A DNA stretch of 64,000 nucleotides from the NCBI RefSeq assembly GCF_947503705.1, contig NZ_CANNES010000004.1, forward strand, positions 188,001 to 252,000. Reading direction: 5' to 3'. The position numbers were made by a program, and so were the translations under genes. The stretch is from an uncultured Tateyamaria sp. Lineage in GTDB: Bacteria > Pseudomonadota > Alphaproteobacteria > Rhodobacterales > Rhodobacteraceae. Positions 1 to 64,000 of this stretch are shown here, one piece after another; the stretch's first letter is position 1; each line of letters begins with the position of its first letter. The notes under the pieces are model-generated. The model worked only from the letters and a program-made list of their open reading frames with translations, searched no databases and had not been told where the DNA came from.

Positions 1-290
1 CCGTGATCCGGGCGCTCGCGATGAAGCCGCAAACCATGCTTTTTGACGAGATCACTTCGGCCCTCGACCCCGAGCTGGTGGGTGAAGTCCTCGACGTACT
101 GCGCAAGCTGCGCGATGAAGGGATCACAATGGTGCTGGCTACGCATGAAATGGGCTTTGCGCGCGAACTGGCCGACAGGGTCTGTTTCATGGACCAAGGG
201 GTCATAGCCGAGGAAGGGCCGCCAGACATGATTTTCTCAGCACCGGAAAAAGAACGGACCCGCAAGTTCCTGGCAAGCATCCTGCGTTAG
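1..290 (+). CDS. Polar amino acid ABC transporter ATP-binding protein, C-terminal part
   Basis: The 5' end lies outside the window; the reading frame is already open at base 3 and stops with TAG at 288-290. The visible 95 residues hold the end of an ABC ATPase: Walker B plus D-loop ([12 protein letters not shown]), the switch histidine (ATHEM) and the usual C-terminal stretch of the GlnQ/HisP/AapP family ([13 protein letters not shown]). Family knowledge: these subunits energise uptake of polar amino acids at the cytoplasmic face of the inner membrane, together with permease and binding-protein genes that would lie to the left. The substrate cannot be told from this piece. Confidence 0.93.
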
Positions 291-357
291 GGTCCACCGT
301 CTTTGTTCTTAAAAAGTCTTCCGCGAAGGGGGGCGGTCGGCAAATACATCAAAAGGA

Positions 358-708
358 TCAATAAAGATCCCAATCATCCACCTGGCGCAATTCGCCCATT
401 GCCATCCACGCCACCCGGACACGGGCCACACGGGTGTCACCCCAGGTACGGAACACCAAATCAAATCCATCCTCAGTGATGGTTTCGGCCGCAACATCTG
501 CCCGCAGCGGTGTTTCATTGTCCACATCCCACATAGAGATACCCACCTGCACCACCGGGACAGACCGGAAAGGCTCGGAAAACGCAATGCGCCTGCGGCG
601 GTCGCGCTGGCCGCGGCCCGTCCACATCTCGCCGCCGTCCTCAAAGTCAGAGAAGAGAACCGTGTCACCCTGATCAACGCCGATCAGGTGGTTGCGTAGT
701 CTTTTCAT
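358..708 (-). CDS. H-type lectin domain protein
   Basis: A 116-residue protein made almost entirely of one domain that resembles H-type lectins (the discoidin / snail agglutinin fold). Recognisable stretches are FSEPFRSVPVVQVGISMWD, a mid-domain TPLRADVAAETITEDGF and the closing strand FDLVFRTWGDTRVARVRVAW. There is no signal peptide or membrane segment, so it looks cytoplasmic. Sugar binding is inferred only from the fold. It sits just downstream of the ATP synthase operon on the same strand but after a terminator, so it is probably transcribed separately. The start is the ATG at 706-708, with a weak purine-rich ribosome site (AAAGACGG). Similar single-domain proteins occur in Rhodobacterales; no function is known to me. 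Confidence 0.7.
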   Translation of the reverse strand: MKRLRNHLIGVDQGDTVLFSDFEDGGEMWTGRGQRDRRRRIAFSEPFRSVPVVQVGISMWDVDNETPLRADVAAETITEDGFDLVFRTWGDTRVARVRVAWMAMGELRQVDDWDLY

Positions 709-769
709 TGCGCCGTCTTTGTCATTCCGCCTAAGGGTCTAACACGTGAAAGCGGCAATTTAAGGCCCG

Positions 770-804
770 AAAAATGAAAAAGGCCCCGCAAAATGCAAGG
801 CCTT
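770..804 (-). terminator. Rho-independent terminator after atpC
   Basis: Read on the minus strand, AAGGCC (799-804) pairs with GGCCTT (780-785) and is followed by a T-rich run (TTTCATTTTT). It lies 28 bases past the atpC stop and closes the ATP synthase operon. Confidence 0.7.
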
Positions 805-831
805 CGTCATAACTGATGAGAGTTTTCTGCT

Positions 832-1257
832 TTAGAGGCTGGGCTGCTTGGTGCTCAGACCAATTTCGCCGCCAACAGCGACCATGTCAGCCAGCAATTT
901 GGCAGCATCGTCAACCAGGCCTGGTTCGTTGCCAGCCGCATCTTTGGTGCGGGTATAGGCGTCTTGGGCCTCTTCAAACATTGCATCCATCTGGTCTTGG
1001 GTCATGTCGCCCTTGGCCACAGCCTGTTCGGCCAGAACCGACACACCCTGCGCACCAATTTCGGCGAAACCGCCTGTCACGACGTATTCATGGGTCGTGC
1101 CTGCCGCCTCAACCCGGAGCACACCGGGACGCAAGGTGGTGATGGTCGGCGCGTGATCGGACATGATGGTCATGTCACCATCTGCACCCGGGATCTGCAC
1201 CGATGCCGCGTCCAGGGATGCAAGGCTCCGCTCGGGGGATACCAATTCGAATTGCAT
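832..1257 (-). CDS. atpC: F1Fo ATP synthase epsilon subunit
   Basis: The 141-residue epsilon subunit of F1 sits on the central stalk and couples or inhibits rotation. The N-terminal beta-sandwich is clear ([42 protein letters not shown]), followed by a short helical tail. The chosen start is the ATG at 1255-1257, which has a good ribosome site (AAGGAG) and gives the typical MQFELVSPE beginning; an upstream in-frame ATG at 1299 would add 14 unlikely residues. It is the last gene of atpHAGDC and is separated from atpD by a strong inverted repeat. Confidence 0.97.
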
Positions 1258-1279
1258 ATCGGTCTCCTTAACGGGCCGA

Positions 1280-1335
1280 CGGGGTGAACCCCGCCCCATG
1301 CCCGGAGGTTAAGATGTAGGGCGGGGTTCACCCCG
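1280..1335. repeat. 17-bp perfect inverted repeat between atpD and atpC
   Basis: The arm at 1280-1296 (CGGGGTGAACCCCGCCC) is the exact reverse complement of 1319-1335, with a 22-base loop. Each arm also contains the self-complementary block GGGGTGAACCCC. In the mRNA this would be a very stable stem between the atpD stop (1345) and the atpC start (1257). Confidence 0.9.
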
Positions 1336-1344
1336 CCGCACGTT

Positions 1345-2787
<1,443 letters not shown>

Positions 2788-3660
2788 TTACAGCGCTTCC
2801 GCGCCAGAAATAATTTCGATCAGCTCGTTGGTGATCACAGCCTGACGCGAGCGGTTGTACTGAATGGTCAGTTGATCAATCATGTCGCCCGCATTGCGTG
2901 TCGCGTTGTCCATCGCGGACATCCGTGCGCCCTGTTCCGAGGCGCCGTTTTCCAGCAGCGCGGAAAAGATCGCCGTGGTGATCGCACGCGGCAGAAGATC
3001 GGCCAGAATGGCCTCTTCGTCGGGCTCGTAATCATAGAGCGTGTCAGCCGCCTCATACCCTTCGGGCACTTCGAACGGAATGATCTGCTGTGCTGTCGGG
3101 ATCTGAGTCACAACGTTCTGGAAGCGCGCGAAAAAGATCGTCGCCACATCGAACTCGCCCGCATCAAAGCGACCCAGCACGTCTTTGGCCACGCCCTGCG
3201 CATCCGCATAGGACATCCGTTTAACTTCCGACATGTCTACGTGCCCGACGAAGTTATCGCCAAAATCACGTTTCAGCTGATCGCGGCCTTTTTTGCCGAC
3301 AGTCAGAATTTTAACGGTCTTGCCTGACGCTTGCAGTTCGGTTGCCTTGGCACGGGCCAGCTTGGCGATGTTGGTGTTGAAACCACCGCACAGTCCCCGC
3401 TCGGATGTCATGACGACCAGCAGGTGCACTTGATCCGATCCCGTACCGCTCAGCAGTTTGGGCGCGCTGTCCGAACCACCCACAGACGACGCCAAACCAG
3501 CCATAACGGCATTGAACCGCTCGGCATAGGGGCGCGACTGTTCGGCCGCTTCCTGTGCCCGCCGCAGTTTCGCGGCGGCCACCATTTGCATGGCCTTAGT
3601 GATCTTGCGGGTCGATTTGACCGACGCGATCCTGTTTTTCAGGTCCTTGAGATTTGGCAT
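2788..3660 (-). CDS. atpG: F1Fo ATP synthase gamma subunit
   Basis: The 290-residue central shaft of F1. Both conserved ends are present: the N-terminal helix begins [20 protein letters not shown] and runs through [12 protein letters not shown], and the C-terminal helix reads [17 protein letters not shown] with [10 protein letters not shown]. These helices form the coiled coil that rotates inside the alpha3beta3 ring. Middle-domain markers such as [11 protein letters not shown] are intact. It follows atpA by 12 bases. Confidence 0.98.
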
Positions 3661-3672
3661 TGCCCGATCTCC

Positions 3673-5211
3673 TTATGCGAAATCGGAAGCAAACGCGTCG
3701 AGAGCCGCCTTGATCTTGTCCGCCAGTTCGTCTTTCACCTTGCGGTCATTGTCCGAGATGTCGGCCAACAAGTCTGCATGGTTCGAGCGCAGATGCTTGA
3801 GCAGGCCTGCCTCATAACGACCTACGTCCTTGACGTCGACCTTGTCCAGGTAACCGTTGGTGCCTGCAAAGATGACGCAGACAATCTCGGCGTTGGTCAG
3901 AGGCGAATACTGAGCTTGCTTCATCAGCTCGGTCAGACGGGCACCACGGGCCAGCAGCTGCTGCGTGGCTGCATCCAGATCGGAACCGAACTGCGCAAAG
4001 GCCGCCATTTCGCGGTACTGAGCCAGCGACAGTTTCACAGGACCCGCGACCGACGACATGGCCTTGGTTTGGGCCGAAGAGCCAACGCGGCTCACCGACA
4101 GACCGGTGTTCACGGCAGGTCGGATGCCCTGATAGAACAGTTCAGTCTCAAGGAAGATCTGGCCGTCTGTGATCGAAATCACGTTTGTCGGAATAAAGGC
4201 CGACACGTCGCCGCCTTGGGTCTCAATGATCGGCAGCGCCGTCAGCGAACCAGACCCGTTGTCTTCGTTCAGCTTCGAAGACCGTTCCAGCAAACGGGAG
4301 TGGAGATAGAAAACGTCGCCTGGGTACGCTTCGCGGCCGGGTGGGCGGCGAAGCAGCAGGGACATCTGGCGATAGGAGACGGCTTGCTTGGACAGATCAT
4401 CATAGATGATCAGCGCGTGTCGGCCATTGTCGCGGAAATGTTCCGCCATGGCGGTCGCGGCGTAAGGCGCCAGGAACTGCATGGGGGCCGGGTCGGACGC
4501 GGTTGCAGCCACAACAATCGTGTATTCGATCGCACCGGATTCTTCGAGTTTCTTCACCAGCTGGGCCACTGTGGACCGCTTTTGGCCAACGGCAACATAG
4601 ATGCAGTAGAGCTTCTTGCTCTCATCATCGCCCGCCGCATCGTTATAGGATTTCTGGTTCAGGATCGCGTCCAGAGCAACGGCGGTCTTGCCGGTCTGAC
4701 GGTCACCAATAATCAGCTCGCGCTGGCCACGACCGATTGGGATCATAGCGTCAACGGCCTTGAGGCCGGTCGCCATTGGCTCGTGTACCGATTTGCGCGG
4801 GATGATGCCGGGGGCTTTGCTGTCCGCGATGCGGCGCTCGGCTGTCTTGATGGGGCCCTTGCCGTCCAGCGGGTTGCCAAGGCCGTCCACAACACGACCC
4901 AGCAGTTCGTCACCCGCAGGCACGTCGACGATCGAGTTGGTGCGCTTGACGGTGTCGCCTTCTTTAATGTCGCGGTCAGACCCGAAGATAACCACACCGA
5001 CGTTGTCGGCTTCCAGGTTCAGCGCCATGCCCTGAATACCACCGGGGAATTCGACCATCTCACCGGCTTGGACATTGTCGAGGCCATAAACGCGGGCAAT
5101 ACCGTCGCCCACGGACAAAACGCGGCCCACTTCGGCCACTTCTGCTTCCTGACCAAAGTTCTTGATCTGGTCTTTCAGGATTGCAGAAATCTCTGCTGCT
5201 TGGATACCCAT
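3673..5211 (-). CDS. atpA: F1Fo ATP synthase alpha subunit
   Basis: The 512-residue non-catalytic nucleotide-binding alpha subunit, which supplies the arginine finger to beta. The P-loop GDRQTGKT is at residues 169-176, and the region [18 protein letters not shown] contains the conserved arginine. The start ATG (5209-5211) directly abuts the atpH stop, so the two are probably translationally coupled. Length is typical. Confidence 0.99.
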
Positions 5212-5772
5212 TTATCCGACCTCTTTCATTGCATTCTGGAGGGAAGAGAGCTTGGAGCGGATCGACGTGTCGATCATCTTCGAGCCCACTTTTACGATCA
5301 AACCGCCGATGAGGCTTTCATCGACGGAAGCATTAATAGTGACGTCTTTGCCCATGCGGGCCTTGAGCGTCTTGGCAAGTTTGTCCGACTGCGCCTTGGT
5401 CAGCGCCTTTGCGGAGGTGACGTCTGCGGTCACTTCGCCTTTGTCGGTGGCAATCACCTCGCGCAGGGTCTGCACCAGTTGCGGCAGCACAAAGAGGCGA
5501 CGTTTGTCAGCCATGAGGGCCAGCGTATTGGTCATCAACGCGCTCACCCCCGATTTCTTGGCAATTGCAGTGATGGCGGCTGCCTGATCCGCGCGGCTAT
5601 AGACCGGCGAGTTGATCAGCGCATTGAAATCCGCGCTTTCCGCCATGGCAGTGGCCAGAACAGAGATGTCAGCCTCCAGCCCTTTGACGTCCTTGCCCTC
5701 TTTGGCAAGCTCGTACACAGCCGTCGCATAGCGGGCCGCAATACCTGTGGAAATCGAAGCTGGTTCGGACAC
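5212..5772 (-). CDS. atpH: F1Fo ATP synthase delta subunit
   Basis: First gene of the F1 operon; the 186-residue delta subunit links the top of F1 to the peripheral stalk. The N-terminal helical bundle begins SISTGIAARYATAVYELA, and the C-terminal part has LIGGLIVKVGSKMIDTSI, typical of OSCP/delta. I chose the GTG at 5770-5772 because AAAGGG lies 5 bases before it and it matches the usual family length; an ATG at 5814 would add 14 poorly conserved residues. The Fo genes (a, c, b, b') are not in the window, as usual in alphaproteobacteria, where they form a separate operon. Confidence 0.95.
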   Translation of the reverse strand: MSEPASISTGIAARYATAVYELAKEGKDVKGLEADISVLATAMAESADFNALINSPVYSRADQAAAITAIAKKSGVSALMTNTLALMADKRRLFVLPQLVQTLREVIATDKGEVTADVTSAKALTKAQSDKLAKTLKARMGKDVTINASVDESLIGGLIVKVGSKMIDTSIRSKLSSLQNAMKEVG

Positions 5773-6167
5773 GTCCACCCTTTCGATGTCTTGGCCCCGG
5801 TGGTCACACCACATAGCGCGATCCGGGGGCGTTGAAACGCCTTGATTTGGGCCAAGGCTTGGAAATCAGGGGGGATGTAGCAGAGGGGTTCGCACCCCGC
5901 AACATATGTTCGTGATGTAGGTTATAGGCACTTATTGAGCGTTTTCATAAGCTTAGCCAAAGTGCGACCGTTTGCACCACAGGTTTTGTCAGGAATCCGT
6001 CACAAAACGCAGGCGTTTGGGCGCGATTCCTGTGCAATTTGTCTGCGGCGACCGGATGCGCGGTTGTCGCAAGCATGCCTTTTGTGCGCGCGATTTGACA
6101 TGTCACACCCCTCTGACTAGCGTTTCACCCCAGCGGTTTTCTCCTGCTTTGCCCCGGAAGTCTTTTA
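5773..6167. other. 395-bp divergent intergenic region
   Basis: This gap separates the leftward atp operon from the rightward gene at 6168. It holds a consensus-like promoter for the rightward gene (6095-6123). For the atp side I see only a TATAAC-like -10 on the minus strand near 5921-5926, without a good -35. Short open frames here (for example 5935-6120) show no coding character. GATGTAGCAGAGGGGTTCGC near 5875 loosely resembles the flank of the atpD-atpC repeat. Confidence 0.6.
6095..6123 (+). promoter_or_regulatory. Sigma-70-type promoter for the gene at 6168
   Basis: TTGACA at 6095-6100, a 17-base spacer and TAGCGT at 6118-6123. The -35 lies in the 10-bp palindrome TGACATGTCA (6096-6105), a possible operator. 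Not experimentally known. Confidence 0.5.
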
Positions 6168-6734
6168 ATGTTTTTGAGATCATGCGTTTTGCGCGCCCTC
6201 AGCACCGGCTTTTGCGTCACTGTCGCTTTTCAGGCATTGGCCGAAGTACCGGAGTTCATCCTGCGCCCGCCCCTGACGTACCTGAGCCATGGCATCGACT
6301 GCACGTTGCCAGATGGCGAAATTGTTTCCGGGCAAGACACTGTCGATGGCGAAGTCATCGTAAACACCAGCCCCGGCACACCGATCCTTATCGAAACGCT
6401 GACCGCGCCGACCCAAGTAGGGTTATCCTTGATGATCGCGTTTTCGGTCCAACCTGACACCCCGCCCACGACGCTGACCGCCAGCGTCACCCACCCGCCC
6501 ATGGGCCCACAGCGCACAACCCGCCAGACTTGGTCTTTGAATGTCGTTGGTGGAGATAAAAAAGCCTTCGGCTATGGGCTGGAGGACAAATTTGAAGAAG
6601 TGCCTGGTCTCTGGACCTTTCGCCTGGCTGATGGTGATCGCGTGCTGCTGCAACAGACTTTTACCATGGTAACGCCAGACAAGGCCCAACATGTAATGGA
6701 CACCTGTTTTCCCGACACCCTTCCACGATCCTGA
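6168..6734 (+). CDS. DUF3859-like exported protein
   Basis: A 188-residue protein with a signal-like N-terminus (hydrophobic to about residue 25, cleavage likely after QALA), so probably periplasmic. The THPPMGPQRTTRQTW segment around the middle and the later GLWTFRLADGDRVLLQQTF stretch resemble DUF3859 proteins of Rhodobacterales. Two cysteines (in IDCTLPDG and DTCFPD) could form a disulfide. The function of the family is not known to me. It is a single gene with its own promoter at 6095-6123. Confidence 0.6.
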   Translation: MFLRSCVLRALSTGFCVTVAFQALAEVPEFILRPPLTYLSHGIDCTLPDGEIVSGQDTVDGEVIVNTSPGTPILIETLTAPTQVGLSLMIAFSVQPDTPPTTLTASVTHPPMGPQRTTRQTWSLNVVGGDKKAFGYGLEDKFEEVPGLWTFRLADGDRVLLQQTFTMVTPDKAQHVMDTCFPDTLPRS

Positions 6735-6948
6735 TGTTGCATGGCTGATCTGAACTCTGTTTCAAGTCTTGCCGGTCTGCGTGATCGCGCAACCCTCAGT
6801 GTTTCATCAAATCAATTGTTGCCGCTTTCTCCTCAATTTGCCGCAATTCGGCGGATCATTAACATCCCAGCATCAATGCTTGAGTGGGTTTGACTCTAAT
6901 TGGCGTCAACCGCAAGATATGAGGGAAACTTGATCGGAGTGTAGCACG

Positions 6949-8514
6949 ATGGGACCTTTTGCGTTACTGGCATTGATTACGGGCTCTGTTTTTCTAGGGG
7001 CGGTGTCCAACAGTTCGGATGAGACCGTGGATGCCCCAGTAACACCGGATGAGCCTGATGTTCCTGATACTCCCGACACGCCAGAAGTACCCGACACGCC
7101 GGTCGATCCAGACGACCCAGACGAAGACTTGGATGTCGGTGCAACATTCAGCACGACCCCGGACGGTATCGAAATTGAGTTGGGCGACGACGAAACCGGC
7201 ACAATCGCCTCGATCATCTATGTCGACTCCGAAGACACTGGAGATCCGGACACTTTCTATGCGACCTACGAGGCCCGGTACTATCTCGTGCCCGAGGGCG
7301 TGGACCTGTCAGATGAAGGGTACGAAAATCGTGACGCGATCCCCGGGCAGCTTGACTATGGCGGCCCGCCCAATGAATTCGAGTTGGCAGATTTCGAAGC
7401 GCATTTCGGCCTCGAACTGCTAGGTACCGCACCACTTGACTTGCCTGACAACGGCAGCCCGCTGCCTGAACCGGGAACGATGCGTGACGGGCTGCCTACC
7501 TTAACCACCAATGGCGAGTTGGCCGTTCACTACCTTGAGGCCAACACAGATGGCGATGAATTGATCAGCTTTTTGAACGAGGACTATATCGTGACCCGCG
7601 ATGGCGTGCCCGAGCAAATTGTAACCGAAAGCACGACAGGCACCGCGGGCGCGGATTGGCTGACCACCGGGACAGAGGGGCTCGCTCTGGACGGCGGGGA
7701 TGGCGATGACATTCTCGTTGCGGAACATGCAGACGCAACTCTGACCGGCGGTTCGGGTGACGATACTATCGAGGGGGTCTTTGGGGAAACCGGGCCTGGT
7801 TTTTTCGTGATCAACGGGGATGAACCGGCCGTCGTGATCGACGCGGGTGACGGGGACGACGTAGTTAGCACGTCCAATGCTACCATTGATGCTGGATCGG
7901 GTGACGACGCAGTCATGATGTATGGCGGCCAAGCAAGCGGTGGTGACGGCAACGACACGATAGATGCATCAGGTGACGGTCAGGCCACCCTGTTGGGAGA
8001 GGCCGGCGATGATCAATTGACCATTGGCGGTGTCGGCTCACAAGCCTTTGGGGGCGCGGGCAACGATGTCCTGAGCGTCAATGCGGGTGCGACCGGCTTT
8101 GGTGGGATGGGCAACGACACGCTTCAAATCGGTGAAGGCGGCATTGGGGGCGGCGGTGAAGGCGACGATCTCTTCAACGTCTATAATTTTTATGACGATG
8201 AGGAAGGGCCAGCAACCATCACCGGCGGGGCCGGTGCAGACACAATCAACGTGCAGGCCCGCAACGTCTTTGGCGCGTCCGAGGCACCGTATCTCAGCAT
8301 TACCGATTTTGACCCGAGCGAGGACGTCCTGCAGATCGGGTCGTTTGGCAACGAAACCGTCACCAATCTTGAGATCGTCGAGGATGAAAATGGGGCGTTT
8401 ACAGACATTCGCGTGACCTATTCCGCGCCGTCCGGTCTTGCGCCTGGCACCGCAGTTATCCGTCTCGACGGCACGACGGGCATCACCGAAGCAGATATCG
8501 TTCTGACCTCTTAG
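6949..8514 (+). CDS. RTX-type calcium-binding repeat protein
   Basis: A 521-residue, very acidic protein. It has a short hydrophobic start (residues about 3-19, [16 protein letters not shown]), then a Pro/Asp-rich linker (about 28-62, with repeated PDTPD/PDVPD units), a middle region without recognisable motif, and from about residue 240 a set of at least eight degenerate RTX nonapeptides ([54 protein letters not shown]). RTX repeats bind calcium and fold into a beta-roll after export, usually by a type I system. No T1SS genes are in the window. Its stop overlaps the convergent methyltransferase stop by 3 bases. Surface or secreted location is inferred. Confidence 0.8.
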
Positions 8515-9254
8515 AACCGCCCGGCAATCGGGGCGGTCACGCCTTGCGGGGCCGTTTGGGCTTTGGCGGTGCTGCGCTTGACCTTGCCCTTGGGTGGATA
8601 CACCAGCTTGGACGCCTCGACCATGAACGCGCCCCCCGCGATCATCCCCGGCATCACCCGACCCACCTGTTCGAACATTGCCGCCGATTTCATCCAAACC
8701 CGCTTGGACGACGGAAACTGATAGAGCGCGCCCACATGGCGCTCGGGCAGGAACTGATGTTTGCGCAATTGTGTCTCAAGCTGACTGGCCGAATAGGGCC
8801 GCCCAAAGCCAAACGGCGTTCGATCACGCCGGGACCACAGGCCCGCCCGGTTCGGCACGATAAAGAGCGCCTTGCCGCCGGGCCCAAGCACCCGCCATGC
8901 CTCCTCCAACAAATCATAGGCCCGCTCGGATGTCTCAAGCCCGTGCAGCATGATCAGCTTGTCCACGTGCCCTGTCTCGATGGGCCAGAGCGTCTCTTCG
9001 CTCAACACCGACACGTTCTGGGCATCGGGCGGCCAGGGCATCACCCCCTGAGGCCCGGGCATAAGAGCGACCACACGCCGCGCATCCGCCAGATAGGGAC
9101 GCAGCAAAGGCAGGGCAAAGCCGAAGCCCGCCACCGTCTGCCCCTTGGCCTCGGGCCAAAGCTCGATCATCCGACGACGCATGGAGGCCTGGGCCGCCCG
9201 CCCAAGCGCACTGCGATAATAGAAGTTTCGCAAATCCTGCACGTCGAGATGCAT
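8511..9254 (-). CDS. SAM-dependent methyltransferase (class I fold)
   Basis: A 247-residue protein resembling the methyltransferase-domain proteins that sit beside gloB in many alphaproteobacteria. Visible elements: a motif I-like strand-loop ([18 protein letters not shown]), a motif near [20 protein letters not shown], and [20 protein letters not shown], typical of type 11 methyltransferases. The glycine-rich motif I is degenerate (GFGFALP rather than GxGxG). The start ATG at 9252-9254 gives [13 protein letters not shown]. Substrate unknown. It is divergent from gloB. Confidence 0.75.
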
Positions 9255-9325
9255 TGCCGCCCCTTGCCCTTTGGCCTGCCCCACGTCACCTTTGCCTTAA
9301 CCTATAGTACATGAGGTGATTTGCC

Positions 9326-10093
9326 ATGCCCTTCGAATTGTCCACGATCCCCTGCCTGTCCGACAACTATGCCTACCTGATCCATGACGCCAAAACCGGG
9401 GCGACGGCATTGGTCGATGCACCCGAGGCCGGCCCAATACTGGACGTCCTGGCCGAAAAGGGCTGGACCCTGTCGGACGTGCTGATCACCCACCATCACT
9501 ATGACCATGTTGACGGGTTGGCCGAAATCCTCGCCGCACATCCGGCCCGGGTCATCGGGGCGGCCGCCGATGCGCACCGCCTGCCGCCGCTTGATCTGGC
9601 GCTGAACGATGGTGACACGGTGCAAATCGGGTCCGAAACGGGATCGGTCATTGACGTCTCTGGCCACACGATCCACCACGTGGCCTACCACTTCCCCGCC
9701 TCCAAACTGGTGTTCACTGCTGACAGCCTGATGGCCTTGGGGTGCGGGCGGGTGTTTGAAGGGACAAAGCCACAGATGTGGGATAGCCTGCAAAAGCTGG
9801 TGGCGCTGCCCGGCGACACCACAGTCTGTTCGGGCCACGAATATACTGCCGCAAACGCCAAATTCGCCCTGACCATTGATCCGGACAATCCCGACCTTAT
9901 ATCGCGGGTCCGGGATGTGACCGACAAACGCGCATCTGGCCTCCCGACTGTGCCGTCCCTCTTGTCCGAAGAACTGGCAACCAACCCGTTTCTGCGCGCC
10001 CACGACCCCGCCATCCAGGCCCATTTGGGCATGACCGGCGCCAACGCCACCGACGTGTTCACCGAAATCCGCACCCGCAAGGATAATTTCTAG
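9326..10093 (+). CDS. gloB: Hydroxyacylglutathione hydrolase (glyoxalase II)
   Basis: A 255-residue metallo-beta-lactamase-fold enzyme that hydrolyses S-D-lactoylglutathione in methylglyoxal detoxification. The THHHYDHVDG signature gives metal ligands H56, H58, D60 and H61. Further family markers are GHTIHHVAYHF, FTADSLMALGCGRVFEG, SGHEYT (third histidine) and a C-terminal substrate-binding helix with NPFLRA. The ribosome site GAGGTGAT lies close upstream. Length and order are typical. Confidence 0.95.
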   Translation: MPFELSTIPCLSDNYAYLIHDAKTGATALVDAPEAGPILDVLAEKGWTLSDVLITHHHYDHVDGLAEILAAHPARVIGAAADAHRLPPLDLALNDGDTVQIGSETGSVIDVSGHTIHHVAYHFPASKLVFTADSLMALGCGRVFEGTKPQMWDSLQKLVALPGDTTVCSGHEYTAANAKFALTIDPDNPDLISRVRDVTDKRASGLPTVPSLLSEELATNPFLRAHDPAIQAHLGMTGANATDVFTEIRTRKDNF

Positions 10094-10140
10094 GGTCGGA
10101 TTGACGCGGATCGCGCCCAAATCACCACCAAACGCGCGCC

Positions 10141-10159
10141 GCTCACACAGATTGTGAGC
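10141..10159. promoter_or_regulatory. Perfect palindrome upstream of clpA
   Basis: GCTCACA (10141-10147), 5 bases (CAGAT), then TGTGAGC (10153-10159). No T-run follows, so an operator is more likely than a terminator. It lies between gloB and clpA. Confidence 0.45.
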
Positions 10160-10289
10160 AGAAAAGCAAAGAAAATCCTTGAAGCTTCGCGTTGTTCAAC
10201 CAAACTTAAGTACATGAGGCCATGGTTGGTATGGGGCCTCGACATTCCTTGATGCCCCCCACCCGACCCCGATCGATAGGAGCACGCCC

Positions 10290-12610
<2,321 letters not shown>

Positions 12611-12611
<1 letters not shown>

Positions 12612-13570
12612 TGCGCACCGCCCATGTGGCGGCGCTTTTCTCCCTCGCTGCATTCCCTGCGGCGGGGGAGTTTTCTCTTTCCTTCCCTGTTGAGTGTACG
12701 CTTGGTGAGACTTGTTTCATCGAAGATTACACGGATCGTGACGCCAGCGACGGCACAGCCCGTGACTATACCTGTGGGCTGAACACTCGCGACAGCCACC
12801 GCGGCACCGACATCGCGACGCTCGACTTTGATATCTCCGGCAATCCGACCAATGTGCTGGCCGCCGCCCCCGGCAGGGTTCAGCGCATCCGAGACAGCAT
12901 GGCTGATGACTTCCGCATGGCGGGCGTGACCGAGGACAATGCTTGCGGAAATGCTGTACTGATCCAACATGAAGGTGGCTATCAGACCCTTTACTGCCAC
13001 TTGCGCCAAACCTCCGTATCAGTCCGTCCCGGTGACATGGTCGCGACTGGCGATGTCCTTGGACAGATTGGCCTATCCGGGCAAACCACCCATCCGCACC
13101 TGCACCTGACCGTCATCAAGGACGGCGCGCGCGTCGATCCGTTCCGCCCCGATGGTGCCGAGACCTGTGACAGCACAAGCGGCGCATCGCTTTGGGCAGA
13201 AACCCCAGACTATCACGACACCCTTTTACGGCTGGCCGGATTTTCAGATGGTGTCCCCGACTATGACGCGCTTCGCGAGGGCACGGCCCGACGCGACATG
13301 CTGCGCCCCATGGATGCCATGGTTGTCTATGCCGAGGCCGGCTTTGCCCAGGATGGCGACACTCTCACGATCACGGCCACGGGCCCCGAGGGCGAAGTGT
13401 TCACAAACACCCGCCGCATGACCGATCCACGCAAAAGCCAGCTGCCTGCCTTTGGCAAGCGCGCTCCACAAGGCGGCTGGGCACCTGGCGATTATACCGG
13501 ACAAATCACGTTACGCCGCGACGGTGTCTTAATCGCCAACCGCTGGGCGCATGTCACGGTCGCACCGTAA
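12611..13570 (+). CDS. M23 family metallopeptidase (LytM-like), exported
   Basis: A 319-residue protein with a signal peptide (MRTAHVAALFSLAAFPAAG). The LytM/M23 zinc site is visible as SHRGTDIA (first His and Asp) and HPHLHLTV (last His), between which lie PGRVQRI and GNAVLIQHEGGYQTLYCHL. Such enzymes cut peptidoglycan cross-links in the periplasm, or act as activators when the zinc ligands are lost; here they are kept. About 130 C-terminal residues follow the domain. The start ATG shares one base with the clpA stop (TGATG), so the gene is coupled to clpA. Confidence 0.85.
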
Positions 13571-13573
13571 CGC

Positions 13574-16057
13574 TTATTTCTCTGTAAATTTAAGCTCAAT
13601 CCGCCGGTTCTGGGCCCGCGCTTCAGCGGTATCTGCGGGGTTCAGCGGCTGATACTGCCCAAACCCGTTTGCCGACAGACGGGTCGGCGAAATCCCGAGG
13701 AAATTCACCATATATTTCACAACCGACAAGGCACGCCCTTGGCTCAATTCCCAGTTGTCCGCAAACTCACCCAAGCCCGAGAGCGGTACATTGTCGGTAT
13801 GCCCATCCACACGGATAACCCAGTCAATTTCGGGTGGGATGTCGTCGGCGATGCTGCGCAGGATGCCAGCAATCTTGGCTATTTCTGCTTCGCCTGCCTC
13901 AGACAGTTCAGCCCCGCCCGGTGGGAATAGGACTTCAGACGAGAACACAAACCGGTCGCCCACAATCTGCACGCCTTCCTGCGCGCCCAGAACATCGCGC
14001 AGCTGCCCAAAGAATTCAGAACGGTAGCGTTCCAGATCTTGCGCTTCCGCCTCAAGGCGCAACCGTTCGGCCTCTTCCAACTCGCGGCGGCGCCGCTCTT
14101 CGGCCGCCACGCGGGCGAGCGCAGTGTTCAGATCGGCGCCCAGCGACTGCAATTGCACATCCTGGGCCGCATCCCGTGCCACCGCATCATCAAGTAACGC
14201 CTGCAACTGGCCCAGTTGCTCGCGCAAGGCAGCAACTTGCTGGTTCAAAAGGGCCGTCTGACGCTGCGCTTCCAGCGTTGCCGCTTCCTCAGCGCTCAGC
14301 GCTTCGCGCGCCGCCGCCAACATCGCTGCCCGGCGATCCGCCTCACTCCTTTGCGCCGCCAGAGCCGCTTCAGTGTCGGCCTTTTCAGCGAGGGCAGCGG
14401 CCAGCCGCGCGCGGACATCTGCGGCGTCCTCGCCCAAAGCACCCAACTCTGTCTCAGCGGCCAATCTCGCAGCCAGCGCAGCCGCCAGTTGTGCGCGCAC
14501 CTCTTCATTGCTGCTGCCCGCCGCTTCGGCATCGGTCAAGGCCGCGTCACGGGCCGCGACGGCTGCGGCCAACTGCACGCGCAGCGCCTCAAGGTCATCG
14601 CCTTGCGCAGCCAATTGCCCTTCGGCTGCCACGCGCGCCGCCAATGCTGCGGCCAAACGATCGCGTATCTCGCTCAATTCCAGGCTCGACGCCTCAAGCC
14701 GCGCTTCAAGGGCCGTCATCCGCGCCGACAAATCAGCCACCTCTGCGTCAGAGGCGGCGCGCCCCGCCTGGGCGTCGGCCAATTGCCCCTCCAGATCGGT
14801 CACAACTGCGCCTTGTGCTTCCAACGCTGCTTGCGCCGCGCTCAACTCCGTTTGCAATTCCGCCGTCGTGACGGTGCGCCCTTCAAGCGCATCCTCCACC
14901 GCCCGCAACCGCGCTTCCAGTGTCGCGGCCTCTGCGCTGCGGGTGTCCAAGGCATTCAGCGCGCGGGTCAGTTGTGCCTCAAGATCAGCCGCCGCTGCCG
15001 CGCCACCTTCGGCATCCAACAAGGCGGCCGCCAATTGTGCTTCAAGGCTGCTGCGCTCGCCCGCTAGGGCCGTATTTTCGGCGCGTGCACCATCAAGGTC
15101 GGCCAAGGCCGTCGCCAATTGAGCCTCAAGATCAACGATTTGAGCTTGCGCCGCAGTGGCACTTCCATCCGCCAAGTCCACCGCCAGAAGGGCGGCGGCC
15201 AGTTGCGCATCCAGATCCTGCTCTGCCGCTTGGGCTGCTGCGAGCAGTGTCAGCGTATCCTCGGCCTCCTGCCGTTGCGCTTCCAGCGCCAAGGTCATCG
15301 CGGTCAGCTCTGCATCTGCATTCGCCAACCTCTCCCGCAGGGCCTCCGCTGCGGCGGCCTCGGCCAAACGCGCTGCCTCTTCGGCGGTCAGCGCATCGCG
15401 CGCGGCCTCCAAATCGGCCTGTAATGTGGCCGCTTGATCCGCGCTATCGGCGTTGCGGCTGCGCAGATCGTCAATCAGCGCCTGCAACGCCTCTGTACGG
15501 GCCGCCGCCAATCGTGCCGCTTCCAGACCTGCATCCACTTCTGTGCGCGCCTGCGCCAGAGCCAGGTTCAACGCCTCCTGCTCTGACAGAATGCGGCTTT
15601 GCTCCTCTTCCAGACCTGCAACGGTTTGCAATGCGCCATCCCGTTCTGCGATCAAAGCCGCCACTTGCGCTTCGAAACTGGTGATGCGCGTCTCTGCCGT
15701 GACAAGGGCCGCTGCCTGCGCATCGCGCTCGGACGTCAAAGCGGCGATCTGAGCGGCCTGGCTCTCCACCTCCGACTGCGCATCGCTCAGCGACGTATTC
15801 AGGGCGGACAAACGGGCGTCCAACTGATTGGCCCGGCGCTCTTCCAGACCAAGGGCCTGGGCCAACGCCGCGACTTCGCCTGCCAATTGATCCAGTTCGG
15901 TTTCCTGCCCGCTGATGGTCTCGCGCAGAACAAACTGCACGACCATAAATATGGTCAGCACAAACATCAGCACCAGCAAAAGACCCGTCATCGCATCGAC
16001 AAAGCCCGGCCAGATCGAGGCCTGAAACCGCTGCCCTGTGCGCCGCGACAGTGCCAT
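13574..16057 (-). CDS. MotB/OmpA-like stator subunit with very long coiled coil
   Basis: An 827-residue protein. A single membrane helix lies at about residues 16-44, with an aspartate in the MotB/ExbD/ZorB position (WPGFVDAMTGLLLVLMF). Residues about 46-670 are Ala/Glu/Leu-rich coiled coil built from loosely repeating units (ARLAAALA, LEAQLAAAL, DLEAQL). The last 150 or so residues are an OmpA peptidoglycan-binding domain (VDGHTDNVPLSG, SANGFGQYQPLN, AQNRRIELKF). It lies 2 bases after its MotA-like partner, so the two probably form an ion-driven inner-membrane complex anchored to peptidoglycan. Database entries often call such proteins peptidoglycan-binding. The role is unknown to me. Confidence 0.8.
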   Translation of the reverse strand: MALSRRTGQRFQASIWPGFVDAMTGLLLVLMFVLTIFMVVQFVLRETISGQETELDQLAGEVAALAQALGLEERRANQLDARLSALNTSLSDAQSEVESQAAQIAALTSERDAQAAALVTAETRITSFEAQVAALIAERDGALQTVAGLEEEQSRILSEQEALNLALAQARTEVDAGLEAARLAAARTEALQALIDDLRSRNADSADQAATLQADLEAARDALTAEEAARLAEAAAAEALRERLANADAELTAMTLALEAQRQEAEDTLTLLAAAQAAEQDLDAQLAAALLAVDLADGSATAAQAQIVDLEAQLATALADLDGARAENTALAGERSSLEAQLAAALLDAEGGAAAAADLEAQLTRALNALDTRSAEAATLEARLRAVEDALEGRTVTTAELQTELSAAQAALEAQGAVVTDLEGQLADAQAGRAASDAEVADLSARMTALEARLEASSLELSEIRDRLAAALAARVAAEGQLAAQGDDLEALRVQLAAAVAARDAALTDAEAAGSSNEEVRAQLAAALAARLAAETELGALGEDAADVRARLAAALAEKADTEAALAAQRSEADRRAAMLAAAREALSAEEAATLEAQRQTALLNQQVAALREQLGQLQALLDDAVARDAAQDVQLQSLGADLNTALARVAAEERRRRELEEAERLRLEAEAQDLERYRSEFFGQLRDVLGAQEGVQIVGDRFVFSSEVLFPPGGAELSEAGEAEIAKIAGILRSIADDIPPEIDWVIRVDGHTDNVPLSGLGEFADNWELSQGRALSVVKYMVNFLGISPTRLSANGFGQYQPLNPADTAEARAQNRRIELKFTEK

Positions 16058-16059
16058 GC

Positions 16060-17256
16060 TCAGCCGTTCCCTTCGCCCTGACCGCCACCACCGCGTTTGC
16101 GGTTCTGGCCGCGCGGCTGGCTGAGAGCCGAGGCAAGTGCGGATATGTCAGTGCGCAACTCGGCCATGGTTTCCTGACGACCTGCACTGATTTCCTCAAG
16201 AATGCGGAGCATTTGCACGTCGATGGACCGCAGCCGCATCCGGCTTTCGGCATCGATGCCATCGCCCACGCCTTGCCGTTCAATCGTGGCAATCAGGCGT
16301 TCCTGCCCCTCGACCATCCGGTCAAGCGCGTCCGTCCCGCTGCCTTGCCCCTGCATCTCCAGCGTCAGGCGTTCGACGGAATCGGCCAATTTACCCAGCT
16401 TTTCATCCACCATTGAGCGGCTGATGTCTGACTGGGTGAACATGGTTTGCAAGCTTTCCATCTGTTCGGCCAGATGATCAATGACGCCTGCCATGGCGTT
16501 CGGCTCGCCCGTGCTCTCCCCTTCGGCGGCAAATCCGACACGCGTGATCGAGCTCAGCCATTCTTCCAATTCGCGGTAAAACCGGTTCTGGCCGTGTCCG
16601 GCAAAAAGCTCCAAAAGACCCACAATCAACGACCCGGCAAGTCCCAGAAGGGAAGAAGCAAAGGCCACGCCCATACCGCCCAACTGCTCTTCCAGTCCGC
16701 TCATCAAGCGGGCAAAGACGGCAAACCCGGCCTCGCCATCCTGCGGTGCAAGGCTTCGGATTGTGTCGACGAGCGCAGGCACCGTTGTGGCCAGACCATA
16801 AAAAGTGCCCAGAAGACCCAGGAAAATCAGTAAGTTGACGATGTAGCGCGTGATTTCGCGCACCTCGTCGATCCGTGTGGCAACTGAATCGAGGATCGAC
16901 CGCGTTGAAGTCGCGTTCAATTGCATCCGCGATCCGCGCGACCGCAAGAGCGAGGCCAAAGACGCCAAAAGCTGCGGCGCCTTGCCCGACGCGTTGGGGC
17001 CCTCGCTGGCAAATTGCTCGATCCACTGCACCGACCGGATCAGCTGAAACACCATCCAGAAACAGGCAACGACGCCCACGGCAAAGACAAACAGGATGAA
17101 CCCGTTCAGGTAGGGGTTCGCCTCGAACACCGGCAAAACGCGCGGCAAGGCCAGAACTACGCCAAAGCCCGACAGGCCAAGGACGATGATCATCAACAAA
17201 ATCTGCTGCACCGGCTGGGAAAAGTGCGGCTGCGCCTCGGGTGTGGCCTGTGCCAT
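16060..17256 (-). CDS. MotA/TolQ/ExbB-like proton channel subunit
   Basis: A 398-residue protein with four predicted membrane helices (about 18-38, 52-72, 138-158, 194-216), the last two matching the MotA/TolQ/ExbB core (LLGTFYGLATTVPALVDTI and GGMGVAFASSLLGLAGSL). A cytoplasmic helical tail of about 170 residues follows, ending in a Gly/Arg/Lys-rich tip. It is the first gene of a two-gene unit with the MotB/OmpA-like partner. No flagellar, tol or ton genes are near, so it need not be a flagellar stator. The arrangement resembles ZorA-ZorB of Zorya defence, but no zorC, zorD or zorE-like gene is present. Confidence 0.85.
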   Translation of the reverse strand: MAQATPEAQPHFSQPVQQILLMIIVLGLSGFGVVLALPRVLPVFEANPYLNGFILFVFAVGVVACFWMVFQLIRSVQWIEQFASEGPNASGKAPQLLASLASLLRSRGSRMQLNATSTRSILDSVATRIDEVREITRYIVNLLIFLGLLGTFYGLATTVPALVDTIRSLAPQDGEAGFAVFARLMSGLEEQLGGMGVAFASSLLGLAGSLIVGLLELFAGHGQNRFYRELEEWLSSITRVGFAAEGESTGEPNAMAGVIDHLAEQMESLQTMFTQSDISRSMVDEKLGKLADSVERLTLEMQGQGSGTDALDRMVEGQERLIATIERQGVGDGIDAESRMRLRSIDVQMLRILEEISAGRQETMAELRTDISALASALSQPRGQNRKRGGGGQGEGNG

Positions 17257-17329
17257 ATCTGGCTCCTGACCCCTTATTTGCTCTGCTCTGGCGCTAATCT
17301 AATGGGTTTTCTGCAAAAGCGCCAAGGAT

Positions 17330-17860
17330 TTATGGCGAAATCGCTGCAACGCGGCGCGCGAGCCAATCCAGATCGGGATCGGCCACACCCAATGCGTGCA
17401 AATGGTCGGCGGTGTTGTATAAGTATTCGCTGTTCGGGCCCCGGCCCCCATGGGCATGAGCGATGATCCGAGCCTGTTCTTCCAGCGGCAAACCACCGCA
17501 ATATTGCACATGCTCGACATCAATGACGTAAGTGACGGCCGTGACCGCCTCACCGTTTGACAGCGTTACATTCAGCATCTTTTCCAGATAGGCCGCCGAT
17601 ACCAACTCGCGTTCGCGCAAATAAGCCAGCGTCGCGTCCTCTGTACCCGGTGCCACGCGCAGTGCAACACCATGGCATTCGGCCCCTTCCACTTCGTCCA
17701 AGGCCAGCACAAGGCCCGGCTTTGCCTCTGACCCCCGGTGGTGGATCGACCGCATGCAGAACGACCGGGCATAGCCGGGCAGCCGCGCCATTACCTCTTC
17801 GGCCACGTCAAAGCCGGGGTTCCAAAGCAGACTGCCATATCCAAACACCCACATCGTCAT
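17330..17860 (-). CDS. chaC: Gamma-glutamylcyclotransferase, ChaC family
   Basis: A 176-residue protein of the ChaC family, which cleaves glutathione to 5-oxoproline and Cys-Gly. The VFGYGSLLWNPGFD loop near the N-terminus is diagnostic; the catalytic glutamate is expected in the LRERELVSAAYLE segment, and YCGGLPLEEQARIIA with GPNSEYLYNT are typical. The ATG at 17858-17860 is chosen because it starts the family's usual MTMWVFGYGS, with AAAGGA upstream; the frame stays open for another 280 codons upstream without coding character. Confidence 0.93.
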   Translation of the reverse strand: MTMWVFGYGSLLWNPGFDVAEEVMARLPGYARSFCMRSIHHRGSEAKPGLVLALDEVEGAECHGVALRVAPGTEDATLAYLRERELVSAAYLEKMLNVTLSNGEAVTAVTYVIDVEHVQYCGGLPLEEQARIIAHAHGGRGPNSEYLYNTADHLHALGVADPDLDWLARRVAAISP

Positions 17861-17926
17861 TCGCGCTGGTCCTTTCCCTATCCGGTGCGATAGACCCGAT
17901 TTTTGACCAGAGGGAAAGGGCAAGCC

Positions 17927-18925
17927 ATGCGCAAACTGACCGGAATCGTGATCGTGATGGCCCTGATCTGGGTCGGCTGGTGGGTGATTGCGTCCAACAG
18001 TCTGCGCGGCGGTATCGCTGCCTGGCTGGACGCCCGCGTGTCCGAAGGGTGGCAAGCCGATGTGACCGCGATTGAAGCCGGTGGATTTCCCCTTTCGCTG
18101 CAAACGGGCCTTGTCGATCTGGCATTGGCTGATCCCGAAGCAGGCCTCGCGATCCAGACCGAGCGCCTCGACATCGCTGCCCCCGCCTGGTGGCCTGGCG
18201 ACGTGACGGTCACGCTGAACGATAGGCCGATCCTTCTGGCCTCCCCGCTGGGCCGCAACACATTGACCATGCAGAACAGCGTAATCGAGATGAACCTGCA
18301 CCCCGGCTCTGCCCTCGAACTTGAGGCGCTGGGATGGACCTCTGGGCCATGGGCGCTGGCAGACCCAGGCGGGCCTTTGATCGCGGCAGATGATCTGACG
18401 CTTACCATGACCCAAACTGACGGGCCGACTTATGACCTCGTGGCGCGGGCCACCAGCTTTGAACCCGGCGACGGCCCCCGCCGGGCCTTGCGCCTGCCCG
18501 ATGGCTTTGCACGCCGTTTTGACAGTCTTCAGGTCATGGCAGCTGTAACTTTTGACACTCCGTGGGACCGCACCGCGTTGGACACCCGACGCCCGCAACC
18601 GCGCCAGATCACGCTGCACCGGGCCGAGGCCAAATGGGGCGACCTGCAACTCAATTTTGCCGCTGATCTGAAGGTGGACACCGCGGGCCTGGCCAATGGA
18701 ACTCTGTCGCTTCAGGCGCAAAACTGGCGCAGCATGCTGGATCTGGCGGAAACCTCAGGCGCTCTGCCCCGCGGCGTGCGCGGCCAGGCCGAAGGCATCC
18801 TGCAAGCCCTGGCAGGGGCTTCGGGCAACGCCGAAACGCTTGACGTGACCCTGGCGGTCAAAAACGGCGTGCTTGCACTGGGCTTTATCCCGATCGCACG
18901 TCTACCACCGCTCGTCCTGCGCTGA
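17927..18925 (+). CDS. DUF2125 family protein
   Basis: A 332-residue protein with one N-terminal membrane anchor (about residues 5-24, IVIVMALIWVGWWVIASN) and a large beta-rich periplasmic part. Its pattern (GGFPLSLQTGLVDLAL, the PAWWPGDVTVTL box, a late RLPPLVLR end) fits DUF2125 proteins found across Rhodobacterales and Rhizobiales. The start is the ATG at 17927 with GGGAAAGGG upstream rather than the ATG at 17903. Function unknown; a role in envelope or lipid traffic is sometimes guessed for such proteins but is not shown here. Confidence 0.75.
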   Translation: MRKLTGIVIVMALIWVGWWVIASNSLRGGIAAWLDARVSEGWQADVTAIEAGGFPLSLQTGLVDLALADPEAGLAIQTERLDIAAPAWWPGDVTVTLNDRPILLASPLGRNTLTMQNSVIEMNLHPGSALELEALGWTSGPWALADPGGPLIAADDLTLTMTQTDGPTYDLVARATSFEPGDGPRRALRLPDGFARRFDSLQVMAAVTFDTPWDRTALDTRRPQPRQITLHRAEAKWGDLQLNFAADLKVDTAGLANGTLSLQAQNWRSMLDLAETSGALPRGVRGQAEGILQALAGASGNAETLDVTLAVKNGVLALGFIPIARLPPLVLR

Positions 18926-19008
18926 AGCGTTCCGTACTTCCGTTTGCAAGCACTCCTGTAGGGAGCTGCAGGCCGGGGCAATGACCCAAACAAGGTCTCA
19001 TGGCCAGG

Positions 19009-19740
19009 CTACCGGCAATAGGGCCCACTGCGATAGCGTGCCGTGTCAAAGTGAAAATGATCACGGTGAAACCTGTCGGAATTCGGGCCCAAAACCGTGC
19101 CAAACGGCCCGCAGGCATCCTGGTGCATACCGCGCAACGCGCGACGATGTCGCGAACTCCAGTCATTCAACACTGTCAACCGGGTCCCGTTTTGCATGAC
19201 AAAGCCCGAAATATCGATGGCCCGTCCTTTGCCATGTTCGGAAATGCGCGCGCCGGGCTGGTTGTTGCGGGTCCGGCAGGCATAATGGGCCGCGACACGG
19301 TATTGCACCAGGCCACCGCCGACATTGCGCAAACGTTTTTTGGCGCTGCGTTCCGTCCATTTTTTCAGGGCCTTGGCCGTGTTACAATCCATGAGGGCAG
19401 GTTGGCTCAGGCTCACGCCAGCGACTGAGCGCAGGCGCACCGCGTCCTCGATCCCGCAGCCATTTATCCGGCCCGGAACGGCGCCGACAGCTTCGCCTTG
19501 CAAGTCCGGATCGCCGCAGACCTGACCTTTGCGCCGCGCCGTTCGGCGGGCCATCGCCTGCTGGACAATCGCGCGTGGACGCAAGGTCGGACGCAGCGAG
19601 GCAAAGAAATGCGCCGGTGCCGCGGCTTCGGTCGCCACTGGGACCGCCTGCGTTGCACGGGCAACGGGGCGGATGGACGCCTCGGGTGCCGCGGTCGCCA
19701 CGCCTGCCAAAAGCGCCAGTACGAGCGTCGCGCCCTTCAT
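19009..19740 (-). CDS. Extensin-like C-terminal domain protein (putative D,D-peptidase fold)
   Basis: A 243-residue exported protein: signal peptide about 1-17 (MKGATLVLALLAGVATA), a variable linker, then the extensin-like C domain with CGIEDAVRLRSVAGVSL, MDCNTAKALKKW, RISEHGKGRAIDIS and DRFHRDHFHFD. The His/Asp pattern SEHGKGRAID plus HRDHFHFD matches zinc peptidases of the M15/MepA kind, so peptidoglycan hydrolysis is plausible but unproven. Four cysteines suggest disulfides. Its ATG overlaps the tyrA stop by 4 bases, making it the third gene of a hisC-tyrA operon. Confidence 0.85.
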   Translation of the reverse strand: MKGATLVLALLAGVATAAPEASIRPVARATQAVPVATEAAAPAHFFASLRPTLRPRAIVQQAMARRTARRKGQVCGDPDLQGEAVGAVPGRINGCGIEDAVRLRSVAGVSLSQPALMDCNTAKALKKWTERSAKKRLRNVGGGLVQYRVAAHYACRTRNNQPGARISEHGKGRAIDISGFVMQNGTRLTVLNDWSSRHRRALRGMHQDACGPFGTVLGPNSDRFHRDHFHFDTARYRSGPYCR

Positions 19741-20648
19741 CGTTTTGCCCCGCGCCCAAAGTCGGGGGCATCCGTGTCCTGTCCCGCTTCGATGATGCCG
19801 CGCCGAATGGCACGCGTGCGGGTGAAATAGTCGTGCAAATGGTCACCATCGCCCATTCGGATCGCGCGCTGGAGGGCAAACAGCTCCTCGGTAAAGCGGC
19901 CCAGAATTTCCAGCGTCGCATCCTTGTTGGTGAGGAACACGTCGCGCCACATGGTTGGATCGCTGGCTGCAATGCGGGTAAAATCGCGAAAGCCCGCGGC
20001 AGAGAATTTGATGATCTCACTGTCGGTCACACGCCGCAGATCATCGGCCACGCCCACCATCGTGTAGGCGATCAGGTGCGGCGCGTGGCTGGTCACCGCG
20101 CAGACCAGATCGTGGTGCTCTGGCTCCATTTCCTCGACAAAGGCGCCCATGGCCTCCCACAACTGCCGTAGCTTGGCGGTCGCAGCCACATCCACGCCCT
20201 CTACCGGCACCAACAGCGTCCAGCGCTTTTCAAAAAGTTCGGCAAAACCCGATTCGGGCCCCGAGTGTTCGGTGCCAGCCATCGGGTGGCCCGGGACAAA
20301 ATGCACATGCGGCGGCAAATGAGGCCCAACCACATCGATCACCTCGCGCTTGACCGACCCCACATCCGTGACTGTTGCACCCGGTGCCAGATGCGGTGCC
20401 ATTTCGGCGGCGACCGCGCCCATGGCCCCCACGGGCACACACAAAACGACGAGGTCCGCGCCTTCAACCGCCTCGGCCACGCTGTCACAAACCCGGTCGC
20501 ACAAACCAATGCGCCGGGCCGTGTCGCGCGTGGCTTGCGTTCGGGCATAGCCTGTCACCTCACCAGCCAGCCCATCCCGCCTCATCGCCCAGAACATCGA
20601 CGAGGCGATCAATCCCAGCCCGATCAGGGCCACGCGTTCATAGATCAT
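19737..20648 (-). CDS. tyrA: Prephenate/arogenate dehydrogenase
   Basis: A 303-residue NAD(P)-dependent enzyme of tyrosine synthesis, decarboxylating prephenate and/or arogenate. The Rossmann motif is LIGLGLIASSM at residues 8-18. Further markers are DVGSVKREV, the PGHPMAGTEHSGPESG active-site loop, TSHAPHLIAY and AAGFRDFTRIAASDPTMW. It is not fused to chorismate mutase. It overlaps hisC and the extensin-like gene by 4 bases each (ATGA). Prephenate versus arogenate preference cannot be read from the sequence. Confidence 0.95.
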   Translation of the reverse strand: MIYERVALIGLGLIASSMFWAMRRDGLAGEVTGYARTQATRDTARRIGLCDRVCDSVAEAVEGADLVVLCVPVGAMGAVAAEMAPHLAPGATVTDVGSVKREVIDVVGPHLPPHVHFVPGHPMAGTEHSGPESGFAELFEKRWTLLVPVEGVDVAATAKLRQLWEAMGAFVEEMEPEHHDLVCAVTSHAPHLIAYTMVGVADDLRRVTDSEIIKFSAAGFRDFTRIAASDPTMWRDVFLTNKDATLEILGRFTEELFALQRAIRMGDGDHLHDYFTRTRAIRRGIIEAGQDTDAPDFGRGAKR

Positions 20649-21733
20649 GCCGCAGCCCCTTCACGCCAGCGCGTCAACGCCGCGATCACGCGGCCTGTCT
20701 GCTCCGCATCGCCCACTGTGATCCGCAACCCCTCGGGAAAGCCATAGCCCGCAACGCGCCGGATCAGGATACCATCGGCATTCAACGCGGCCTCTGCTGC
20801 GTCCGCCTCTTCCACAGTTTCGGCGCGGGCCAGCACAAAGTTTGCATGGCTCTCGTCGCAGGCCAGTCCAAGCTGGCGCAATGCGCCCGTCAGCCGCGCT
20901 CGCTGCTCTACATTCAAAGCCACGCATTTCTCGACCCAAGCGGTATCGCGCACCGCCGCCTCGGCTGCGGCCAATTGCACCACCGAAAGGTTAAAGGGCT
21001 GCCGGATTCGCGTCATTACGTCGATCATTGCTTGCGGGCCATAACCCCAGCCGATGCGCAGCCCGCCCAACCCGTAAATCTTGGAAAAGGTCCGCGTCAC
21101 CAACACGTTATCGCGGTCACGGGCCAACGAGATGCCGCCATCGTAGCCCACCGCGAACTCGACATAGGCCCCGTCGATGACCAGGATCACGTAGTCGGGC
21201 AAGCCATCTGCCAATCGCTCCAATTCCTCCATGGGCAACAAGGTGCCCGTGGGGTTCGCCGGATTCGCCAGCAACACTATTCGGGTCCGATCGGTGACGG
21301 CCTCAAGGATCGCGTCCACGTCCACAACCCGCTCATGCTCGGCCACGCACACACGCGTAGCCCCAGCCATGTTGGCCAAGATCGGATACATGGAAAACCC
21401 ATGTTCAGTATAGATGATCTCGTCGCCCGGTCCGGCAAAGGCCTGGGTCACGAATTGCAAAACCTCGTCTGACCCCACGCCGCAAATCAGCCGGTCCGCC
21501 TCAAGGCCCCAAGTCTGGGCAATGGCCGAGCGCAGGGCTGCGTGATCGGTTGAAGGATAAAGGTGCAGACCTGACGCCGCAGCACCCAGAGCTTCGACCG
21601 CCGAAGGCGGTGCGCCCAACGGATTTTCGTTCGAGCTGAGCTTGAGCACATCCGTCACACCAGCCAAATGCGACTGCCCGCCCTGATAAAGCGCGATGTC
21701 CATTATGCCGGGTTGTGCCGTGATGCGGGTCAT
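20645..21733 (-). CDS. hisC: Histidinol-phosphate aminotransferase family (HisC)
   Basis: A 362-residue fold-type I PLP enzyme. The PLP lysine lies in RTFSKIYGLGGLRIGWG; SSNENPLGAPPSAVEAL (substrate recognition), NPANPTGT and the arginine-containing C-terminal RITVGD are typical of HisC. Placement upstream of and coupled to tyrA is common in alphaproteobacteria, where these enzymes also transaminate aromatic precursors, so a broad-specificity role in tyrosine/phenylalanine synthesis is as likely as histidine synthesis. The start ATG is at 21731-21733. Confidence 0.93.
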   Translation of the reverse strand: MTRITAQPGIMDIALYQGGQSHLAGVTDVLKLSSNENPLGAPPSAVEALGAAASGLHLYPSTDHAALRSAIAQTWGLEADRLICGVGSDEVLQFVTQAFAGPGDEIIYTEHGFSMYPILANMAGATRVCVAEHERVVDVDAILEAVTDRTRIVLLANPANPTGTLLPMEELERLADGLPDYVILVIDGAYVEFAVGYDGGISLARDRDNVLVTRTFSKIYGLGGLRIGWGYGPQAMIDVMTRIRQPFNLSVVQLAAAEAAVRDTAWVEKCVALNVEQRARLTGALRQLGLACDESHANFVLARAETVEEADAAEAALNADGILIRRVAGYGFPEGLRITVGDAEQTGRVIAALTRWREGAAA

Positions 21734-21821
21734 GTCTGCCTCCGAAGGTCAGAGCGGTTTTAGGGCGCACGCCCCCGCCTGACCAGAGCCAAATCGACCC
21801 GCCTGCCGCCAGTGGCGAACT

Positions 21822-22241
21822 TCACCCCTTGGCGGGCCGCCAGAGCGGGCCAACAGCCACCAACAGGACCAGCACGTTGAACAGCGCGTTCGACGTCGTG
21901 CCCGACGCAATTGACCCTGCGCTGTCCAGAACGAACCACGCCCCCAGACCCACCAGAACGCTGCGGCGCACGCCCTCGGGTGCGGCATCATAAACCCAGG
22001 CCTGCAAGCACCAGATCATCACGCCCCAGCCAAACAAAAACCCGCCCGTCAAAGCTGACAGAAACCGGGTGCCATAAGCGTCATAGGTGGGTGCGCCATC
22101 CAGCGGCCAAGACAACAGATCCAATGACCAGCGCGCTGGCTCTGACGTGGCCAACATTGTGCCGAGGAAAAAGACAGGCCCGAAAGAGCCCACAACGATC
22201 GCAGTGATCTTGAGCCAGAATTTGTGAAAGGACTGTGTCAT
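21822..22241 (-). CDS. Four-helix membrane protein, unknown
   Basis: A 139-residue protein with about four hydrophobic segments (residues about 11-30, 61-85, 93-110, 116-133). I do not recognise the family. A strong ribosome site (GGAGG) precedes the ATG. It is divergent from the XRE regulator at 22353, with repeated half-sites in the shared intergenic region, so it is a plausible regulatory target of that protein. Confidence 0.7.
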   Translation of the reverse strand: MTQSFHKFWLKITAIVVGSFGPVFFLGTMLATSEPARWSLDLLSWPLDGAPTYDAYGTRFLSALTGGFLFGWGVMIWCLQAWVYDAAPEGVRRSVLVGLGAWFVLDSAGSIASGTTSNALFNVLVLLVAVGPLWRPAKG

Positions 22242-22260
22242 CGGTAGAGCCTCCTGCTTC

Positions 22261-22320
22261 CAGTTACCGAGGCACCTAGCGGGAGGCGGATCATTCAGGC
22301 AATTACTTCACAGGTAACTG
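22261..22320. promoter_or_regulatory. Cluster of repeated half-sites between divergent genes
   Basis: CAGTTACC at 22261-22268 is the exact inverse of GGTAACTG at 22313-22320. A variant half-site CAATTAC (22300-22306) pairs with GTAACTG (22314-22320) across 7 bases, with one mismatch. This is the pattern of an operator for the adjacent XRE regulator; binding is inferred. Confidence 0.5.
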
Positions 22321-22352
22321 ACGGCAGGCTTTTTTAGGTCTAGGCTCGGGCC

Positions 22353-23102
22353 ATGACCGAGTTTTCCAGCACCCTGCGCACTTGGCGCAAAGCCCGCCGT
22401 TTCAGCCAGCTTGACCTGGCCGGAGAGGCCAATGTCTCGGCCCGCCACATCTCTTTCCTGGAAAGCGGGCGGTCGCAACCCAGCCGCGACATGATCAGCC
22501 GTTTGGGCGATGCGCTGGCGCTGCCACTGGATGCCCGTAACCAAATGCTGACCCACGCGGGCTTTGCCGCGCGCTATCCGGGCAGGCCCTGGGACGCGGC
22601 AGATATGGCACCGATTCGGGATGCGGTGGACTATATTCTGACGGCCCATGCCCCCTACCCTGCGCTGGCTGTCGACCGGCTCTGGACGGTGCTGCAAATG
22701 AACGCGCCTGCGCAAAAACTGTATGCGATGCTGGGGGTGCGCGTTGGAAACAGCCTTCTGGATCTGGTGATGTCCGACCATATTTCAGAAGTAATCAAAA
22801 ACTGGCCTCAAGTCGCCCATCACGCTTGCCAAAGGCTGCGCACCGAAAGTGCGGCGCAAGGCGGCGTGCCCGAACTGGACCGCGCCGCCGATCATCTGGG
22901 CCAGGTGCCACAGCCCAAAGGGGCGCCCACCAGCCCAGTCATCCCGACAATCCTGAACCTGGGCGACGCGCATCTGTCGATCTTTGCCACCATCGCCCAA
23001 TTCGGCACACCCGAGGACGTGGCCCTCGCCGATCTCAAGGTCGAGCTTTATTTCCCAGCGGATGAGGCATCCGCCGCGTTACTGCGCGCTTTTGACAACT
23101 AG
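22353..23102 (+). CDS. XRE-family regulator with MmyB-like ligand domain
   Basis: A 249-residue regulator. The helix-turn-helix covers residues about 5-60 (LRTWRKARRFSQLDLAGEA, then SARHISFLESGRSQPS). The rest matches the MmyB/MLTR ligand-binding type domain common in actinobacterial and proteobacterial XRE regulators (AVDRLWTVLQMNAPAQKLY, GVRVGNSLLDLVM, FGTPEDVALADLKVELYFP). It is divergent from the membrane protein gene and has possible operator half-sites upstream. Its stop overlaps that of the convergent DUF2867 gene. The ligand is unknown. Confidence 0.9.
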   Translation: MTEFSSTLRTWRKARRFSQLDLAGEANVSARHISFLESGRSQPSRDMISRLGDALALPLDARNQMLTHAGFAARYPGRPWDAADMAPIRDAVDYILTAHAPYPALAVDRLWTVLQMNAPAQKLYAMLGVRVGNSLLDLVMSDHISEVIKNWPQVAHHACQRLRTESAAQGGVPELDRAADHLGQVPQPKGAPTSPVIPTILNLGDAHLSIFATIAQFGTPEDVALADLKVELYFPADEASAALLRAFDN

Positions 23103-23569
23103 GCCGGGGTCGCACCAAGGTCGGCGCGGGCCACACGGGCCAGCGCATTGCGAACCACCAGAATGTGAAAGGGCATGATCGTCGCCAGATAAAGGCGCCC
23201 ACCGGTATTGTGGGGATGCACCCAAGTGGCCAGCGACACCCGCCCACCTTGCGAACAGACCGAGACACGAAAATTCAGATGCTTGTCGTCAAACCCGGCA
23301 ATCACCTCATCGCCCGTATCCAGCTCAACAGGAAAGGGCCCCAGCTTGTCTTCTGCCTCTGGCCCATCTTGTGACAGACCAAAGGGCGCGGTGATCAGGC
23401 GTCGCACCTGCAAAAGCGCCCGCGCCCACCCTGGAAAGGCCGTAATGATCGCCGCCGCAGGACGCGCGGGCATATTGCTGGGTACGGAATAGCAATCCAG
23501 AAAATCGCCCTCGCCCACATAAGTGTGCAGGGCGCTCTGCTCAGGTAAAGACGTTAGTGTCACAGGCAT
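23099..23569 (-). CDS. DUF2867 family protein
   Basis: A 156-residue protein that fits DUF2867: YVGEGDFLDCYSV near the start, FPGWARALLQVRRLITAPFG, the DDKHLNFRVSVC strand and WVHPHNTGGRLYLATIMPFH near the end. There is no signal peptide. The ATG at 23567-23569 is preceded by GGAGGG; an upstream ATG at 23695 would add 42 residues without coding character. Function unknown. Confidence 0.75.
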   Translation of the reverse strand: MPVTLTSLPEQSALHTYVGEGDFLDCYSVPSNMPARPAAAIITAFPGWARALLQVRRLITAPFGLSQDGPEAEDKLGPFPVELDTGDEVIAGFDDKHLNFRVSVCSQGGRVSLATWVHPHNTGGRLYLATIMPFHILVVRNALARVARADLGATPA

Positions 23570-23686
23570 AGTGGACCCTCCGCGTTGTTCTGAGCAAAGG
23601 CTAGCGAAGTGCCGTTGCACCCGCAGCGTGACAAGTGGCCACGGCGCGCGCATCATGCGCGAAATTCTGGCAACGGGACGCCTCTC

Positions 23687-24139
23687 ATGACACACGACAA
23701 TCCCCCAGGTTCACATGCTGCGTGGCCGCCGACCCAAATGGCTTTTAAAGTAAGCTGGGAGGGCGCGGAAATGTCCTTCCTTGAAGTTGAGGGGTTCGAC
23801 GTCTCGGACCAGCCGCTTGATCTTCAACCCGGCAGAGGCTCCGCCCTTGCCAAGACGTTGACGCTGCCCAAAACAAACCAGTTGTTTTACCTGCGCAAAA
23901 GCGTCTTGCCTGCGTCCCACCCGATCTTTGACTGGGCGGATCAGGTGTTTGCCGGCAAAGTCGAGACCAAGGCACTGAAAATCGAGTTGCTGGGCGCAGA
24001 TGGCGCGGCAATCGCAAGCTGGACCGTGAATGGCGCTGCCCCGACTGCGATGCGCAAGGGCGCCCTTGATGCGATGACGCGAGGCCAAGCCATCGAAGAG
24101 GTTACAATGGTCCACAACGGCATCACGCGCGACGCTTGA
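23687..24139 (+). CDS. Contractile-tail tube protein-like (T4 gp19 / CIS tube family), orphan
   Basis: A 150-residue protein resembling the tail-tube proteins of contractile phage tails and injection systems: AFKVSWEGAEMSFLEVEGF, a basic KTLTLPKTNQLFYLRKSV strand, HPIFDWADQVFAGKVETKAL, KIELLGADGAAIASWTVNG and the closing IEEVTMVHNGI. In such systems this protein forms the hexameric inner tube. No sheath, baseplate, spike or ATPase gene is in the window; the neighbours are housekeeping genes. The start is probably the ATG at 23687, though ATG 23737 is possible; the ribosome site is weak. Confidence 0.7.
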   Translation: MTHDNPPGSHAAWPPTQMAFKVSWEGAEMSFLEVEGFDVSDQPLDLQPGRGSALAKTLTLPKTNQLFYLRKSVLPASHPIFDWADQVFAGKVETKALKIELLGADGAAIASWTVNGAAPTAMRKGALDAMTRGQAIEEVTMVHNGITRDA

Positions 24140-24141
24140 AC

Positions 24142-24170
24142 GAAAAAGGCCGCCCCAAATGGGACGACCT
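24142..24170 (-). terminator. Rho-independent terminator of rpsD
   Basis: On the minus strand AGGTCGTCCC, loop ATTT, GGGGCGGCCT, then TTTTTCG. It lies 36 bases past the rpsD stop. Confidence 0.85.
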
Positions 24171-24205
24171 CATGATCTTTGGCAGCGGGCAGACCCCGCT
24201 AAATC

Positions 24206-24826
24206 TTAGTTCTTGGCGTAAAATTCGACGACCAGATTCGGTTCCATCACCACTGGGTAGGGCACATCGCCCAATGTGGGGGTGCGCACGAATGTGGCTG
24301 TCAGTTTGGAGTGATCCACGTCCATATAGTCAGGCACGTCACGCTCGGGCAGTTGGGTCGCTTCAAGGACGACAGCCAGTTGCTTGGACCGGTCACGGAC
24401 CTCGATCACGTCACCTTCTTTGACGCGGTACGAGGGGATGTTGACCTTCTTGCCATTCACACGCACGTGGCCGTGGTTCACGAACTGACGGGCCGCAAAA
24501 ACGGTCGGCACGAACTTGGCACGGTAGACAACGGCGTCCAGGCGACGCTCCAACAGGCCGATCAGGTTTTCACCGGTGTCGCCTTTGACACGTTCCGCTT
24601 CAGCATAGATGCGGCGGAACTGCTTTTCGGTCAGGTCGCCGTAATAGCCCTTCAGCTTCTGCTTGGCGCGCAGCTGAATGCCGAAATCCGACAGCTTGCC
24701 CTTGCGGCGCTGACCGTGCTGGCCGGGGCCATATTCACGACGATTGACGGGGGATTTGGGGCGACCCCAAATGTTTTCGCCCATGCGGCGATCGAGTTTG
24801 TACTTGGCAGACGTGCGTTTTGTCAC
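24206..24826 (-). CDS. rpsD: 30S ribosomal protein S4
   Basis: The 206-residue S4 protein binds 16S rRNA early in 30S assembly. The start [20 protein letters not shown], the core [19 protein letters not shown], the S4 domain [20 protein letters not shown] and the C-terminal [17 protein letters not shown] are all standard. The start codon is GTG (24824-24826) with AAGGAG upstream. It is a stand-alone transcription unit with its own promoter, a hairpin-rich leader and a terminator; in many other bacteria rpsD lies in the alpha operon. Confidence 0.99.
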
Positions 24827-24871
24827 GGCTGATCTCCTTCGGTTCAGGTTTCCAAAGGGCGTTGTCCTCTC

Positions 24872-24910
24872 CCCGGATTTTGCCGGGACGACAGGAACCC
24901 CCTCGCGGGG
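24872..24910 (-). promoter_or_regulatory. Two hairpins in the rpsD 5' leader
   Basis: CCCGG (24872-24876) pairs with CCGGG (24883-24887); CCCC (24898-24901) pairs with GGGG (24907-24910). Both lie between the predicted promoter and the GTG start. S4 is a known autoregulator elsewhere; a role here is inferred. Confidence 0.4.
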
Positions 24911-24934
24911 ACCACCAACACCAATGAGTGCGCG

Positions 24935-24962
24935 CTTATAAGGGTCGCGCTGGCCGTGTCAA
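24935..24962 (-). promoter_or_regulatory. Sigma-70 promoter of rpsD
   Basis: On the minus strand TTGACA (24957-24962), a 16-base spacer and TATAAG (24935-24940). The -35 overlaps the last codons of tag (stop at 24959-24961). A near-consensus promoter fits a ribosomal protein gene. Confidence 0.75.
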
Positions 24963-25534
24963 CGCCTCGCAAGAGCCGCGCATTCGGCATGCCGATGACA
25001 GGTCACGATATGATCGTTCACAAGGCCCGTCGCCTCCAGGAAAGCATACACAATCGTGGGGCCGCAAAATTTGAAGCCCGCTTTCTTGAGGTCCTTCGAA
25101 ATCTGGGTCGATAAGGGCGTGAAGGGCGGCACGTCGGCCTGAACCGGCCAGGCGTTCTGTAAAGGAACGCCGTCAAAGTACTTCCATAAAAACTGATCGA
25201 AACCCACGCGGGCATGCAGTTCCTGATAGGCCCGGGCATTGTGAATGGTGGCCTCGATCTTGCCCCGATGACGAATAATGCCCGGATCAGCCAGCAGGCG
25301 GGCCACATCCGCCTCGCCCCACTCCGCAATGGTATCGGGATCGAATCCGGCAAAAGCTTTTCGAAAATTATCACGCTTTTTCAATATGGTAATCCAACTG
25401 AGGCCCGCCTGAAACCCATCCAGAATCAGCTTTTCCCACAAGGTGCGGGCATCATATTCGGGCACGCCCCACTCTGTATCGTGATACTCCACATAGATCT
25501 GCTCAGGCCCCGCCCAGCCACAACGTCCATCCAT
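24959..25534 (-). CDS. tag: DNA-3-methyladenine glycosylase I
   Basis: A 191-residue base-excision repair enzyme that removes 3-methyladenine from alkylated DNA. The Zn-binding set of Tag is complete: C5 (DGRCGWAGP), H18 (EYHDTEWG), H175 and C179 (NDHIVTCH). The helix-hairpin-helix region (DGFQAGLSWITILKKRDNF) and the late CGPTIVYAFLEATGLVNDH are typical. It is divergent from the EAL gene and its 3' end carries the -35 of rpsD. Confidence 0.97.
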   Translation of the reverse strand: MDGRCGWAGPEQIYVEYHDTEWGVPEYDARTLWEKLILDGFQAGLSWITILKKRDNFRKAFAGFDPDTIAEWGEADVARLLADPGIIRHRGKIEATIHNARAYQELHARVGFDQFLWKYFDGVPLQNAWPVQADVPPFTPLSTQISKDLKKAGFKFCGPTIVYAFLEATGLVNDHIVTCHRHAECAALARR

Positions 25535-25651
25535 ACCAGGCCCTTTTTAGTGATTGCAGAAAATTAGAACAAAATGCCAACATTAAGGATTTTTTACGGC
25601 TTCTGTTTCACTGTGACCAGAGGAATTGTGCCAGGGGGTCGCTGCCAGACC

Positions 25652-26500
25652 ATGCAGAAACAACGAATGATGAATATCCCTCCGGGGGCCGATAATCCGC
25701 TGAACGCCGCCGTATCATCGCGCGATCGCAGCACGCTGGACATGGTGGCGCAAGCGGTCAAACATCAGCAAACGATGCTGGCCTATCAGCCGGTAGTGGT
25801 GGCACGCGATCCCGGGCGCGTCGGCTTTTACGAGGGACTGATTCGCGTCATGGACGAAACGGGGCGGGTGATTCCGGCCAAAGATTTCATGCCTGTGGTT
25901 GAACGCGCCGAACTGGGCCGCGAAATTGACTGCGTCGCGCTGAACATGGGGTTCAGGACGTTGCACGAAAACCCATCTGTGCGCCTCTCCATCAACATGT
26001 CCGCCCGCTCCATCGGGTATCAGCGTTGGATGCAGGTCATGAACCGATGGCTGAAAAAGGATGCGACGCTTGGCGAACGCCTGATCCTCGAAATCACCGA
26101 AAGCTCGGCGATGGATCAGCCGGAACTCGTCATCGACTTCATGGCACGGCTCAGCCGCAGGGGCATTTCCTTTGCGCTTGACGACTTCGGGGCAGGCTAT
26201 ACCGCGCTGAGATATCTCAAGGATTTCCTCTTTGATGTGCTCAAGATCGACATGATGTTCTGCAACGGGATCGCAAATGACCCCGACACGCAGGTGCTGA
26301 CGCAAGCGATCATCCAGATCGCTCAGCACTTCGATATGCTGATCGTCGCCGAAGGGGTCGAACAACAGGCAGATGTCGACATGCTGACGGCTATGGGGGC
26401 CGACTGCCTGCAGGGCTATTACTTCGACGCGCCCAGCATCCGACCCGATTGGCTGTTTGACGGTGGCAAAGGTGCGGTCAAAGCGGGTATGCGCGCCTGA
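25652..26500 (+). CDS. EAL-domain cyclic-di-GMP phosphodiesterase
   Basis: A 282-residue stand-alone EAL domain with no obvious sensor or membrane segment. The signature is EGL (E61), not EAL, but the metal and catalytic residues are all present: N115 (INMSA), E147 (LEITES), D177-D178 (DDFGAGYTALRY), K198 (LKID), E234 (VAEGVE) and Q254 (CLQGYYF). Activity against cyclic di-GMP is therefore likely. The start is uncertain; I chose ATG 25652, but nearby ATGs (25667, 25670) are alternatives because the ribosome site is weak. Confidence 0.88.
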   Translation: MQKQRMMNIPPGADNPLNAAVSSRDRSTLDMVAQAVKHQQTMLAYQPVVVARDPGRVGFYEGLIRVMDETGRVIPAKDFMPVVERAELGREIDCVALNMGFRTLHENPSVRLSINMSARSIGYQRWMQVMNRWLKKDATLGERLILEITESSAMDQPELVIDFMARLSRRGISFALDDFGAGYTALRYLKDFLFDVLKIDMMFCNGIANDPDTQVLTQAIIQIAQHFDMLIVAEGVEQQADVDMLTAMGADCLQGYYFDAPSIRPDWLFDGGKGAVKAGMRA

Positions 26501-26626
26501 GACACCCTGTCCGTTGCCGCAGCGCGGCAAATGCAGTAAAGGTCCCGCGACGCGGGGCAATCTGGGGCCCGCACAACGTGCAAGTCTCGGACAGTCCTCG
26601 CCTTAACTGACAGAGGACCTGACCCT

Positions 26627-27802
26627 ATGACCAATATCGTGATCGCTTCTGCTGCCCGGACTGCCGTTGGCAGCTTTGGCGGCTCTTTCGCCAACACGCC
26701 CGCACATGATCTGGGCGCCACCGTGCTCGAAGCCGTGGTAGAGCGCGCAGGCGTCGACAAATCCGAAGTGTCCGAGACGATCCTCGGTCAGGTTCTGACA
26801 GCGGCCCAAGGGCAAAACCCTGCCCGCCAGGCGCACATCAACGCGGGCCTTCCCAAAGAGGCAGCCGCATGGTCGATCAACCAGGTTTGCGGTTCCGGTC
26901 TGCGCGCCGTGGCCCTTGCCGCCCAGCACATCCAACTGGGTGATGCGGATATCGTGATTGGCGGCGGCCAGGAAAACATGACCCTCAGCCCCCATGCCGC
27001 ATCGCTGCGCGCAGGCCATAAGATGGGCGACATGCAATATATCGACACCATGATCCGCGACGGTTTGTGGGATGCGTTCAACGGCTATCACATGGGTCAA
27101 ACGGCTGAAAATGTTGCCGACCAATGGCAGATCACCCGCGAAGCGCAGGACGAATTCGCCGTGGCTTCGCAGAACAAAGCCGAAGCAGCCCAGAAAGCCG
27201 GTAAATTTGTGGATGAAATCACAGCCTTCACAGTGAAGACCCGCAAAGGTGACATTGTGGTCGATGCTGACGAATACATCCGCCACGGCGCCAACCTTGA
27301 GGCGATGGCAAAAATGCGCCCCGCCTTCACCAAGGATGGTTCGGTCACAGCCGCCAACGCTTCAGGCCTGAATGACGGGGCCGCCGCGGCCCTCATGATG
27401 ACAGCCGAGAACGCGGAAAAACGCGGGATCGAGCCGCTGGCGCGCATCGCAAGCTACGCCACCGTCGGCCTCGACCCATCCATAATGGGTGTCGGGCCAA
27501 TCTACGCCAGCCGCAAAGCACTGGAAAAAGCCGGTTGGAAGCCCGAAGACCTCGACCTGGTTGAGGCCAATGAGGCGTTCGCCGCCCAGGCCTGTGCCGT
27601 GAACAAGGACATGGGTTGGGACCCGGCCATCGTGAACGTGAACGGCGGCGCCATCGCAATCGGCCACCCCATCGGTGCCTCCGGCGCCCGGATCCTCAAC
27701 ACCCTGCTCTTCGAGATGAAGCGCCGCGACGCCAAGAAAGGCCTCGCCACGCTCTGCATCGGCGGCGGCATGGGCGTTGCCATGTGCCTTGAGCGCCCAT
27801 AA
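26627..27802 (+). CDS. phaA: Acetyl-CoA acetyltransferase (beta-ketothiolase)
   Basis: A 391-residue thiolase that condenses two acetyl-CoA to acetoacetyl-CoA, the first step of polyhydroxybutyrate synthesis. The catalytic residues are visible: C88 ([10 protein letters not shown]), H347 ([10 protein letters not shown]) and C377 ([11 protein letters not shown]). The next gene is phaB, which supports a PHB role over fatty acid breakdown. The start follows AGAGGACC. A gap of 163 bases with regulatory-looking elements separates it from phaB. Confidence 0.96.
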
Positions 27803-27827
27803 GCGCTCGGATTGAGGTTCAGCGCGA

Positions 27828-27841
27828 CTGATCCAGATCAA
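27828..27841. promoter_or_regulatory. FNR/FnrL-like box upstream of phaB
   Basis: CTGATCCAGATCAA differs from the FNR-type consensus TTGAT-N4-ATCAA by one base. It lies 26 bases after the phaA stop and about 125 before phaB. FnrL sites of this form control oxygen-responsive genes in Rhodobacterales. Confidence 0.4.
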
Positions 27842-27842
27842 G

Positions 27843-27864
27843 GCGGCGCACCCCCGCGCCGCCT
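27843..27864. terminator. GC-rich hairpin after phaA
   Basis: GGCGGCGC (27843-27850), loop ACCCCC, GCGCCGCC (27857-27864), perfect 8 bp. No T-run follows, so termination may be weak or the stem may protect the phaA 3' end. Confidence 0.5.
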
Positions 27865-27906
27865 AACACCCCCTAAAGCATATCGGCGAAAATCACGCGT
27901 AATAAT

Positions 27907-27920
27907 GTTGCGCGCACAAC
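27907..27920. promoter_or_regulatory. Imperfect palindrome upstream of phaB
   Basis: GTTGCGCGCACAAC is a dyad with one mismatched pair, about 45 bases before the phaB start; a possible operator in the phaB promoter region. Confidence 0.3.
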
Positions 27921-27965
27921 CGTTATGCGCGAAACAAGTGTAAACACCTAACGGAGGAATTCCAT

Positions 27966-28688
27966 ATGTCCCGCACAGCCCTTGTCACCGGAGGCAGCCG
28001 AGGCATCGGCGCCGCCATCTCAACCGCCCTCAAAGACGCAGGCTATGCCGTCGCCGCCACCTATGCGGGCAACGACGAAGCCGCCGCCAAGTTCACGGAC
28101 GAGACGGGCATCAAGACCTACAAATGGAACGTCGCCGACTATGACGAATCCAAAGCGGGCATCGAAAAAGTCGAGGCCGATCTTGGCCCGATTGACGTTG
28201 TTGTGGCCAATGCGGGCATTACCCGCGATGCCCCATTCCACCGCATGACGCCAGAGCAGTGGCACCAGGTCATCGACACCAACCTAACCGGCGTCTTCAA
28301 CACAGTGCACCCCATTTGGCCCGGCATGCGCGAGCGCAAATTCGGCCGCGTCATCGTGATCTCGTCGATCAACGGTCAGAAAGGCCAGTTCGCCCAGGTG
28401 AACTATGCCGCAACCAAAGCGGGCGACCTGGGCATCGTGAAATCGCTGGCTCAGGAAGGTGCGCGCGCAGGCATCACCGCCAACGCGATCTGCCCCGGCT
28501 ATATCGGCACGGACATGGTGATGGCGGTTCCGGAAAAGGTCCGCGAAAGCATTATCGCACAGATCCCCGCGGGCCGTCTGGGCGAGCCAGAAGAAATCGC
28601 GCGTTGCGTGGTGTTTCTGGCATCGGACGATTCGGGCTTTATCAACGGGTCGACCATTTCGGCCAACGGCGCGCAATTCTTTGTCTAA
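27966..28688 (+). CDS. phaB: Acetoacetyl-CoA reductase
   Basis: A 240-residue short-chain dehydrogenase that reduces acetoacetyl-CoA to (R)-3-hydroxybutyryl-CoA with NADPH. The cofactor motif TGGSRGIG is at residues 8-15, NAG at 82-84, and the catalytic Tyr147 and Lys151 lie in NYAATKAG with Ser133/134 upstream. The sequence matches PhaB closely (INGQKGQFAQVNYAATKAG region). A strong ribosome site (ACGGAGGAAT) precedes ATG. The polymerase phaC is not in the window. A perfect terminator follows at 28756. Confidence 0.96.
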   Translation: MSRTALVTGGSRGIGAAISTALKDAGYAVAATYAGNDEAAAKFTDETGIKTYKWNVADYDESKAGIEKVEADLGPIDVVVANAGITRDAPFHRMTPEQWHQVIDTNLTGVFNTVHPIWPGMRERKFGRVIVISSINGQKGQFAQVNYAATKAGDLGIVKSLAQEGARAGITANAICPGYIGTDMVMAVPEKVRESIIAQIPAGRLGEPEEIARCVVFLASDDSGFINGSTISANGAQFFV

Positions 28689-28708
28689 TCGGTGCCGCGT
28701 CGGGCAAA

Positions 28709-28741
28709 ACACCGACGCGATACCGACGTAATACCGACGTT
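28709..28741. repeat. Three tandem 11-bp repeats
   Basis: ACACCGACGCG (28709), ATACCGACGTA (28720) and ATACCGACGTT (28731) stand head to tail between the phaB stop and its terminator. Confidence 0.8.
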
Positions 28742-28755
28742 AAACAGGCGTTGAA

Positions 28756-28788
28756 AAAAGGGCCGGTGCATCACGCACCGGCCCTTTT
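28756..28788. terminator. Bidirectional terminator between phaB and the small ORF
   Basis: A perfect 14-bp stem (AAAAGGGCCGGTGC / GCACCGGCCCTTTT) with a 5-base loop. It has a T-run on the plus strand and an A-run that becomes T on the minus strand, so it can serve phaB and the convergent small ORF. Confidence 0.92.
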
Positions 28789-28814
28789 CAAATCCCGTAA
28801 GATGGTGGCCACCA

Positions 28815-28934
28815 TCAGCGGGAAGTCTTGGCCCCAAACAGCCAGTTCCAGGCGTCTTTCATGGCTTTGGCGCGCTCTTCGTGTGCGTTCACCATGGCGT
28901 TGCGGGCGGCGGGGTTGGTTGTGGCTTCGATCAT
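28815..28934 (-). CDS. Small protein, 39 residues
   Basis: An open frame with MIEATTNPAARNAMVNAHEE at the start and MKDAWNWLFGAKTSR at the end, preceded by AAAGGA 8 bases before the ATG (28932-28934); an ATG 9 bases upstream (28941-28943) is less well placed. It is charged and helical-looking with an aromatic tail (WNWLF). It converges on phaB through the shared terminator and diverges from the LysR gene. I believe similar short proteins occur in Rhodobacterales but cannot name a family. Confidence 0.6.
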   Translation of the reverse strand: MIEATTNPAARNAMVNAHEERAKAMKDAWNWLFGAKTSR

Positions 28935-29018
28935 CGTTGTCATCCTTTGGCGCTTGTTCGTCTTGAGACTGATATGCGCCTTTCCATGCCCTGCGACAAA
29001 CGAGACTTTTCACCGCTT

Positions 29019-29039
29019 CACATAAGGTATACTTAAGTG
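29019..29039 (+). promoter_or_regulatory. Palindrome and -10-like element at the LysR gene start
   Basis: CACATAAG, 5 bases, CTTAAGTG: 8-bp arms with one mismatch, ending 2 bases before the ATG. It contains TATACT (29028-29033), a good -10, which would place the transcript start at or next to the ATG. No clear ribosome site is present. Confidence 0.4.
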
Positions 29040-29041
29040 AT

Positions 29042-29989
29042 ATGCCGGATCGCCTTCCCCCACTGACCGCCTTGCGCGCCTTTGATGCCGCCGCGCGCCA
29101 TATGTCCTTTGCCAAGGCAGCGGACGAATTGCATGTCACGCCGGCGGCCTTGTCGTTCCAGATCAAGTCACTAGAACAGCATCTCGGTGCCCCCCTTTTT
29201 CGCAGGTTGAACAGAGCGGTCGAGCTGACGGATGCGGGCAAGGCCCTTGCCCCCGGCGCATCAGACGGATTTCAAACACTGGCCGCGGCATGGCGTTCCG
29301 CGGAACGAACGCAAGACAATCAAACACTTACCGTAACTGCAGGGCCAGCGTTTACAGCCAAGTGGCTGGCCCCGCGCCTCTACGAGTTTGCCCAATCGCA
29401 TCCCGAGGTCGAGTTGCGCTTTTCCGCGTCCCTCAAATTGATGGACTTTGGGCGGGACGCGATTGACGTTGCCATCCGCTTTGGACGCGGCGCGGATGAG
29501 GGGCTCTATTCCGTCCCTCTGGCCGAAGAATGGGTGTGCCCCGTCATGACCCCGGCCATGGCCGCGCAACATCCCACACCGCAAAGCCTGACCAAAGCGC
29601 CTCTTATTTTTGACGATAGCATCAGTTTTATCGAACCGCGCAGCGACTGGGAGGCATGGTTTCGCGCCATGGGTACCGACTTTGCGCCGACCCACGGTCC
29701 AAGGTTCAGCCAGGCCGATCACGCCATCGACGCCGCATTGGCGGGCGTGGGTGTCGTACTTGGCAGACGTGCCCTCGTGGTCAAAGACATCGCCGACGGG
29801 CGTCTGGTCATGCCCTTCCCCACTGGCTTGAATACAGGCGTGCGTTTTCGCTTTCTTTGTGCCAAAGGCGCTGAAGAACGCCCGCAAATCGCAGCCTTTC
29901 GGGATTGGATGATGGCCGAAATCGACAAAACTTCCCATATCACAGAGGCTATGACGCTGATCGCCGCTGCGGATTTAGCGCAGGGATGA
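29042..29989 (+). CDS. LysR-type regulator, GcvA-like
   Basis: A 315-residue LysR-family activator. The N-terminal winged helix is LPPLTALRAFDAAARHMSFA followed by KAADELHVTPAALSFQIK. The effector domain (TVTAGPAFTAKWLAPRLYEF, DVAIRFGRG, GVGVVLGRRALV) is of the GcvA/AmpR type, usually sensing amino acids or similar small molecules. It is coupled (ATGA overlap) to an EamA exporter, so an amino-acid or metabolite export switch is a fair guess. The start lies within a palindrome. Confidence 0.92.
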   Translation: MPDRLPPLTALRAFDAAARHMSFAKAADELHVTPAALSFQIKSLEQHLGAPLFRRLNRAVELTDAGKALAPGASDGFQTLAAAWRSAERTQDNQTLTVTAGPAFTAKWLAPRLYEFAQSHPEVELRFSASLKLMDFGRDAIDVAIRFGRGADEGLYSVPLAEEWVCPVMTPAMAAQHPTPQSLTKAPLIFDDSISFIEPRSDWEAWFRAMGTDFAPTHGPRFSQADHAIDAALAGVGVVLGRRALVVKDIADGRLVMPFPTGLNTGVRFRFLCAKGAEERPQIAAFRDWMMAEIDKTSHITEAMTLIAAADLAQG

Positions 29990-30852
29990 GCAAACATCGC
30001 GCCACGCTGATTGGTTTCATTGCTGTCCTGCTCTGGGGTTTGCTGGCACTGTTTACCGTGGGCGCCGCTCCGACGCCCCCCTTCTTGCTGAACGCCGTAT
30101 GTTTTTTCATCGGCGGGACACTGGGCCTGATCTGGACAGCAGCATCCGGCGGCCTTGGGCAACTGCGCCACGTCCCACCGCGCGTCTATATCCTCGGCAC
30201 GTTGGGCCTGTTCGGCTATCACGCACTCTATTTTTCGGCCTTGCGCCTTGCCCCGGCAGCCGAGGCGAGCCTGATCGCCTACCTGTGGCCCTTGCTGATC
30301 GTACTTTTGTCGGGTCTTTCACCGGGCGAACAGTTGCGCAGCGGCCATATCATCGGCGCGCTGGTCGGCTTTGCCGGGGCGGCTTTGATCATCTCTGGAG
30401 GCGGGGCGGGCTTTGACCCCACCGCTTTGGGCGGCTACCTCTTGGCCGCTGCCTGCGCCATGACATGGTCCAGCTATTCGGTGCTTTCGCGCAGTTTCGG
30501 GACGGTCCCAACGGCTTCCGTCGCGGTGTTCTGCATCGCCAGCGCGCTCCTGTCACTGCCCTTGCACCTCGCTTTTGAAGTCACGGCATGGCCCGAAGGC
30601 GCCTTGGGCTGGGCAAGTATGATGCTTTTGGGCCTCGGCCCGGTCGGCTTGGCCTTTTACGTCTGGGATATCGGCGTCAAACGGGGCGACATCCAGATGT
30701 TGGGCACCGCGTCATACGCAGCGCCCTTGTTGTCGACACTTGTTCTGGTGGTGGCCGGTGTGGCCGCGCCCAGTTGGACACTGGCCCTAGCGGCCATCCT
30801 GATCACCGCCGGGGCGCTCCTTGCGGCGCGCGCCAGCCTCAGAAACGGGTGA
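29986..30852 (+). CDS. EamA-family transporter
   Basis: A 288-residue membrane protein with about ten hydrophobic helices and two EamA repeats (first about 5-135, second about 145-285). The LAPAAEASLIAYLWPLLIV stretch and AFYVWDIGVKRGDIQMLG are characteristic of the aromatic amino acid exporter-like branch (YddG type). The ATG at 29986 overlaps the stop of the LysR gene, so regulator and transporter are one unit. The substrate is unproven. Confidence 0.88.
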   Translation: MSKHRATLIGFIAVLLWGLLALFTVGAAPTPPFLLNAVCFFIGGTLGLIWTAASGGLGQLRHVPPRVYILGTLGLFGYHALYFSALRLAPAAEASLIAYLWPLLIVLLSGLSPGEQLRSGHIIGALVGFAGAALIISGGGAGFDPTALGGYLLAAACAMTWSSYSVLSRSFGTVPTASVAVFCIASALLSLPLHLAFEVTAWPEGALGWASMMLLGLGPVGLAFYVWDIGVKRGDIQMLGTASYAAPLLSTLVLVVAGVAAPSWTLALAAILITAGALLAARASLRNG

Positions 30853-31017
30853 TCACCCCGATAATCGGGTGATTTCTTCTTTCAGCTTCAGTTTTTGCTT
30901 TTTCATGGCAGCGACTTCGATCGTGTCTGCTGCGGGGGACCGTTGCGCCAGATCGACTTGTTCGCTCAGGGTCCGATGCTTCTTTTTCAACTCTTCGAGA
31001 TGGGCTGTCACGCTCAT
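30853..31017 (-). CDS. YdcH family (DUF465) small protein
   Basis: A 54-residue coiled-coil-prone protein: SVTAHLEELKKKHRTLSEQV, then TIEVAAMKKQKLKLKEEI. This is the DUF465/YdcH pattern. The ATG at 31015-31017 has AAGGAG upstream. It ends where the convergent EamA gene ends. Function unknown. Confidence 0.85.
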   Translation of the reverse strand: MSVTAHLEELKKKHRTLSEQVDLAQRSPAADTIEVAAMKKQKLKLKEEITRLSG

Positions 31018-31128
31018 GCAGTACTCCTTGCTGATAAAGTGCACCTCCATCGAACCACAGAATTTGCGCTGTGTCACGCCGCAGGCGCAGCATATGGATA
31101 GGCTAGCGCGCAGACCCTTAACGACAGA

Positions 31129-31872
31129 TTAATCAAAAAGCGGTGCCCCATCGCGCAAAACCGATTGGATTTCAGGGCGGTAGCTGTCGCGATCCGCCAC
31201 ATGGGCCGCGCCCTGATGCAAAATGACAGGCGCGTGCAGGCGAAATTCTGCCCGCCCGCTCTTGCGTGCCCGGAAAATCACGAGCTCAGCCGGTTTTCCA
31301 GCGCGTGGACACAGCGGCCAGATTTGAAAACTGCCCAAGCGGCCGGCGGCGGCGGCCAGAATATCAGGCACCCGCTCCACCCTGTGGATCATGTGCAGGT
31401 GCCCCTTGTACGCGAGGCGCCGTGCCGCCACATCGACCCAATCCGCCAATGGCGTGTCGATGCCCAATGCCCCTTCGCGCCCCGGGTCCTCGGCACTGTG
31501 GCCCGCCCCACGATCAAAATAGGGCGGATTGGCGAGTACGTGGTCAAAACTCTGTTCGCGCACGGCAAAGGGCAAGCCCTTCAAATCCGCCGTCACCACA
31601 TCCAAACCATTACGCGCCGCCAAAGCCGCATAACCCGCCTGCCGCTCGACCCCCAGCAAGCGCAGGCCCGGAACCCGCGCGCCCAGACACAAGGCCGCCG
31701 CCCCCACACCACAGCCCAAATCCAGCACCGATTGCCCCGCCTTTGCAGGCACCGAGGCGGCCAGCAAAACCGGATCAACCCCCGCCCGATACCCCCGTCG
31801 GGGCTGCCACAAATGCAGCTTACCACCCAGAAAGGCGTCGCGGGTCAGGTCAGTATCCGAGGTCGATGTCAT
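31129..31872 (-). CDS. TrmN6/YfiC-like tRNA adenine methyltransferase
   Basis: A 247-residue class I methyltransferase. The SAM loop is VLDLGCGVGAAALCLGARVP; the catalytic motif IV is LANPPYF (NPPY), which acts on exocyclic amino groups. The N-terminal FLGGKLHLWQPRRGYRAGVD and mid YKGHLHMIHRVERVPDIL match YfiC/TrmN6 (m6A37 of tRNA1-Val). Its start overlaps the end of the DUF2007 gene by 23 bases. Confidence 0.87.
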   Translation of the reverse strand: MTSTSDTDLTRDAFLGGKLHLWQPRRGYRAGVDPVLLAASVPAKAGQSVLDLGCGVGAAALCLGARVPGLRLLGVERQAGYAALAARNGLDVVTADLKGLPFAVREQSFDHVLANPPYFDRGAGHSAEDPGREGALGIDTPLADWVDVAARRLAYKGHLHMIHRVERVPDILAAAAGRLGSFQIWPLCPRAGKPAELVIFRARKSGRAEFRLHAPVILHQGAAHVADRDSYRPEIQSVLRDGAPLFD

Positions 31873-32065
31873 TATCCGTCATCACCCGCAACGCGGCCGC
31901 GTGATCCCCTTCGCGCACCATTAAACGGCGCGGGAAAATACCTATGCCGCCTTCGAGGATGCTCATGTTTACGTCCATCTGAAAGCAGTCTATATCCTCG
32001 CCCTCGAGAAGGGCCGAGGCGAATGCGATAATCGTCGGGTCGGTGCTGCGCAAAAGTTCCTTCAT
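31850..32065 (-). CDS. DUF2007 family protein
   Basis: A 71-residue protein matching the DUF2007 signal-transducer-like fold: MKELLRSTDPTIIAFASALL, then EGEDIDCFQMDVNMSILEG and RLMVREGDHAAALRVM. It is fused or linked to other proteins in some bacteria; here it stands alone upstream of the methyltransferase and overlaps it. No clear ribosome site. Function unknown. Confidence 0.85.
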   Translation of the reverse strand: MKELLRSTDPTIIAFASALLEGEDIDCFQMDVNMSILEGGIGIFPRRLMVREGDHAAALRVMTDNDIDLGY

Positions 32066-32115
32066 ATCATGGATGTAGGGGCATCGCGGCCTAAATGTCG
32101 AGAGGGCTTGGGGGC

Positions 32116-33120
32116 ATGAGCATGGACGCAGCTGAGATCACAAAACCGCATGACCGTCTGGCCGCCTGGCTTGCTGCGGACATGGAGGCCGTGAACACCC
32201 TCATTCGCGAGCGCATGGCGTCCAAACACGCCCCCCGCATCCCCGAAGTGACCCGCCATCTGGTCGAGGCGGGCGGCAAACGTCTGCGCCCCATGCTGAC
32301 GCTGGCCACGGCCCACATGTGCAACTATGCCGGCCCCTATCATGTGCATCTGGCCGCCACGGTCGAGTTCATTCACACCGCGACCCTGCTGCATGACGAT
32401 GTGGTGGATGAAAGCGCTCAGCGCCGGGGGCGGCCCACTGCCAACCTGCTCTGGGACAACAAATCATCCGTGCTGGTGGGGGATTACCTTTTTTCCCGCA
32501 GCTTTCAGCTGATGACCGAGACGGGCAATATGGACGTGTTGCGCATCCTTTCGGACGCCTCCGCCACGATTGCCGAGGGCGAGGTGTTGCAAATGACAGC
32601 CGCCCAGGATCTGGCGACCGACGAGGCTGTTTATCTGCAAGTGGTGCGCGGCAAGACGGCGGCGCTGTTTTCGGCCGCGACCGAAGTGGGCGGTGTCATC
32701 GCAGGGGCCGACAAGGCCACTGTGCAGGCCCTGTTCGATTATGGCGACGCTCTTGGCATTGCCTTTCAGATTGTCGATGACCTGCTGGATTATCAGGGCC
32801 AATCCTCGGCTACGGGCAAGAACGTGGGCGACGATTTCCGCGAACGCAAGCTGACCCTGCCGGTGATTAAGGCGGTGGCATTGGCCGACGCTGAGGAACG
32901 TGCCTTTTGGTGGCGCACCATCGAAAAGGGCCAGCAAGGCGACGGCGATCTGGAACATGCTTTGGCGCTGCTGCATCGCCACGGCACGCTTGAAGCGACC
33001 AAGGACGACGCGATCACCTGGGCCACCAGGGCCAAAGCCTCGCTTGCCGTTCTGCCACCGCACGACTTGCGCGACACGTTGATTGAGCTTGCCGATTACG
33101 TGGTCGAGCGGATCAACTGA
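32116..33120 (+). CDS. ispB: Polyprenyl diphosphate synthase (quinone side chain)
   Basis: A 334-residue trans-prenyltransferase. The first Asp-rich motif is HDDVVDES (D94, D95, D98), the second VDDLLDYQG; GGKRLRPML and the KTAALFSAATEVGG helix are typical. It elongates FPP to the long isoprenoid tail of ubiquinone (decaprenyl or octaprenyl). I chose the ATG at 32116, preceded by a G-rich stretch, rather than 32095. It converges with ispE, whose end overlaps it by 25 bases; both belong to isoprenoid metabolism. Confidence 0.94.
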   Translation: MSMDAAEITKPHDRLAAWLAADMEAVNTLIRERMASKHAPRIPEVTRHLVEAGGKRLRPMLTLATAHMCNYAGPYHVHLAATVEFIHTATLLHDDVVDESAQRRGRPTANLLWDNKSSVLVGDYLFSRSFQLMTETGNMDVLRILSDASATIAEGEVLQMTAAQDLATDEAVYLQVVRGKTAALFSAATEVGGVIAGADKATVQALFDYGDALGIAFQIVDDLLDYQGQSSATGKNVGDDFRERKLTLPVIKAVALADAEERAFWWRTIEKGQQGDGDLEHALALLHRHGTLEATKDDAITWATRAKASLAVLPPHDLRDTLIELADYVVERIN

Positions 33121-34019
33121 GGCGCTGCGCGCCGACCGCCCTTCAGCCGCCCGACGCGGATCCACCAACCCGGATGTGTCGCGCTGATCGCCTCGGCGGC
33201 AGCGGTGGCCTCATGCATCCGGATAAACAGCCCAAAACAGGTGGCGCCAGAGCCTGACATGCGCGTCAGGCGACAGGCCTGATCCTTCCCCAACGCCTCC
33301 AGAACCGCACCGACCTCGGGGCAGACCTCAAGCGCAGGCGCTTGCAGATCATTGCGCTGCGCACCCAGCCAATCGAGCACCAGATCACGATCCTCAAAGT
33401 CACGCGGTAACCGGTCAAGGGCCGGGTTTTCCTTGCGCGCCAACCGCTTGAACACGGTAGGCGTCGACACCTGCACACGCGGGTTCACCAGCACAATCGG
33501 GTAAGGATGCAGATCGGAAATCGGCGTGATCTGCTCACCAATCCCTTGCACGCGTGCAGGGGTGCTCGGGACGCACATAGGTACATCGGCGCCTATCTCC
33601 ATCAGGGCCACAGCATCCTCGGCGGTCGGATCGCGCGGGGCGTCCCTGCCTTCGACAGCGGCGCGCAGCGCCAGAACCCCGCGATAGGTGGCCGCCGCAT
33701 CCGCCGACCCGCCGCCAATTCCAGAGGCGATGGGCAGTTGCTTGTCGAGATGCATGGACAGGGCTTCCTCGCCCCAGAACCGCGCGGCGGTGGCCGACAT
33801 GATGTTGCCATCTCCCGCCAGATCGGGGGTGGCCTCCGGGCCGGACACGTCCAACCCACCAGGGCCGTCGACACTCAGGGTGACGGTGTCGCCAATATCG
33901 GCAAAGGCCACCAGCGTGTCCAAAAGGTGATAGCCATCACTCCGTTGGCCAGTGACATGAAGGCAAAGGTTGATCTTGGCCGGGGCAAAAACCTCGACCC
34001 CGATCTTATCCTTCGTCAT
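33096..34019 (-). CDS. ispE: 4-diphosphocytidyl-2-C-methyl-D-erythritol kinase
   Basis: A 307-residue GHMP kinase of the MEP pathway for IPP/DMAPP. FAPAKINLCLHVTGQRSDGY is the diagnostic N-terminus, the ATP loop is LPIASGIGGGSADAAATYRG, and the third motif is RMSGSGATCFGLF. The start overlaps the end of the TPR gene by 14 bases. Confidence 0.96.
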   Translation of the reverse strand: MTKDKIGVEVFAPAKINLCLHVTGQRSDGYHLLDTLVAFADIGDTVTLSVDGPGGLDVSGPEATPDLAGDGNIMSATAARFWGEEALSMHLDKQLPIASGIGGGSADAAATYRGVLALRAAVEGRDAPRDPTAEDAVALMEIGADVPMCVPSTPARVQGIGEQITPISDLHPYPIVLVNPRVQVSTPTVFKRLARKENPALDRLPRDFEDRDLVLDWLGAQRNDLQAPALEVCPEVGAVLEALGKDQACRLTRMSGSGATCFGLFIRMHEATAAAEAISATHPGWWIRVGRLKGGRRAAPQLIRSTT

Positions 34020-35733
34020 CCGTCACCTTCAAAGGCGCGGACCCTTCTTCTTCCAGCACCTGGTCCAGACCAACCTCAAGCTTGCGGCGCATCCGTTCGG
34101 GATCGGCCTCCCCGTCCACGTCCTCGGGGTCGACAAAGCTCAGGGCGCGCATCCACTGAAAGCGGGCCTCGCGTTCGCGACCTACAGCCCAATAGACATC
34201 ACCCAAATGGTCATTGACCACCGGATCGACAGGCATCAGCTCAACCGCGCGCTCCATATGGCCCACGGCCTCGCCATAACGGCCGAGGCGGTACAGCACC
34301 CATCCCAGCGAGTCGACGATATAGCCGCTGTCAGGGCTGGCCGCGACAGCCTCTTCGATCAGGGCCAGGGCCTCGTCCAGCTTGATCTGCTTTTCCACCA
34401 GCGAATAGCCAAGGTAGTTCAGCACCTGTGGCTGACCCGGGTTCAGTTCAAGCGCGCGGCGGAAATCCGCCTCGGCCCGCGGCCACTCGTCCAGACGTTC
34501 CAGCGAAATCGCGCGGGCATAATGCAGGAACCACTGGCCCTGACTGGTCTCGTCGCTCAACTCAAGGGCTCGGTCATAGGCGGCAGTCGCGGCCTCAAAC
34601 CGGTCTTGCTGGCGCAACACGTCGCCAAGTGTGGAATGGACGACAGGCAACTCACCAAAACGCTTGGCCAGTTGCTCCAAAACTTCCACCGCCGCATCCA
34701 GCTTGCCAGACTGGCGCAAGGCCGCGGCCCGGCCCAGTTCCGCGGCGTGAAAGGCAGGGTGATCGGCGGGCACTTCCTTGTAGGCAGCGTTGGCCAGTTC
34801 ATGTTGATCAAGCGATTCCAGCAACTCGGCGCTCAGCAAAAGCGCATCCACATGATCGGGGCGCAGATAGCGGGCAAGGCGGGCATAAAGCAGGGTATAT
34901 TCCGCCCCCGCATCCTGGCGCAGTGCCCCTGCGACCGAGAAAAACACCTCGGCGGCGCCGTCGCGGGGCGAAGTGATATAGGTGTAAGGGACTGTCTCAC
35001 CCGCTGCCAGGGCGTCGGCCATGGCGGTCAGTTCGGGATCACTGGCCGAACCAAAGGCGCGGCGGATCGAGGCGACAGCCTCGTCATTGCGGCCCAGTTG
35101 CGACAGCACTTCGGCCCGCGCCATTGCACCGCGACGGGTGCGTTGCAGAGGGCCGTCGTTTTGAGCGGCAAAGATGGCCTCGGCCTCTTCAAACTGGCCC
35201 AGACCGGCCAGCGCCATCGCCTTGTGATACATGGCAAAACCTTGCAGGCCCGGCTCTTGGGCGATGGTATCAAAGCTGGCCATACCAGCCGAAGCGTCCC
35301 CCGCACCGACTTGTGCCCAGGCCTCCAGCAGGCCATCCACCAGCGGGCCGATGCCCATGGTCTCGCGATCGCGAGCCAGATAACCCTCGTAATCCTCGGC
35401 CTGCAACAGCACCGCGATGCTGACCATATGGGCCGCCTGACTACGCAGATCGCGCGCCTCAAGCATCGTGGCCAGCGGCTTGGCCCGGTCCACCCGGCCC
35501 AGGGCAAGCTGGGCAATGATCGCGTTTTCGATCATTTCGGCATTGCTGGGATCGCGGGCAAGGGCCTGACTGTAATACTGAGCGGCAGCGTCAAAATCCC
35601 GGCGCGCGGCGGCATGTTGACCCGCAAGGTAAGCACCCGCCACCGATTGCGCAGGCGCAGGCCCCGTCAACGACACGGCAAGAGCGCAGGCAAGGGCAAG
35701 CCCGGCAGAAAAAGACGTCAGTGTGCGGATCAC
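34006..35733 (-). CDS. Exported TPR-repeat protein
   Basis: A 575-residue protein with a signal peptide (about residues 1-29, ending PAPAQ) followed by tetratricopeptide-like helical repeats through most of its length, for example RDFDAAAQYYSQALARDPSN, ALELNPGQPQVLNYLGYSLV and LGWVLYRLGRYGEAVGHMER. TPRs are protein-protein docking modules; the partner is unknown. It starts with GTG (35731-35733) with AGGAG upstream and is coupled to ispE. A C-terminal TPR block like this is common in Rhodobacterales next to ispE. Confidence 0.9.
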   Translation of the reverse strand: MIRTLTSFSAGLALACALAVSLTGPAPAQSVAGAYLAGQHAAARRDFDAAAQYYSQALARDPSNAEMIENAIIAQLALGRVDRAKPLATMLEARDLRSQAAHMVSIAVLLQAEDYEGYLARDRETMGIGPLVDGLLEAWAQVGAGDASAGMASFDTIAQEPGLQGFAMYHKAMALAGLGQFEEAEAIFAAQNDGPLQRTRRGAMARAEVLSQLGRNDEAVASIRRAFGSASDPELTAMADALAAGETVPYTYITSPRDGAAEVFFSVAGALRQDAGAEYTLLYARLARYLRPDHVDALLLSAELLESLDQHELANAAYKEVPADHPAFHAAELGRAAALRQSGKLDAAVEVLEQLAKRFGELPVVHSTLGDVLRQQDRFEAATAAYDRALELSDETSQGQWFLHYARAISLERLDEWPRAEADFRRALELNPGQPQVLNYLGYSLVEKQIKLDEALALIEEAVAASPDSGYIVDSLGWVLYRLGRYGEAVGHMERAVELMPVDPVVNDHLGDVYWAVGREREARFQWMRALSFVDPEDVDGEADPERMRRKLEVGLDQVLEEEGSAPLKVTDDEG

Positions 35734-35867
35734 GAGGCGGCGCTCCTGTAATGGCGAAAAGCATTCGTTTGAGGGGTCAAGCTAACACGGCCTGCGCCCG
35801 TTGCAATCGCCCAAGCGTCGCAGGGCACTGACAACCCCGCGAGGATGCGACCCACCGCCCAAAACGC

Positions 35868-35897
35868 AAACAGGCGCGAGGGGTCCCGCGCCTGTTT
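35868..35897 (-). terminator. Terminator after the ETF-QO gene
   Basis: AAACAGGCGCG (35868-35878) pairs perfectly with CGCGCCTGTTT (35887-35897); on the minus strand it lies 23 bases past the stop, and the stem itself ends in a T-run. Confidence 0.8.
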
Positions 35898-35919
35898 ATC
35901 CCCGACCAAAGCCGCAGGT

Positions 35920-37569
35920 TTACATATTGGGATAGTTCGGCCCGTCCCCGCCCTGGGGAGTCGTCCAGTTGATGTTCTGGCTGGGGTCCTTGATGTCGCA
36001 GGTCTTGCAGTGCACACAGTTCTGGAAGTTGATGACAAAGCGGGTGTCCTTGCCCTCTTCTTCCACAAATTCGTAGACGCCCGCCGGGCAATAGCGCGCC
36101 GAGGGGCCCGCATATTTCGCCAGGTTCACGGCCACGGGCACCGACGCATCTTTCAGATGCAAGTGTGCGGGCTGGCTTTCCTCGTGATTGGTAAAGGAAA
36201 ACGCAACATTGGTCAGCCGGTCGAACGACAGCTTGCCGTCGGGCTTGGGATACGCGATCGGCTTGTGCTTGGAAGCCTCTTCGGTTGCGTCGGCGTCATT
36301 CTTGCCATGCTTTTGCGTACCAAACAGGGAAAAGCCCATCGTATTGGTCCACATGTCCAACCCGCCCAGCATCAGGGACGCGGTCAGGCCGTATTTCGAC
36401 CAGAACGGTTTGACGTTGCGCACTTTCTTCAGGTCCGCCCCAATGGCACCGCCGCGCACTTCCGCTTCGTAAGACGACAGCTCGTCCCCGGATCGGTCCG
36501 CCTTGATGGCGCGGAACGCTGCCTCTGCCGCGGCCTTGCCCGACAGCATCGCATTGTGGTTGCCCTTGATGCGCGGCACGTTGACCATGCCCACCGAACA
36601 GCCCAGCAAGGCCACGCCCGGCGCGACCATCTTGGGCATCGACTGATAGCCACCCTCAGAGATCGCGCGCGCACCGTAAGCCACGCGCTTGCCGCCTTTC
36701 AGCAGGTCGGCAACCATCGGGTGATGCTTGAAACGCTGGAATTCCATGTAGGGGAACAGATGCGGGTTCTTGTAGTTCAGGTGCACCACGAAACCCACAT
36801 AAACCTGATTTTTCTCAAGGTGATAGATGAACGAACCGCCACCCGCATTGCTGCCCAAAGGCCAGCCCATCGTGTGGGTGACCGACCCTTCGCGGTGCTT
36901 TTCGGGATCAATCTCCCAGATCTCTTTCATACCCAGGCCGTATTTCTGCGGCTCATGGCCTTGGGCCAGATTGTACTTGGCAATAACCTCTTTGGACAAA
37001 GAGCCACGCACACCCTCGCTCAGGAAAACATATTTGCCGTGCAGTTCCATGCCCGGTTCGGTGCCTTCACCGATTGAGCCATCCGCCTCCAGGCCAAAGA
37101 CACCGGCCACGACACCTTTGACTTCGCCATTGTCGCCATAGACCAGCTCGGAACAGGCCATGCCGGGGAATATCTCGACGCCCAGTTCCTCGGCTTGCTC
37201 GGCCATCCAGCGGCACACATTGCCCATCGACACGATGTAATTGCCGTGGTTGTTCATCAGGGGCGGCATGGGGAAGTTGGGGATACGGATCTGACCCGCC
37301 TCACCCAGCATGTAAAAGTTGTCGTCCTTCACAGGCACGTTCAGGGGCGCGCCCTTTTCCTTCCAATCGGGGATCAGTGCGTCCAGACCGCTAGGGTCCA
37401 GGACCGCCCCGGACAGGATATGGGCGCCCACTTCGGACCCTTTTTCCAGAACCACGACGTTCAGGTCCGCATCCAATTGCTTGAGCCGGATCGCCGCCGA
37501 CAGACCCGCAGGCCCCGCGCCCACGATCACAACGTCATATTCCATCGTTTCGCGTTCAATCTCGGCCAT
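35920..37569 (-). CDS. Electron transfer flavoprotein-ubiquinone oxidoreductase
   Basis: A 549-residue membrane-associated enzyme that passes electrons from ETF (fatty acid, amino acid, dimethylglycine oxidation) to ubiquinone. The FAD motif is DVVIVGAGPAGLSAAIRL near residue 13. The C-terminal 4Fe-4S ligands are C494, C518, C521 and C524 (CVHCKTCD). Ends with the conserved NINWTTPQGGDGPNYPNM. Matches mitochondrial-type ETF-QO. The start has GGGAG upstream. This organism likely oxidises acyl-CoAs through ETF, consistent with the dehydrogenase at 49029. Confidence 0.97.
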   Translation of the reverse strand: MAEIERETMEYDVVIVGAGPAGLSAAIRLKQLDADLNVVVLEKGSEVGAHILSGAVLDPSGLDALIPDWKEKGAPLNVPVKDDNFYMLGEAGQIRIPNFPMPPLMNNHGNYIVSMGNVCRWMAEQAEELGVEIFPGMACSELVYGDNGEVKGVVAGVFGLEADGSIGEGTEPGMELHGKYVFLSEGVRGSLSKEVIAKYNLAQGHEPQKYGLGMKEIWEIDPEKHREGSVTHTMGWPLGSNAGGGSFIYHLEKNQVYVGFVVHLNYKNPHLFPYMEFQRFKHHPMVADLLKGGKRVAYGARAISEGGYQSMPKMVAPGVALLGCSVGMVNVPRIKGNHNAMLSGKAAAEAAFRAIKADRSGDELSSYEAEVRGGAIGADLKKVRNVKPFWSKYGLTASLMLGGLDMWTNTMGFSLFGTQKHGKNDADATEEASKHKPIAYPKPDGKLSFDRLTNVAFSFTNHEESQPAHLHLKDASVPVAVNLAKYAGPSARYCPAGVYEFVEEEGKDTRFVINFQNCVHCKTCDIKDPSQNINWTTPQGGDGPNYPNM

Positions 37570-37770
37570 GATCGGCAGCTCCCTATCTTGCGTTGCCCTG
37601 AGCCTCCCAAAGGCCCGGAAATTCCGTTCGGAATTGGCTAGCCGAGCGCCAGCAGCATTGCAATCGCGACACCGCGTAAAAATACGCGATGGCGGCGATG
37701 GGTCACAGAATCCTTGCTTTCGTTGGGCAAAGGTCCATGCTGTCTGATACTTTTATTAAAGGAACAAAAA

Positions 37771-38079
37771 ATGGCTGTTACTCTTCAGGTTATGTACCCG
37801 ATCTCAGACGGCACGACATTTGACGATGCCTATTACGCGTCCACCCACATGGATCTGGTCAACGAACATATGGGCCAGCATATTTCCGACACCGTCGTCA
37901 CCAAAGGACTTGCAGGCGGCCCTGACACGCCACCTGCCTTCCACGCGGTGGCCACAATGGTCTTTGCGGATCAGGGCGCCATGGATGCAGCCCTAGGCGC
38001 AGCCGGGCCTGTTCTTGCCGACATTCCGAACTTTACCAACGCCGCACCGCAAATGCTGATCGGGCAAACCTACGCCTGA
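37771..38079 (+). CDS. EthD family protein
   Basis: A 102-residue ferredoxin-like-fold protein: AVTLQVMYPISDGTTFDDAY, then YASTHMDLVNEHMG with FHAVATMVFADQGAMDAALG and DIPNFTNAAPQMLIGQ. Matches the EthD family, whose members include small oxidoreductases and decyclases of unknown detailed chemistry. The ATG at 37771 has AAAGGAAC upstream. Its 3' end overlaps that of the convergent soxR gene by 10 bases. Confidence 0.82.
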   Translation: MAVTLQVMYPISDGTTFDDAYYASTHMDLVNEHMGQHISDTVVTKGLAGGPDTPPAFHAVATMVFADQGAMDAALGAAGPVLADIPNFTNAAPQMLIGQTYA

Positions 38080-38528
38080 TCCGGGCGGTCGCCCATCAAA
38101 TATCTAGGACCGGTGCCGCGCGTCGCGGCCCGGTCTGCCGGGTTATAAAGCGCGCAGGCCTCCAGGCTCAGACAGCCGCAGCCGATGCAGCCATCCAGCG
38201 TGTCGCGCAGCTTCTCCAGCCGGGCGATACGGATGTTCAGATCATCACGAAAGGCGGCACTGATGCGTGCCCAATCGGCCTTGGACGGGGCGCGGTGGCG
38301 GGGCAGCTTGTCCAACTCCACCTTGATCTGGGCCAGGGTAAAACCAAACTGCTGCGCCACCATGATGAAACTCAGCCGCCTTATATCGGCCCGCTGAAAG
38401 CGGCGGCGGCCTGCATCATTGCGCCAGGGGGCCACCAACCCCTCATCCTCGTAATAGCGGATCGCAGACACGGCCAGACCCGTCCGGGCCGCCATATCCC
38501 CAATGCTCAAACCCTCTGAAACAGCCAC
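38070..38528 (-). CDS. soxR: Redox-sensitive transcriptional activator SoxR
   Basis: A 152-residue MerR-family regulator. The N-terminal winged helix is SIGDMAARTGLAVSAIRYYE; the [2Fe-2S] cysteines are C114, C117, C119 and C125 in DGCIGCGCLSLEAC, exactly the SoxR pattern. Oxidation of the cluster by redox-cycling compounds activates the target promoter. No soxS is present; non-enteric SoxR usually controls small oxidoreductase, VOC or efflux genes directly. It is divergent from a VOC gene that carries a SoxR promoter. Confidence 0.96.
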   Translation of the reverse strand: MAVSEGLSIGDMAARTGLAVSAIRYYEDEGLVAPWRNDAGRRRFQRADIRRLSFIMVAQQFGFTLAQIKVELDKLPRHRAPSKADWARISAAFRDDLNIRIARLEKLRDTLDGCIGCGCLSLEACALYNPADRAATRGTGPRYLMGDRPDQA

Positions 38529-38541
38529 GCGAAAAAACCTC

Positions 38542-38572
38542 TTGACCTAAAGCTCACTTGAGGTGGGACACT
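38542..38572 (+). promoter_or_regulatory. SoxR-type promoter with 19-bp spacer
   Basis: TTGACC (38542-38547) and GACACT (38567-38572) are separated by 19 bases, the overlong spacing of MerR/SoxR promoters. The SoxR box ACCTAAAGCTCACTTGAGGT (38545-38564) matches the E. coli-type dyad ACCTCAAGTTAACTTGAGGT at 17 of 20 positions. It drives the VOC gene at 38604. Confidence 0.85.
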
Positions 38573-38603
38573 ACCCCCATCACGCAACAAAAGGAACGCG
38601 CAA

Positions 38604-38987
38604 ATGGCCGCTCAACTTGAACATACCAACTTCACCGTCTCCGATCCCGACGCCACGGCCAAATGGATGTGCGACCTCTTTGACTGGAAGGTCCGCTGGA
38701 CGGGCGGCTCGCGCGAGGTGGGCTATTCGGTGCATGTCGGCACCGATGACCGCTATCTGGCACTTTACGTGCCCAAGGCCGGCGGCGTGAACCCGCGCGA
38801 GGACAATTACACCACCAAGGGCGGGCTAAACCACATCGCCGTGGTGGTAGACGACATTGACGCCATGCGCAGCCGGGTCACCCAGGCAGGCTTTGAGGCC
38901 GGCGAACACTACGATTACGAGCCTGGGCAACGGTTCTATTTCCACGACCATGACGGCATCGAATACGAGATCGTGCAATACGACTGA
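38604..38987 (+). CDS. VOC (glyoxalase-fold) protein, SoxR target
   Basis: A 127-residue vicinal-oxygen-chelate protein with two beta-alpha-beta-beta-beta modules: HTNFTVSDPDATAKWMCDL with RYLALYVP, then GGLNHIAVVVDDIDAMRSRV with FHDHDGIEYEIVQYD. Metal ligands H7, H74-area and the final glutamate in EYEIV suggest a metal-dependent lyase or dioxygenase-like role, possibly binding electrophiles or antibiotics. The gene lies directly behind a SoxR-type promoter, so it is probably induced by redox-cycling agents. The substrate is unknown. Confidence 0.85.
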   Translation: MAAQLEHTNFTVSDPDATAKWMCDLFDWKVRWTGGSREVGYSVHVGTDDRYLALYVPKAGGVNPREDNYTTKGGLNHIAVVVDDIDAMRSRVTQAGFEAGEHYDYEPGQRFYFHDHDGIEYEIVQYD

Positions 38988-39066
38988 CGCAAGCGGCGCG
39001 GACAGCGTCCCAAATCCCCTTGCATTCCCCCGCCCCATTGGGTCAGGTAATCCCCATCGCATGACA

Positions 39067-39089
39067 GGCGGCCCGCACCCCGGGCCGCC
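39067..39089 (+). promoter_or_regulatory. Stable hairpin in the greA leader
   Basis: GGCGGCCCG (39067-39075) and CGGGCCGCC (39081-39089), perfect 9 bp, 5-base loop, ending 22 bases before the greA ATG. Could terminate the VOC transcript or act in the greA leader. Confidence 0.5.
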
Positions 39090-39111
39090 CACTCTTATCT
39101 GGACGTAGCCG

Positions 39112-39582
39112 ATGGAAAAAATTCCGATGACCCGCGCCGGGGCCCAAGCCCTGGAGACCGAGTTGAAACAGCTCAAGACCGAAGAACGGCCCGCCATCAT
39201 CAAGGCGATTGCCGAAGCACGCGAGCATGGCGACCTGTCGGAAAACGCAGAATATCACTCGGCCAAGGAAAAACAGTCCTTCATCGAAGGGCGGATCAAG
39301 GAACTTGAAGGGGTGATTTCGCTGGCCGAAGTCATTGATCCCTCCAAACTTTCGGGCGCAATCAAATTCGGCGCGCGGGTCACGCTCGTGGACGAAGACA
39401 CCGACGCCGAAAAGACCTATCAGATCGTCGGCGAATACGAGGCCAACATCGAAAAGGGCCTTTTGAACATAAAATCGCCCATTGCCCGTGCCCTCATCGG
39501 CAAGGAAGAGGGCGACAGCGTCGAAGTGCGCACGCCAGGGGGCGAAAAGTCCTACGAAGTGCTGAAAATCGTCTATAGCTAA
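39112..39582 (+). CDS. greA: Transcription elongation factor GreA
   Basis: A 156-residue factor that stimulates RNA cleavage by backtracked RNA polymerase. The N-terminal coiled coil ([20 protein letters not shown], then [20 protein letters not shown]) contains the acidic tip (DLSENAEY) that enters the secondary channel; the C-terminal FKBP-like domain ends [20 protein letters not shown]. Length and motifs are typical. A GC hairpin lies just upstream. Confidence 0.98.
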
Positions 39583-39586
39583 GGCC

Positions 39587-40606
39587 ATGGCCGACACGTC
39601 CAAATCACAGTCACGACCGACCCCGCTGGGCATCTATGACAAACCGCAAGCACGCGGTGTCACGGGGATCGAAGCGGTGGCCATCGCGCTCTCGGCGCTT
39701 TGGCTGCTCGGTTCGGCCGCGTTTTTCATGCTGGGCACTGATAACCCGACCAGCAGCGTCGATGGGCTGCAATTTCTCGTCACGATGCTTGCCGTTTTCA
39801 TGCCCGTCGCCATGATCTGGGTCGCGGCGACGGCCGCCCGGTCCAGCCGGGTGATGCGCGAAGAAAGCCAACGGCTGCAGGCCGCCATAGACGCCATCCG
39901 GCAGGCCTATATCGCGCAGCAACAGGGCCGCGACCTGTCGTCCGAACCCTCCGTGTCGCGCAAGCTGGACGAGATTGCCGCCGCCGCCCGCAACACCGAA
40001 ACGGCCCTCGCCACCTTCCAAAGCAGCCGCCGCGAAAGCGACGCACCAAAGCGGGCCCCAACGCCCGAACCCGCGCCACAGCCCGACGACCAGCCGGCTC
40101 TCGCCCTCGGCACCACCGCCGAAGATATCGCGCCGCCTCTGGCCACGACCGACTTTATCCGCGCACTCAATTTCCCCGAAACCGCCGAAGACGAGGCAGG
40201 CTTTGCCGCCCTGCGCAAGGCGATGAAAGACCGCGACACCGCCCAACTGATCCAGGCGGCCCAGGATATCCTGACACTGCTCAGCCAGGACGGCATCTAT
40301 ATGGACGACCTGCGCCCCGACCGCGCCCGCCCCGAGATTTGGCGCCAATTTGCCAGCGGCGCACGTGGACGTGCGGTGGCCCCTTTGGGCGGGGTGCGCG
40401 ACCGCTCGTCCCTGGCCCTGACCGCAGGCCGGATGAAGCAAGACCCGATCTTCCGCGACGCGGCACACCACTTCTTGCGCCGGTTCGACAAGGCGATCTC
40501 CGCCTTTGCCGAAACCGCCTCTGACGCTGAACTGTCAGAGCTCAGCGACACGCGTACCGCCCGCGCCTTCATGCTGCTGGGCCGGGTTGCAGGCACCTTC
40601 GATTGA
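39587..40606 (+). CDS. Two-helix membrane protein, unknown
   Basis: A 339-residue protein with two membrane helices near the N-terminus (about residues 27-49 and 62-85), a helical stretch (about 88-150), a Pro-rich linker (about 155-175, PTPEPAPQPDDQPALALG) and a C-terminal helical domain (about 185-339, with ALNFPETAEDEAGFAALRKA and RFDKAISAFAE). I do not recognise a named family. It begins 4 bases after greA and its stop overlaps the RidA gene, suggesting one transcript. Confidence 0.75.
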   Translation: MADTSKSQSRPTPLGIYDKPQARGVTGIEAVAIALSALWLLGSAAFFMLGTDNPTSSVDGLQFLVTMLAVFMPVAMIWVAATAARSSRVMREESQRLQAAIDAIRQAYIAQQQGRDLSSEPSVSRKLDEIAAAARNTETALATFQSSRRESDAPKRAPTPEPAPQPDDQPALALGTTAEDIAPPLATTDFIRALNFPETAEDEAGFAALRKAMKDRDTAQLIQAAQDILTLLSQDGIYMDDLRPDRARPEIWRQFASGARGRAVAPLGGVRDRSSLALTAGRMKQDPIFRDAAHHFLRRFDKAISAFAETASDAELSELSDTRTARAFMLLGRVAGTFD

Positions 40607-40962
40607 CGCATCCGCCCATCACGCGCATCCCCGCCCCCGGCAGCGGGCGCAGCGACGCGGTCGCCGCTGACGGCTATGCCTACGCGGTCGCAACCGACCC
40701 GCATTGTGCCGATGGCATCACCGCCCAAACCCGCAACACCTTGCACGATCTTGACCGGCTGCTGCACGCCGTTGGCAGTGACAAGACAAGGCTGTTGCAG
40801 GCCACCGTCTACCTCAGCGATATTGATCTCAAACCGCAGATGGATGACGTCTGGCGCGACTGGATTGGCCCCGAAGAAAATTGGCCGCAACGCGCCTGCA
40901 TCGGCGTCGGCCTGACCAAAGGTTACCTGATCGAAGTGGTCGTGATCGCGCAAGCGAGTTGA
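40603..40962 (+). CDS. RidA family enamine/imine deaminase
   Basis: A 119-residue RidA/YjgF protein. The catalytic arginine (PQRACIGVGL) and the conserved glutamate (LIEVVVIAQ) equivalent to E. coli R105 and E120 are present; NTLHDLDRLLHAVGSD and VYLSDIDLKPQMDDVW are typical. RidA hydrolyses reactive 2-aminoacrylate. The start appears to be TTG (40603-40605), overlapping the previous stop as TTGA; no strong ribosome site or better start is visible, so translation is likely coupled. Confidence 0.85.
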   Translation: MTHPPITRIPAPGSGRSDAVAADGYAYAVATDPHCADGITAQTRNTLHDLDRLLHAVGSDKTRLLQATVYLSDIDLKPQMDDVWRDWIGPEENWPQRACIGVGLTKGYLIEVVVIAQAS

Positions 40963-40965
40963 CGG

Positions 40966-43041
40966 CTAAAGCCCAAAGCCACCCCAAGGGATATAGCGGA
41001 CAGGATCGCCCGGGCGCACATGCAGCGCGCCATCGGGCAGTTCGACCAAACCATCGGCCCAGGCCAGTCCGCTGATCCGCCCCGACCCTTCCGAGGCAAA
41101 AACCTCAACCCGGCCGTCTCGAACCCGCGCCCTCAAATACTCGCGCCGCCCCGGTTTCTTGCGCTTCTCGAATGCGGCCGGCAGGTCGAATCCCTGCGGC
41201 TCCGCCCAATCCGCCCCGGCCATCTGCGCCAGCGCTGGCGCGCCAAAGACCAGGGTACAGACCATGGCCGCCACCGGATTGCCCGGCAGGCCAAATACCG
41301 GCGTGCCGTTCCACATGCCCAGGGCCAGCGGGCGGCCCGGCTTGATCGCAATGCGCCACAACGCCATCGCCCCCGCCTCATTCAGCAACGCCGACACATG
41401 GTCCTCGTCGCCGGCCGAGGCCCCGCCGCTGGTCAGGATCACATCCGCCTGCCCGGCAGCCATGTCCAGACGGCCCCGCAGGGCCGTACGATCATCCGCC
41501 ACCTGACCAAGGTCCACAGGCACATGGCCCAGCTTGCGGATCAGCCCCATCAACATGGGCCGGTTCGCATCAAAAATCTGACCAGCCGCCGCCGCCTGCC
41601 CCGCCTCGACCAACTCATCGCCGGTCGACAAAACGCCCACACGCAGCGGCGCATAGGTCTTCACATCTGGAACGCCCACAGCCGACAGGATCGCCAGATC
41701 GGCGGCGGTCAACCGTCGCCCGCGCGCGGCCACGACGTCGCCCGTCATCACATCTTCGCCCGCCTTGCGCGTGTTGGCCCCCGCCTTGATTGGGCCGTTG
41801 AACTGCACGGCACCGTCCAGCACTTCCACATCCTCTTGCAAGATCACGGTGTCCACGCCCTCGGGAAGGGCCGCGCCCGTCAGAATGCGCACCGCCGAAC
41901 CGGCTGGCACTGCCATATCCAACCTCAAACCAGCCGCCGCTTGCGCCGCCACCAAAGGCAACCGGTGCGGCCCCGCGCTGCGGCCCCCGGCAAACCCATA
42001 GCCGTCCACCGCTGTATTGGGCAGCGGCGGGTTCGACCGCGCCGCGCGCACATCGGCTGCCAAGACGCGGTCCAGGGCCTGCGCAACCGGCAAGGTCTCT
42101 ATCGCCACAACAGGTGTCAACCGCGCCTGCAAATCGGCCAACGCGTCATCCACCGGCGTCCAGTTCACACCCGGCGGCAAGGCAAAACAGTCATTGCGCA
42201 GCGGCGTCGCGTCCCCGCGCAATTCGGCCTCATGGCCCAGACCGAAAATCCAGCCCTCCGGGTTCGCAGGCACATCCAGCATCTGCGCCAGCCGCGCAGG
42301 GGCCAGCGCTGCAAATTGCCGGGCCAAATCGTGGACCTGCCATTGATCCTTGATCCATCCCTCGGCTGCGGGGCCCACTGTCAGCGACGGCCAGACCTCG
42401 ACCAAAGCAATCGGCGCGTCTAGTGGCTCAAAGGGCCATACGGATACGTCGGGTGCAAAATGGCGGCGCAGCCGCGCCAGTACGGGCAGGCCCATCATCG
42501 CCTGACCACCCACCGACCCCACACCCGACATCTGCCAGAGGGTAAAGGCACCCGTGGCCCGCGCCTCGGCCTCACGTCGCGCGGCAAAGGGGCTGTTATA
42601 CCCCACCTTGGTCCGGGGCAGGCCCGCAATGTCGCGCTTGAGCGCGTTGCCCCAAAACGGACCTTTGCCGCCAAAACGCTGGTTGATCTCGCCCGCCAGA
42701 TCAAAGCGATTGTTGGCGCGGGGCTCATCCTCGACCCGCGCCTCAAACCAGTCCCAGAGCGCAAAAGGATCATCCGACCCGGTCAAAGCCGCACCAAATC
42801 CCGCAGGGTAACCAAAGGGGAAGTCAAAGCCTAACAGCACCCGTCGCCCGGCGGCACGTTCGGCTCTTATAACATCCATCAGCCAAGCCTCGGCCAACTG
42901 GCGATTGCGCAGATACACCGCGTCTTCGACAACACCGCAACGCGCGATACAGGCCCAGATCGCATCGGCCTGCGGCTTGGCCGCCCCCTGATTGCCCCCC
43001 GACCAATCCACCATGACAAAAGTGTCAAAATGCGCGGTCAC
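40966..43041 (-). CDS. moeA: MoeA molybdopterin molybdotransferase with N-terminal extra domain
   Basis: A 691-residue fusion. Residues about 295-691 are a complete MoeA, which inserts molybdate into adenylylated molybdopterin: NPPLPNTAVDGYGFAGG, STGDELVEAG, LTSGGASAGDEDHV, GLPGNPVAAMV and a C-terminal domain IV. Residues about 1-290 are an extra domain (FVMVDWSGG, LLGFDFPFGYPAGF, INQRFGGKGPFWGNALK) with an RNase H/DUF429-like look (Asp-bearing VDWSGG and GFDFPFG strands). I cannot assign it. The start is GTG overlapping the mobB stop (GTGA), so it is translated from the same mRNA. There is no stop or internal start that would split it. Confidence 0.9.
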   Translation of the reverse strand: MTAHFDTFVMVDWSGGNQGAAKPQADAIWACIARCGVVEDAVYLRNRQLAEAWLMDVIRAERAAGRRVLLGFDFPFGYPAGFGAALTGSDDPFALWDWFEARVEDEPRANNRFDLAGEINQRFGGKGPFWGNALKRDIAGLPRTKVGYNSPFAARREAEARATGAFTLWQMSGVGSVGGQAMMGLPVLARLRRHFAPDVSVWPFEPLDAPIALVEVWPSLTVGPAAEGWIKDQWQVHDLARQFAALAPARLAQMLDVPANPEGWIFGLGHEAELRGDATPLRNDCFALPPGVNWTPVDDALADLQARLTPVVAIETLPVAQALDRVLAADVRAARSNPPLPNTAVDGYGFAGGRSAGPHRLPLVAAQAAAGLRLDMAVPAGSAVRILTGAALPEGVDTVILQEDVEVLDGAVQFNGPIKAGANTRKAGEDVMTGDVVAARGRRLTAADLAILSAVGVPDVKTYAPLRVGVLSTGDELVEAGQAAAAGQIFDANRPMLMGLIRKLGHVPVDLGQVADDRTALRGRLDMAAGQADVILTSGGASAGDEDHVSALLNEAGAMALWRIAIKPGRPLALGMWNGTPVFGLPGNPVAAMVCTLVFGAPALAQMAGADWAEPQGFDLPAAFEKRKKPGRREYLRARVRDGRVEVFASEGSGRISGLAWADGLVELPDGALHVRPGDPVRYIPWGGFGL

Positions 43042-43529
43042 AGCCCCACCTCGGCCAGGATGAAATCAGCAATAGCGGTAGTGTCATCAAGGTCAAAGAC
43101 GGTCCGATCCAGCGTCAAAGCCGTGTCGCTGGCCACTGCCCGCACGGTCGGATCATCCGGCGCAATCAACGGGTTGCCGGTCACGGCCCGGTGGGCCTCG
43201 ACCTTGGGATGGGCATCGCGCTTGTACCCCTCGATCAGAACCAGATCGACGGGGGCCAGCTTGGTCAGTAATTGGGCAAGGCTTGGCTCGTCCTCCTCGC
43301 GCAGCTCATGCATCAGGGCAAAACGGTTGCGCGAGGCCAACAGCACCTCGGTCGCGCCCGCAACGCGATGGCGATAGCTGTCCTTTCCGGGGTGGTCCAC
43401 GTCAAAGCGGTGGTGGGCATGTTTCACGGTCGACACCGAAATGCCGCGCCCCGTGATCTCGGTCACCAAACGCTCCATCAGCCCGGTCTTGCCAGCGTTC
43501 TTCCACCCTACGATACCGTATAGTTTCAT
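43038..43529 (-). CDS. mobB: Molybdopterin-guanine dinucleotide biosynthesis protein B
   Basis: A 163-residue P-loop protein that assists MobA in attaching GMP to molybdopterin. The Walker A is GWKNAGKT (residues 8-15); TVKHAHHRFDVDHPGKDSYR and DLVLIEGYKRDAHPK are characteristic. It overlaps mobA and moeA by 4 bases each. Confidence 0.95.
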   Translation of the reverse strand: MKLYGIVGWKNAGKTGLMERLVTEITGRGISVSTVKHAHHRFDVDHPGKDSYRHRVAGATEVLLASRNRFALMHELREEDEPSLAQLLTKLAPVDLVLIEGYKRDAHPKVEAHRAVTGNPLIAPDDPTVRAVASDTALTLDRTVFDLDDTTAIADFILAEVGL

Positions 43530-44128
43530 TGCATCGCCTCTGCCCGCGCCAGATCATCGGGCGTGTTTACGTTGAAAAAGGCGGCCTCGTCCGGGAACAT
43601 CGCCAATCGTCCATCATGACGGTCGGTCCACATCACCACCTTGCGGACACCATCCGCCAAGGCCGCGCGCAAATCCTCACGCAGGGCGACGGGCCAGAGG
43701 CCGAATGTCGGATGGCGGGCCTTGCCACGTTCAGGGTCGGGGGTCGCGGCCAAGGCCAAAGGATGCGCCATCCCTTCGGCAGCCAATTGCAGGCGCGGCA
43801 CCAGATCGCAGGGGAAAAACGGCGTGTCGGCGGCGGCGGTCACAATCGTCTCCGCCCCCTGCGCCGCCGCCCAGTCCAGGCCCGCCAGCACTCCAGCCAA
43901 AGGCCCGGCAAAGCCCTCAATACTATCGGAAATCACAGGCAGGCCAAGACCCGCAAAACGGGCAGGATCGCCATTGGCATTCAGCGCCATGTCCGCCACC
44001 TGCGGGCGCAACCGATCCATCACATGGCCCAACAGAGTCGTATCGCCCAGTGTCAACAAGCCCTTGTCACCACCGCCCATGCGCGTGGCCTGACCGCCCG
44101 CCAGAATGACACCCACCGGGGGCCTCAT
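43526..44128 (-). CDS. mobA: Molybdenum cofactor guanylyltransferase
   Basis: A 200-residue nucleotidyltransferase producing the bis-MGD cofactor used by formate dehydrogenase and DMSO reductase-family enzymes. The GTP-binding start is VILAGGQATRMGGGDKGLL; VISDSIEGFAGPLAGVLAGL and TAAADTPFFPCDL (metal-binding Asp) follow, and NVNTPDDLARAE is the typical end. I chose the ATG at 44126-44128, which overlaps the preceding stop (ATGA) and has GGGGGA upstream, over the ATG at 44146. Confidence 0.95.
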   Translation of the reverse strand: MRPPVGVILAGGQATRMGGGDKGLLTLGDTTLLGHVMDRLRPQVADMALNANGDPARFAGLGLPVISDSIEGFAGPLAGVLAGLDWAAAQGAETIVTAAADTPFFPCDLVPRLQLAAEGMAHPLALAATPDPERGKARHPTFGLWPVALREDLRAALADGVRKVVMWTDRHDGRLAMFPDEAAFFNVNTPDDLARAEAMQ

Positions 44129-44646
44129 GCGCCGGTCCCCCGCCATGCCGCCACCTGGTCCAGAACCGGCGCAGCACCGTCATGCAACGCATGTACCGGC
44201 AACACAAAGCCTTGGACACCCACGATAAAAACGATCAATCCCTTGTCATGCGCCACCGCATCCACCGCCTCCCAGGGAATATCAACCTTGATCCCCCACA
44301 CCTCATGGTGCACCCCACCCGGCGACAGACGTACCCGTATGGGTACATCAACCATCCGTGCCATCGCCATGCGCGTATCAGGTCGCGTGACGGCCCGGGT
44401 GAACAGCATCATGCCAAAGCCGACGGCCAGCACGATCATCAGGCCAATCCAGCCGGTCGTGTCCGTGATCAACGACAAAACATAGAGCACACCGCCCCCT
44501 AGGGCGGCATAGGCCAACCCTTGGAGCACGCTGTGCACTTGCGCACCCACATGCCAAAGCGGTGGGAATACCTGTCGCCAGATCATGCGGCCCGCCAGCC
44601 TCACCTCCGCCGGGGACAGCGTGAATTGCGCCGCGACATCGCTCAC
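44125..44646 (-). CDS. Small membrane protein between fdhD and mobA
   Basis: A 173-residue protein with two hydrophobic helices (about residues 41-60 and 64-83) and a C-terminal soluble part whose end (IPWEAVDAVAHDKGLIVFIV, VLPVHALHDG) resembles YcxB-like domains. GTG start overlapping the fdhD stop (GTGA), and ATGA overlap with mobA, place it inside the Mo-cofactor operon. No direct link to molybdenum chemistry can be seen in the sequence. Confidence 0.75.
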   Translation of the reverse strand: MSDVAAQFTLSPAEVRLAGRMIWRQVFPPLWHVGAQVHSVLQGLAYAALGGGVLYVLSLITDTTGWIGLMIVLAVGFGMMLFTRAVTRPDTRMAMARMVDVPIRVRLSPGGVHHEVWGIKVDIPWEAVDAVAHDKGLIVFIVGVQGFVLPVHALHDGAAPVLDQVAAWRGTGA

Positions 44647-45533
44647 GTCTTGGCACCCTTGCGCCCGGATTTGCGCGGCTCATCCGCCACCGCGGCCGGG
44701 TCCGCATCGCGCACCAATCGGTCCTCGCCGCTCAGGCAGACAAAACGCTGCCCTCGCATCCGGCCAATCAGTGTCAGGCCCACCTGCTGCGCAATCTCGA
44801 CACCCCAGGCGGTAAAGCCCGAGCGCGAAGCCAGCACCGGAATACCCATCATCGCCGTCTTGATCACCATCTCAGAGGTCAGGCGACCCGTGGTATAAAG
44901 AATCTTGTCCTCAGCCCCGACACCCTCTGCCATCATCCAACCGGCAATCTTGTCGACCGCATTGTGACGGCCCACATCCTCCATATAGACCAAAGGGCGG
45001 TCGCCCTGACACAGCACCGTGCCATGAATCGCCCCCGCCTCGAGGTAGAGCGATGGGGTTCGATTGATCCGCGCCGACAAGGCATAGAGCCACGAAGTGC
45101 GCACAGAGACAGCAGGCAGGTTCACCCCCTCCAACCCCTCCATCATGTCGCCGAACACGGTGCCCACGGCACAGCCGCTGGTGCGCGTTTTCTTCTTCAG
45201 CTTTTCCTCGTGATCTGTCGCCACGGCCGTGCGCACAATCACCGTCTCCAACTCTTCGTCATAATCGATGCCGGTGACGACATCCTCCGCCTTCAACATC
45301 CCTTGATTGCGCAAAAAGCCCAAGGCCAGATAGTCGGGATAATCGCCAATAGTCATCGCCGTGACGATTTCCTGACTGTTGAGAAAGATGGTCAGGGGCC
45401 GCTCCTCAACCACGGACGTGACGACCTCGGCCCCCGTCTGATCATGGCCCACAACGCTCCGGGTCAGGCGCGGCGCATTCGGGTCAGGCGCAATCACATA
45501 GCCCGCAACATCCTCATTTTGCGCCAATTGCAT
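44643..45533 (-). CDS. fdhD: Formate dehydrogenase sulfurtransferase accessory protein FdhD
   Basis: A 296-residue protein that carries sulfur from the cysteine desulfurase to the Mo-bisPGD cofactor of formate dehydrogenase. VVEERPLTIFLNSQEIVTAM, DYLALGFLRNQGML, EDVGRHNAVDKIAGWMM, TTGRLTSEMVIKTAMMGIPV and SRSGFTAWGVEIAQQVGLTL are all FdhD hallmarks. In the usual CxxC loop only the first cysteine is kept (C121 in TSGCAVGTVFG; the second is G124). The start ATG (45531-45533) follows a G-rich site. It is the first gene of fdhD-mobA-mobB-moeA; formate dehydrogenase genes are not in the window. Confidence 0.95.
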   Translation of the reverse strand: MQLAQNEDVAGYVIAPDPNAPRLTRSVVGHDQTGAEVVTSVVEERPLTIFLNSQEIVTAMTIGDYPDYLALGFLRNQGMLKAEDVVTGIDYDEELETVIVRTAVATDHEEKLKKKTRTSGCAVGTVFGDMMEGLEGVNLPAVSVRTSWLYALSARINRTPSLYLEAGAIHGTVLCQGDRPLVYMEDVGRHNAVDKIAGWMMAEGVGAEDKILYTTGRLTSEMVIKTAMMGIPVLASRSGFTAWGVEIAQQVGLTLIGRMRGQRFVCLSGEDRLVRDADPAAVADEPRKSGRKGAKT

Positions 45534-45581
45534 CCCCCCCGACGGACAGCTAATCCTTGGCCACCAATCTAAGGAACCTCC

Positions 45582-46292
45582 ATGCCCATCACCACCCCAA
45601 AATCCGCCTATATGGCGGGGCTGCGCGACGGCGCACCCTTCATGCTGGTGGCAGGCCCCTTTGCCCTGCTCTTTGGCGTGCTGGCGACCGAGGCGGGGTT
45701 GAGCGTGTTTGAGGTGATGAGCTTTTCGCTGGTGGTGATCGCGGGGGCGGCCCAGTTCACCGCACTGCAACTGATGCAAGACGAGGCACCCACGATCATC
45801 GTCCTGATCTCGGCGCTGGCGGTGAACCTGCGGGTGGCAATGTATTCGGCGGCGCTCACGCCCTATCTTGGGCGCGCGCCGCTCTGGCAACGGGCCTGTG
45901 CCGCCTACTTGCTGGTCGACCAAAGCTATGCACTCAGCCACGGCAAGTTCGAGGCAGAACCAAAGCTGAGCGTGCCTCAACGCATGGCCTATTATTTCGG
46001 AACCTGCACACTGGTCATGATCACATGGTTCGGATGCAGCTATCTGGGCGCCGCGCTCGGCACGGCGCTGCCGCAAAACCTACCGCTCGATTTCGCGCTG
46101 CCGATTGCGTTTTTGTCGATGGTGGCCCCGATGATGCGCACGGTGCCGCACCTGATCGCCGCCGCTGTGGCGCTTGTGATAAGCCTTGTCGCGGTCAACA
46201 TCCCGTACTCGCTGGGGCTGATCGTGGCCGGACTTGCGGGGATGATGGCGGGCGCGCAGGCCGAACTTTGGCTCAAGGGGCGCGACACATGA
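45582..46292 (+). CDS. azlC: AzlC family branched-chain amino acid exporter subunit
   Basis: A 236-residue membrane protein matching AzlC, the large subunit of the AzlCD exporter. DGAPFMLVAGPFALLFGVLA, VVIAGAAQFTALQLM, NLRVAMYSAALTPYL and DQSYALSHGKF are characteristic. The ATG at 45582 has AAGGAACC upstream. It is coupled to azlD. Confidence 0.93.
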   Translation: MPITTPKSAYMAGLRDGAPFMLVAGPFALLFGVLATEAGLSVFEVMSFSLVVIAGAAQFTALQLMQDEAPTIIVLISALAVNLRVAMYSAALTPYLGRAPLWQRACAAYLLVDQSYALSHGKFEAEPKLSVPQRMAYYFGTCTLVMITWFGCSYLGAALGTALPQNLPLDFALPIAFLSMVAPMMRTVPHLIAAAVALVISLVAVNIPYSLGLIVAGLAGMMAGAQAELWLKGRDT

Positions 46293-46618
46293 CCCAGATC
46301 GACCAAACAACACTCTGGATCGTCATCTTCGGCCTCGGCCTGGGCAGCTTCCTCTTGCGCTTCACCTTCCTGGGCTTCGTGGGCGACCGGGAATTGCCCG
46401 CATGGCTCTTGCGGCACCTGCGCTACACGGCGGTGGCGATCCTGCCTGCGCTGGTGGGGCCACTTGTGGTGTTTTCCGGCGAAAACGGCGACACGGATCC
46501 AACACGGGTGCTGGCAGCCATCGCCACTGTGGCCGCCGGAATGATCACGAAAAACGTCTTTGCTGCCATAGGTGCAGGCGCGCTTACGCTTTTCGCCTCG
46601 GTCTATCTGCTGGGCTGA
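46289..46618 (+). CDS. azlD: AzlD family transporter subunit
   Basis: A 109-residue membrane protein, the small partner of AzlC: IVIFGLGLGSFLLRFTFLGF, LPAWLLRHLRYTAVAILPAL and a final helix IGAGALTLFASVYLLG. Three to four helices. The ATG overlaps the azlC stop (ATGA). Confidence 0.92.
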   Translation: MTQIDQTTLWIVIFGLGLGSFLLRFTFLGFVGDRELPAWLLRHLRYTAVAILPALVGPLVVFSGENGDTDPTRVLAAIATVAAGMITKNVFAAIGAGALTLFASVYLLG

Positions 46619-46623
46619 AAATG

Positions 46624-46665
46624 GGACGGTGGGCGGGGCGCATTTGCCAAAGGCAAACAGCGTCC
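46624..46665. terminator. Hairpin between azlD and the convergent lipoprotein gene
   Basis: TTTGCC (46643-46648), AAA, GGCAAA (46652-46657), flanked by GGACG (46624-46628) and CGTCC (46661-46665). It may end both converging transcripts; no clear T-run, so confidence is low. Confidence 0.35.
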
Positions 46666-46675
46666 GCACATCGGG

Positions 46676-47275
46676 CTACAGCTGAACTTTTGCCACGCCA
46701 TCCTGAATGGTGCCCGCATCATCCTCAAAATACTTCTCTTCTTCCACACCGGGCCAGGTCGCCATCTGCTCCATCAATCGGGTGGGAAAGAATGTCTGCC
46801 TGATCCCTTCAAAGCCGGGAATGTTGCGCATCAAACCGGTGGTGGCATTGGTGCAATAGGCCCCGGGAACAGCCCCATTGCCCATGGCCAGCTGCAGGGC
46901 AATCTCGGCCTGTTCGGGGGTCACCTCAACGGTCTGGCTGACCACATGATAGGTGCTGCGGGCATGGGCACTCTTGTAGCCCGCCAGAACGGCGGGGGTC
47001 ACACCGAACAAAACGTCTTCCTGCTCGGCCACGCGCGCGTTCACAAAGGATCCCGCCGGGTCAAAGATCACGCGCTGCGAGCCATTGATCATCAGGGCCG
47101 AATGGGCACCCGACCCGCTGCGATTGCTGACCATGGTAAAGACGGTCAGGGTCGCGGGTCCAGGCGCGCGATACGCGGCGGCAGCCACGCGTTCATCCGA
47201 AGCATAGGGCACCTCCGGCACGCTGGCACAGGCCGCCAACAGGGCGCAAAGCGCCAAGGCCGCGATGATCCGCAT
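46676..47275 (-). CDS. Putative lipoprotein, NlpC/YiiX-like fold possible
   Basis: A 199-residue protein with a lipobox near residue 15 (LCALLAACAS). The segment SGAHSALMINGSQRVIFDPA holds a His-Ser pair, and GAYCTNATTGLMRNIPGF a cysteine, in the order expected for permuted NlpC/P60 (YiiX-like) peptidases, but this is only a weak guess. The start ATG at 47273-47275 has GGGGGAC upstream. It lies next to the oxidase subunit IV. Confidence 0.7.
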   Translation of the reverse strand: MRIIAALALCALLAACASVPEVPYASDERVAAAAYRAPGPATLTVFTMVSNRSGSGAHSALMINGSQRVIFDPAGSFVNARVAEQEDVLFGVTPAVLAGYKSAHARSTYHVVSQTVEVTPEQAEIALQLAMGNGAVPGAYCTNATTGLMRNIPGFEGIRQTFFPTRLMEQMATWPGVEEEKYFEDDAGTIQDGVAKVQL

Positions 47276-47302
47276 CCCGTCGTCCCCCAGGTCGTACCGC
47301 TA

Positions 47303-47437
47303 TCAGGTGATGAAAATCGCCATGCCGACGATGATCAACAGAATCACGATCACCGACCAGGTTGTGAACTTCATGAACCCGTCGAACATCTTTTCCTGTT
47401 CGGTGCTGTCCATCTCACCATGCTTGTGCTCTGCCAT
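47303..47437 (-). CDS. aa3-type cytochrome c oxidase subunit IV, bacterial
   Basis: A 44-residue single-helix protein: AEHKHGEMDSTEQEKMFDGF at the N-terminus, then one membrane helix about 25-42. It matches the small bacterial COX4-type subunit that accompanies aa3 oxidase in Rhodobacterales and Paracoccus, located in the inner membrane. The ATG at 47435-47437 has GGGAG upstream. The other oxidase genes are not nearby, as is usual for this subunit. Confidence 0.88.
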   Translation of the reverse strand: MAEHKHGEMDSTEQEKMFDGFMKFTTWSVIVILLIIVGMAIFIT

Positions 47438-47517
47438 GTCCGGCTCCCTTACTCATCTTGGCTGATGCGCGCTCTAGCGCATTTGAACCATGCTGTCACT
47501 GCGTCTTTATAGCAGGC

Positions 47518-47979
47518 TCATGTCTCTTCCAGGTCCTGGGCCAGACGAAACCCGATGCGGTTCGGCGCGGCCGTCTCGACAGCCTTGGGCAGCGTGCGCA
47601 ACATCACGTTCAACTGGGTCACATGCTGGACCAGCTGCGTCTTGGCGCCCGTGGGATCACTGCCATAAAAGGTCACGATATCCGGGTCGAAATAACCCAT
47701 GCCCTCAATGCGCAACACACCCGCATCACCGCCCGTGAAACCCATGGCCACCTCGTGTTCATTGTCGAGGCTTTCCTCGAAATTCTTGAGGTACATGATG
47801 ATACGCTCATAGGCCCAGCGCGCCGGGCTTTTCTGGGCCACAGGGGTCTTGGCCACGCCCTTGGGCACCGGCTTTTGCGCCGCATTGGGGGTTTCGGGGT
47901 CGCTATGCACCTCATGCGGGCGCGGCATCGCATCGGCCTCATAGGCCTCCGCAGACGTATCAATCATCTTCTCACCCAT
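47518..47979 (-). CDS. DUF6173-like protein
   Basis: A 153-residue protein with an acidic, variable N-terminus and a conserved-looking core (SPARWAYERIIMYLKNFEES, NEHEVAMGFTGGDAGVLRI, DPDIVTFYGSDPTGAKTQLV). I believe it belongs to DUF6173 of Rhodobacterales but am not certain. No signal or membrane segment. It lies 3 bases downstream of the MBL hydrolase. Function unknown. Confidence 0.65.
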   Translation of the reverse strand: MGEKMIDTSAEAYEADAMPRPHEVHSDPETPNAAQKPVPKGVAKTPVAQKSPARWAYERIIMYLKNFEESLDNEHEVAMGFTGGDAGVLRIEGMGYFDPDIVTFYGSDPTGAKTQLVQHVTQLNVMLRTLPKAVETAAPNRIGFRLAQDLEET

Positions 47980-47982
47980 GGT

Positions 47983-49029
47983 TCACCCTTTGCGCTGATA
48001 CAGCCACGCACCATCCTCCCGAAGGGTCCGCGTGGCCTGTCCGTCCTGGTAAAGGTGCGACAAATGCGCGACCGCTTCAACCAGGGCCAGACCATATTCA
48101 CCTTCACCGATGGATCGCTTGAACAGCGGGGCAAAACATTCGGACGCCGCCTTGGGTGTCTCGATATACGCCAAAAGGCGCTCAAGCGCCCCGTGATGGT
48201 TGTCGATCAACTGGCGCATCCGCGTGGGCAGACCGGTAAAGGGCAGCTTGTGACCGCCCAGCACCAGATGATCCTCGCGGGCCAACGGGCGCAGCCGCTC
48301 ACAAGCCTCCAGCCAGTCGCCAATGGGGTCCGCCATCGGCTCGGTCGCATAGACGCCCACATTGGGGCTGATCGAGGACAGGATTTGATCACCCGAGATC
48401 ACCAGGTGATCGTCCCGGCTCCAAAAGGTCGCATGTTCCGGCGCATGGCCATTGCCCATGTGAATGTCCCAGGTCCGCCCCCCCATCACAATGGTCTGTC
48501 CCTGCTGAATGCGGGTAAAGCCCAAGGGCATCGGCGCCACGATATCCCCAAAGTTAAAGGGGCGTTCCGCCGCACGCTTGTCAAAAGTCGCAGGGTCCAT
48601 GCCCGCGCTGCGCCAAAACGCCAAAGTCTCCGGCACCGGCACCTCTTGCACGTCCAGGGTCAGCATCCGGGCAAAAAGCCAGGCAGTACGGGTGGTGACC
48701 AATTCGGCCCCGAATTCACTCTGCAACCACCCCGCCAGACCAACATGATCCGGATGATGATGGGTCACGACCACGCGGGCGATGGGCTTGCCGGCCAAAG
48801 GCCCCTCCATCATCGCCTTCCAGATCTCGCGGGTCTTGCGGCTGTTGAACCCGGTGTCGATCACCGTCCATCCATCGCCATCATCCAGCGCATAGACGTT
48901 CACATGATCCAGCTTCATCGGCAATGGCAGGCGAAACCACAGCACGCCCGGCGCCACTTCGATGGGTTCGCCATGGGCGGGCGGATCAGGCCACGGGTAT
49001 CTGAGGCCCGTGGGCGCAGGGGTCGTCAT
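47983..49029 (-). CDS. MBL-fold metallo-hydrolase
   Basis: A 348-residue metallo-beta-lactamase-fold protein. The metal-binding motif is VVTHHHPDHVGLAGWLQ (H and D ligands), with IDTGFNSRKTRE before it and GNGHAPEHATF and LVISGDQILSS further on. A C-terminal helical part carries ALVEAVAHLSHLYQDG. The likely activity is thioester or ester hydrolysis. It overlaps the end of the acyl-CoA dehydrogenase gene by one base, which suggests a shared acyl-CoA pathway. Confidence 0.9.
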   Translation of the reverse strand: MTTPAPTGLRYPWPDPPAHGEPIEVAPGVLWFRLPLPMKLDHVNVYALDDGDGWTVIDTGFNSRKTREIWKAMMEGPLAGKPIARVVVTHHHPDHVGLAGWLQSEFGAELVTTRTAWLFARMLTLDVQEVPVPETLAFWRSAGMDPATFDKRAAERPFNFGDIVAPMPLGFTRIQQGQTIVMGGRTWDIHMGNGHAPEHATFWSRDDHLVISGDQILSSISPNVGVYATEPMADPIGDWLEACERLRPLAREDHLVLGGHKLPFTGLPTRMRQLIDNHHGALERLLAYIETPKAASECFAPLFKRSIGEGEYGLALVEAVAHLSHLYQDGQATRTLREDGAWLYQRKG

Positions 49030-50735
49030 CAGGTGGCAAACTCTTCGGCGGTCAGGGAAAACACATCATAGTCACCAGATTGGGCCTGCGCGAGCAAGCT
49101 GGTGTTTTCCGGCAGCATCCGCAGGATGTAAAACCGCGCCAGTTTCTCACGCACACCACCCTTGTCCGCCACGGCCGAGGTCAAATGCACATGCGCGCCT
49201 AGCACCCGGGCAAACGCCCGCAAATAAGGCACAGCACCCGAGAACCGAACACGGTGGTTCTGTTCTATCATCCACTCCGTCGTCTCGCGCAGCGATTCGC
49301 TGGCCTGCCACACGGCCTCGGCCAGATCGGGCAGAACGGCGCGGGCCTCTTCGGCGGCGGCTTCGATCTCGTCAAACAAGCGGCCTGCCGCCTCGCCCCC
49401 GTCAATCATCTTGCGCGCCACAAGGTCCATCGCCTGAATGCCGTTTGTGCCCTCATAGATCGTGGTCACACGCACATCACGGGCATATTGCGCCGCCCCC
49501 GTTTCCTCGATCACACCCATGCCGCCATGAACCTGAATGCCCATATGGGCGACCTCGTTGCCGATGTCGGTGCCAAAGGCCTTGGCCACCGGCGTCAAAA
49601 GGGCCGCACGGCGTTTCCACGCCTCGTCCCCCGTCGCCGTGGTCATGTCGATGGCGACCGCACACATCAACGCAATGCCCCGCGCCGCATAGGTATCGGC
49701 GCGCATGGTCATCAGCATCCGGCGCACATCCGCATGATCAATGATGGTGCCGGTGTTGCCCTCGGTCTTGCCCTGCTTGCGGTCCAGCGCATAGTTCAGC
49801 GCGTGTTGATACGCGCCTTCCGCCGCGCCCACACCCTGACCGCTCACGCCCAGGCGAGCATTGTTCATCATGGTGAACATGGCCGCCATGCCGCCGCCCT
49901 CAGGACCCACCATCCAGCCGCGTGCGCCGTCATACTGCATCACGCAGGTGGGCGAGCCGTGCAGGCCCATCTTGTGCTCAAGGCTCACCACCTTGAGGCT
50001 GTTGGCCACGCCGGCATTGCCGTGTTCATCTGGCAGATTGCGGGGCACCAGAAACAGGGAAATCCCCTTGGTGCCCGCAGGCGCGCCGGGAATACGGGCC
50101 AGAACCAGATGGCAGACATTGGTGGTAAAGTCGTTATCACCCCAGGAAATATAGATTTTCTGACCCGTGATGCTGTAGGTTCCGTCACCATTGTCCTCCG
50201 CCTTCGAGGTCAAGGCACCCACATCCGAACCGGCTTGCGGCTCTGTCAGGTTCATGGTGCCGGTCCACTCGCCGGAAATCAGCTTGGGCAGGTACAAGTC
50301 CTTGATCTCATCTGACGCGTGATGCTCCAGCGCCTCGATCTGGCCCTGGCTCATCAGCGGGGCCAGTTGCAGGGACAGGCACGCCGCCGACATCATCTCG
50401 TTGACAGCCGTGGTCACGGTCATCGGCAGACCCATGCCGCCATATTCGGGGTTGGCCGACATCCCGATCCAGCCGCCCTCGGCAATCGCCTTGAACCCTT
50501 CGGCGTAACCCGGCGCTGTGCGGACGACGCCGTTCTCCAGATGCGCAGGATGCAGATCACCGGGGCGCTTTAACGGGGCCATCACCTCTTCGCACAACTT
50601 GCCCGCCTCTGTCAGGATCGCGGTGGTCAGATCGCTGGTCGCTTCGGAAAACCGCTCGGTCGCGACCACACGGTCAAGGCCAACAACATTGTCAAAAAGG
50701 AAACTGTATTCATCAATAGGGGCGCGAAAGGACAT
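49029..50735 (-). CDS. Acyl-CoA dehydrogenase, DmdC-like
   Basis: A 568-residue flavoprotein of the acyl-CoA dehydrogenase superfamily with a C-terminal extension. MNLTEPQAGSDVGALTSKAE and TGQKIYISWGDNDFT mark the FAD domain, VTTIYEGTNGIQAMDLVARK the catalytic-base region. The longer type (about 570-600) with the N-terminal MSFRAPIDEYSFLFDNV is typical of the DmdC (methylmercaptopropionyl-CoA dehydrogenase) branch used in DMSP degradation by Roseobacters, though FadE-like activity is equally possible. The start ATG at 50733-50735 has GGAG upstream; the ATG at 50756 is less likely. Electrons would pass through ETF and ETF-QO (35920-37569). Confidence 0.9.
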   Translation of the reverse strand: MSFRAPIDEYSFLFDNVVGLDRVVATERFSEATSDLTTAILTEAGKLCEEVMAPLKRPGDLHPAHLENGVVRTAPGYAEGFKAIAEGGWIGMSANPEYGGMGLPMTVTTAVNEMMSAACLSLQLAPLMSQGQIEALEHHASDEIKDLYLPKLISGEWTGTMNLTEPQAGSDVGALTSKAEDNGDGTYSITGQKIYISWGDNDFTTNVCHLVLARIPGAPAGTKGISLFLVPRNLPDEHGNAGVANSLKVVSLEHKMGLHGSPTCVMQYDGARGWMVGPEGGGMAAMFTMMNNARLGVSGQGVGAAEGAYQHALNYALDRKQGKTEGNTGTIIDHADVRRMLMTMRADTYAARGIALMCAVAIDMTTATGDEAWKRRAALLTPVAKAFGTDIGNEVAHMGIQVHGGMGVIEETGAAQYARDVRVTTIYEGTNGIQAMDLVARKMIDGGEAAGRLFDEIEAAAEEARAVLPDLAEAVWQASESLRETTEWMIEQNHRVRFSGAVPYLRAFARVLGAHVHLTSAVADKGGVREKLARFYILRMLPENTSLLAQAQSGDYDVFSLTAEEFAT

Positions 50736-50860
50736 GGGGGCAATCTCCGGGGTCAAAGCCTTGGCAAGCGGTCAGGCGGCGCGTAAAGGGCGTCTTTGAT
50801 CCAAAGATGCGGCGCAGGGGGGACCTGCGCAACTCAAACGCGGCGTCACGACAGGCAGAG

Positions 50861-51793
50861 ATGAGCAAGTTGCAGACCGAAATTCTGACCAGCGATGCAA
50901 GCGGCCTTGCCACGGCCGCCGACGTGCTGGCGCGCGGTGGTCTTGTCGCCTTCCCGACAGAGACGGTTTATGGCCTCGGCGCTGATGCGCGCGATAATCG
51001 GGCCGTGGCGCGCGTCTTTGCGGCCAAAGGTCGGCCCAGCTTTAATCCGCTGATCGTGCATGTCCCCGATCTGGCTGCCGCCCAGTCCATCGCCCGATTC
51101 GACGACATTTCCCTTGAGCTGGCGCAGGCCTTCTGGCCCGGCCCCCTCACGCTGGTCCTGCCCCTGCGCGCAGACAGCGGCATCGCGCCGCTGGTCACCG
51201 CGGGCCTCGACACCGTGGCCCTGCGGGTGCCCGCCCACCCTGTGGGCCAGGCGCTGCTGCACGCGTTCAACGGGCCCATCGCCGCGCCCTCCGCCAATCC
51301 TTCCGGGCGGATCAGCCCCACAACAGCGACCCACGTGGCCGACGGGCTGGGCGGCAAACTTGACGCAATTGTCGACGGCGGGGCCTGCTCGGTGGGCCTG
51401 GAATCCACCATCGTCGGTGGCACGCCTCCGGCCCTGCTGCGCCCCGGCGGCCTGCCCACCGAAGAGATCGAAAAGATCACCGGCCCCCTCGCCAAGGCGG
51501 GCGACACAATCACCGCCCCCGGCCAGATCAAATCCCACTACGCTCCGAATGCCCCGGTCCGGCTGAACGCCAATGCGGCGCACGCGGGCGAGGTGCTCTT
51601 GGGCTTTGGGCCCATGCAATCGGATCTGAACCTCTCGATCACGGGCGACCTGATCGAGGCGGCGGCCAACCTCTTTGAGCACCTGCACCGGCTCAACGAC
51701 ACGGGCAAACCCATCGCCATCGCCCCCATCCCCAACACCGGGTTGGGGCGCGCGATCAACGACCGGCTGCAACGGGCCGCCGCCCCGCGCTAG
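50861..51793 (+). CDS. L-threonylcarbamoyladenylate synthase (Sua5/TsaC type)
   Basis: A 310-residue enzyme making threonylcarbamoyl-AMP for the t6A37 modification of tRNA. The YrdC core has [31 protein letters not shown] and [15 protein letters not shown]; residues about 200-310 form the C-terminal Sua5 domain ([15 protein letters not shown] and so on). The ATG at 50861 follows AGGCAG. The 3' end overlaps the convergent yqgE stop. Confidence 0.95.
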
Positions 51794-52362
51794 GCCCGTC
51801 CCGCCGCGCCTGACAAGCCCAGCGGATCAATGCCCATCGACTTGACGGCTTCCATCCACTTGTCCGCGTCTTGCGGGCCAAAAACCAGATCGGGATGGGC
51901 CTCGGCCGTCAGCCAACCATTGCGGGCAATCTCACCCTCCAACTGGCCCGGCCCCCAACCAGCATAGCCCAGCATCACCTGCGCGCGCTCCGGGCCTGCG
52001 CCCCGGGCGATATCCTCCAGCACATCCAGCGTCGCAGTCATGCCAAAATCATCACCTACATTCAGGGTCTTCAGGCGGGACTGGTAGTCGCAGGTATGCA
52101 GGACAAAACCACGCGCCGTCTCGACCGGGCCACCAAAATACACCGGGGCCGTGTGCGCCGGGCCATGGGCCTGCAATTCCAACTGATGGAGCAGATCGCC
52201 CAACGCCATGCCCGCCGCAGGTTTGTTCACGATCAGACCCATCGCGCCGTCCGCCGAATGGGCACACAGAAAAATCACCGAGCGGTCAAAACGCGGATCG
52301 CCCATCCCCGGCATCGCCACCAGCAACATGCCGGTCAGATCAAGGGCGGCAGGCTCAGACAT
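51790..52362 (-). CDS. YqgE/AlgH family protein
   Basis: A 190-residue protein with the YqgE (DUF179) signature: [58 protein letters not shown] and [17 protein letters not shown]. Function in the cell is unclear; it has been tied to alginate regulation and antioxidant traits elsewhere. It is divergent from the DsbD-N protein. Confidence 0.93.
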
Positions 52363-52523
52363 GAAACATCACGAATGCTGTCATGGGGCCAAGGATGCCC
52401 GGCCAATGGACCCACCGCAAGGGCTGCCAATGCCGCAGGCAAAACACGGCGCAGGCCGCAATGCACGGCGATTTGACCAGAACGTGACTTGGATTTCTGC
52501 CTGCGCAGGGGCATGTAGGCACC

Positions 52524-53348
52524 ATGAACACAGCCCCGAACCGCCTTTTGCCCCTTGGCCTTGCCGCCTTGATGACGATCGCCAGCCCCGCGCTGGCCCA
52601 GCAGGATCCTTTTGACGATCCGGTGCAGGCCGATGTGCTGCAAGGCTGGGACCTGCCCGACGGGCGCAGGCTCGCGGCGGTACGGCTGACGCTGGACCCG
52701 GGCTGGAAAACCTATTGGCGCGCCCCGGGCGATGCAGGCATCCCGCCCCATTTCGACTGGAGCCGGGCGCGCAACCTGTCGGCTGTTTCGATCAGTTGGC
52801 CGACGCCGCATGTCTACGAAGACAACGGCATGCAATCCATCGGCTACAAGGGCCAGGTTGTCATCCCGATGTACCTGACACCCGACAACCCGGCCAAGCC
52901 GGTGCGCCTGCGGACCAAGATGTCGCTGGGCGTCTGCGCCGATGTCTGCATGCCCCACCAGATCGACATCGACACGATGCTCGATGCGCCCGACCTCAGC
53001 CCCACGCCGGCCATCGTGGCGGCCCTCGCCGACACGCCCTATGCCAGTGACGAGGCGGGTGTGACCTCGGCCACGTGCCGTTTGTCACCCACCGAAAACG
53101 GGATGCGGATCGAGGCGCGGGTGACGCTGCCCCACACCGGCGGACGCGAGGTTGCGGTGATCGAAACCGGCACCAAGGGGCTCTGGATCAGCGAAGCCAG
53201 AACCACCCGCAGCGGCGACACGGTGACAGCCATCAGCGATATGGTGCACATGGAGGGTGGCGCCTTTGGCATCGACCGCTCCGCCGTGCGGATCACGATC
53301 TTTGGCGGCGACTATGCCGTGGATGTGCAGGGCTGTACCGCAGGCTAA
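52524..53348 (+). CDS. Exported protein with DsbD-N-like domain
   Basis: A 274-residue periplasmic protein: signal peptide about 1-25 (ending SPALA), then WDLPDGRRLAAVRLTLDPGW and KTYWRAPGDAGIPPHFDWS, typical of the N-terminal (thiol-transfer) domain family of DsbD. The cysteines in SLGVCADVCMPHQID (C-x3-C) are in the DsbD-N position, but the membrane and C-terminal thioredoxin domains are missing, so it would need a partner. The start ATG at 52524 follows AGGGGC loosely. It converges on the RND transporter gene. Confidence 0.85.
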   Translation: MNTAPNRLLPLGLAALMTIASPALAQQDPFDDPVQADVLQGWDLPDGRRLAAVRLTLDPGWKTYWRAPGDAGIPPHFDWSRARNLSAVSISWPTPHVYEDNGMQSIGYKGQVVIPMYLTPDNPAKPVRLRTKMSLGVCADVCMPHQIDIDTMLDAPDLSPTPAIVAALADTPYASDEAGVTSATCRLSPTENGMRIEARVTLPHTGGREVAVIETGTKGLWISEARTTRSGDTVTAISDMVHMEGGAFGIDRSAVRITIFGGDYAVDVQGCTAG

Positions 53349-56300
53349 GCCCGGCGCATCCGCACAATCTGCCAGGCCACGGCCGCCAGCACATAGGCGA
53401 CCACCCCAATCACCAGCACCCCGCCCGAAAACAGGGCCAGTGCCGCAGGCATCGGTGCCATGCCCGCCAGCACAGGCAGCGCCGCGACCAAAGCGGCAGG
53501 CAGCGCGCCAAAGCAGAACGCGTGGCCCATCGTGGCCCCCAGCCAGGTCAGCACCAACGCCCAGAGCAGGACAAAACCCCAGCGCACCGCGCCACTGCGC
53601 AGCGCCAGACCCCGGCGCATCGCCTGTATCTGGCGGCCCACATCATGCTGCACCGCCACGAGGGCGGGCACCACCAACAGAACCAGCACCATGCCAAAGC
53701 CCAACCCATAGACCAGCGTGATCACCGTGGGCTTTAGAAACTGCGCCTGCTGCGACTGCTCATACAGCAGCGGGGACATCCCCAGCACCGTCGTCAGCGT
53801 GGTCAACAGCACCGGGCGGAGCCGGTCCGACGCGCCGTCAACGATCGACGGGATCAGGCCTCGATCCTGTGCATAATCATCAATGGTGGTCACCAACACG
53901 ATGGAATCGTTGATGATAATACCGGTCATGCCCAACAGGCCTACCACCGTGAACATGCTCAACGGCACATCCCAAAGCGCATGACCATAAATGGTGCCCA
54001 CAAGGCCAAAGGGGATAATGGCCATGACCACCATGGGCCGGGTCCAGCTGGAAAACACCCAGGCCAGCACGACATAAATCCCCGCCAGACACAGGATCAA
54101 CCCGGTCAGCGCATCGCTCAAAAAGTCGTTCTCCTGCTCGTTCAGCCCCGCCTGGCGATACTCCACCTGCCGCTCGGCGGCGATGGTGGGCAGGATGTCT
54201 TCGGCCAGCGCGTCGTTGATCTCGGACGCGCGGGCCGGGTCGTCCTCAGAGATGTCACCGCTCACCGAAATCAGACGAATGCCATTCTCGCGGCGCACGG
54301 TGGAAAAGCCGGTGCGCTGCTCGACGCTCACGATATCGGCCAGCGGCACATAGGCGCCGGCAGGCGTGCGCATCTGCGTGCGGTCCAGAAAATCGGCCGT
54401 TAACTCGCCCTTGGGCAATTCCACCCTAATCTCGGCACTGCGCGCGCCATCGGGATAGGTTGCCGCCTCGATTCCATTCAGACGGGCGCGCAGGGCGCTT
54501 CCCAACATGTCGATGGTAAAGCCCAGGTTCTGGCCCTGCGCCGTCAGATCAAGGATCAGCTCTTCCTTGTCATAGGCCAGATTGTCCTCGACCGCGCTCA
54601 CCTCCGGGTATTGCAAAAGCGCGCGCTTGAGGTCCTCGGATGCGGCTTTCAACGTGTCCGTGTCCGCCCCGAAAAACTCCACATCCAGCGCATCGCCTCC
54701 GGGACCAGAGCGCCATCCGCGAAAGCTGACGGTTTCGACCAGTGGATGATGCACCACCGCGTCCTGCAAGGCCGCCACAAAGGCGAACGAGGAATAGGGG
54801 CGCAGGTCCGCGTCGATCAGTTCGATGGAAATCCCGCCGAGCAGGTCACTGTCCTTGCTGTCGGTGCCCGCAAGGCCCCGGCCCGCATTGCCGCCAATTT
54901 CGGCAATCACATAGTCGATGGGATTGCGCCCGTGTTCGGCCTCGTATTCTGCGCCCAGCGCCTCGGTCGCGCGCTGCATTTCGCGCATCATCTCAAGGGT
55001 ATCGGCCCGCGTGGCCCCTTCGGCCATGGCAAAGTTGCCGGTGACCGACCCGCGTTCGGGCGCGTTGAAGAACCGCCATTGCACATCGCCCTGAATGAAC
55101 AGCGCCAATTGGCTCGCCAGCACCACGCACACCCCCGCCAGCACCGCATAGCGGCAGGCAATGACCCCCGCCATGAACGGACGAAAGAGGCGCGCGCGCA
55201 TCCAGTCAAACCCGGCATTCACGATGGTCGAAGGCGTGTCGAGGCCCTGCTTGCCCATGGCTCCGACCCAGGCAACCTTGGCCCGGCGCGGGCTGAACAA
55301 GAGCCCGACTGCCAATACCGCGGGCCCTGCCACGAGGTACGGCGCGGCCTCGGCCCAACCGACCAAAGCCTCGGGCCACAACACATAGGACAGCGCCCCG
55401 CTGACCACCGCCGCCAACACGGCCAAACTGGCAACGGCCAGGGCCAGACGCAAACGGCTGAACCCGCCCTTGGCCGACGCGGCCAACGCATGACCCATAT
55501 GGTGTGGCAGGATCAGAAAACATTCGACCAGCGACGCGATCAGCACAAAAATCACCGTGTAGGGAATATCGACGATCAGGTTGCCAAAGCGGCCACCCAC
55601 CGCCACCAGACCAAAAAAAGCGATGACCGTCGTCAACGTCGCGGCAAAAACGGGCATCGACATCCGCCGCGCCGCATTCTCGGCAGCGACCAGCGGGGCC
55701 TCCCCCAGCTTGCGATGGCGATGATCGGCATGTTCGCCCACCACAATCGCATCATCCACCACAATCCCCAGTGTGATGATCAACCCAAAAAGCGAGATCA
55801 TGTTGATCGTCAGACCACCCACATACATCAGCGCAATGGCCGCAAACATCGCCACCGGAATGCCCGCCGCGACCCAAAACGCTGTGCGCGCATTCAGGAA
55901 CAAAAAGAGCAGGCTGATGACCAACCCCAGACCGACCAGCCCATTGTCGATCAGGATATCCAGACGGCCCGAAATGGCCTCGGCCCGCGTCCGGATCAGC
56001 TCAACCGACACCGCAGGGGGCAAGGTCGCTTCAAGCTCTGCCGCCACCTCTTCGACGACGCCTTGAATGGCGATGGCATCGCCCTGGTTCGACCTATCCA
56101 CCCGGATCGAAACCGCTGGATCGTCGGCGACGAAATAGCTGCGCTCGCGATTGCTGCCCAGCCGCGTGACCGTCGCCACATCCCGCACGCGCAGCTTTGA
56201 GCCATCCGCATTCGAACGCAGCACGATGCCGCCAATCTCTTCGGGGCTGCGTTTTTCGATCCCGGTGCGGACACGCGCATTGGCCCCCGTCACATCACCG

Positions 56301-56959
56301 GCGGGACTGGCGTCAACCTCGGCCGCGATGGCGCTGGCAATGTCGGTCATTGTCACATCATTGGCGATCAGCCGGATCGAGGGGACCTCGACCATGATCT
56401 GCGGGGCCGCCACGCCGCGAATGGTGGTCCGCGTCACACCCTCGGCAAAGAGGCGCACAACCAGCTCGTCGGCAAAAAGGCCCAGCTGCTCGGGGCTGAC
56501 CGGCCCCGTGATCACCACATCCGTGACCCGGTCACGCCAGGCACCGCGACGCACAGTCGGTTCATCCGCCTCGTCGGGCAAGGTGGTCACTGCATCAACA
56601 GCCGTCTGCACATCATCGGCTGCCCGGCCCATGTCCCAGCCGGGTTCAAACTCCAGCGTGATCGAGGCAGAGCCTTCGCGCGACAGCGCGGACGAGGTTT
56701 CCACCCCCTCAACCGCCAGCAACCCGGGTTCCAGCACCTGCACGATGCCTGCATCGACATCCTCGGCCCCCGCGCCATCCCAGGTGACGCTCACCGTCAC
56801 ATTGTCGATGATCACATCCGGGAAAAACTGGGCCCGCATATTGGGCATCGCCGCGATGCCCGCCACCAGCATGGCCAGCAGCAACAGGTTGGCGACGGTG
56901 CGGTGGCGCACAAAATAACTCAGGATGCCGCCAGCGGCCTTGGGGATGGCACGGACCAT
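53345..56959 (-). CDS. RND efflux permease (hydrophobe/amphiphile family)
   Basis: A 1204-residue RND transporter. The N-terminal helix (TVANLLLLAMLVAGIAAMPN), the large periplasmic loops, the helix-4 proton residues (LGIVVDDAIVVGEHADHR) and the second repeat (DVPLSMFTVVGLLGMTGII, NDSIVLVTTIDDY) are clear. It is about 150 residues longer than typical: an insert at about 490-585 adds two to three hydrophobic segments, and the C-terminus (about 1106-1204) adds three to four more. It lies 3 bases after its adaptor. The outer-membrane channel is not in the window. Substrates unknown. Confidence 0.9.
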   Translation of the reverse strand: MVRAIPKAAGGILSYFVRHRTVANLLLLAMLVAGIAAMPNMRAQFFPDVIIDNVTVSVTWDGAGAEDVDAGIVQVLEPGLLAVEGVETSSALSREGSASITLEFEPGWDMGRAADDVQTAVDAVTTLPDEADEPTVRRGAWRDRVTDVVITGPVSPEQLGLFADELVVRLFAEGVTRTTIRGVAAPQIMVEVPSIRLIANDVTMTDIASAIAAEVDASPAGDVTGANARVRTGIEKRSPEEIGGIVLRSNADGSKLRVRDVATVTRLGSNRERSYFVADDPAVSIRVDRSNQGDAIAIQGVVEEVAAELEATLPPAVSVELIRTRAEAISGRLDILIDNGLVGLGLVISLLFLFLNARTAFWVAAGIPVAMFAAIALMYVGGLTINMISLFGLIITLGIVVDDAIVVGEHADHRHRKLGEAPLVAAENAARRMSMPVFAATLTTVIAFFGLVAVGGRFGNLIVDIPYTVIFVLIASLVECFLILPHHMGHALAASAKGGFSRLRLALAVASLAVLAAVVSGALSYVLWPEALVGWAEAAPYLVAGPAVLAVGLLFSPRRAKVAWVGAMGKQGLDTPSTIVNAGFDWMRARLFRPFMAGVIACRYAVLAGVCVVLASQLALFIQGDVQWRFFNAPERGSVTGNFAMAEGATRADTLEMMREMQRATEALGAEYEAEHGRNPIDYVIAEIGGNAGRGLAGTDSKDSDLLGGISIELIDADLRPYSSFAFVAALQDAVVHHPLVETVSFRGWRSGPGGDALDVEFFGADTDTLKAASEDLKRALLQYPEVSAVEDNLAYDKEELILDLTAQGQNLGFTIDMLGSALRARLNGIEAATYPDGARSAEIRVELPKGELTADFLDRTQMRTPAGAYVPLADIVSVEQRTGFSTVRRENGIRLISVSGDISEDDPARASEINDALAEDILPTIAAERQVEYRQAGLNEQENDFLSDALTGLILCLAGIYVVLAWVFSSWTRPMVVMAIIPFGLVGTIYGHALWDVPLSMFTVVGLLGMTGIIINDSIVLVTTIDDYAQDRGLIPSIVDGASDRLRPVLLTTLTTVLGMSPLLYEQSQQAQFLKPTVITLVYGLGFGMVLVLLVVPALVAVQHDVGRQIQAMRRGLALRSGAVRWGFVLLWALVLTWLGATMGHAFCFGALPAALVAALPVLAGMAPMPAALALFSGGVLVIGVVAYVLAAVAWQIVRMRRA

Positions 56960-56962
56960 GCG

Positions 56963-58420
56963 CTAGCCCCCCATCCGCCCTTCCAGGCGGGCGACCATCC
57001 GGGCGGGCACACGGTCTTCGCTCAGGCGGGCCAGCACACGGGCCTTTGCCTCGGCGGGCATACGCGGGTTGCCCTCGACAAAGGCGACCAGACGGGCGCG
57101 GCGATCCGCCGACAGCTCCAGCATCTCCGGCTCGGGCGCTGCCCCGGTGTCATCGGTGCGCAAGGGGCGCACGGAAATTCCGGCGCCCAAAAGGGGGGAA
57201 CGGGTCTCGACCACCTCGCGGCCCGTCAGTTCAGGGCTGCGCACCAGCACATCATCGCCCTGCCGCCGGACCAGGGTGACCGGAACAGACTCCAGCCGGT
57301 TTTCTGCGCCCAACACCAGCACAGTGTCATTGGAATCGATGGCTGAGGCGGGCAAGCGCACCACGTTGTCCAACGCCGGTTCCTGCACGGCCACGGTCAC
57401 GAAATCGCCAGGCTTAAAGCCCAAGGCACTGTTCAAACGGGCAAAGACAAGCCGCCCGGTCTGGCCTTCTCCGGCCCCCGCACTGGCACGGTGAATGACG
57501 CCCTCAGCCGTCAAATCCACACCCGACACGTCCAGGGTCGCAACAACCGGGGCCGCAACCACATCACCGCTGGCATCCAAAAGCCGCGCATATTGGGCGG
57601 TCGACACCCGAAACGACACTTCCAACGCCTGCGCATCAATCAGCACGGCCAGCTTTTCATTGGCCGACACAAGACGACCCTGCACCAGATCCGTCTCGCT
57701 CAGCGTGCCGTCAAAAGGGGCCTCCAGAGTGGTGTCGGCCAACGCGCGCTCCGCCTCGCTGAGCGCGATGCGCGCACGGGCCAGACGCGTGCGGGCCTGA
57801 TCAATCCGGGCCTCGGCCACGGTCACGGCCTGCCTGCGCGACAGCACCGATTGGCGCGCGGCGGCGGCGGCCAATTCGGCCGTCTCGACCGCGGCAGCCG
57901 TGCCAACCCCACGAGCGGCCAAATCCACTTGCCGCTGGAACGCGCGCTCGCGCAAATCCACCTGATCCTGGGCTGCCGTTTCCTCGTCGCGGGCCAGGAC
58001 AATACTGCGCTCCGCATCGCGCAACTCGGCCTCCGCATCCAGCAGATCGGCCTCCGCACGCTCGTACCCGGCCTGGGCGTCGGCGGGGTCAATGCGCACC
58101 AGAACCTGCCCCGCACGCACGACACCGCCATCCTCAAACGCGTCGTCGAGCATCACGACCCGACCACTTGCGGCAGCACGCAGTTCCAGCGTCCGGCGGC
58201 TTTTCACCTCGCCAAAGCTCTGCAAAACAGGGGTTTCGACACCGGGCATGGCCCGCACGACGCCCACGGCAAAGACGCGCTCGCGCGCAGGCGGCGCCTT
58301 GGTTTCGCGTGCCAGCCGGTCCTGAACGGCGCCTCCCACCAGCACAGCGGCATAGGCCAACAGCCCCAGGCTAAGGGCCGCCAGCACCAAACCAATCAGG
58401 CTCTGCCTCAAAAATCTCAT
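56963..58420 (-). CDS. RND efflux periplasmic adaptor
   Basis: A 485-residue membrane-fusion protein. N-terminal membrane anchor (about residues 8-32, GLVLAALSLGLLAYAAVLVG), a lipoyl/barrel-sandwich half (SGRVVMLDDAFEDGGVVRAG, QVLVRIDPADAQAGYERAEA), a helical hairpin about 110-195, the second lipoyl half (LEAPFDGTLSETDLVQGRLV) and the beta-barrel (LVFARLNSALGFKPGDFVTV). It bridges the RND permease to an outer-membrane channel. It is first in the operon, read from a minus-strand promoter region about 58421-58514. Confidence 0.9.
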   Translation of the reverse strand: MRFLRQSLIGLVLAALSLGLLAYAAVLVGGAVQDRLARETKAPPARERVFAVGVVRAMPGVETPVLQSFGEVKSRRTLELRAAASGRVVMLDDAFEDGGVVRAGQVLVRIDPADAQAGYERAEADLLDAEAELRDAERSIVLARDEETAAQDQVDLRERAFQRQVDLAARGVGTAAAVETAELAAAAARQSVLSRRQAVTVAEARIDQARTRLARARIALSEAERALADTTLEAPFDGTLSETDLVQGRLVSANEKLAVLIDAQALEVSFRVSTAQYARLLDASGDVVAAPVVATLDVSGVDLTAEGVIHRASAGAGEGQTGRLVFARLNSALGFKPGDFVTVAVQEPALDNVVRLPASAIDSNDTVLVLGAENRLESVPVTLVRRQGDDVLVRSPELTGREVVETRSPLLGAGISVRPLRTDDTGAAPEPEMLELSADRRARLVAFVEGNPRMPAEAKARVLARLSEDRVPARMVARLEGRMGG

Positions 58421-58514
58421 CTTTACACGCCTTTAACCGCGACGGCTCCAGTCTATCATAACGTAGAAGCGCGCGCCAAAATACCAAGCCACAAAGCTGT
58501 TACGGTGTCGCGCG

Positions 58515-59057
58515 CTATTTCCGTCGCTGATGTTCGTCCAAACGGGGTAAAATTTCGACAAAGTTGCAGGGCCGGTGCCGATAATCGAGCTGACGCTCCA
58601 GAATTTCGTCCCAGGCGTCCTTGCACGCACCCGGACTGCCGGGCAACGCAAAAAGGTAGGTGCCATTGGCGACACCACCCGTCGCCCGGCTTTGCACGGC
58701 GCTGGTCCCGATCTTTTGCATCGACACGATGGTGAACACGGTGCCAAAAGCGTCGATTTCCTTCTCATAGACATCGCGGTGCGCTTCGACGCTCACATCC
58801 CGCCCCGTCAGGCCCGTGCCCCCGGTCGAGATGACAACATCCACGGCCGGGTCCGCACACCAGGCCCGCAGCTGATCGGCAATCTCGGCGCGCTCATCGG
58901 CCAGAATTTTCCGGTCGGCCAACACGTGCCCCGCCTTGGCGATCCGGTCCACCAGCACATCGCCCGACCGGTCCTCCGCCAGTGACCGGCTGTCGCTCAC
59001 CGTCAAAACGGCGATGCGAATGGCAATGAAATCAAGGCTTTCGTCAATCCGGCTCAT
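58515..59057 (-). CDS. moaB: Molybdenum cofactor biosynthesis protein B
   Basis: A 180-residue MoaB/MogA-type protein: AVLTVSDSRSLAEDRSGDVL, STGGTGLTGRDVSVEAHRDV and FALPGSPGACKDAWDEIL. These proteins adenylylate molybdopterin before molybdate insertion by MoeA. It lies apart from the fdhD-mobA-mobB-moeA cluster but in the same pathway. The ATG at 59055-59057 overlaps the LysE stop by 4 bases. Confidence 0.94.
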   Translation of the reverse strand: MSRIDESLDFIAIRIAVLTVSDSRSLAEDRSGDVLVDRIAKAGHVLADRKILADERAEIADQLRAWCADPAVDVVISTGGTGLTGRDVSVEAHRDVYEKEIDAFGTVFTIVSMQKIGTSAVQSRATGGVANGTYLFALPGSPGACKDAWDEILERQLDYRHRPCNFVEILPRLDEHQRRK

Positions 59058-59665
59058 GTCCGCTCCAATATGGCAAGGCGCAGGGCAAGACCTGCAAAAA
59101 CGCTGGCCGACAGCCAGTCCAGCACACGGCTGCCGCGCGCAAAGCGCTGGCCCGCCCCACCTGCAAAGACGCCAACAGCACCGTTGATGACAAAGCCGCC
59201 CGCGCTCAGGATCGCGCCAAAGATCAGGAATTGCAGCAACACCGACCCCGCCTCCGGCACCACGAATTGGGGCACAAAGGCCAGCACAAACAGGATCACC
59301 TTGGGATTGGTCAGGTTCACGATCAACCCGGTGCGAAAGGCCCGCGCCGTGCTCACGATGGGCATGTCCGCCGCCTGCCCCGCATGGCGCAGCGTCTGCA
59401 CCGCCAGCCACAAGAGATAGGCCACGCCCACCCAGCGGATCACCTCAAAGGCCGCAGGCACCGTCGCCACCACGGCACCAAGGCCCAGACCCGCCAGAAA
59501 CGTGTGGATGAAAGCGCCCAGCGCAATGCCCGCACTCGCGGCCCAGGCCGCACGCGGCCCCGACCGCAACCCCTGGCCGAGGCACAGCATCATATCCGCC
59601 CCCGGCGTCAGGTTCAGGGCCAGCCCCGCAGGGACAAAGGCCAAAAGCATCACAGGATCAACCAT
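59054..59665 (-). CDS. LysE family translocator
   Basis: A 203-residue membrane protein with about six helices. LAFVPAGLALNLTPGADMML, the GLILLxxxGxxxG-like core with GAFIHTFLAGLGLGAV, and FRTGLIVNLTNPKVILFVLA are standard for LysE/RhtB exporters, which move amino acids or similar compounds out of the cell. The start overlaps the end of the uracil-DNA glycosylase gene by 8 bases. Substrate unknown. Confidence 0.9.
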   Translation of the reverse strand: MVDPVMLLAFVPAGLALNLTPGADMMLCLGQGLRSGPRAAWAASAGIALGAFIHTFLAGLGLGAVVATVPAAFEVIRWVGVAYLLWLAVQTLRHAGQAADMPIVSTARAFRTGLIVNLTNPKVILFVLAFVPQFVVPEAGSVLLQFLIFGAILSAGGFVINGAVGVFAGGAGQRFARGSRVLDWLSASVFAGLALRLAILERT

Positions 59666-60431
59666 CGCGCAACCGCGCCTTCAGGCTCAGCAAATCGGCC
59701 CAGGCGTCTTTCTTGGCCGCCGGATTGCGCAGCAAATAGGCCGGATGAAACATCGGCAGCGCAGGCTTGCCCTGCGCCTCCACCCAATCCCCCCGCAGGC
59801 GTGTAATGCCCCGCTTGCCCAGCAAGGCCTGACAACTGTGATTGCCCACGATGACCAAGACCTCGGGCGCGGCCAGCGCGATATGGCGATGCAAAAACGG
59901 CTGCATCATCGCAATCTCTTCGGGCTTGGGGTCGCGATTCTGCGGCGGCCGCCACGGCAGCACATTGGTGATGTAGACGGACCTGTCCCGATCCAGTCCG
60001 ATGGCAGCCAGCATCTTGTCCAGCAACTGGCCCGCCCGACCCACAAAAGGGCGGCCCTCACGGTCCTCATCGCGACCCGGGGCCTCGCCCACGATCATGA
60101 CACGAGCCCCCGGCACGCCATCTGAAAACACCAGATTCCGGGCGCCGCGCTTCAACTCGCAATGCTCATAGGCGGCCAGGGCCGCACGCAACCCGTCGAG
60201 GTCCTGCGCCGCCTCCGCCGCCACACGGGCCACGGCGACCGGATCAACCTCCGCCATAGGCACCGGGGCCGTCGGGGCCGACCGGGCGAGCGGGGCCGCC
60301 GCCACAGGCTTGGGCGCAGGGGGCGGAACGTCATAGCGATTGACCGGCGCATCCGCGATACACTCATCCACGCCCAGCTCGATCTGCCAGGCCAGGGCCG
60401 CCACCGCGCTATGATACTCAACCGAATCCAT
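59658..60431 (-). CDS. Uracil-DNA glycosylase, family 4-like, without Fe-S ligands
   Basis: A 257-residue DNA repair enzyme. Motif A is [20 protein letters not shown] (residues about 114-133), the catalytic-site motif [15 protein letters not shown] is at 158-172 and motif B is [10 protein letters not shown] near 233. These place it in the family 4/5 uracil-DNA glycosylases. The four cysteines that bind a 4Fe-4S cluster in family 4 are mostly missing: only C91 is at a matching place, with Y88, W160 and M176 in the others. An N-terminal tail of about 85 residues is Pro/Ala-rich. Confidence 0.9.
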
Positions 60432-60572
60432 GCACCAACTCTACCCTGCCCGGAGCAGAACCAAAACGCCCAACACACAGCACTTCAGTGTTCCCCTAAA
60501 TTTGGAAATCCCGCCGCTTGCCGCCATGGCACCACCACGCCTATAAGCACCCAAACCAGCCAAAGGACCGCC

Positions 60573-61517
60573 ATGACCTTTACCCACCGACATCTCTTGG
60601 GCATCGAACATCTGCGGGCCGAGGAAATCGTGACGCTGCTGGATCTGGCCGATGAGTACGTGACGCTGAACCGGGGCGCATCCAAACATGGTACAGCGCT
60701 GGCAGGGCTCACCCAGATCAACATGTTCTTCGAGAATTCGACGCGGACGCAGGCCAGTTTCGAGCTGGCGGGCAAACGGCTCGGCGCGGATGTGATGAAC
60801 ATGGCGATGCAGGCCAGTTCGATCTCCAAGGGCGAGACGCTGATTGACACCGCCATGACGCTCAACGCCATGCACCCCGACCTGCTGGTGGTGCGGCACC
60901 CTCATTCCGGCGCCGTGGACCTGCTGGCGCAAAAGGTGAACTGCGCCGTGTTGAACGCAGGCGACGGGCGGCACGAACACCCGACCCAGGCGCTGCTCGA
61001 CGGGCTCACGATCCGGCGGGCCAAAGGACGGCTGCACCGGCTCAACATCGCGATCTGCGGCGACATCGCGCACAGCCGCGTGGCGCGGTCCAACATCATC
61101 CTGCTGGGCAAGATGGAAAATCGGATCCGGCTCATCGCGCCGCCCACGCTCATGCCCTCGGGGATCGAAGAGTTCGGCGTCGAGGTCTATGACGATATGG
61201 CCAAGGGGCTGCAAGACGTGGACGTGGTCATGATGCTGCGGCTGCAACGCGAGCGGATGGATGGCGGGTTCATCCCGTCCGAGCGGGAATATTACCACCG
61301 CTTCGGGCTGGATGCGGCCAAGCTGGCCCATGCCAAACCCGACGCCATCGTCATGCATCCCGGCCCCATGAACCGAGGGGTCGAGATTGACGGCACGCTG
61401 GCCGACGACATCAACCGCTCCGTGATCCAGGACCAGGTCGAAATGGGCGTCGCCGTGCGCATGGCCGCGATGGACCTGCTGGCCCGCAACCTCGCCACCG
61501 TCAGGGGGGCCGCATGA
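60573..61517 (+). CDS. pyrB: Aspartate carbamoyltransferase catalytic subunit
   Basis: A 314-residue enzyme of pyrimidine synthesis, joining carbamoyl phosphate and aspartate. The carbamoyl phosphate site [20 protein letters not shown] is at residues about 52-71; [20 protein letters not shown] and the late [16 protein letters not shown] are typical. The ATG at 60573 has AAAGGACC upstream; an open frame extends far upstream without coding character. It starts a four-gene unit ending in a pyrC-like gene, the class where a dihydroorotase-like partner is needed for activity. No regulatory subunit (pyrI) is visible. Confidence 0.96.
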
Positions 61518-62056
61518 CCCAAACCCTGGACATCCCCGCCAACGAACGCGGCGTGATCCGCCTCTTTGCGCTCTCCATGACCGATGCCGAGGCCAAGACG
61601 CTCAAGGACAATCCCACCGCCATCAGCGCGGCGCTGGGTGGCGACCTCGACACCGAATTTGTCGAAGTGTTCCCGCTCTCCGACCTCGAAGGGGTGGGCA
61701 TCCTGAGCTATCTCAGCGAAGGCAACGCCGTGCCCGAAGATCAACTGACCCCCGACCGGGCCAAGCTGGAAAAGCTCGGAGGCTGGGTGCTGATTGTCTT
61801 CTCCCAGGCCTTTGGCGACGCGGCAACCACGCTTGCACCACAACCGGCGCTTACGCTGATCGGCACCTATGGCGAAACCCGCATCGACTACCGGGCGACC
61901 GAAACGGTGACCTCAGAGGCGGCCAAACCCTTCACCGCGCCCCCCGAGACGGTGAAAAAGAAACCCTCCGACGCCGCCATGTCAGGACGCATCGCCACCA
62001 TCGCCCTGATCGTGCTGGGCCTGCTCACCTGGGCGATGATCTGGATCTCAGGATGA
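61514..62056 (+). CDS. Small membrane-anchored protein between pyrB and pyrC
   Basis: A 180-residue protein: a soluble N-terminal part (about 1-145, with [20 protein letters not shown] and [20 protein letters not shown]) and one C-terminal membrane helix (about 158-178). It overlaps pyrB by 4 bases (ATGA), as expected for a co-translated operon member. Similar proteins sit at this locus in other Rhodobacterales as far as I recall, but I cannot name a function. Confidence 0.8.
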
Positions 62057-63060
62057 CCGACAATACAGGCAACCTCGGGCAATTGATGCGCGTGAAACGC
62101 ATCCAATCAATTTGGCCCAGCGAACCACAAGACTTCACACCTTGGCTGGCCCAAGAGGACAATATTGCGATCCTGGCCGATACTCTGGGACTAGGAGCGG
62201 ATGGGCTAGAATTAATCCGCACAGAAACCGCCGTCGGGACCTTTCGGGGTGACATTCTTTGCCGCACAACTGGACCTTCTCCGTCCAACGTGCTGATTGA
62301 AAACCAGTACGGTCGGTCAGACCACGACCACCTTGGAAAGCTGCTGACATATGCGGCCGGTGAGGACGCCAAAATCCTGATCTGGCTTGCCGAGGAAGTC
62401 CGCGAGGAACATGAAGCAGCAATCGCGCTGCTCAATTCCGTGACCGAAGAGGATTTCCAAGTCTTCGGCGTGGAAATTGAGCTTTGGCGGATTGATGACA
62501 GTGCTCCAGCACCACGCTTCAACGTTGTCGCAAAACCTAATTCATGGGCACGCCATGCCAAGGAAGTGCAACGCGCCGCAGCTTCGAGAAAGGAACTTTC
62601 GCCGACCCAAGCCGCGCAATTGGCGTATTGGACGGCACTTCAATCCAGGCTCATTGCCGCCCGACCTCCGTTCAATCCGGTAATGCCTCAGGCAAGCTCA
62701 TGGATACAACACAGCATCGGCAAGGCAGGCGTCGGGCTCAACCTCGCCACAAGCCGTCCCGCGAATGAAATCCGCGTCGAGATTTACCTGTCTGGAGAGA
62801 CCGCCAAAGGGTACTTTCACCTGCTGAAACAGGAAAAAGACAGCATCGAAGCCTCTTTGGGCTTTGCACTCGACTGGCAGGAACTTCCGACGAAAAAAGA
62901 CGCCCGAATTTGCATTGTGAAATCGTCAAGCGGTGTCGCTGAACCGGATGACTGGGCCAACCAGCATGAATGGCTGGTCACGACTATCATCGCGTTCCAC
63001 AGAGCTTTTGAAAAACCGGTGCGATCACTGGACCGGGAAACAGGGATAATGCTGGGATGA
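62053..63060 (+). CDS. DUF4268 protein with PD-(D/E)XK-like nuclease region
   Basis: A 335-residue protein. Residues about 40-105 hold a restriction-like pattern (ETAVGTFRGDILCR with the Asp, then VLIENQYGRSDHDHLGKLLT with Glu-x-Gln in place of Glu-x-Lys). The later EIELWRIDDSAPAPRFNVVA and the C-terminal part (IRVEIYLSGETAKGYFHLLK, ASLGFALDWQEL) match DUF4268, a family common in accessory and defence-rich regions. It overlaps both neighbours by 4 bases (ATGA). Its base composition is lower in GC than the flanks (33 of 60 at 62461-62520 versus 41 of 60 at 63241-63300). Function unproven; nuclease is inference. Confidence 0.8.
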   Translation: MTDNTGNLGQLMRVKRIQSIWPSEPQDFTPWLAQEDNIAILADTLGLGADGLELIRTETAVGTFRGDILCRTTGPSPSNVLIENQYGRSDHDHLGKLLTYAAGEDAKILIWLAEEVREEHEAAIALLNSVTEEDFQVFGVEIELWRIDDSAPAPRFNVVAKPNSWARHAKEVQRAAASRKELSPTQAAQLAYWTALQSRLIAARPPFNPVMPQASSWIQHSIGKAGVGLNLATSRPANEIRVEIYLSGETAKGYFHLLKQEKDSIEASLGFALDWQELPTKKDARICIVKSSSGVAEPDDWANQHEWLVTTIIAFHRAFEKPVRSLDRETGIMLG

Positions 63061-64000
63061 CCGACCTCCTTCTCACAAACGCCAGGCTGATCGACCCGCA
63101 GGCGGGCAACGTCACCACCGGCGCTATCGGCATCGCCGGGGGCAAGATCAGCGCCATCATCACCGATGACAGCCCCCTGCCCGAGGCGGGCCAGACCGTC
63201 GACTGCAACCGCAAGCATCTGGGCCCCGGCCTTGTCGATATCGGCGTCAAGGTCTGCGAGCCGGGCGAGCGGCACAAGGAAAGCTTTGGCAGTGCGGGGC
63301 TCGCCGCCGCGGCGGGCGGTGTGACCACCATGGTCACCCGGCCCGACACCGACCCCGCCATCGACAACCCCGAAGCGCTCGAATTCGTGATCCGCCGCGC
63401 CCGCGAGGCCGCACCCGTGAACGTCCTGCCCATGGCCGCCCTGACCAAAGGGCGCATGGGGCGCGAAATGACGGAAATCGGCTTTTTGCTGGATGCAGGG
63501 GCCGTGGCCTTCACCGATTGCGACCACGTGGTTACCGACAGCAAGGTCTTTGCCCGCGCCCTCAGCTATGCGCGCTCGCTTGGCGCGCTTGTGCTGGCCC
63601 ACCCCCAGGATCCGGGCCTCAGCCAGGGGGCGGCTGCGACCTCCGGCAAATTTGCGTCGCTGCGCGGCCTGCCCGCCGTGTCGCCCATGGCCGAGCGGAT
63701 GGGGCTGGACCGTGACATCGCGATGATCGAGATGACGGGCGCCAAATACCACGCCGACCAGATCACCGCCGCCCGCGCCCTGCCCCCGCTGGAACGGGCC
63801 AAGCAGAACGGGTTCGACATTACCGCAGGCACCTCGATCCACCACCTGACGCTGAACGCGCTGGACGTGGCCGACTACCGCACCTTCTTCAAGATCAAGC
63901 CGCCCCTGCGCGACGAAGACGACCGCCTCGCCATCGCCGAAGCCGTGCAATCGGGCCTGATCGACGTGATCAGTTCCATGCACACGCCCCAGGACGAGGA
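63057..64000 (+). CDS. Dihydroorotase-like protein (pseudo-dihydroorotase), 5' part
   Basis: The first 314 residues of a PyrC-like amidohydrolase; the end lies beyond the window. The overall family match is good (LLTNARLIDPQAGN, KHLGPGLVDIGVKVCEPGE, GTSIHHLTLNAL, KIKPPLRDEDDRLA). The metal-binding HxH of active enzymes is replaced by G63-V-K65, and the later DHAPH motif by a MHTPQ sequence, so the site cannot bind zinc normally. Known analogues: non-catalytic dihydroorotase subunits that complex with PyrB in Pseudomonas and relatives. The ATG overlaps the previous stop. A catalytic pyrC should be elsewhere. Confidence 0.92.
   Translation, partial: MTDLLLTNARLIDPQAGNVTTGAIGIAGGKISAIITDDSPLPEAGQTVDCNRKHLGPGLVDIGVKVCEPGERHKESFGSAGLAAAAGGVTTMVTRPDTDPAIDNPEALEFVIRRAREAAPVNVLPMAALTKGRMGREMTEIGFLLDAGAVAFTDCDHVVTDSKVFARALSYARSLGALVLAHPQDPGLSQGAAATSGKFASLRGLPAVSPMAERMGLDRDIAMIEMTGAKYHADQITAARALPPLERAKQNGFDITAGTSIHHLTLNALDVADYRTFFKIKPPLRDEDDRLAIAEAVQSGLIDVISSMHTPQDE

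Follow-up and report, generated by a model that had tools for sequence, protein, structure and literature searches.

The window analyzed here is a stretch of 64,000 nucleotides from an uncultured Tateyamaria sp., within which fdhD, a 173-aa gene, mobA, mobB, and a gene joining an N-terminal domain to moeA all run in the same direction (Table 1). A reading of this DNA from its sequence alone had described the last of these as a single gene of 691 codons, starting with GTG and coupled to mobB. The description is borne out, as the frame is uninterrupted and shares 4 nt with mobB, which in turn overlaps mobA by 4 nt. The in-frame ATGs closest to the junction of domain and MoeA are codons 254 and 376, so a separately started MoeA would require GTG or TTG. 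An Rfam search of positions 30000-55000 gave no element at gathering score, and a riboswitch link is rejected on this ground. On the plus strand, at 39587-40606, a 339-aa gene without a Pfam match adjoins greA, as it does, judged by eye, in several relatives.

Table 1. Coordinates of the fused gene, its parts and residues, and the neighboring genes in the window
Feature	Position	Strand	Observation
fdhD	44643..46076	minus	Pfam FdhD-NarQ, 248 bits; listed ORF begins well ahead of the domain
173-aa gene between mobA and fdhD	44125..44646	minus	No Pfam match at E<=1e-5
mobA (molybdenum cofactor guanylyltransferase)	43526..44146	minus	TIGR02665, 202 bits (cut-off 151.85)
mobB	43038..43529	minus	Pfam MobB, 165 bits; upstream of the fused gene and overlapping it
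Fused gene (domain::moeA)	40966..43041	minus	691 aa, GTG start, one uninterrupted frame
N-terminal RNase H/RuvC-like domain, residues 1-290 (folded part ~1-275)	42172..43041	minus	AF2 model, structural matches, NF011066
Flexible linker, residues 277-291	42169..42213	minus	pLDDT <50 in full-length model
MoeA part, residues 291-691	40969..42171	minus	Three Pfam MoeA domains; alignment to E. coli MoeA 1fc5
Asp12, end of strand 1, putative metal ligand	43006..43008	minus	105/105 relatives
Asp73, just after strand 4, putative metal ligand	42823..42825	minus	105/105 relatives
Glu215, end of strand 5, putative metal ligand	42397..42399	minus	105/105 relatives
Asp232, start of C-terminal helix, putative metal ligand	42346..42348	minus	105/105 relatives
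Arg570, MoeA pocket	41332..41334	minus	R291 of Methylorubrum MoeA1, K297 of Cnx1E
Ala591, MoeA pocket	41269..41271	minus	A312 of Methylorubrum MoeA1, S303 of E. coli MoeA

The C-terminal end of the protein is a full MoeA, as had been claimed. Three Pfam domains span residues 296-686 and exceed their cut-offs (MoeA_N, 296-456, 120 bits; MoCF_biosynth, 469-605, 102 bits; MoeA_C, 621-686, 54 bits), and the alignment to E. coli MoeA has an E value of 8.9e-74. The NCBIfam equivalog cut-offs are missed by the fused MoeA (PRK10680, 362 bits against 440; PRK14491, 419 bits against 532), and the genome's other MoeA, whose gene adjoins lexA (named by NCBIfam) with moaC and trp genes nearby by eye, likewise falls under the PRK10680 cut-off, at 310 bits. 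Pocket motifs read IKPGRP and PGNPVA in the fused MoeA and MRPGKP and PGNPVS in the other, with Arg and Ala in the fused protein at the positions of Lys and Ser in both E. coli MoeA and Cnx1E. The Arg/Ala pocket is present in 65 of 67 MoeA frames of mob operons, the other two being incomplete and duplicate fetches of one genome being counted; three other MoeA proteins, read from genomes G000, G030, and G036, have Lys/Ser.

Arg and Ala at both pocket positions are shared with MoeA1 of Methylorubrum extorquens, which is reported to be required together with MobB and FdhD for a tungsten formate dehydrogenase and to form a platform with MobB (PMC13197769). At the fused locus mobB and fdhD lie in the same run, and the words "RNase" and "N-terminal domain" do not occur in the main text of that paper. 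By its residues, the fused MoeA is an insertase of this MoeA1, or tungsten, type; a preference for tungsten is a prediction from two residues. Also encoded in the window's genome is a protein that shares 62% identity with the alpha subunit of a formate dehydrogenase from genome G030; that subunit exceeds the TIGR01591 cut-off, and its gene adjoins the G030 moeA-mobB-mobA-fdhD genes. From the pocket, the fdhD-mobA-mobB run, and this formate dehydrogenase relative, the fused MoeA is best read as a formate dehydrogenase insertase and probably serves that enzyme.

The N-terminal part had been called an unassigned domain, and as far as Pfam is concerned this stands, as residues 1-298 gave no match even at E<=10. 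It does not stand for NCBIfam, where positions 165-448 of NF011066 (PRK14495) align to residues 3-275 of the domain alone with 213 bits (E 6.6e-63); both the full protein (210 bits) and the domain (213 bits) stay well below the 596 bits required over the model's full length. The domain is thus unnamed in Pfam yet previously recorded in NCBIfam, as the C-terminal "unknown domain" of PRK14495. There it is fused to MobB, whereas in the present protein it is fused to MoeA, and MobB is a separate, overlapping gene. A PDB sequence search gave no meaningful match, a BFVD search nothing at E<=0.001, and literature searches on the domain, its fusions, and PRK14495 no paper describing it. Three further Pfam families appeared as stray matches, each in 1 of 34 members (E 0.016 to 0.21). 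A viral, phage, or defense origin is likewise rejected, with two stray families each from PHROGs and PADLOC, each in 1 of 34 members at E 0.027 or worse.

A likeness to DUF429 (PF04250; COG2410, COG4328, COG4923) had also been suggested, from the motifs VDWSGG and GFDFPFGYP. Both are present in the domain, from residues 11 and 71, and by eye the order of motifs is similar to that of DUF429, with Asp in strand 1, a D-P strand, and an E-x-x-P strand. DUF429 itself has been placed in clade D of the RNase H-like superfamily together with RuvC (PMC3985635). As membership, however, the suggestion fails. The fused protein gave no DUF429 match at E<=10, and so no score above 23 bits; none of the 34 family members matched at E<=1; and hhalign against a 13-sequence DUF429 alignment returned a probability of 0.7% (E 0.082). 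The window's genome has no DUF429 match at E<=0.001. Homology by profile is found with another family, A3 (probability 99.9%, E 2.8e-34), which occupies a different locus, beside genes resembling rarA, degP, and crcB. Mob or cob genes were found in none of the 11 A3-type control loci and none of 16 DUF429 loci, which were read with short flanks. A3 members (L105-L115, e.g., L111:7767-9191 minus) carry an IDWSGA motif and an EGWIFG-like end and have no significant Pfam match; in several genomes the genes nearby resemble, by eye, degP, rarA, crcB, and rluC.

Structure prediction gave a confident model. The AlphaFold (AF2) model of residues 1-285, built from an alignment of 34 domains, has a mean pLDDT of 94.1 and a pTM of 0.91. 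By DSSP, strands 7-12, 28-34, and 42-44, helix 47-63, and strand 68-72 are followed by a long insertion and then by helix 177-194, strand 211-215, and helix 231-245, which is the RNase H-like core topology b1-b2-b3-aA-b4-aB-b5-aC. Foldseek searches of the PDB gave a best E of 0.055, with none at E<=0.001, and the best 50 rows include terminase nucleases, YqgF, RNase HI, PPX/GppA, and pantothenate kinase. VIA-align on these chains gave, in the 50 rows listed, almost exclusively RuvC, Cas9/Cas12, Tex, Spt6, YqgF, and terminase domains, at Z scores of 5.6-7.2. Because these lie below the tool's safe level of 8, the fold call rests on topology, consistency of matches, and residues; the AlphaFold prediction of an RNase H/RuvC-like fold is itself a confident one. 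The core topology is common to RuvC, YqgF, Tex, and Spt6 (Z 5.8-6.8); the domain differs from them in ~95 residues inserted after strand 4, ahead of the next core helix, which include W96, N111, R112, N120, W130, and R156.

The carboxylate positions of the superfamily, at the end of b1, the end of b4, and the C-terminal helix, are occupied by D12, D73, and D232, with E215 in addition. All four are invariant (Table 1), as are W13, R47, W130, R156, V177, G178, Q180, G184, P203, and E262 in the same 105 relatives. Given this conservation, the domain looks like an active enzyme, as a prediction, and the four carboxylates could be the full set for two-metal catalysis. The AF2 model, VIA-align, and the 105-relative alignment thus support what the sequence-only reading had seen here, a separate domain of RNase H type with conserved Asp-bearing strands. 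A type III pantothenate kinase, of related fold, is among the weak Foldseek matches, and we dropped the notion of a first RNase H-fold enzyme in cofactor synthesis. The full-length fused model has a pTM of 0.55, a low-confidence linker, and no readable interface, which speaks against a rigid unit of domain and MoeA.

The domain family is almost confined to Alphaproteobacteria. It is present in 31 of 61 near genomes, the window's own included, and in 49 of 398 genomes of the phylum, 47 of them from the class; in the class sample, 58 of 289 genomes match at E<=0.001, about half of them weakly and of the A3 kind. Seven of 72,556 plasmid records match it, all from Alphaproteobacteria by name. In Rhodobacteraceae, the domain mostly lies between mobB and moeA, fused or free, so that the free-standing form next to moeA and mob genes, which the sequence-only reading had proposed to look for, does exist. 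Thirty-seven of the 105 distinct relatives in our tree are labeled as MoeA fusions, which, together with the 31 of 61 near genomes that have the domain, rules out a chance reading frame. In the split forms, an ATGA-like or ~13-nt overlap with moeA was seen in the 15 loci read, and one frame shift would therefore fuse or split the two genes.

MobA is within 3 kb of the domain or fused to it in all 58 mob-labeled tree rows, and in 5 of these (one with 1.5-kb flanks only) there is no MoeA within 3 kb. In genome G613 (L153:7404-8849 plus), the domain is fused behind MobA in a 482-aa frame whose MobA part, at 164 bits, passes the cut-off of 152, and in three further genomes mobA ends 9-12 nt ahead of the domain with no mobB or moeA in reach (one with 1.5-kb flanks). 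Mob-moeA operons lacking the domain occur in six genomes (G020, G022, G026, G030, G032, and G033). A domain search of G022 and G032 gave no match at all; G020 and G026 have the domain fused to CobH, and G033 has it elsewhere. In G030 a lone domain gene (L104) lies between an azlC-like gene and greA, and fdhD-mobA-mobB-moeA are on another contig by formate dehydrogenase genes; the azlC-like/greA site is likely an old mob site where the domain stayed behind.

Outside Rhodobacteraceae the neighbors differ. At E<=1e-50 the class sample has 31 domain genomes, comprising 3 Rhodobacteraceae, in all of which the domain is fused to MoeA, G107, which was left out, and 27 others that were examined. In 11 of the 27, drawn from nine families, a B12 gene is fused to the domain or located within 3 kb of it, a situation absent from the A3-type and DUF429 control loci. 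These comprise three genomes with a CbiC/CobH fusion, three in which cobU immediately precedes the domain and one in which cobQ does, three with the order CbiX-domain-CobH, and one with a divergent cobD. CobU, a name taken here from NCBIfam, is the other GTP-using cofactor guanylyltransferase besides MobA. In 4 of the 27 loci, from two families (L100-L103), a divergent subfamily of the domain is head to head with cca, which encodes the CCA tRNA nucleotidyltransferase, and in 12 no Moco, B12, or cca gene was detected within 3 kb, with L073, L080, and L085 among these shortened by contig ends or flanks; a family-wide cofactor role is therefore rejected. The neighbors of one large clade are unrelated genes, among them an exodeoxyribonuclease III gene near some members. 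CbiC is found in 19 of the 31 domain genomes compared with 98 of 289 overall. Six of the 31 lack both MobB and CbiC at E<=0.001, and a strict dependence on genes for B12 or Moco is rejected on this count, although a few of the MobB absences may be overlooked genes, as no more than 13 candidates per genome were scored in that search. Gene calling around the domain was partly home-made, with the domain gene forced, so that small genes may be missed or misplaced, and many neighbors were named by eye; the B12 and cca families of the class sample were checked by Pfam or NCBIfam. A divergent copy in G638 (L165) follows genes for a BtuC/FecCD-type permease and a heme-type ABC ATPase.

Phylogenetic comparison offers a possible history. 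The tree of 105 distinct domains was made by a quick method with SH-aLRT support only and a midpoint root, and it excludes L048 (a broken frame), rows below 150 bits, and identical sequences. The mob-associated rows and the stranded G030 copy form one group of 59 (support 89), within which fusion to MoeA changes five times among the mob-labeled rows, a few of them without MoeA nearby. The CbiC/CobH fusion, found in 7 of the 105 rows, is scattered, with seven label changes of which at least five are forced by starred branches. This suggests that B12 operons are the older place and that a single move brought the domain into the mob operon of Rhodobacteraceae. The simplest reading of what followed the B12 stage is repeated fusion and fission with CobH, the mob move, and then fusion with MoeA or MobA. 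As the root is a midpoint root only, we infer the direction of this history.

What the domain does can be approached through its partners. Fusion to MoeA, MobA, and CbiC/CobH, and to MobB in the NCBIfam model, makes a role in cofactor assembly plausible. The identical residues are kept whatever the partner, so a single chemistry is probably common to all contexts. The MobA fusion, the CbiC/CobH fusions, and the cobU and cobQ neighbors point away from a job specific to MoeA and toward a step common to MGD and B12 assembly. Since MobA, and not MoeA, is the most constant mob neighbor and cobU lies directly upstream in three B12 genomes, a phosphoesterase acting on a nucleotide-bearing compound is favored.

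Our best explanation, offered tentatively, is that the domain is an intact RNase H/RuvC-like two-metal phosphoesterase at the nucleotide stage, resident first in B12 operons and later in the mob operon, and flexibly tethered to a MoeA1-type MoeA. It builds on the fold prediction, the invariant carboxylates, the gene order, the fusions, and the MoeA type by residues; from these we infer the two-metal phosphoesterase role at or beside the nucleotide-attachment stage. The domain would have been transferred from B12 operons to the mobA-mobB-moeA operon of Rhodobacteraceae and there often been joined to a second, MoeA1-type insertase. It may clear or edit a nucleotide-bearing intermediate, a wrong adduct, or a by-product from MobA, or from CobU in the B12 case. 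The tether would hold it on a MobB-MoeA-MobA hand-off platform and not make it a rigid element of MoeA catalysis. A narrower version, which we consider doubtful, has a metal-dependent hydrolase at the guanylylation stage of both W/Mo-bis-MGD (MobA) and cobalamin (CobU), for example stripping misloaded or dead-end nucleotide adducts, carried between the pathways by operon capture and fusion. Counting against the phosphoesterase explanation are the 12 loci without cofactor neighbors, the large clade beside unrelated genes, the six genomes without CbiC and MobB, the domain-free mob-moeA operons, the stranded G030 copy, and the Foldseek and VIA-align scores. To our knowledge, CbiC/CobH uses no nucleotide, which also counts against a nucleotide-stage reading.

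Nearly as likely, though itself no better than possible, is a plain nuclease acting on RNA or DNA, such as the operon mRNA or tRNA, whose place in cofactor operons would reflect shared expression and whose fusions would arise by stop loss between overlapping genes. The fold and the four carboxylates suit such an enzyme, as do the subfamily head to head with cca and the exodeoxyribonuclease III gene near some members of another clade, and with the ATGA and 13-nt overlaps a single change is enough to fuse the genes. That fusions with enzymes from two cofactor pathways arose repeatedly is, however, unlikely by chance, and the lack of an Rfam element in the region searched also argues against this hitch-hiking.

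Less probable again, and in our view unlikely, is that the domain is no longer catalytic and serves as a binding or scaffold module that brings MoeA, MobA, or CobH together with partners or the apo-enzyme. Its place beside or within several different assembly-line enzymes, the flexible tether, and the MoeA1-MobB platform of Methylorubrum would all fit, but a scaffold has no need to keep D12, D73, E215, D232, R47, and R156 in all 105 sequences with differing partners. Control of MoeA itself, through metal choice or adenylate hydrolysis, seems more improbable still. The MoeA fusions, over a third of the tree rows, and the Arg/Ala-type MoeA in every frame complete enough to read are in its favor; against it, six MoeA frames of this type have no domain at the locus, five mob-labeled rows have MobA without MoeA within reach, and the same domain residues are kept beside B12 genes. 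An error of sequencing or assembly joining two overlapping genes, which the split form in the close relative L029 and the broken frames L008 and L048 might bring to mind, is refuted by how widely the fused form occurs, with 36 uninterrupted fused frames of distinct domain sequence (683-720 aa, counted from where the domain match begins).

Taken as a whole, the interpretation given by the sequence-only reading is partly supported, for the separate RNase H-type domain and its free-standing form but not for DUF429 membership; its suggestion that the domain may handle a nucleotide or molybdopterin-adenylate step, or control MoeA, is conjectural. The fused domain is real, conserved, and unnamed in Pfam, with an RNase H-like fold that by profile is not DUF429. 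It represents an accessory domain, a predicted enzyme, common to two cofactor pathways usually handled apart and fused to MoeA, MobA, and CbiC/CobH. If it performs one chemical step in both, the usual schemes of bis-MGD and B12 assembly miss a step. The phosphoesterase reading, if true, would be the first lead to a function for the "unknown domain" of PRK14495 and would bear on the production of tungsten-dependent, CO2-reducing formate dehydrogenases in foreign hosts.
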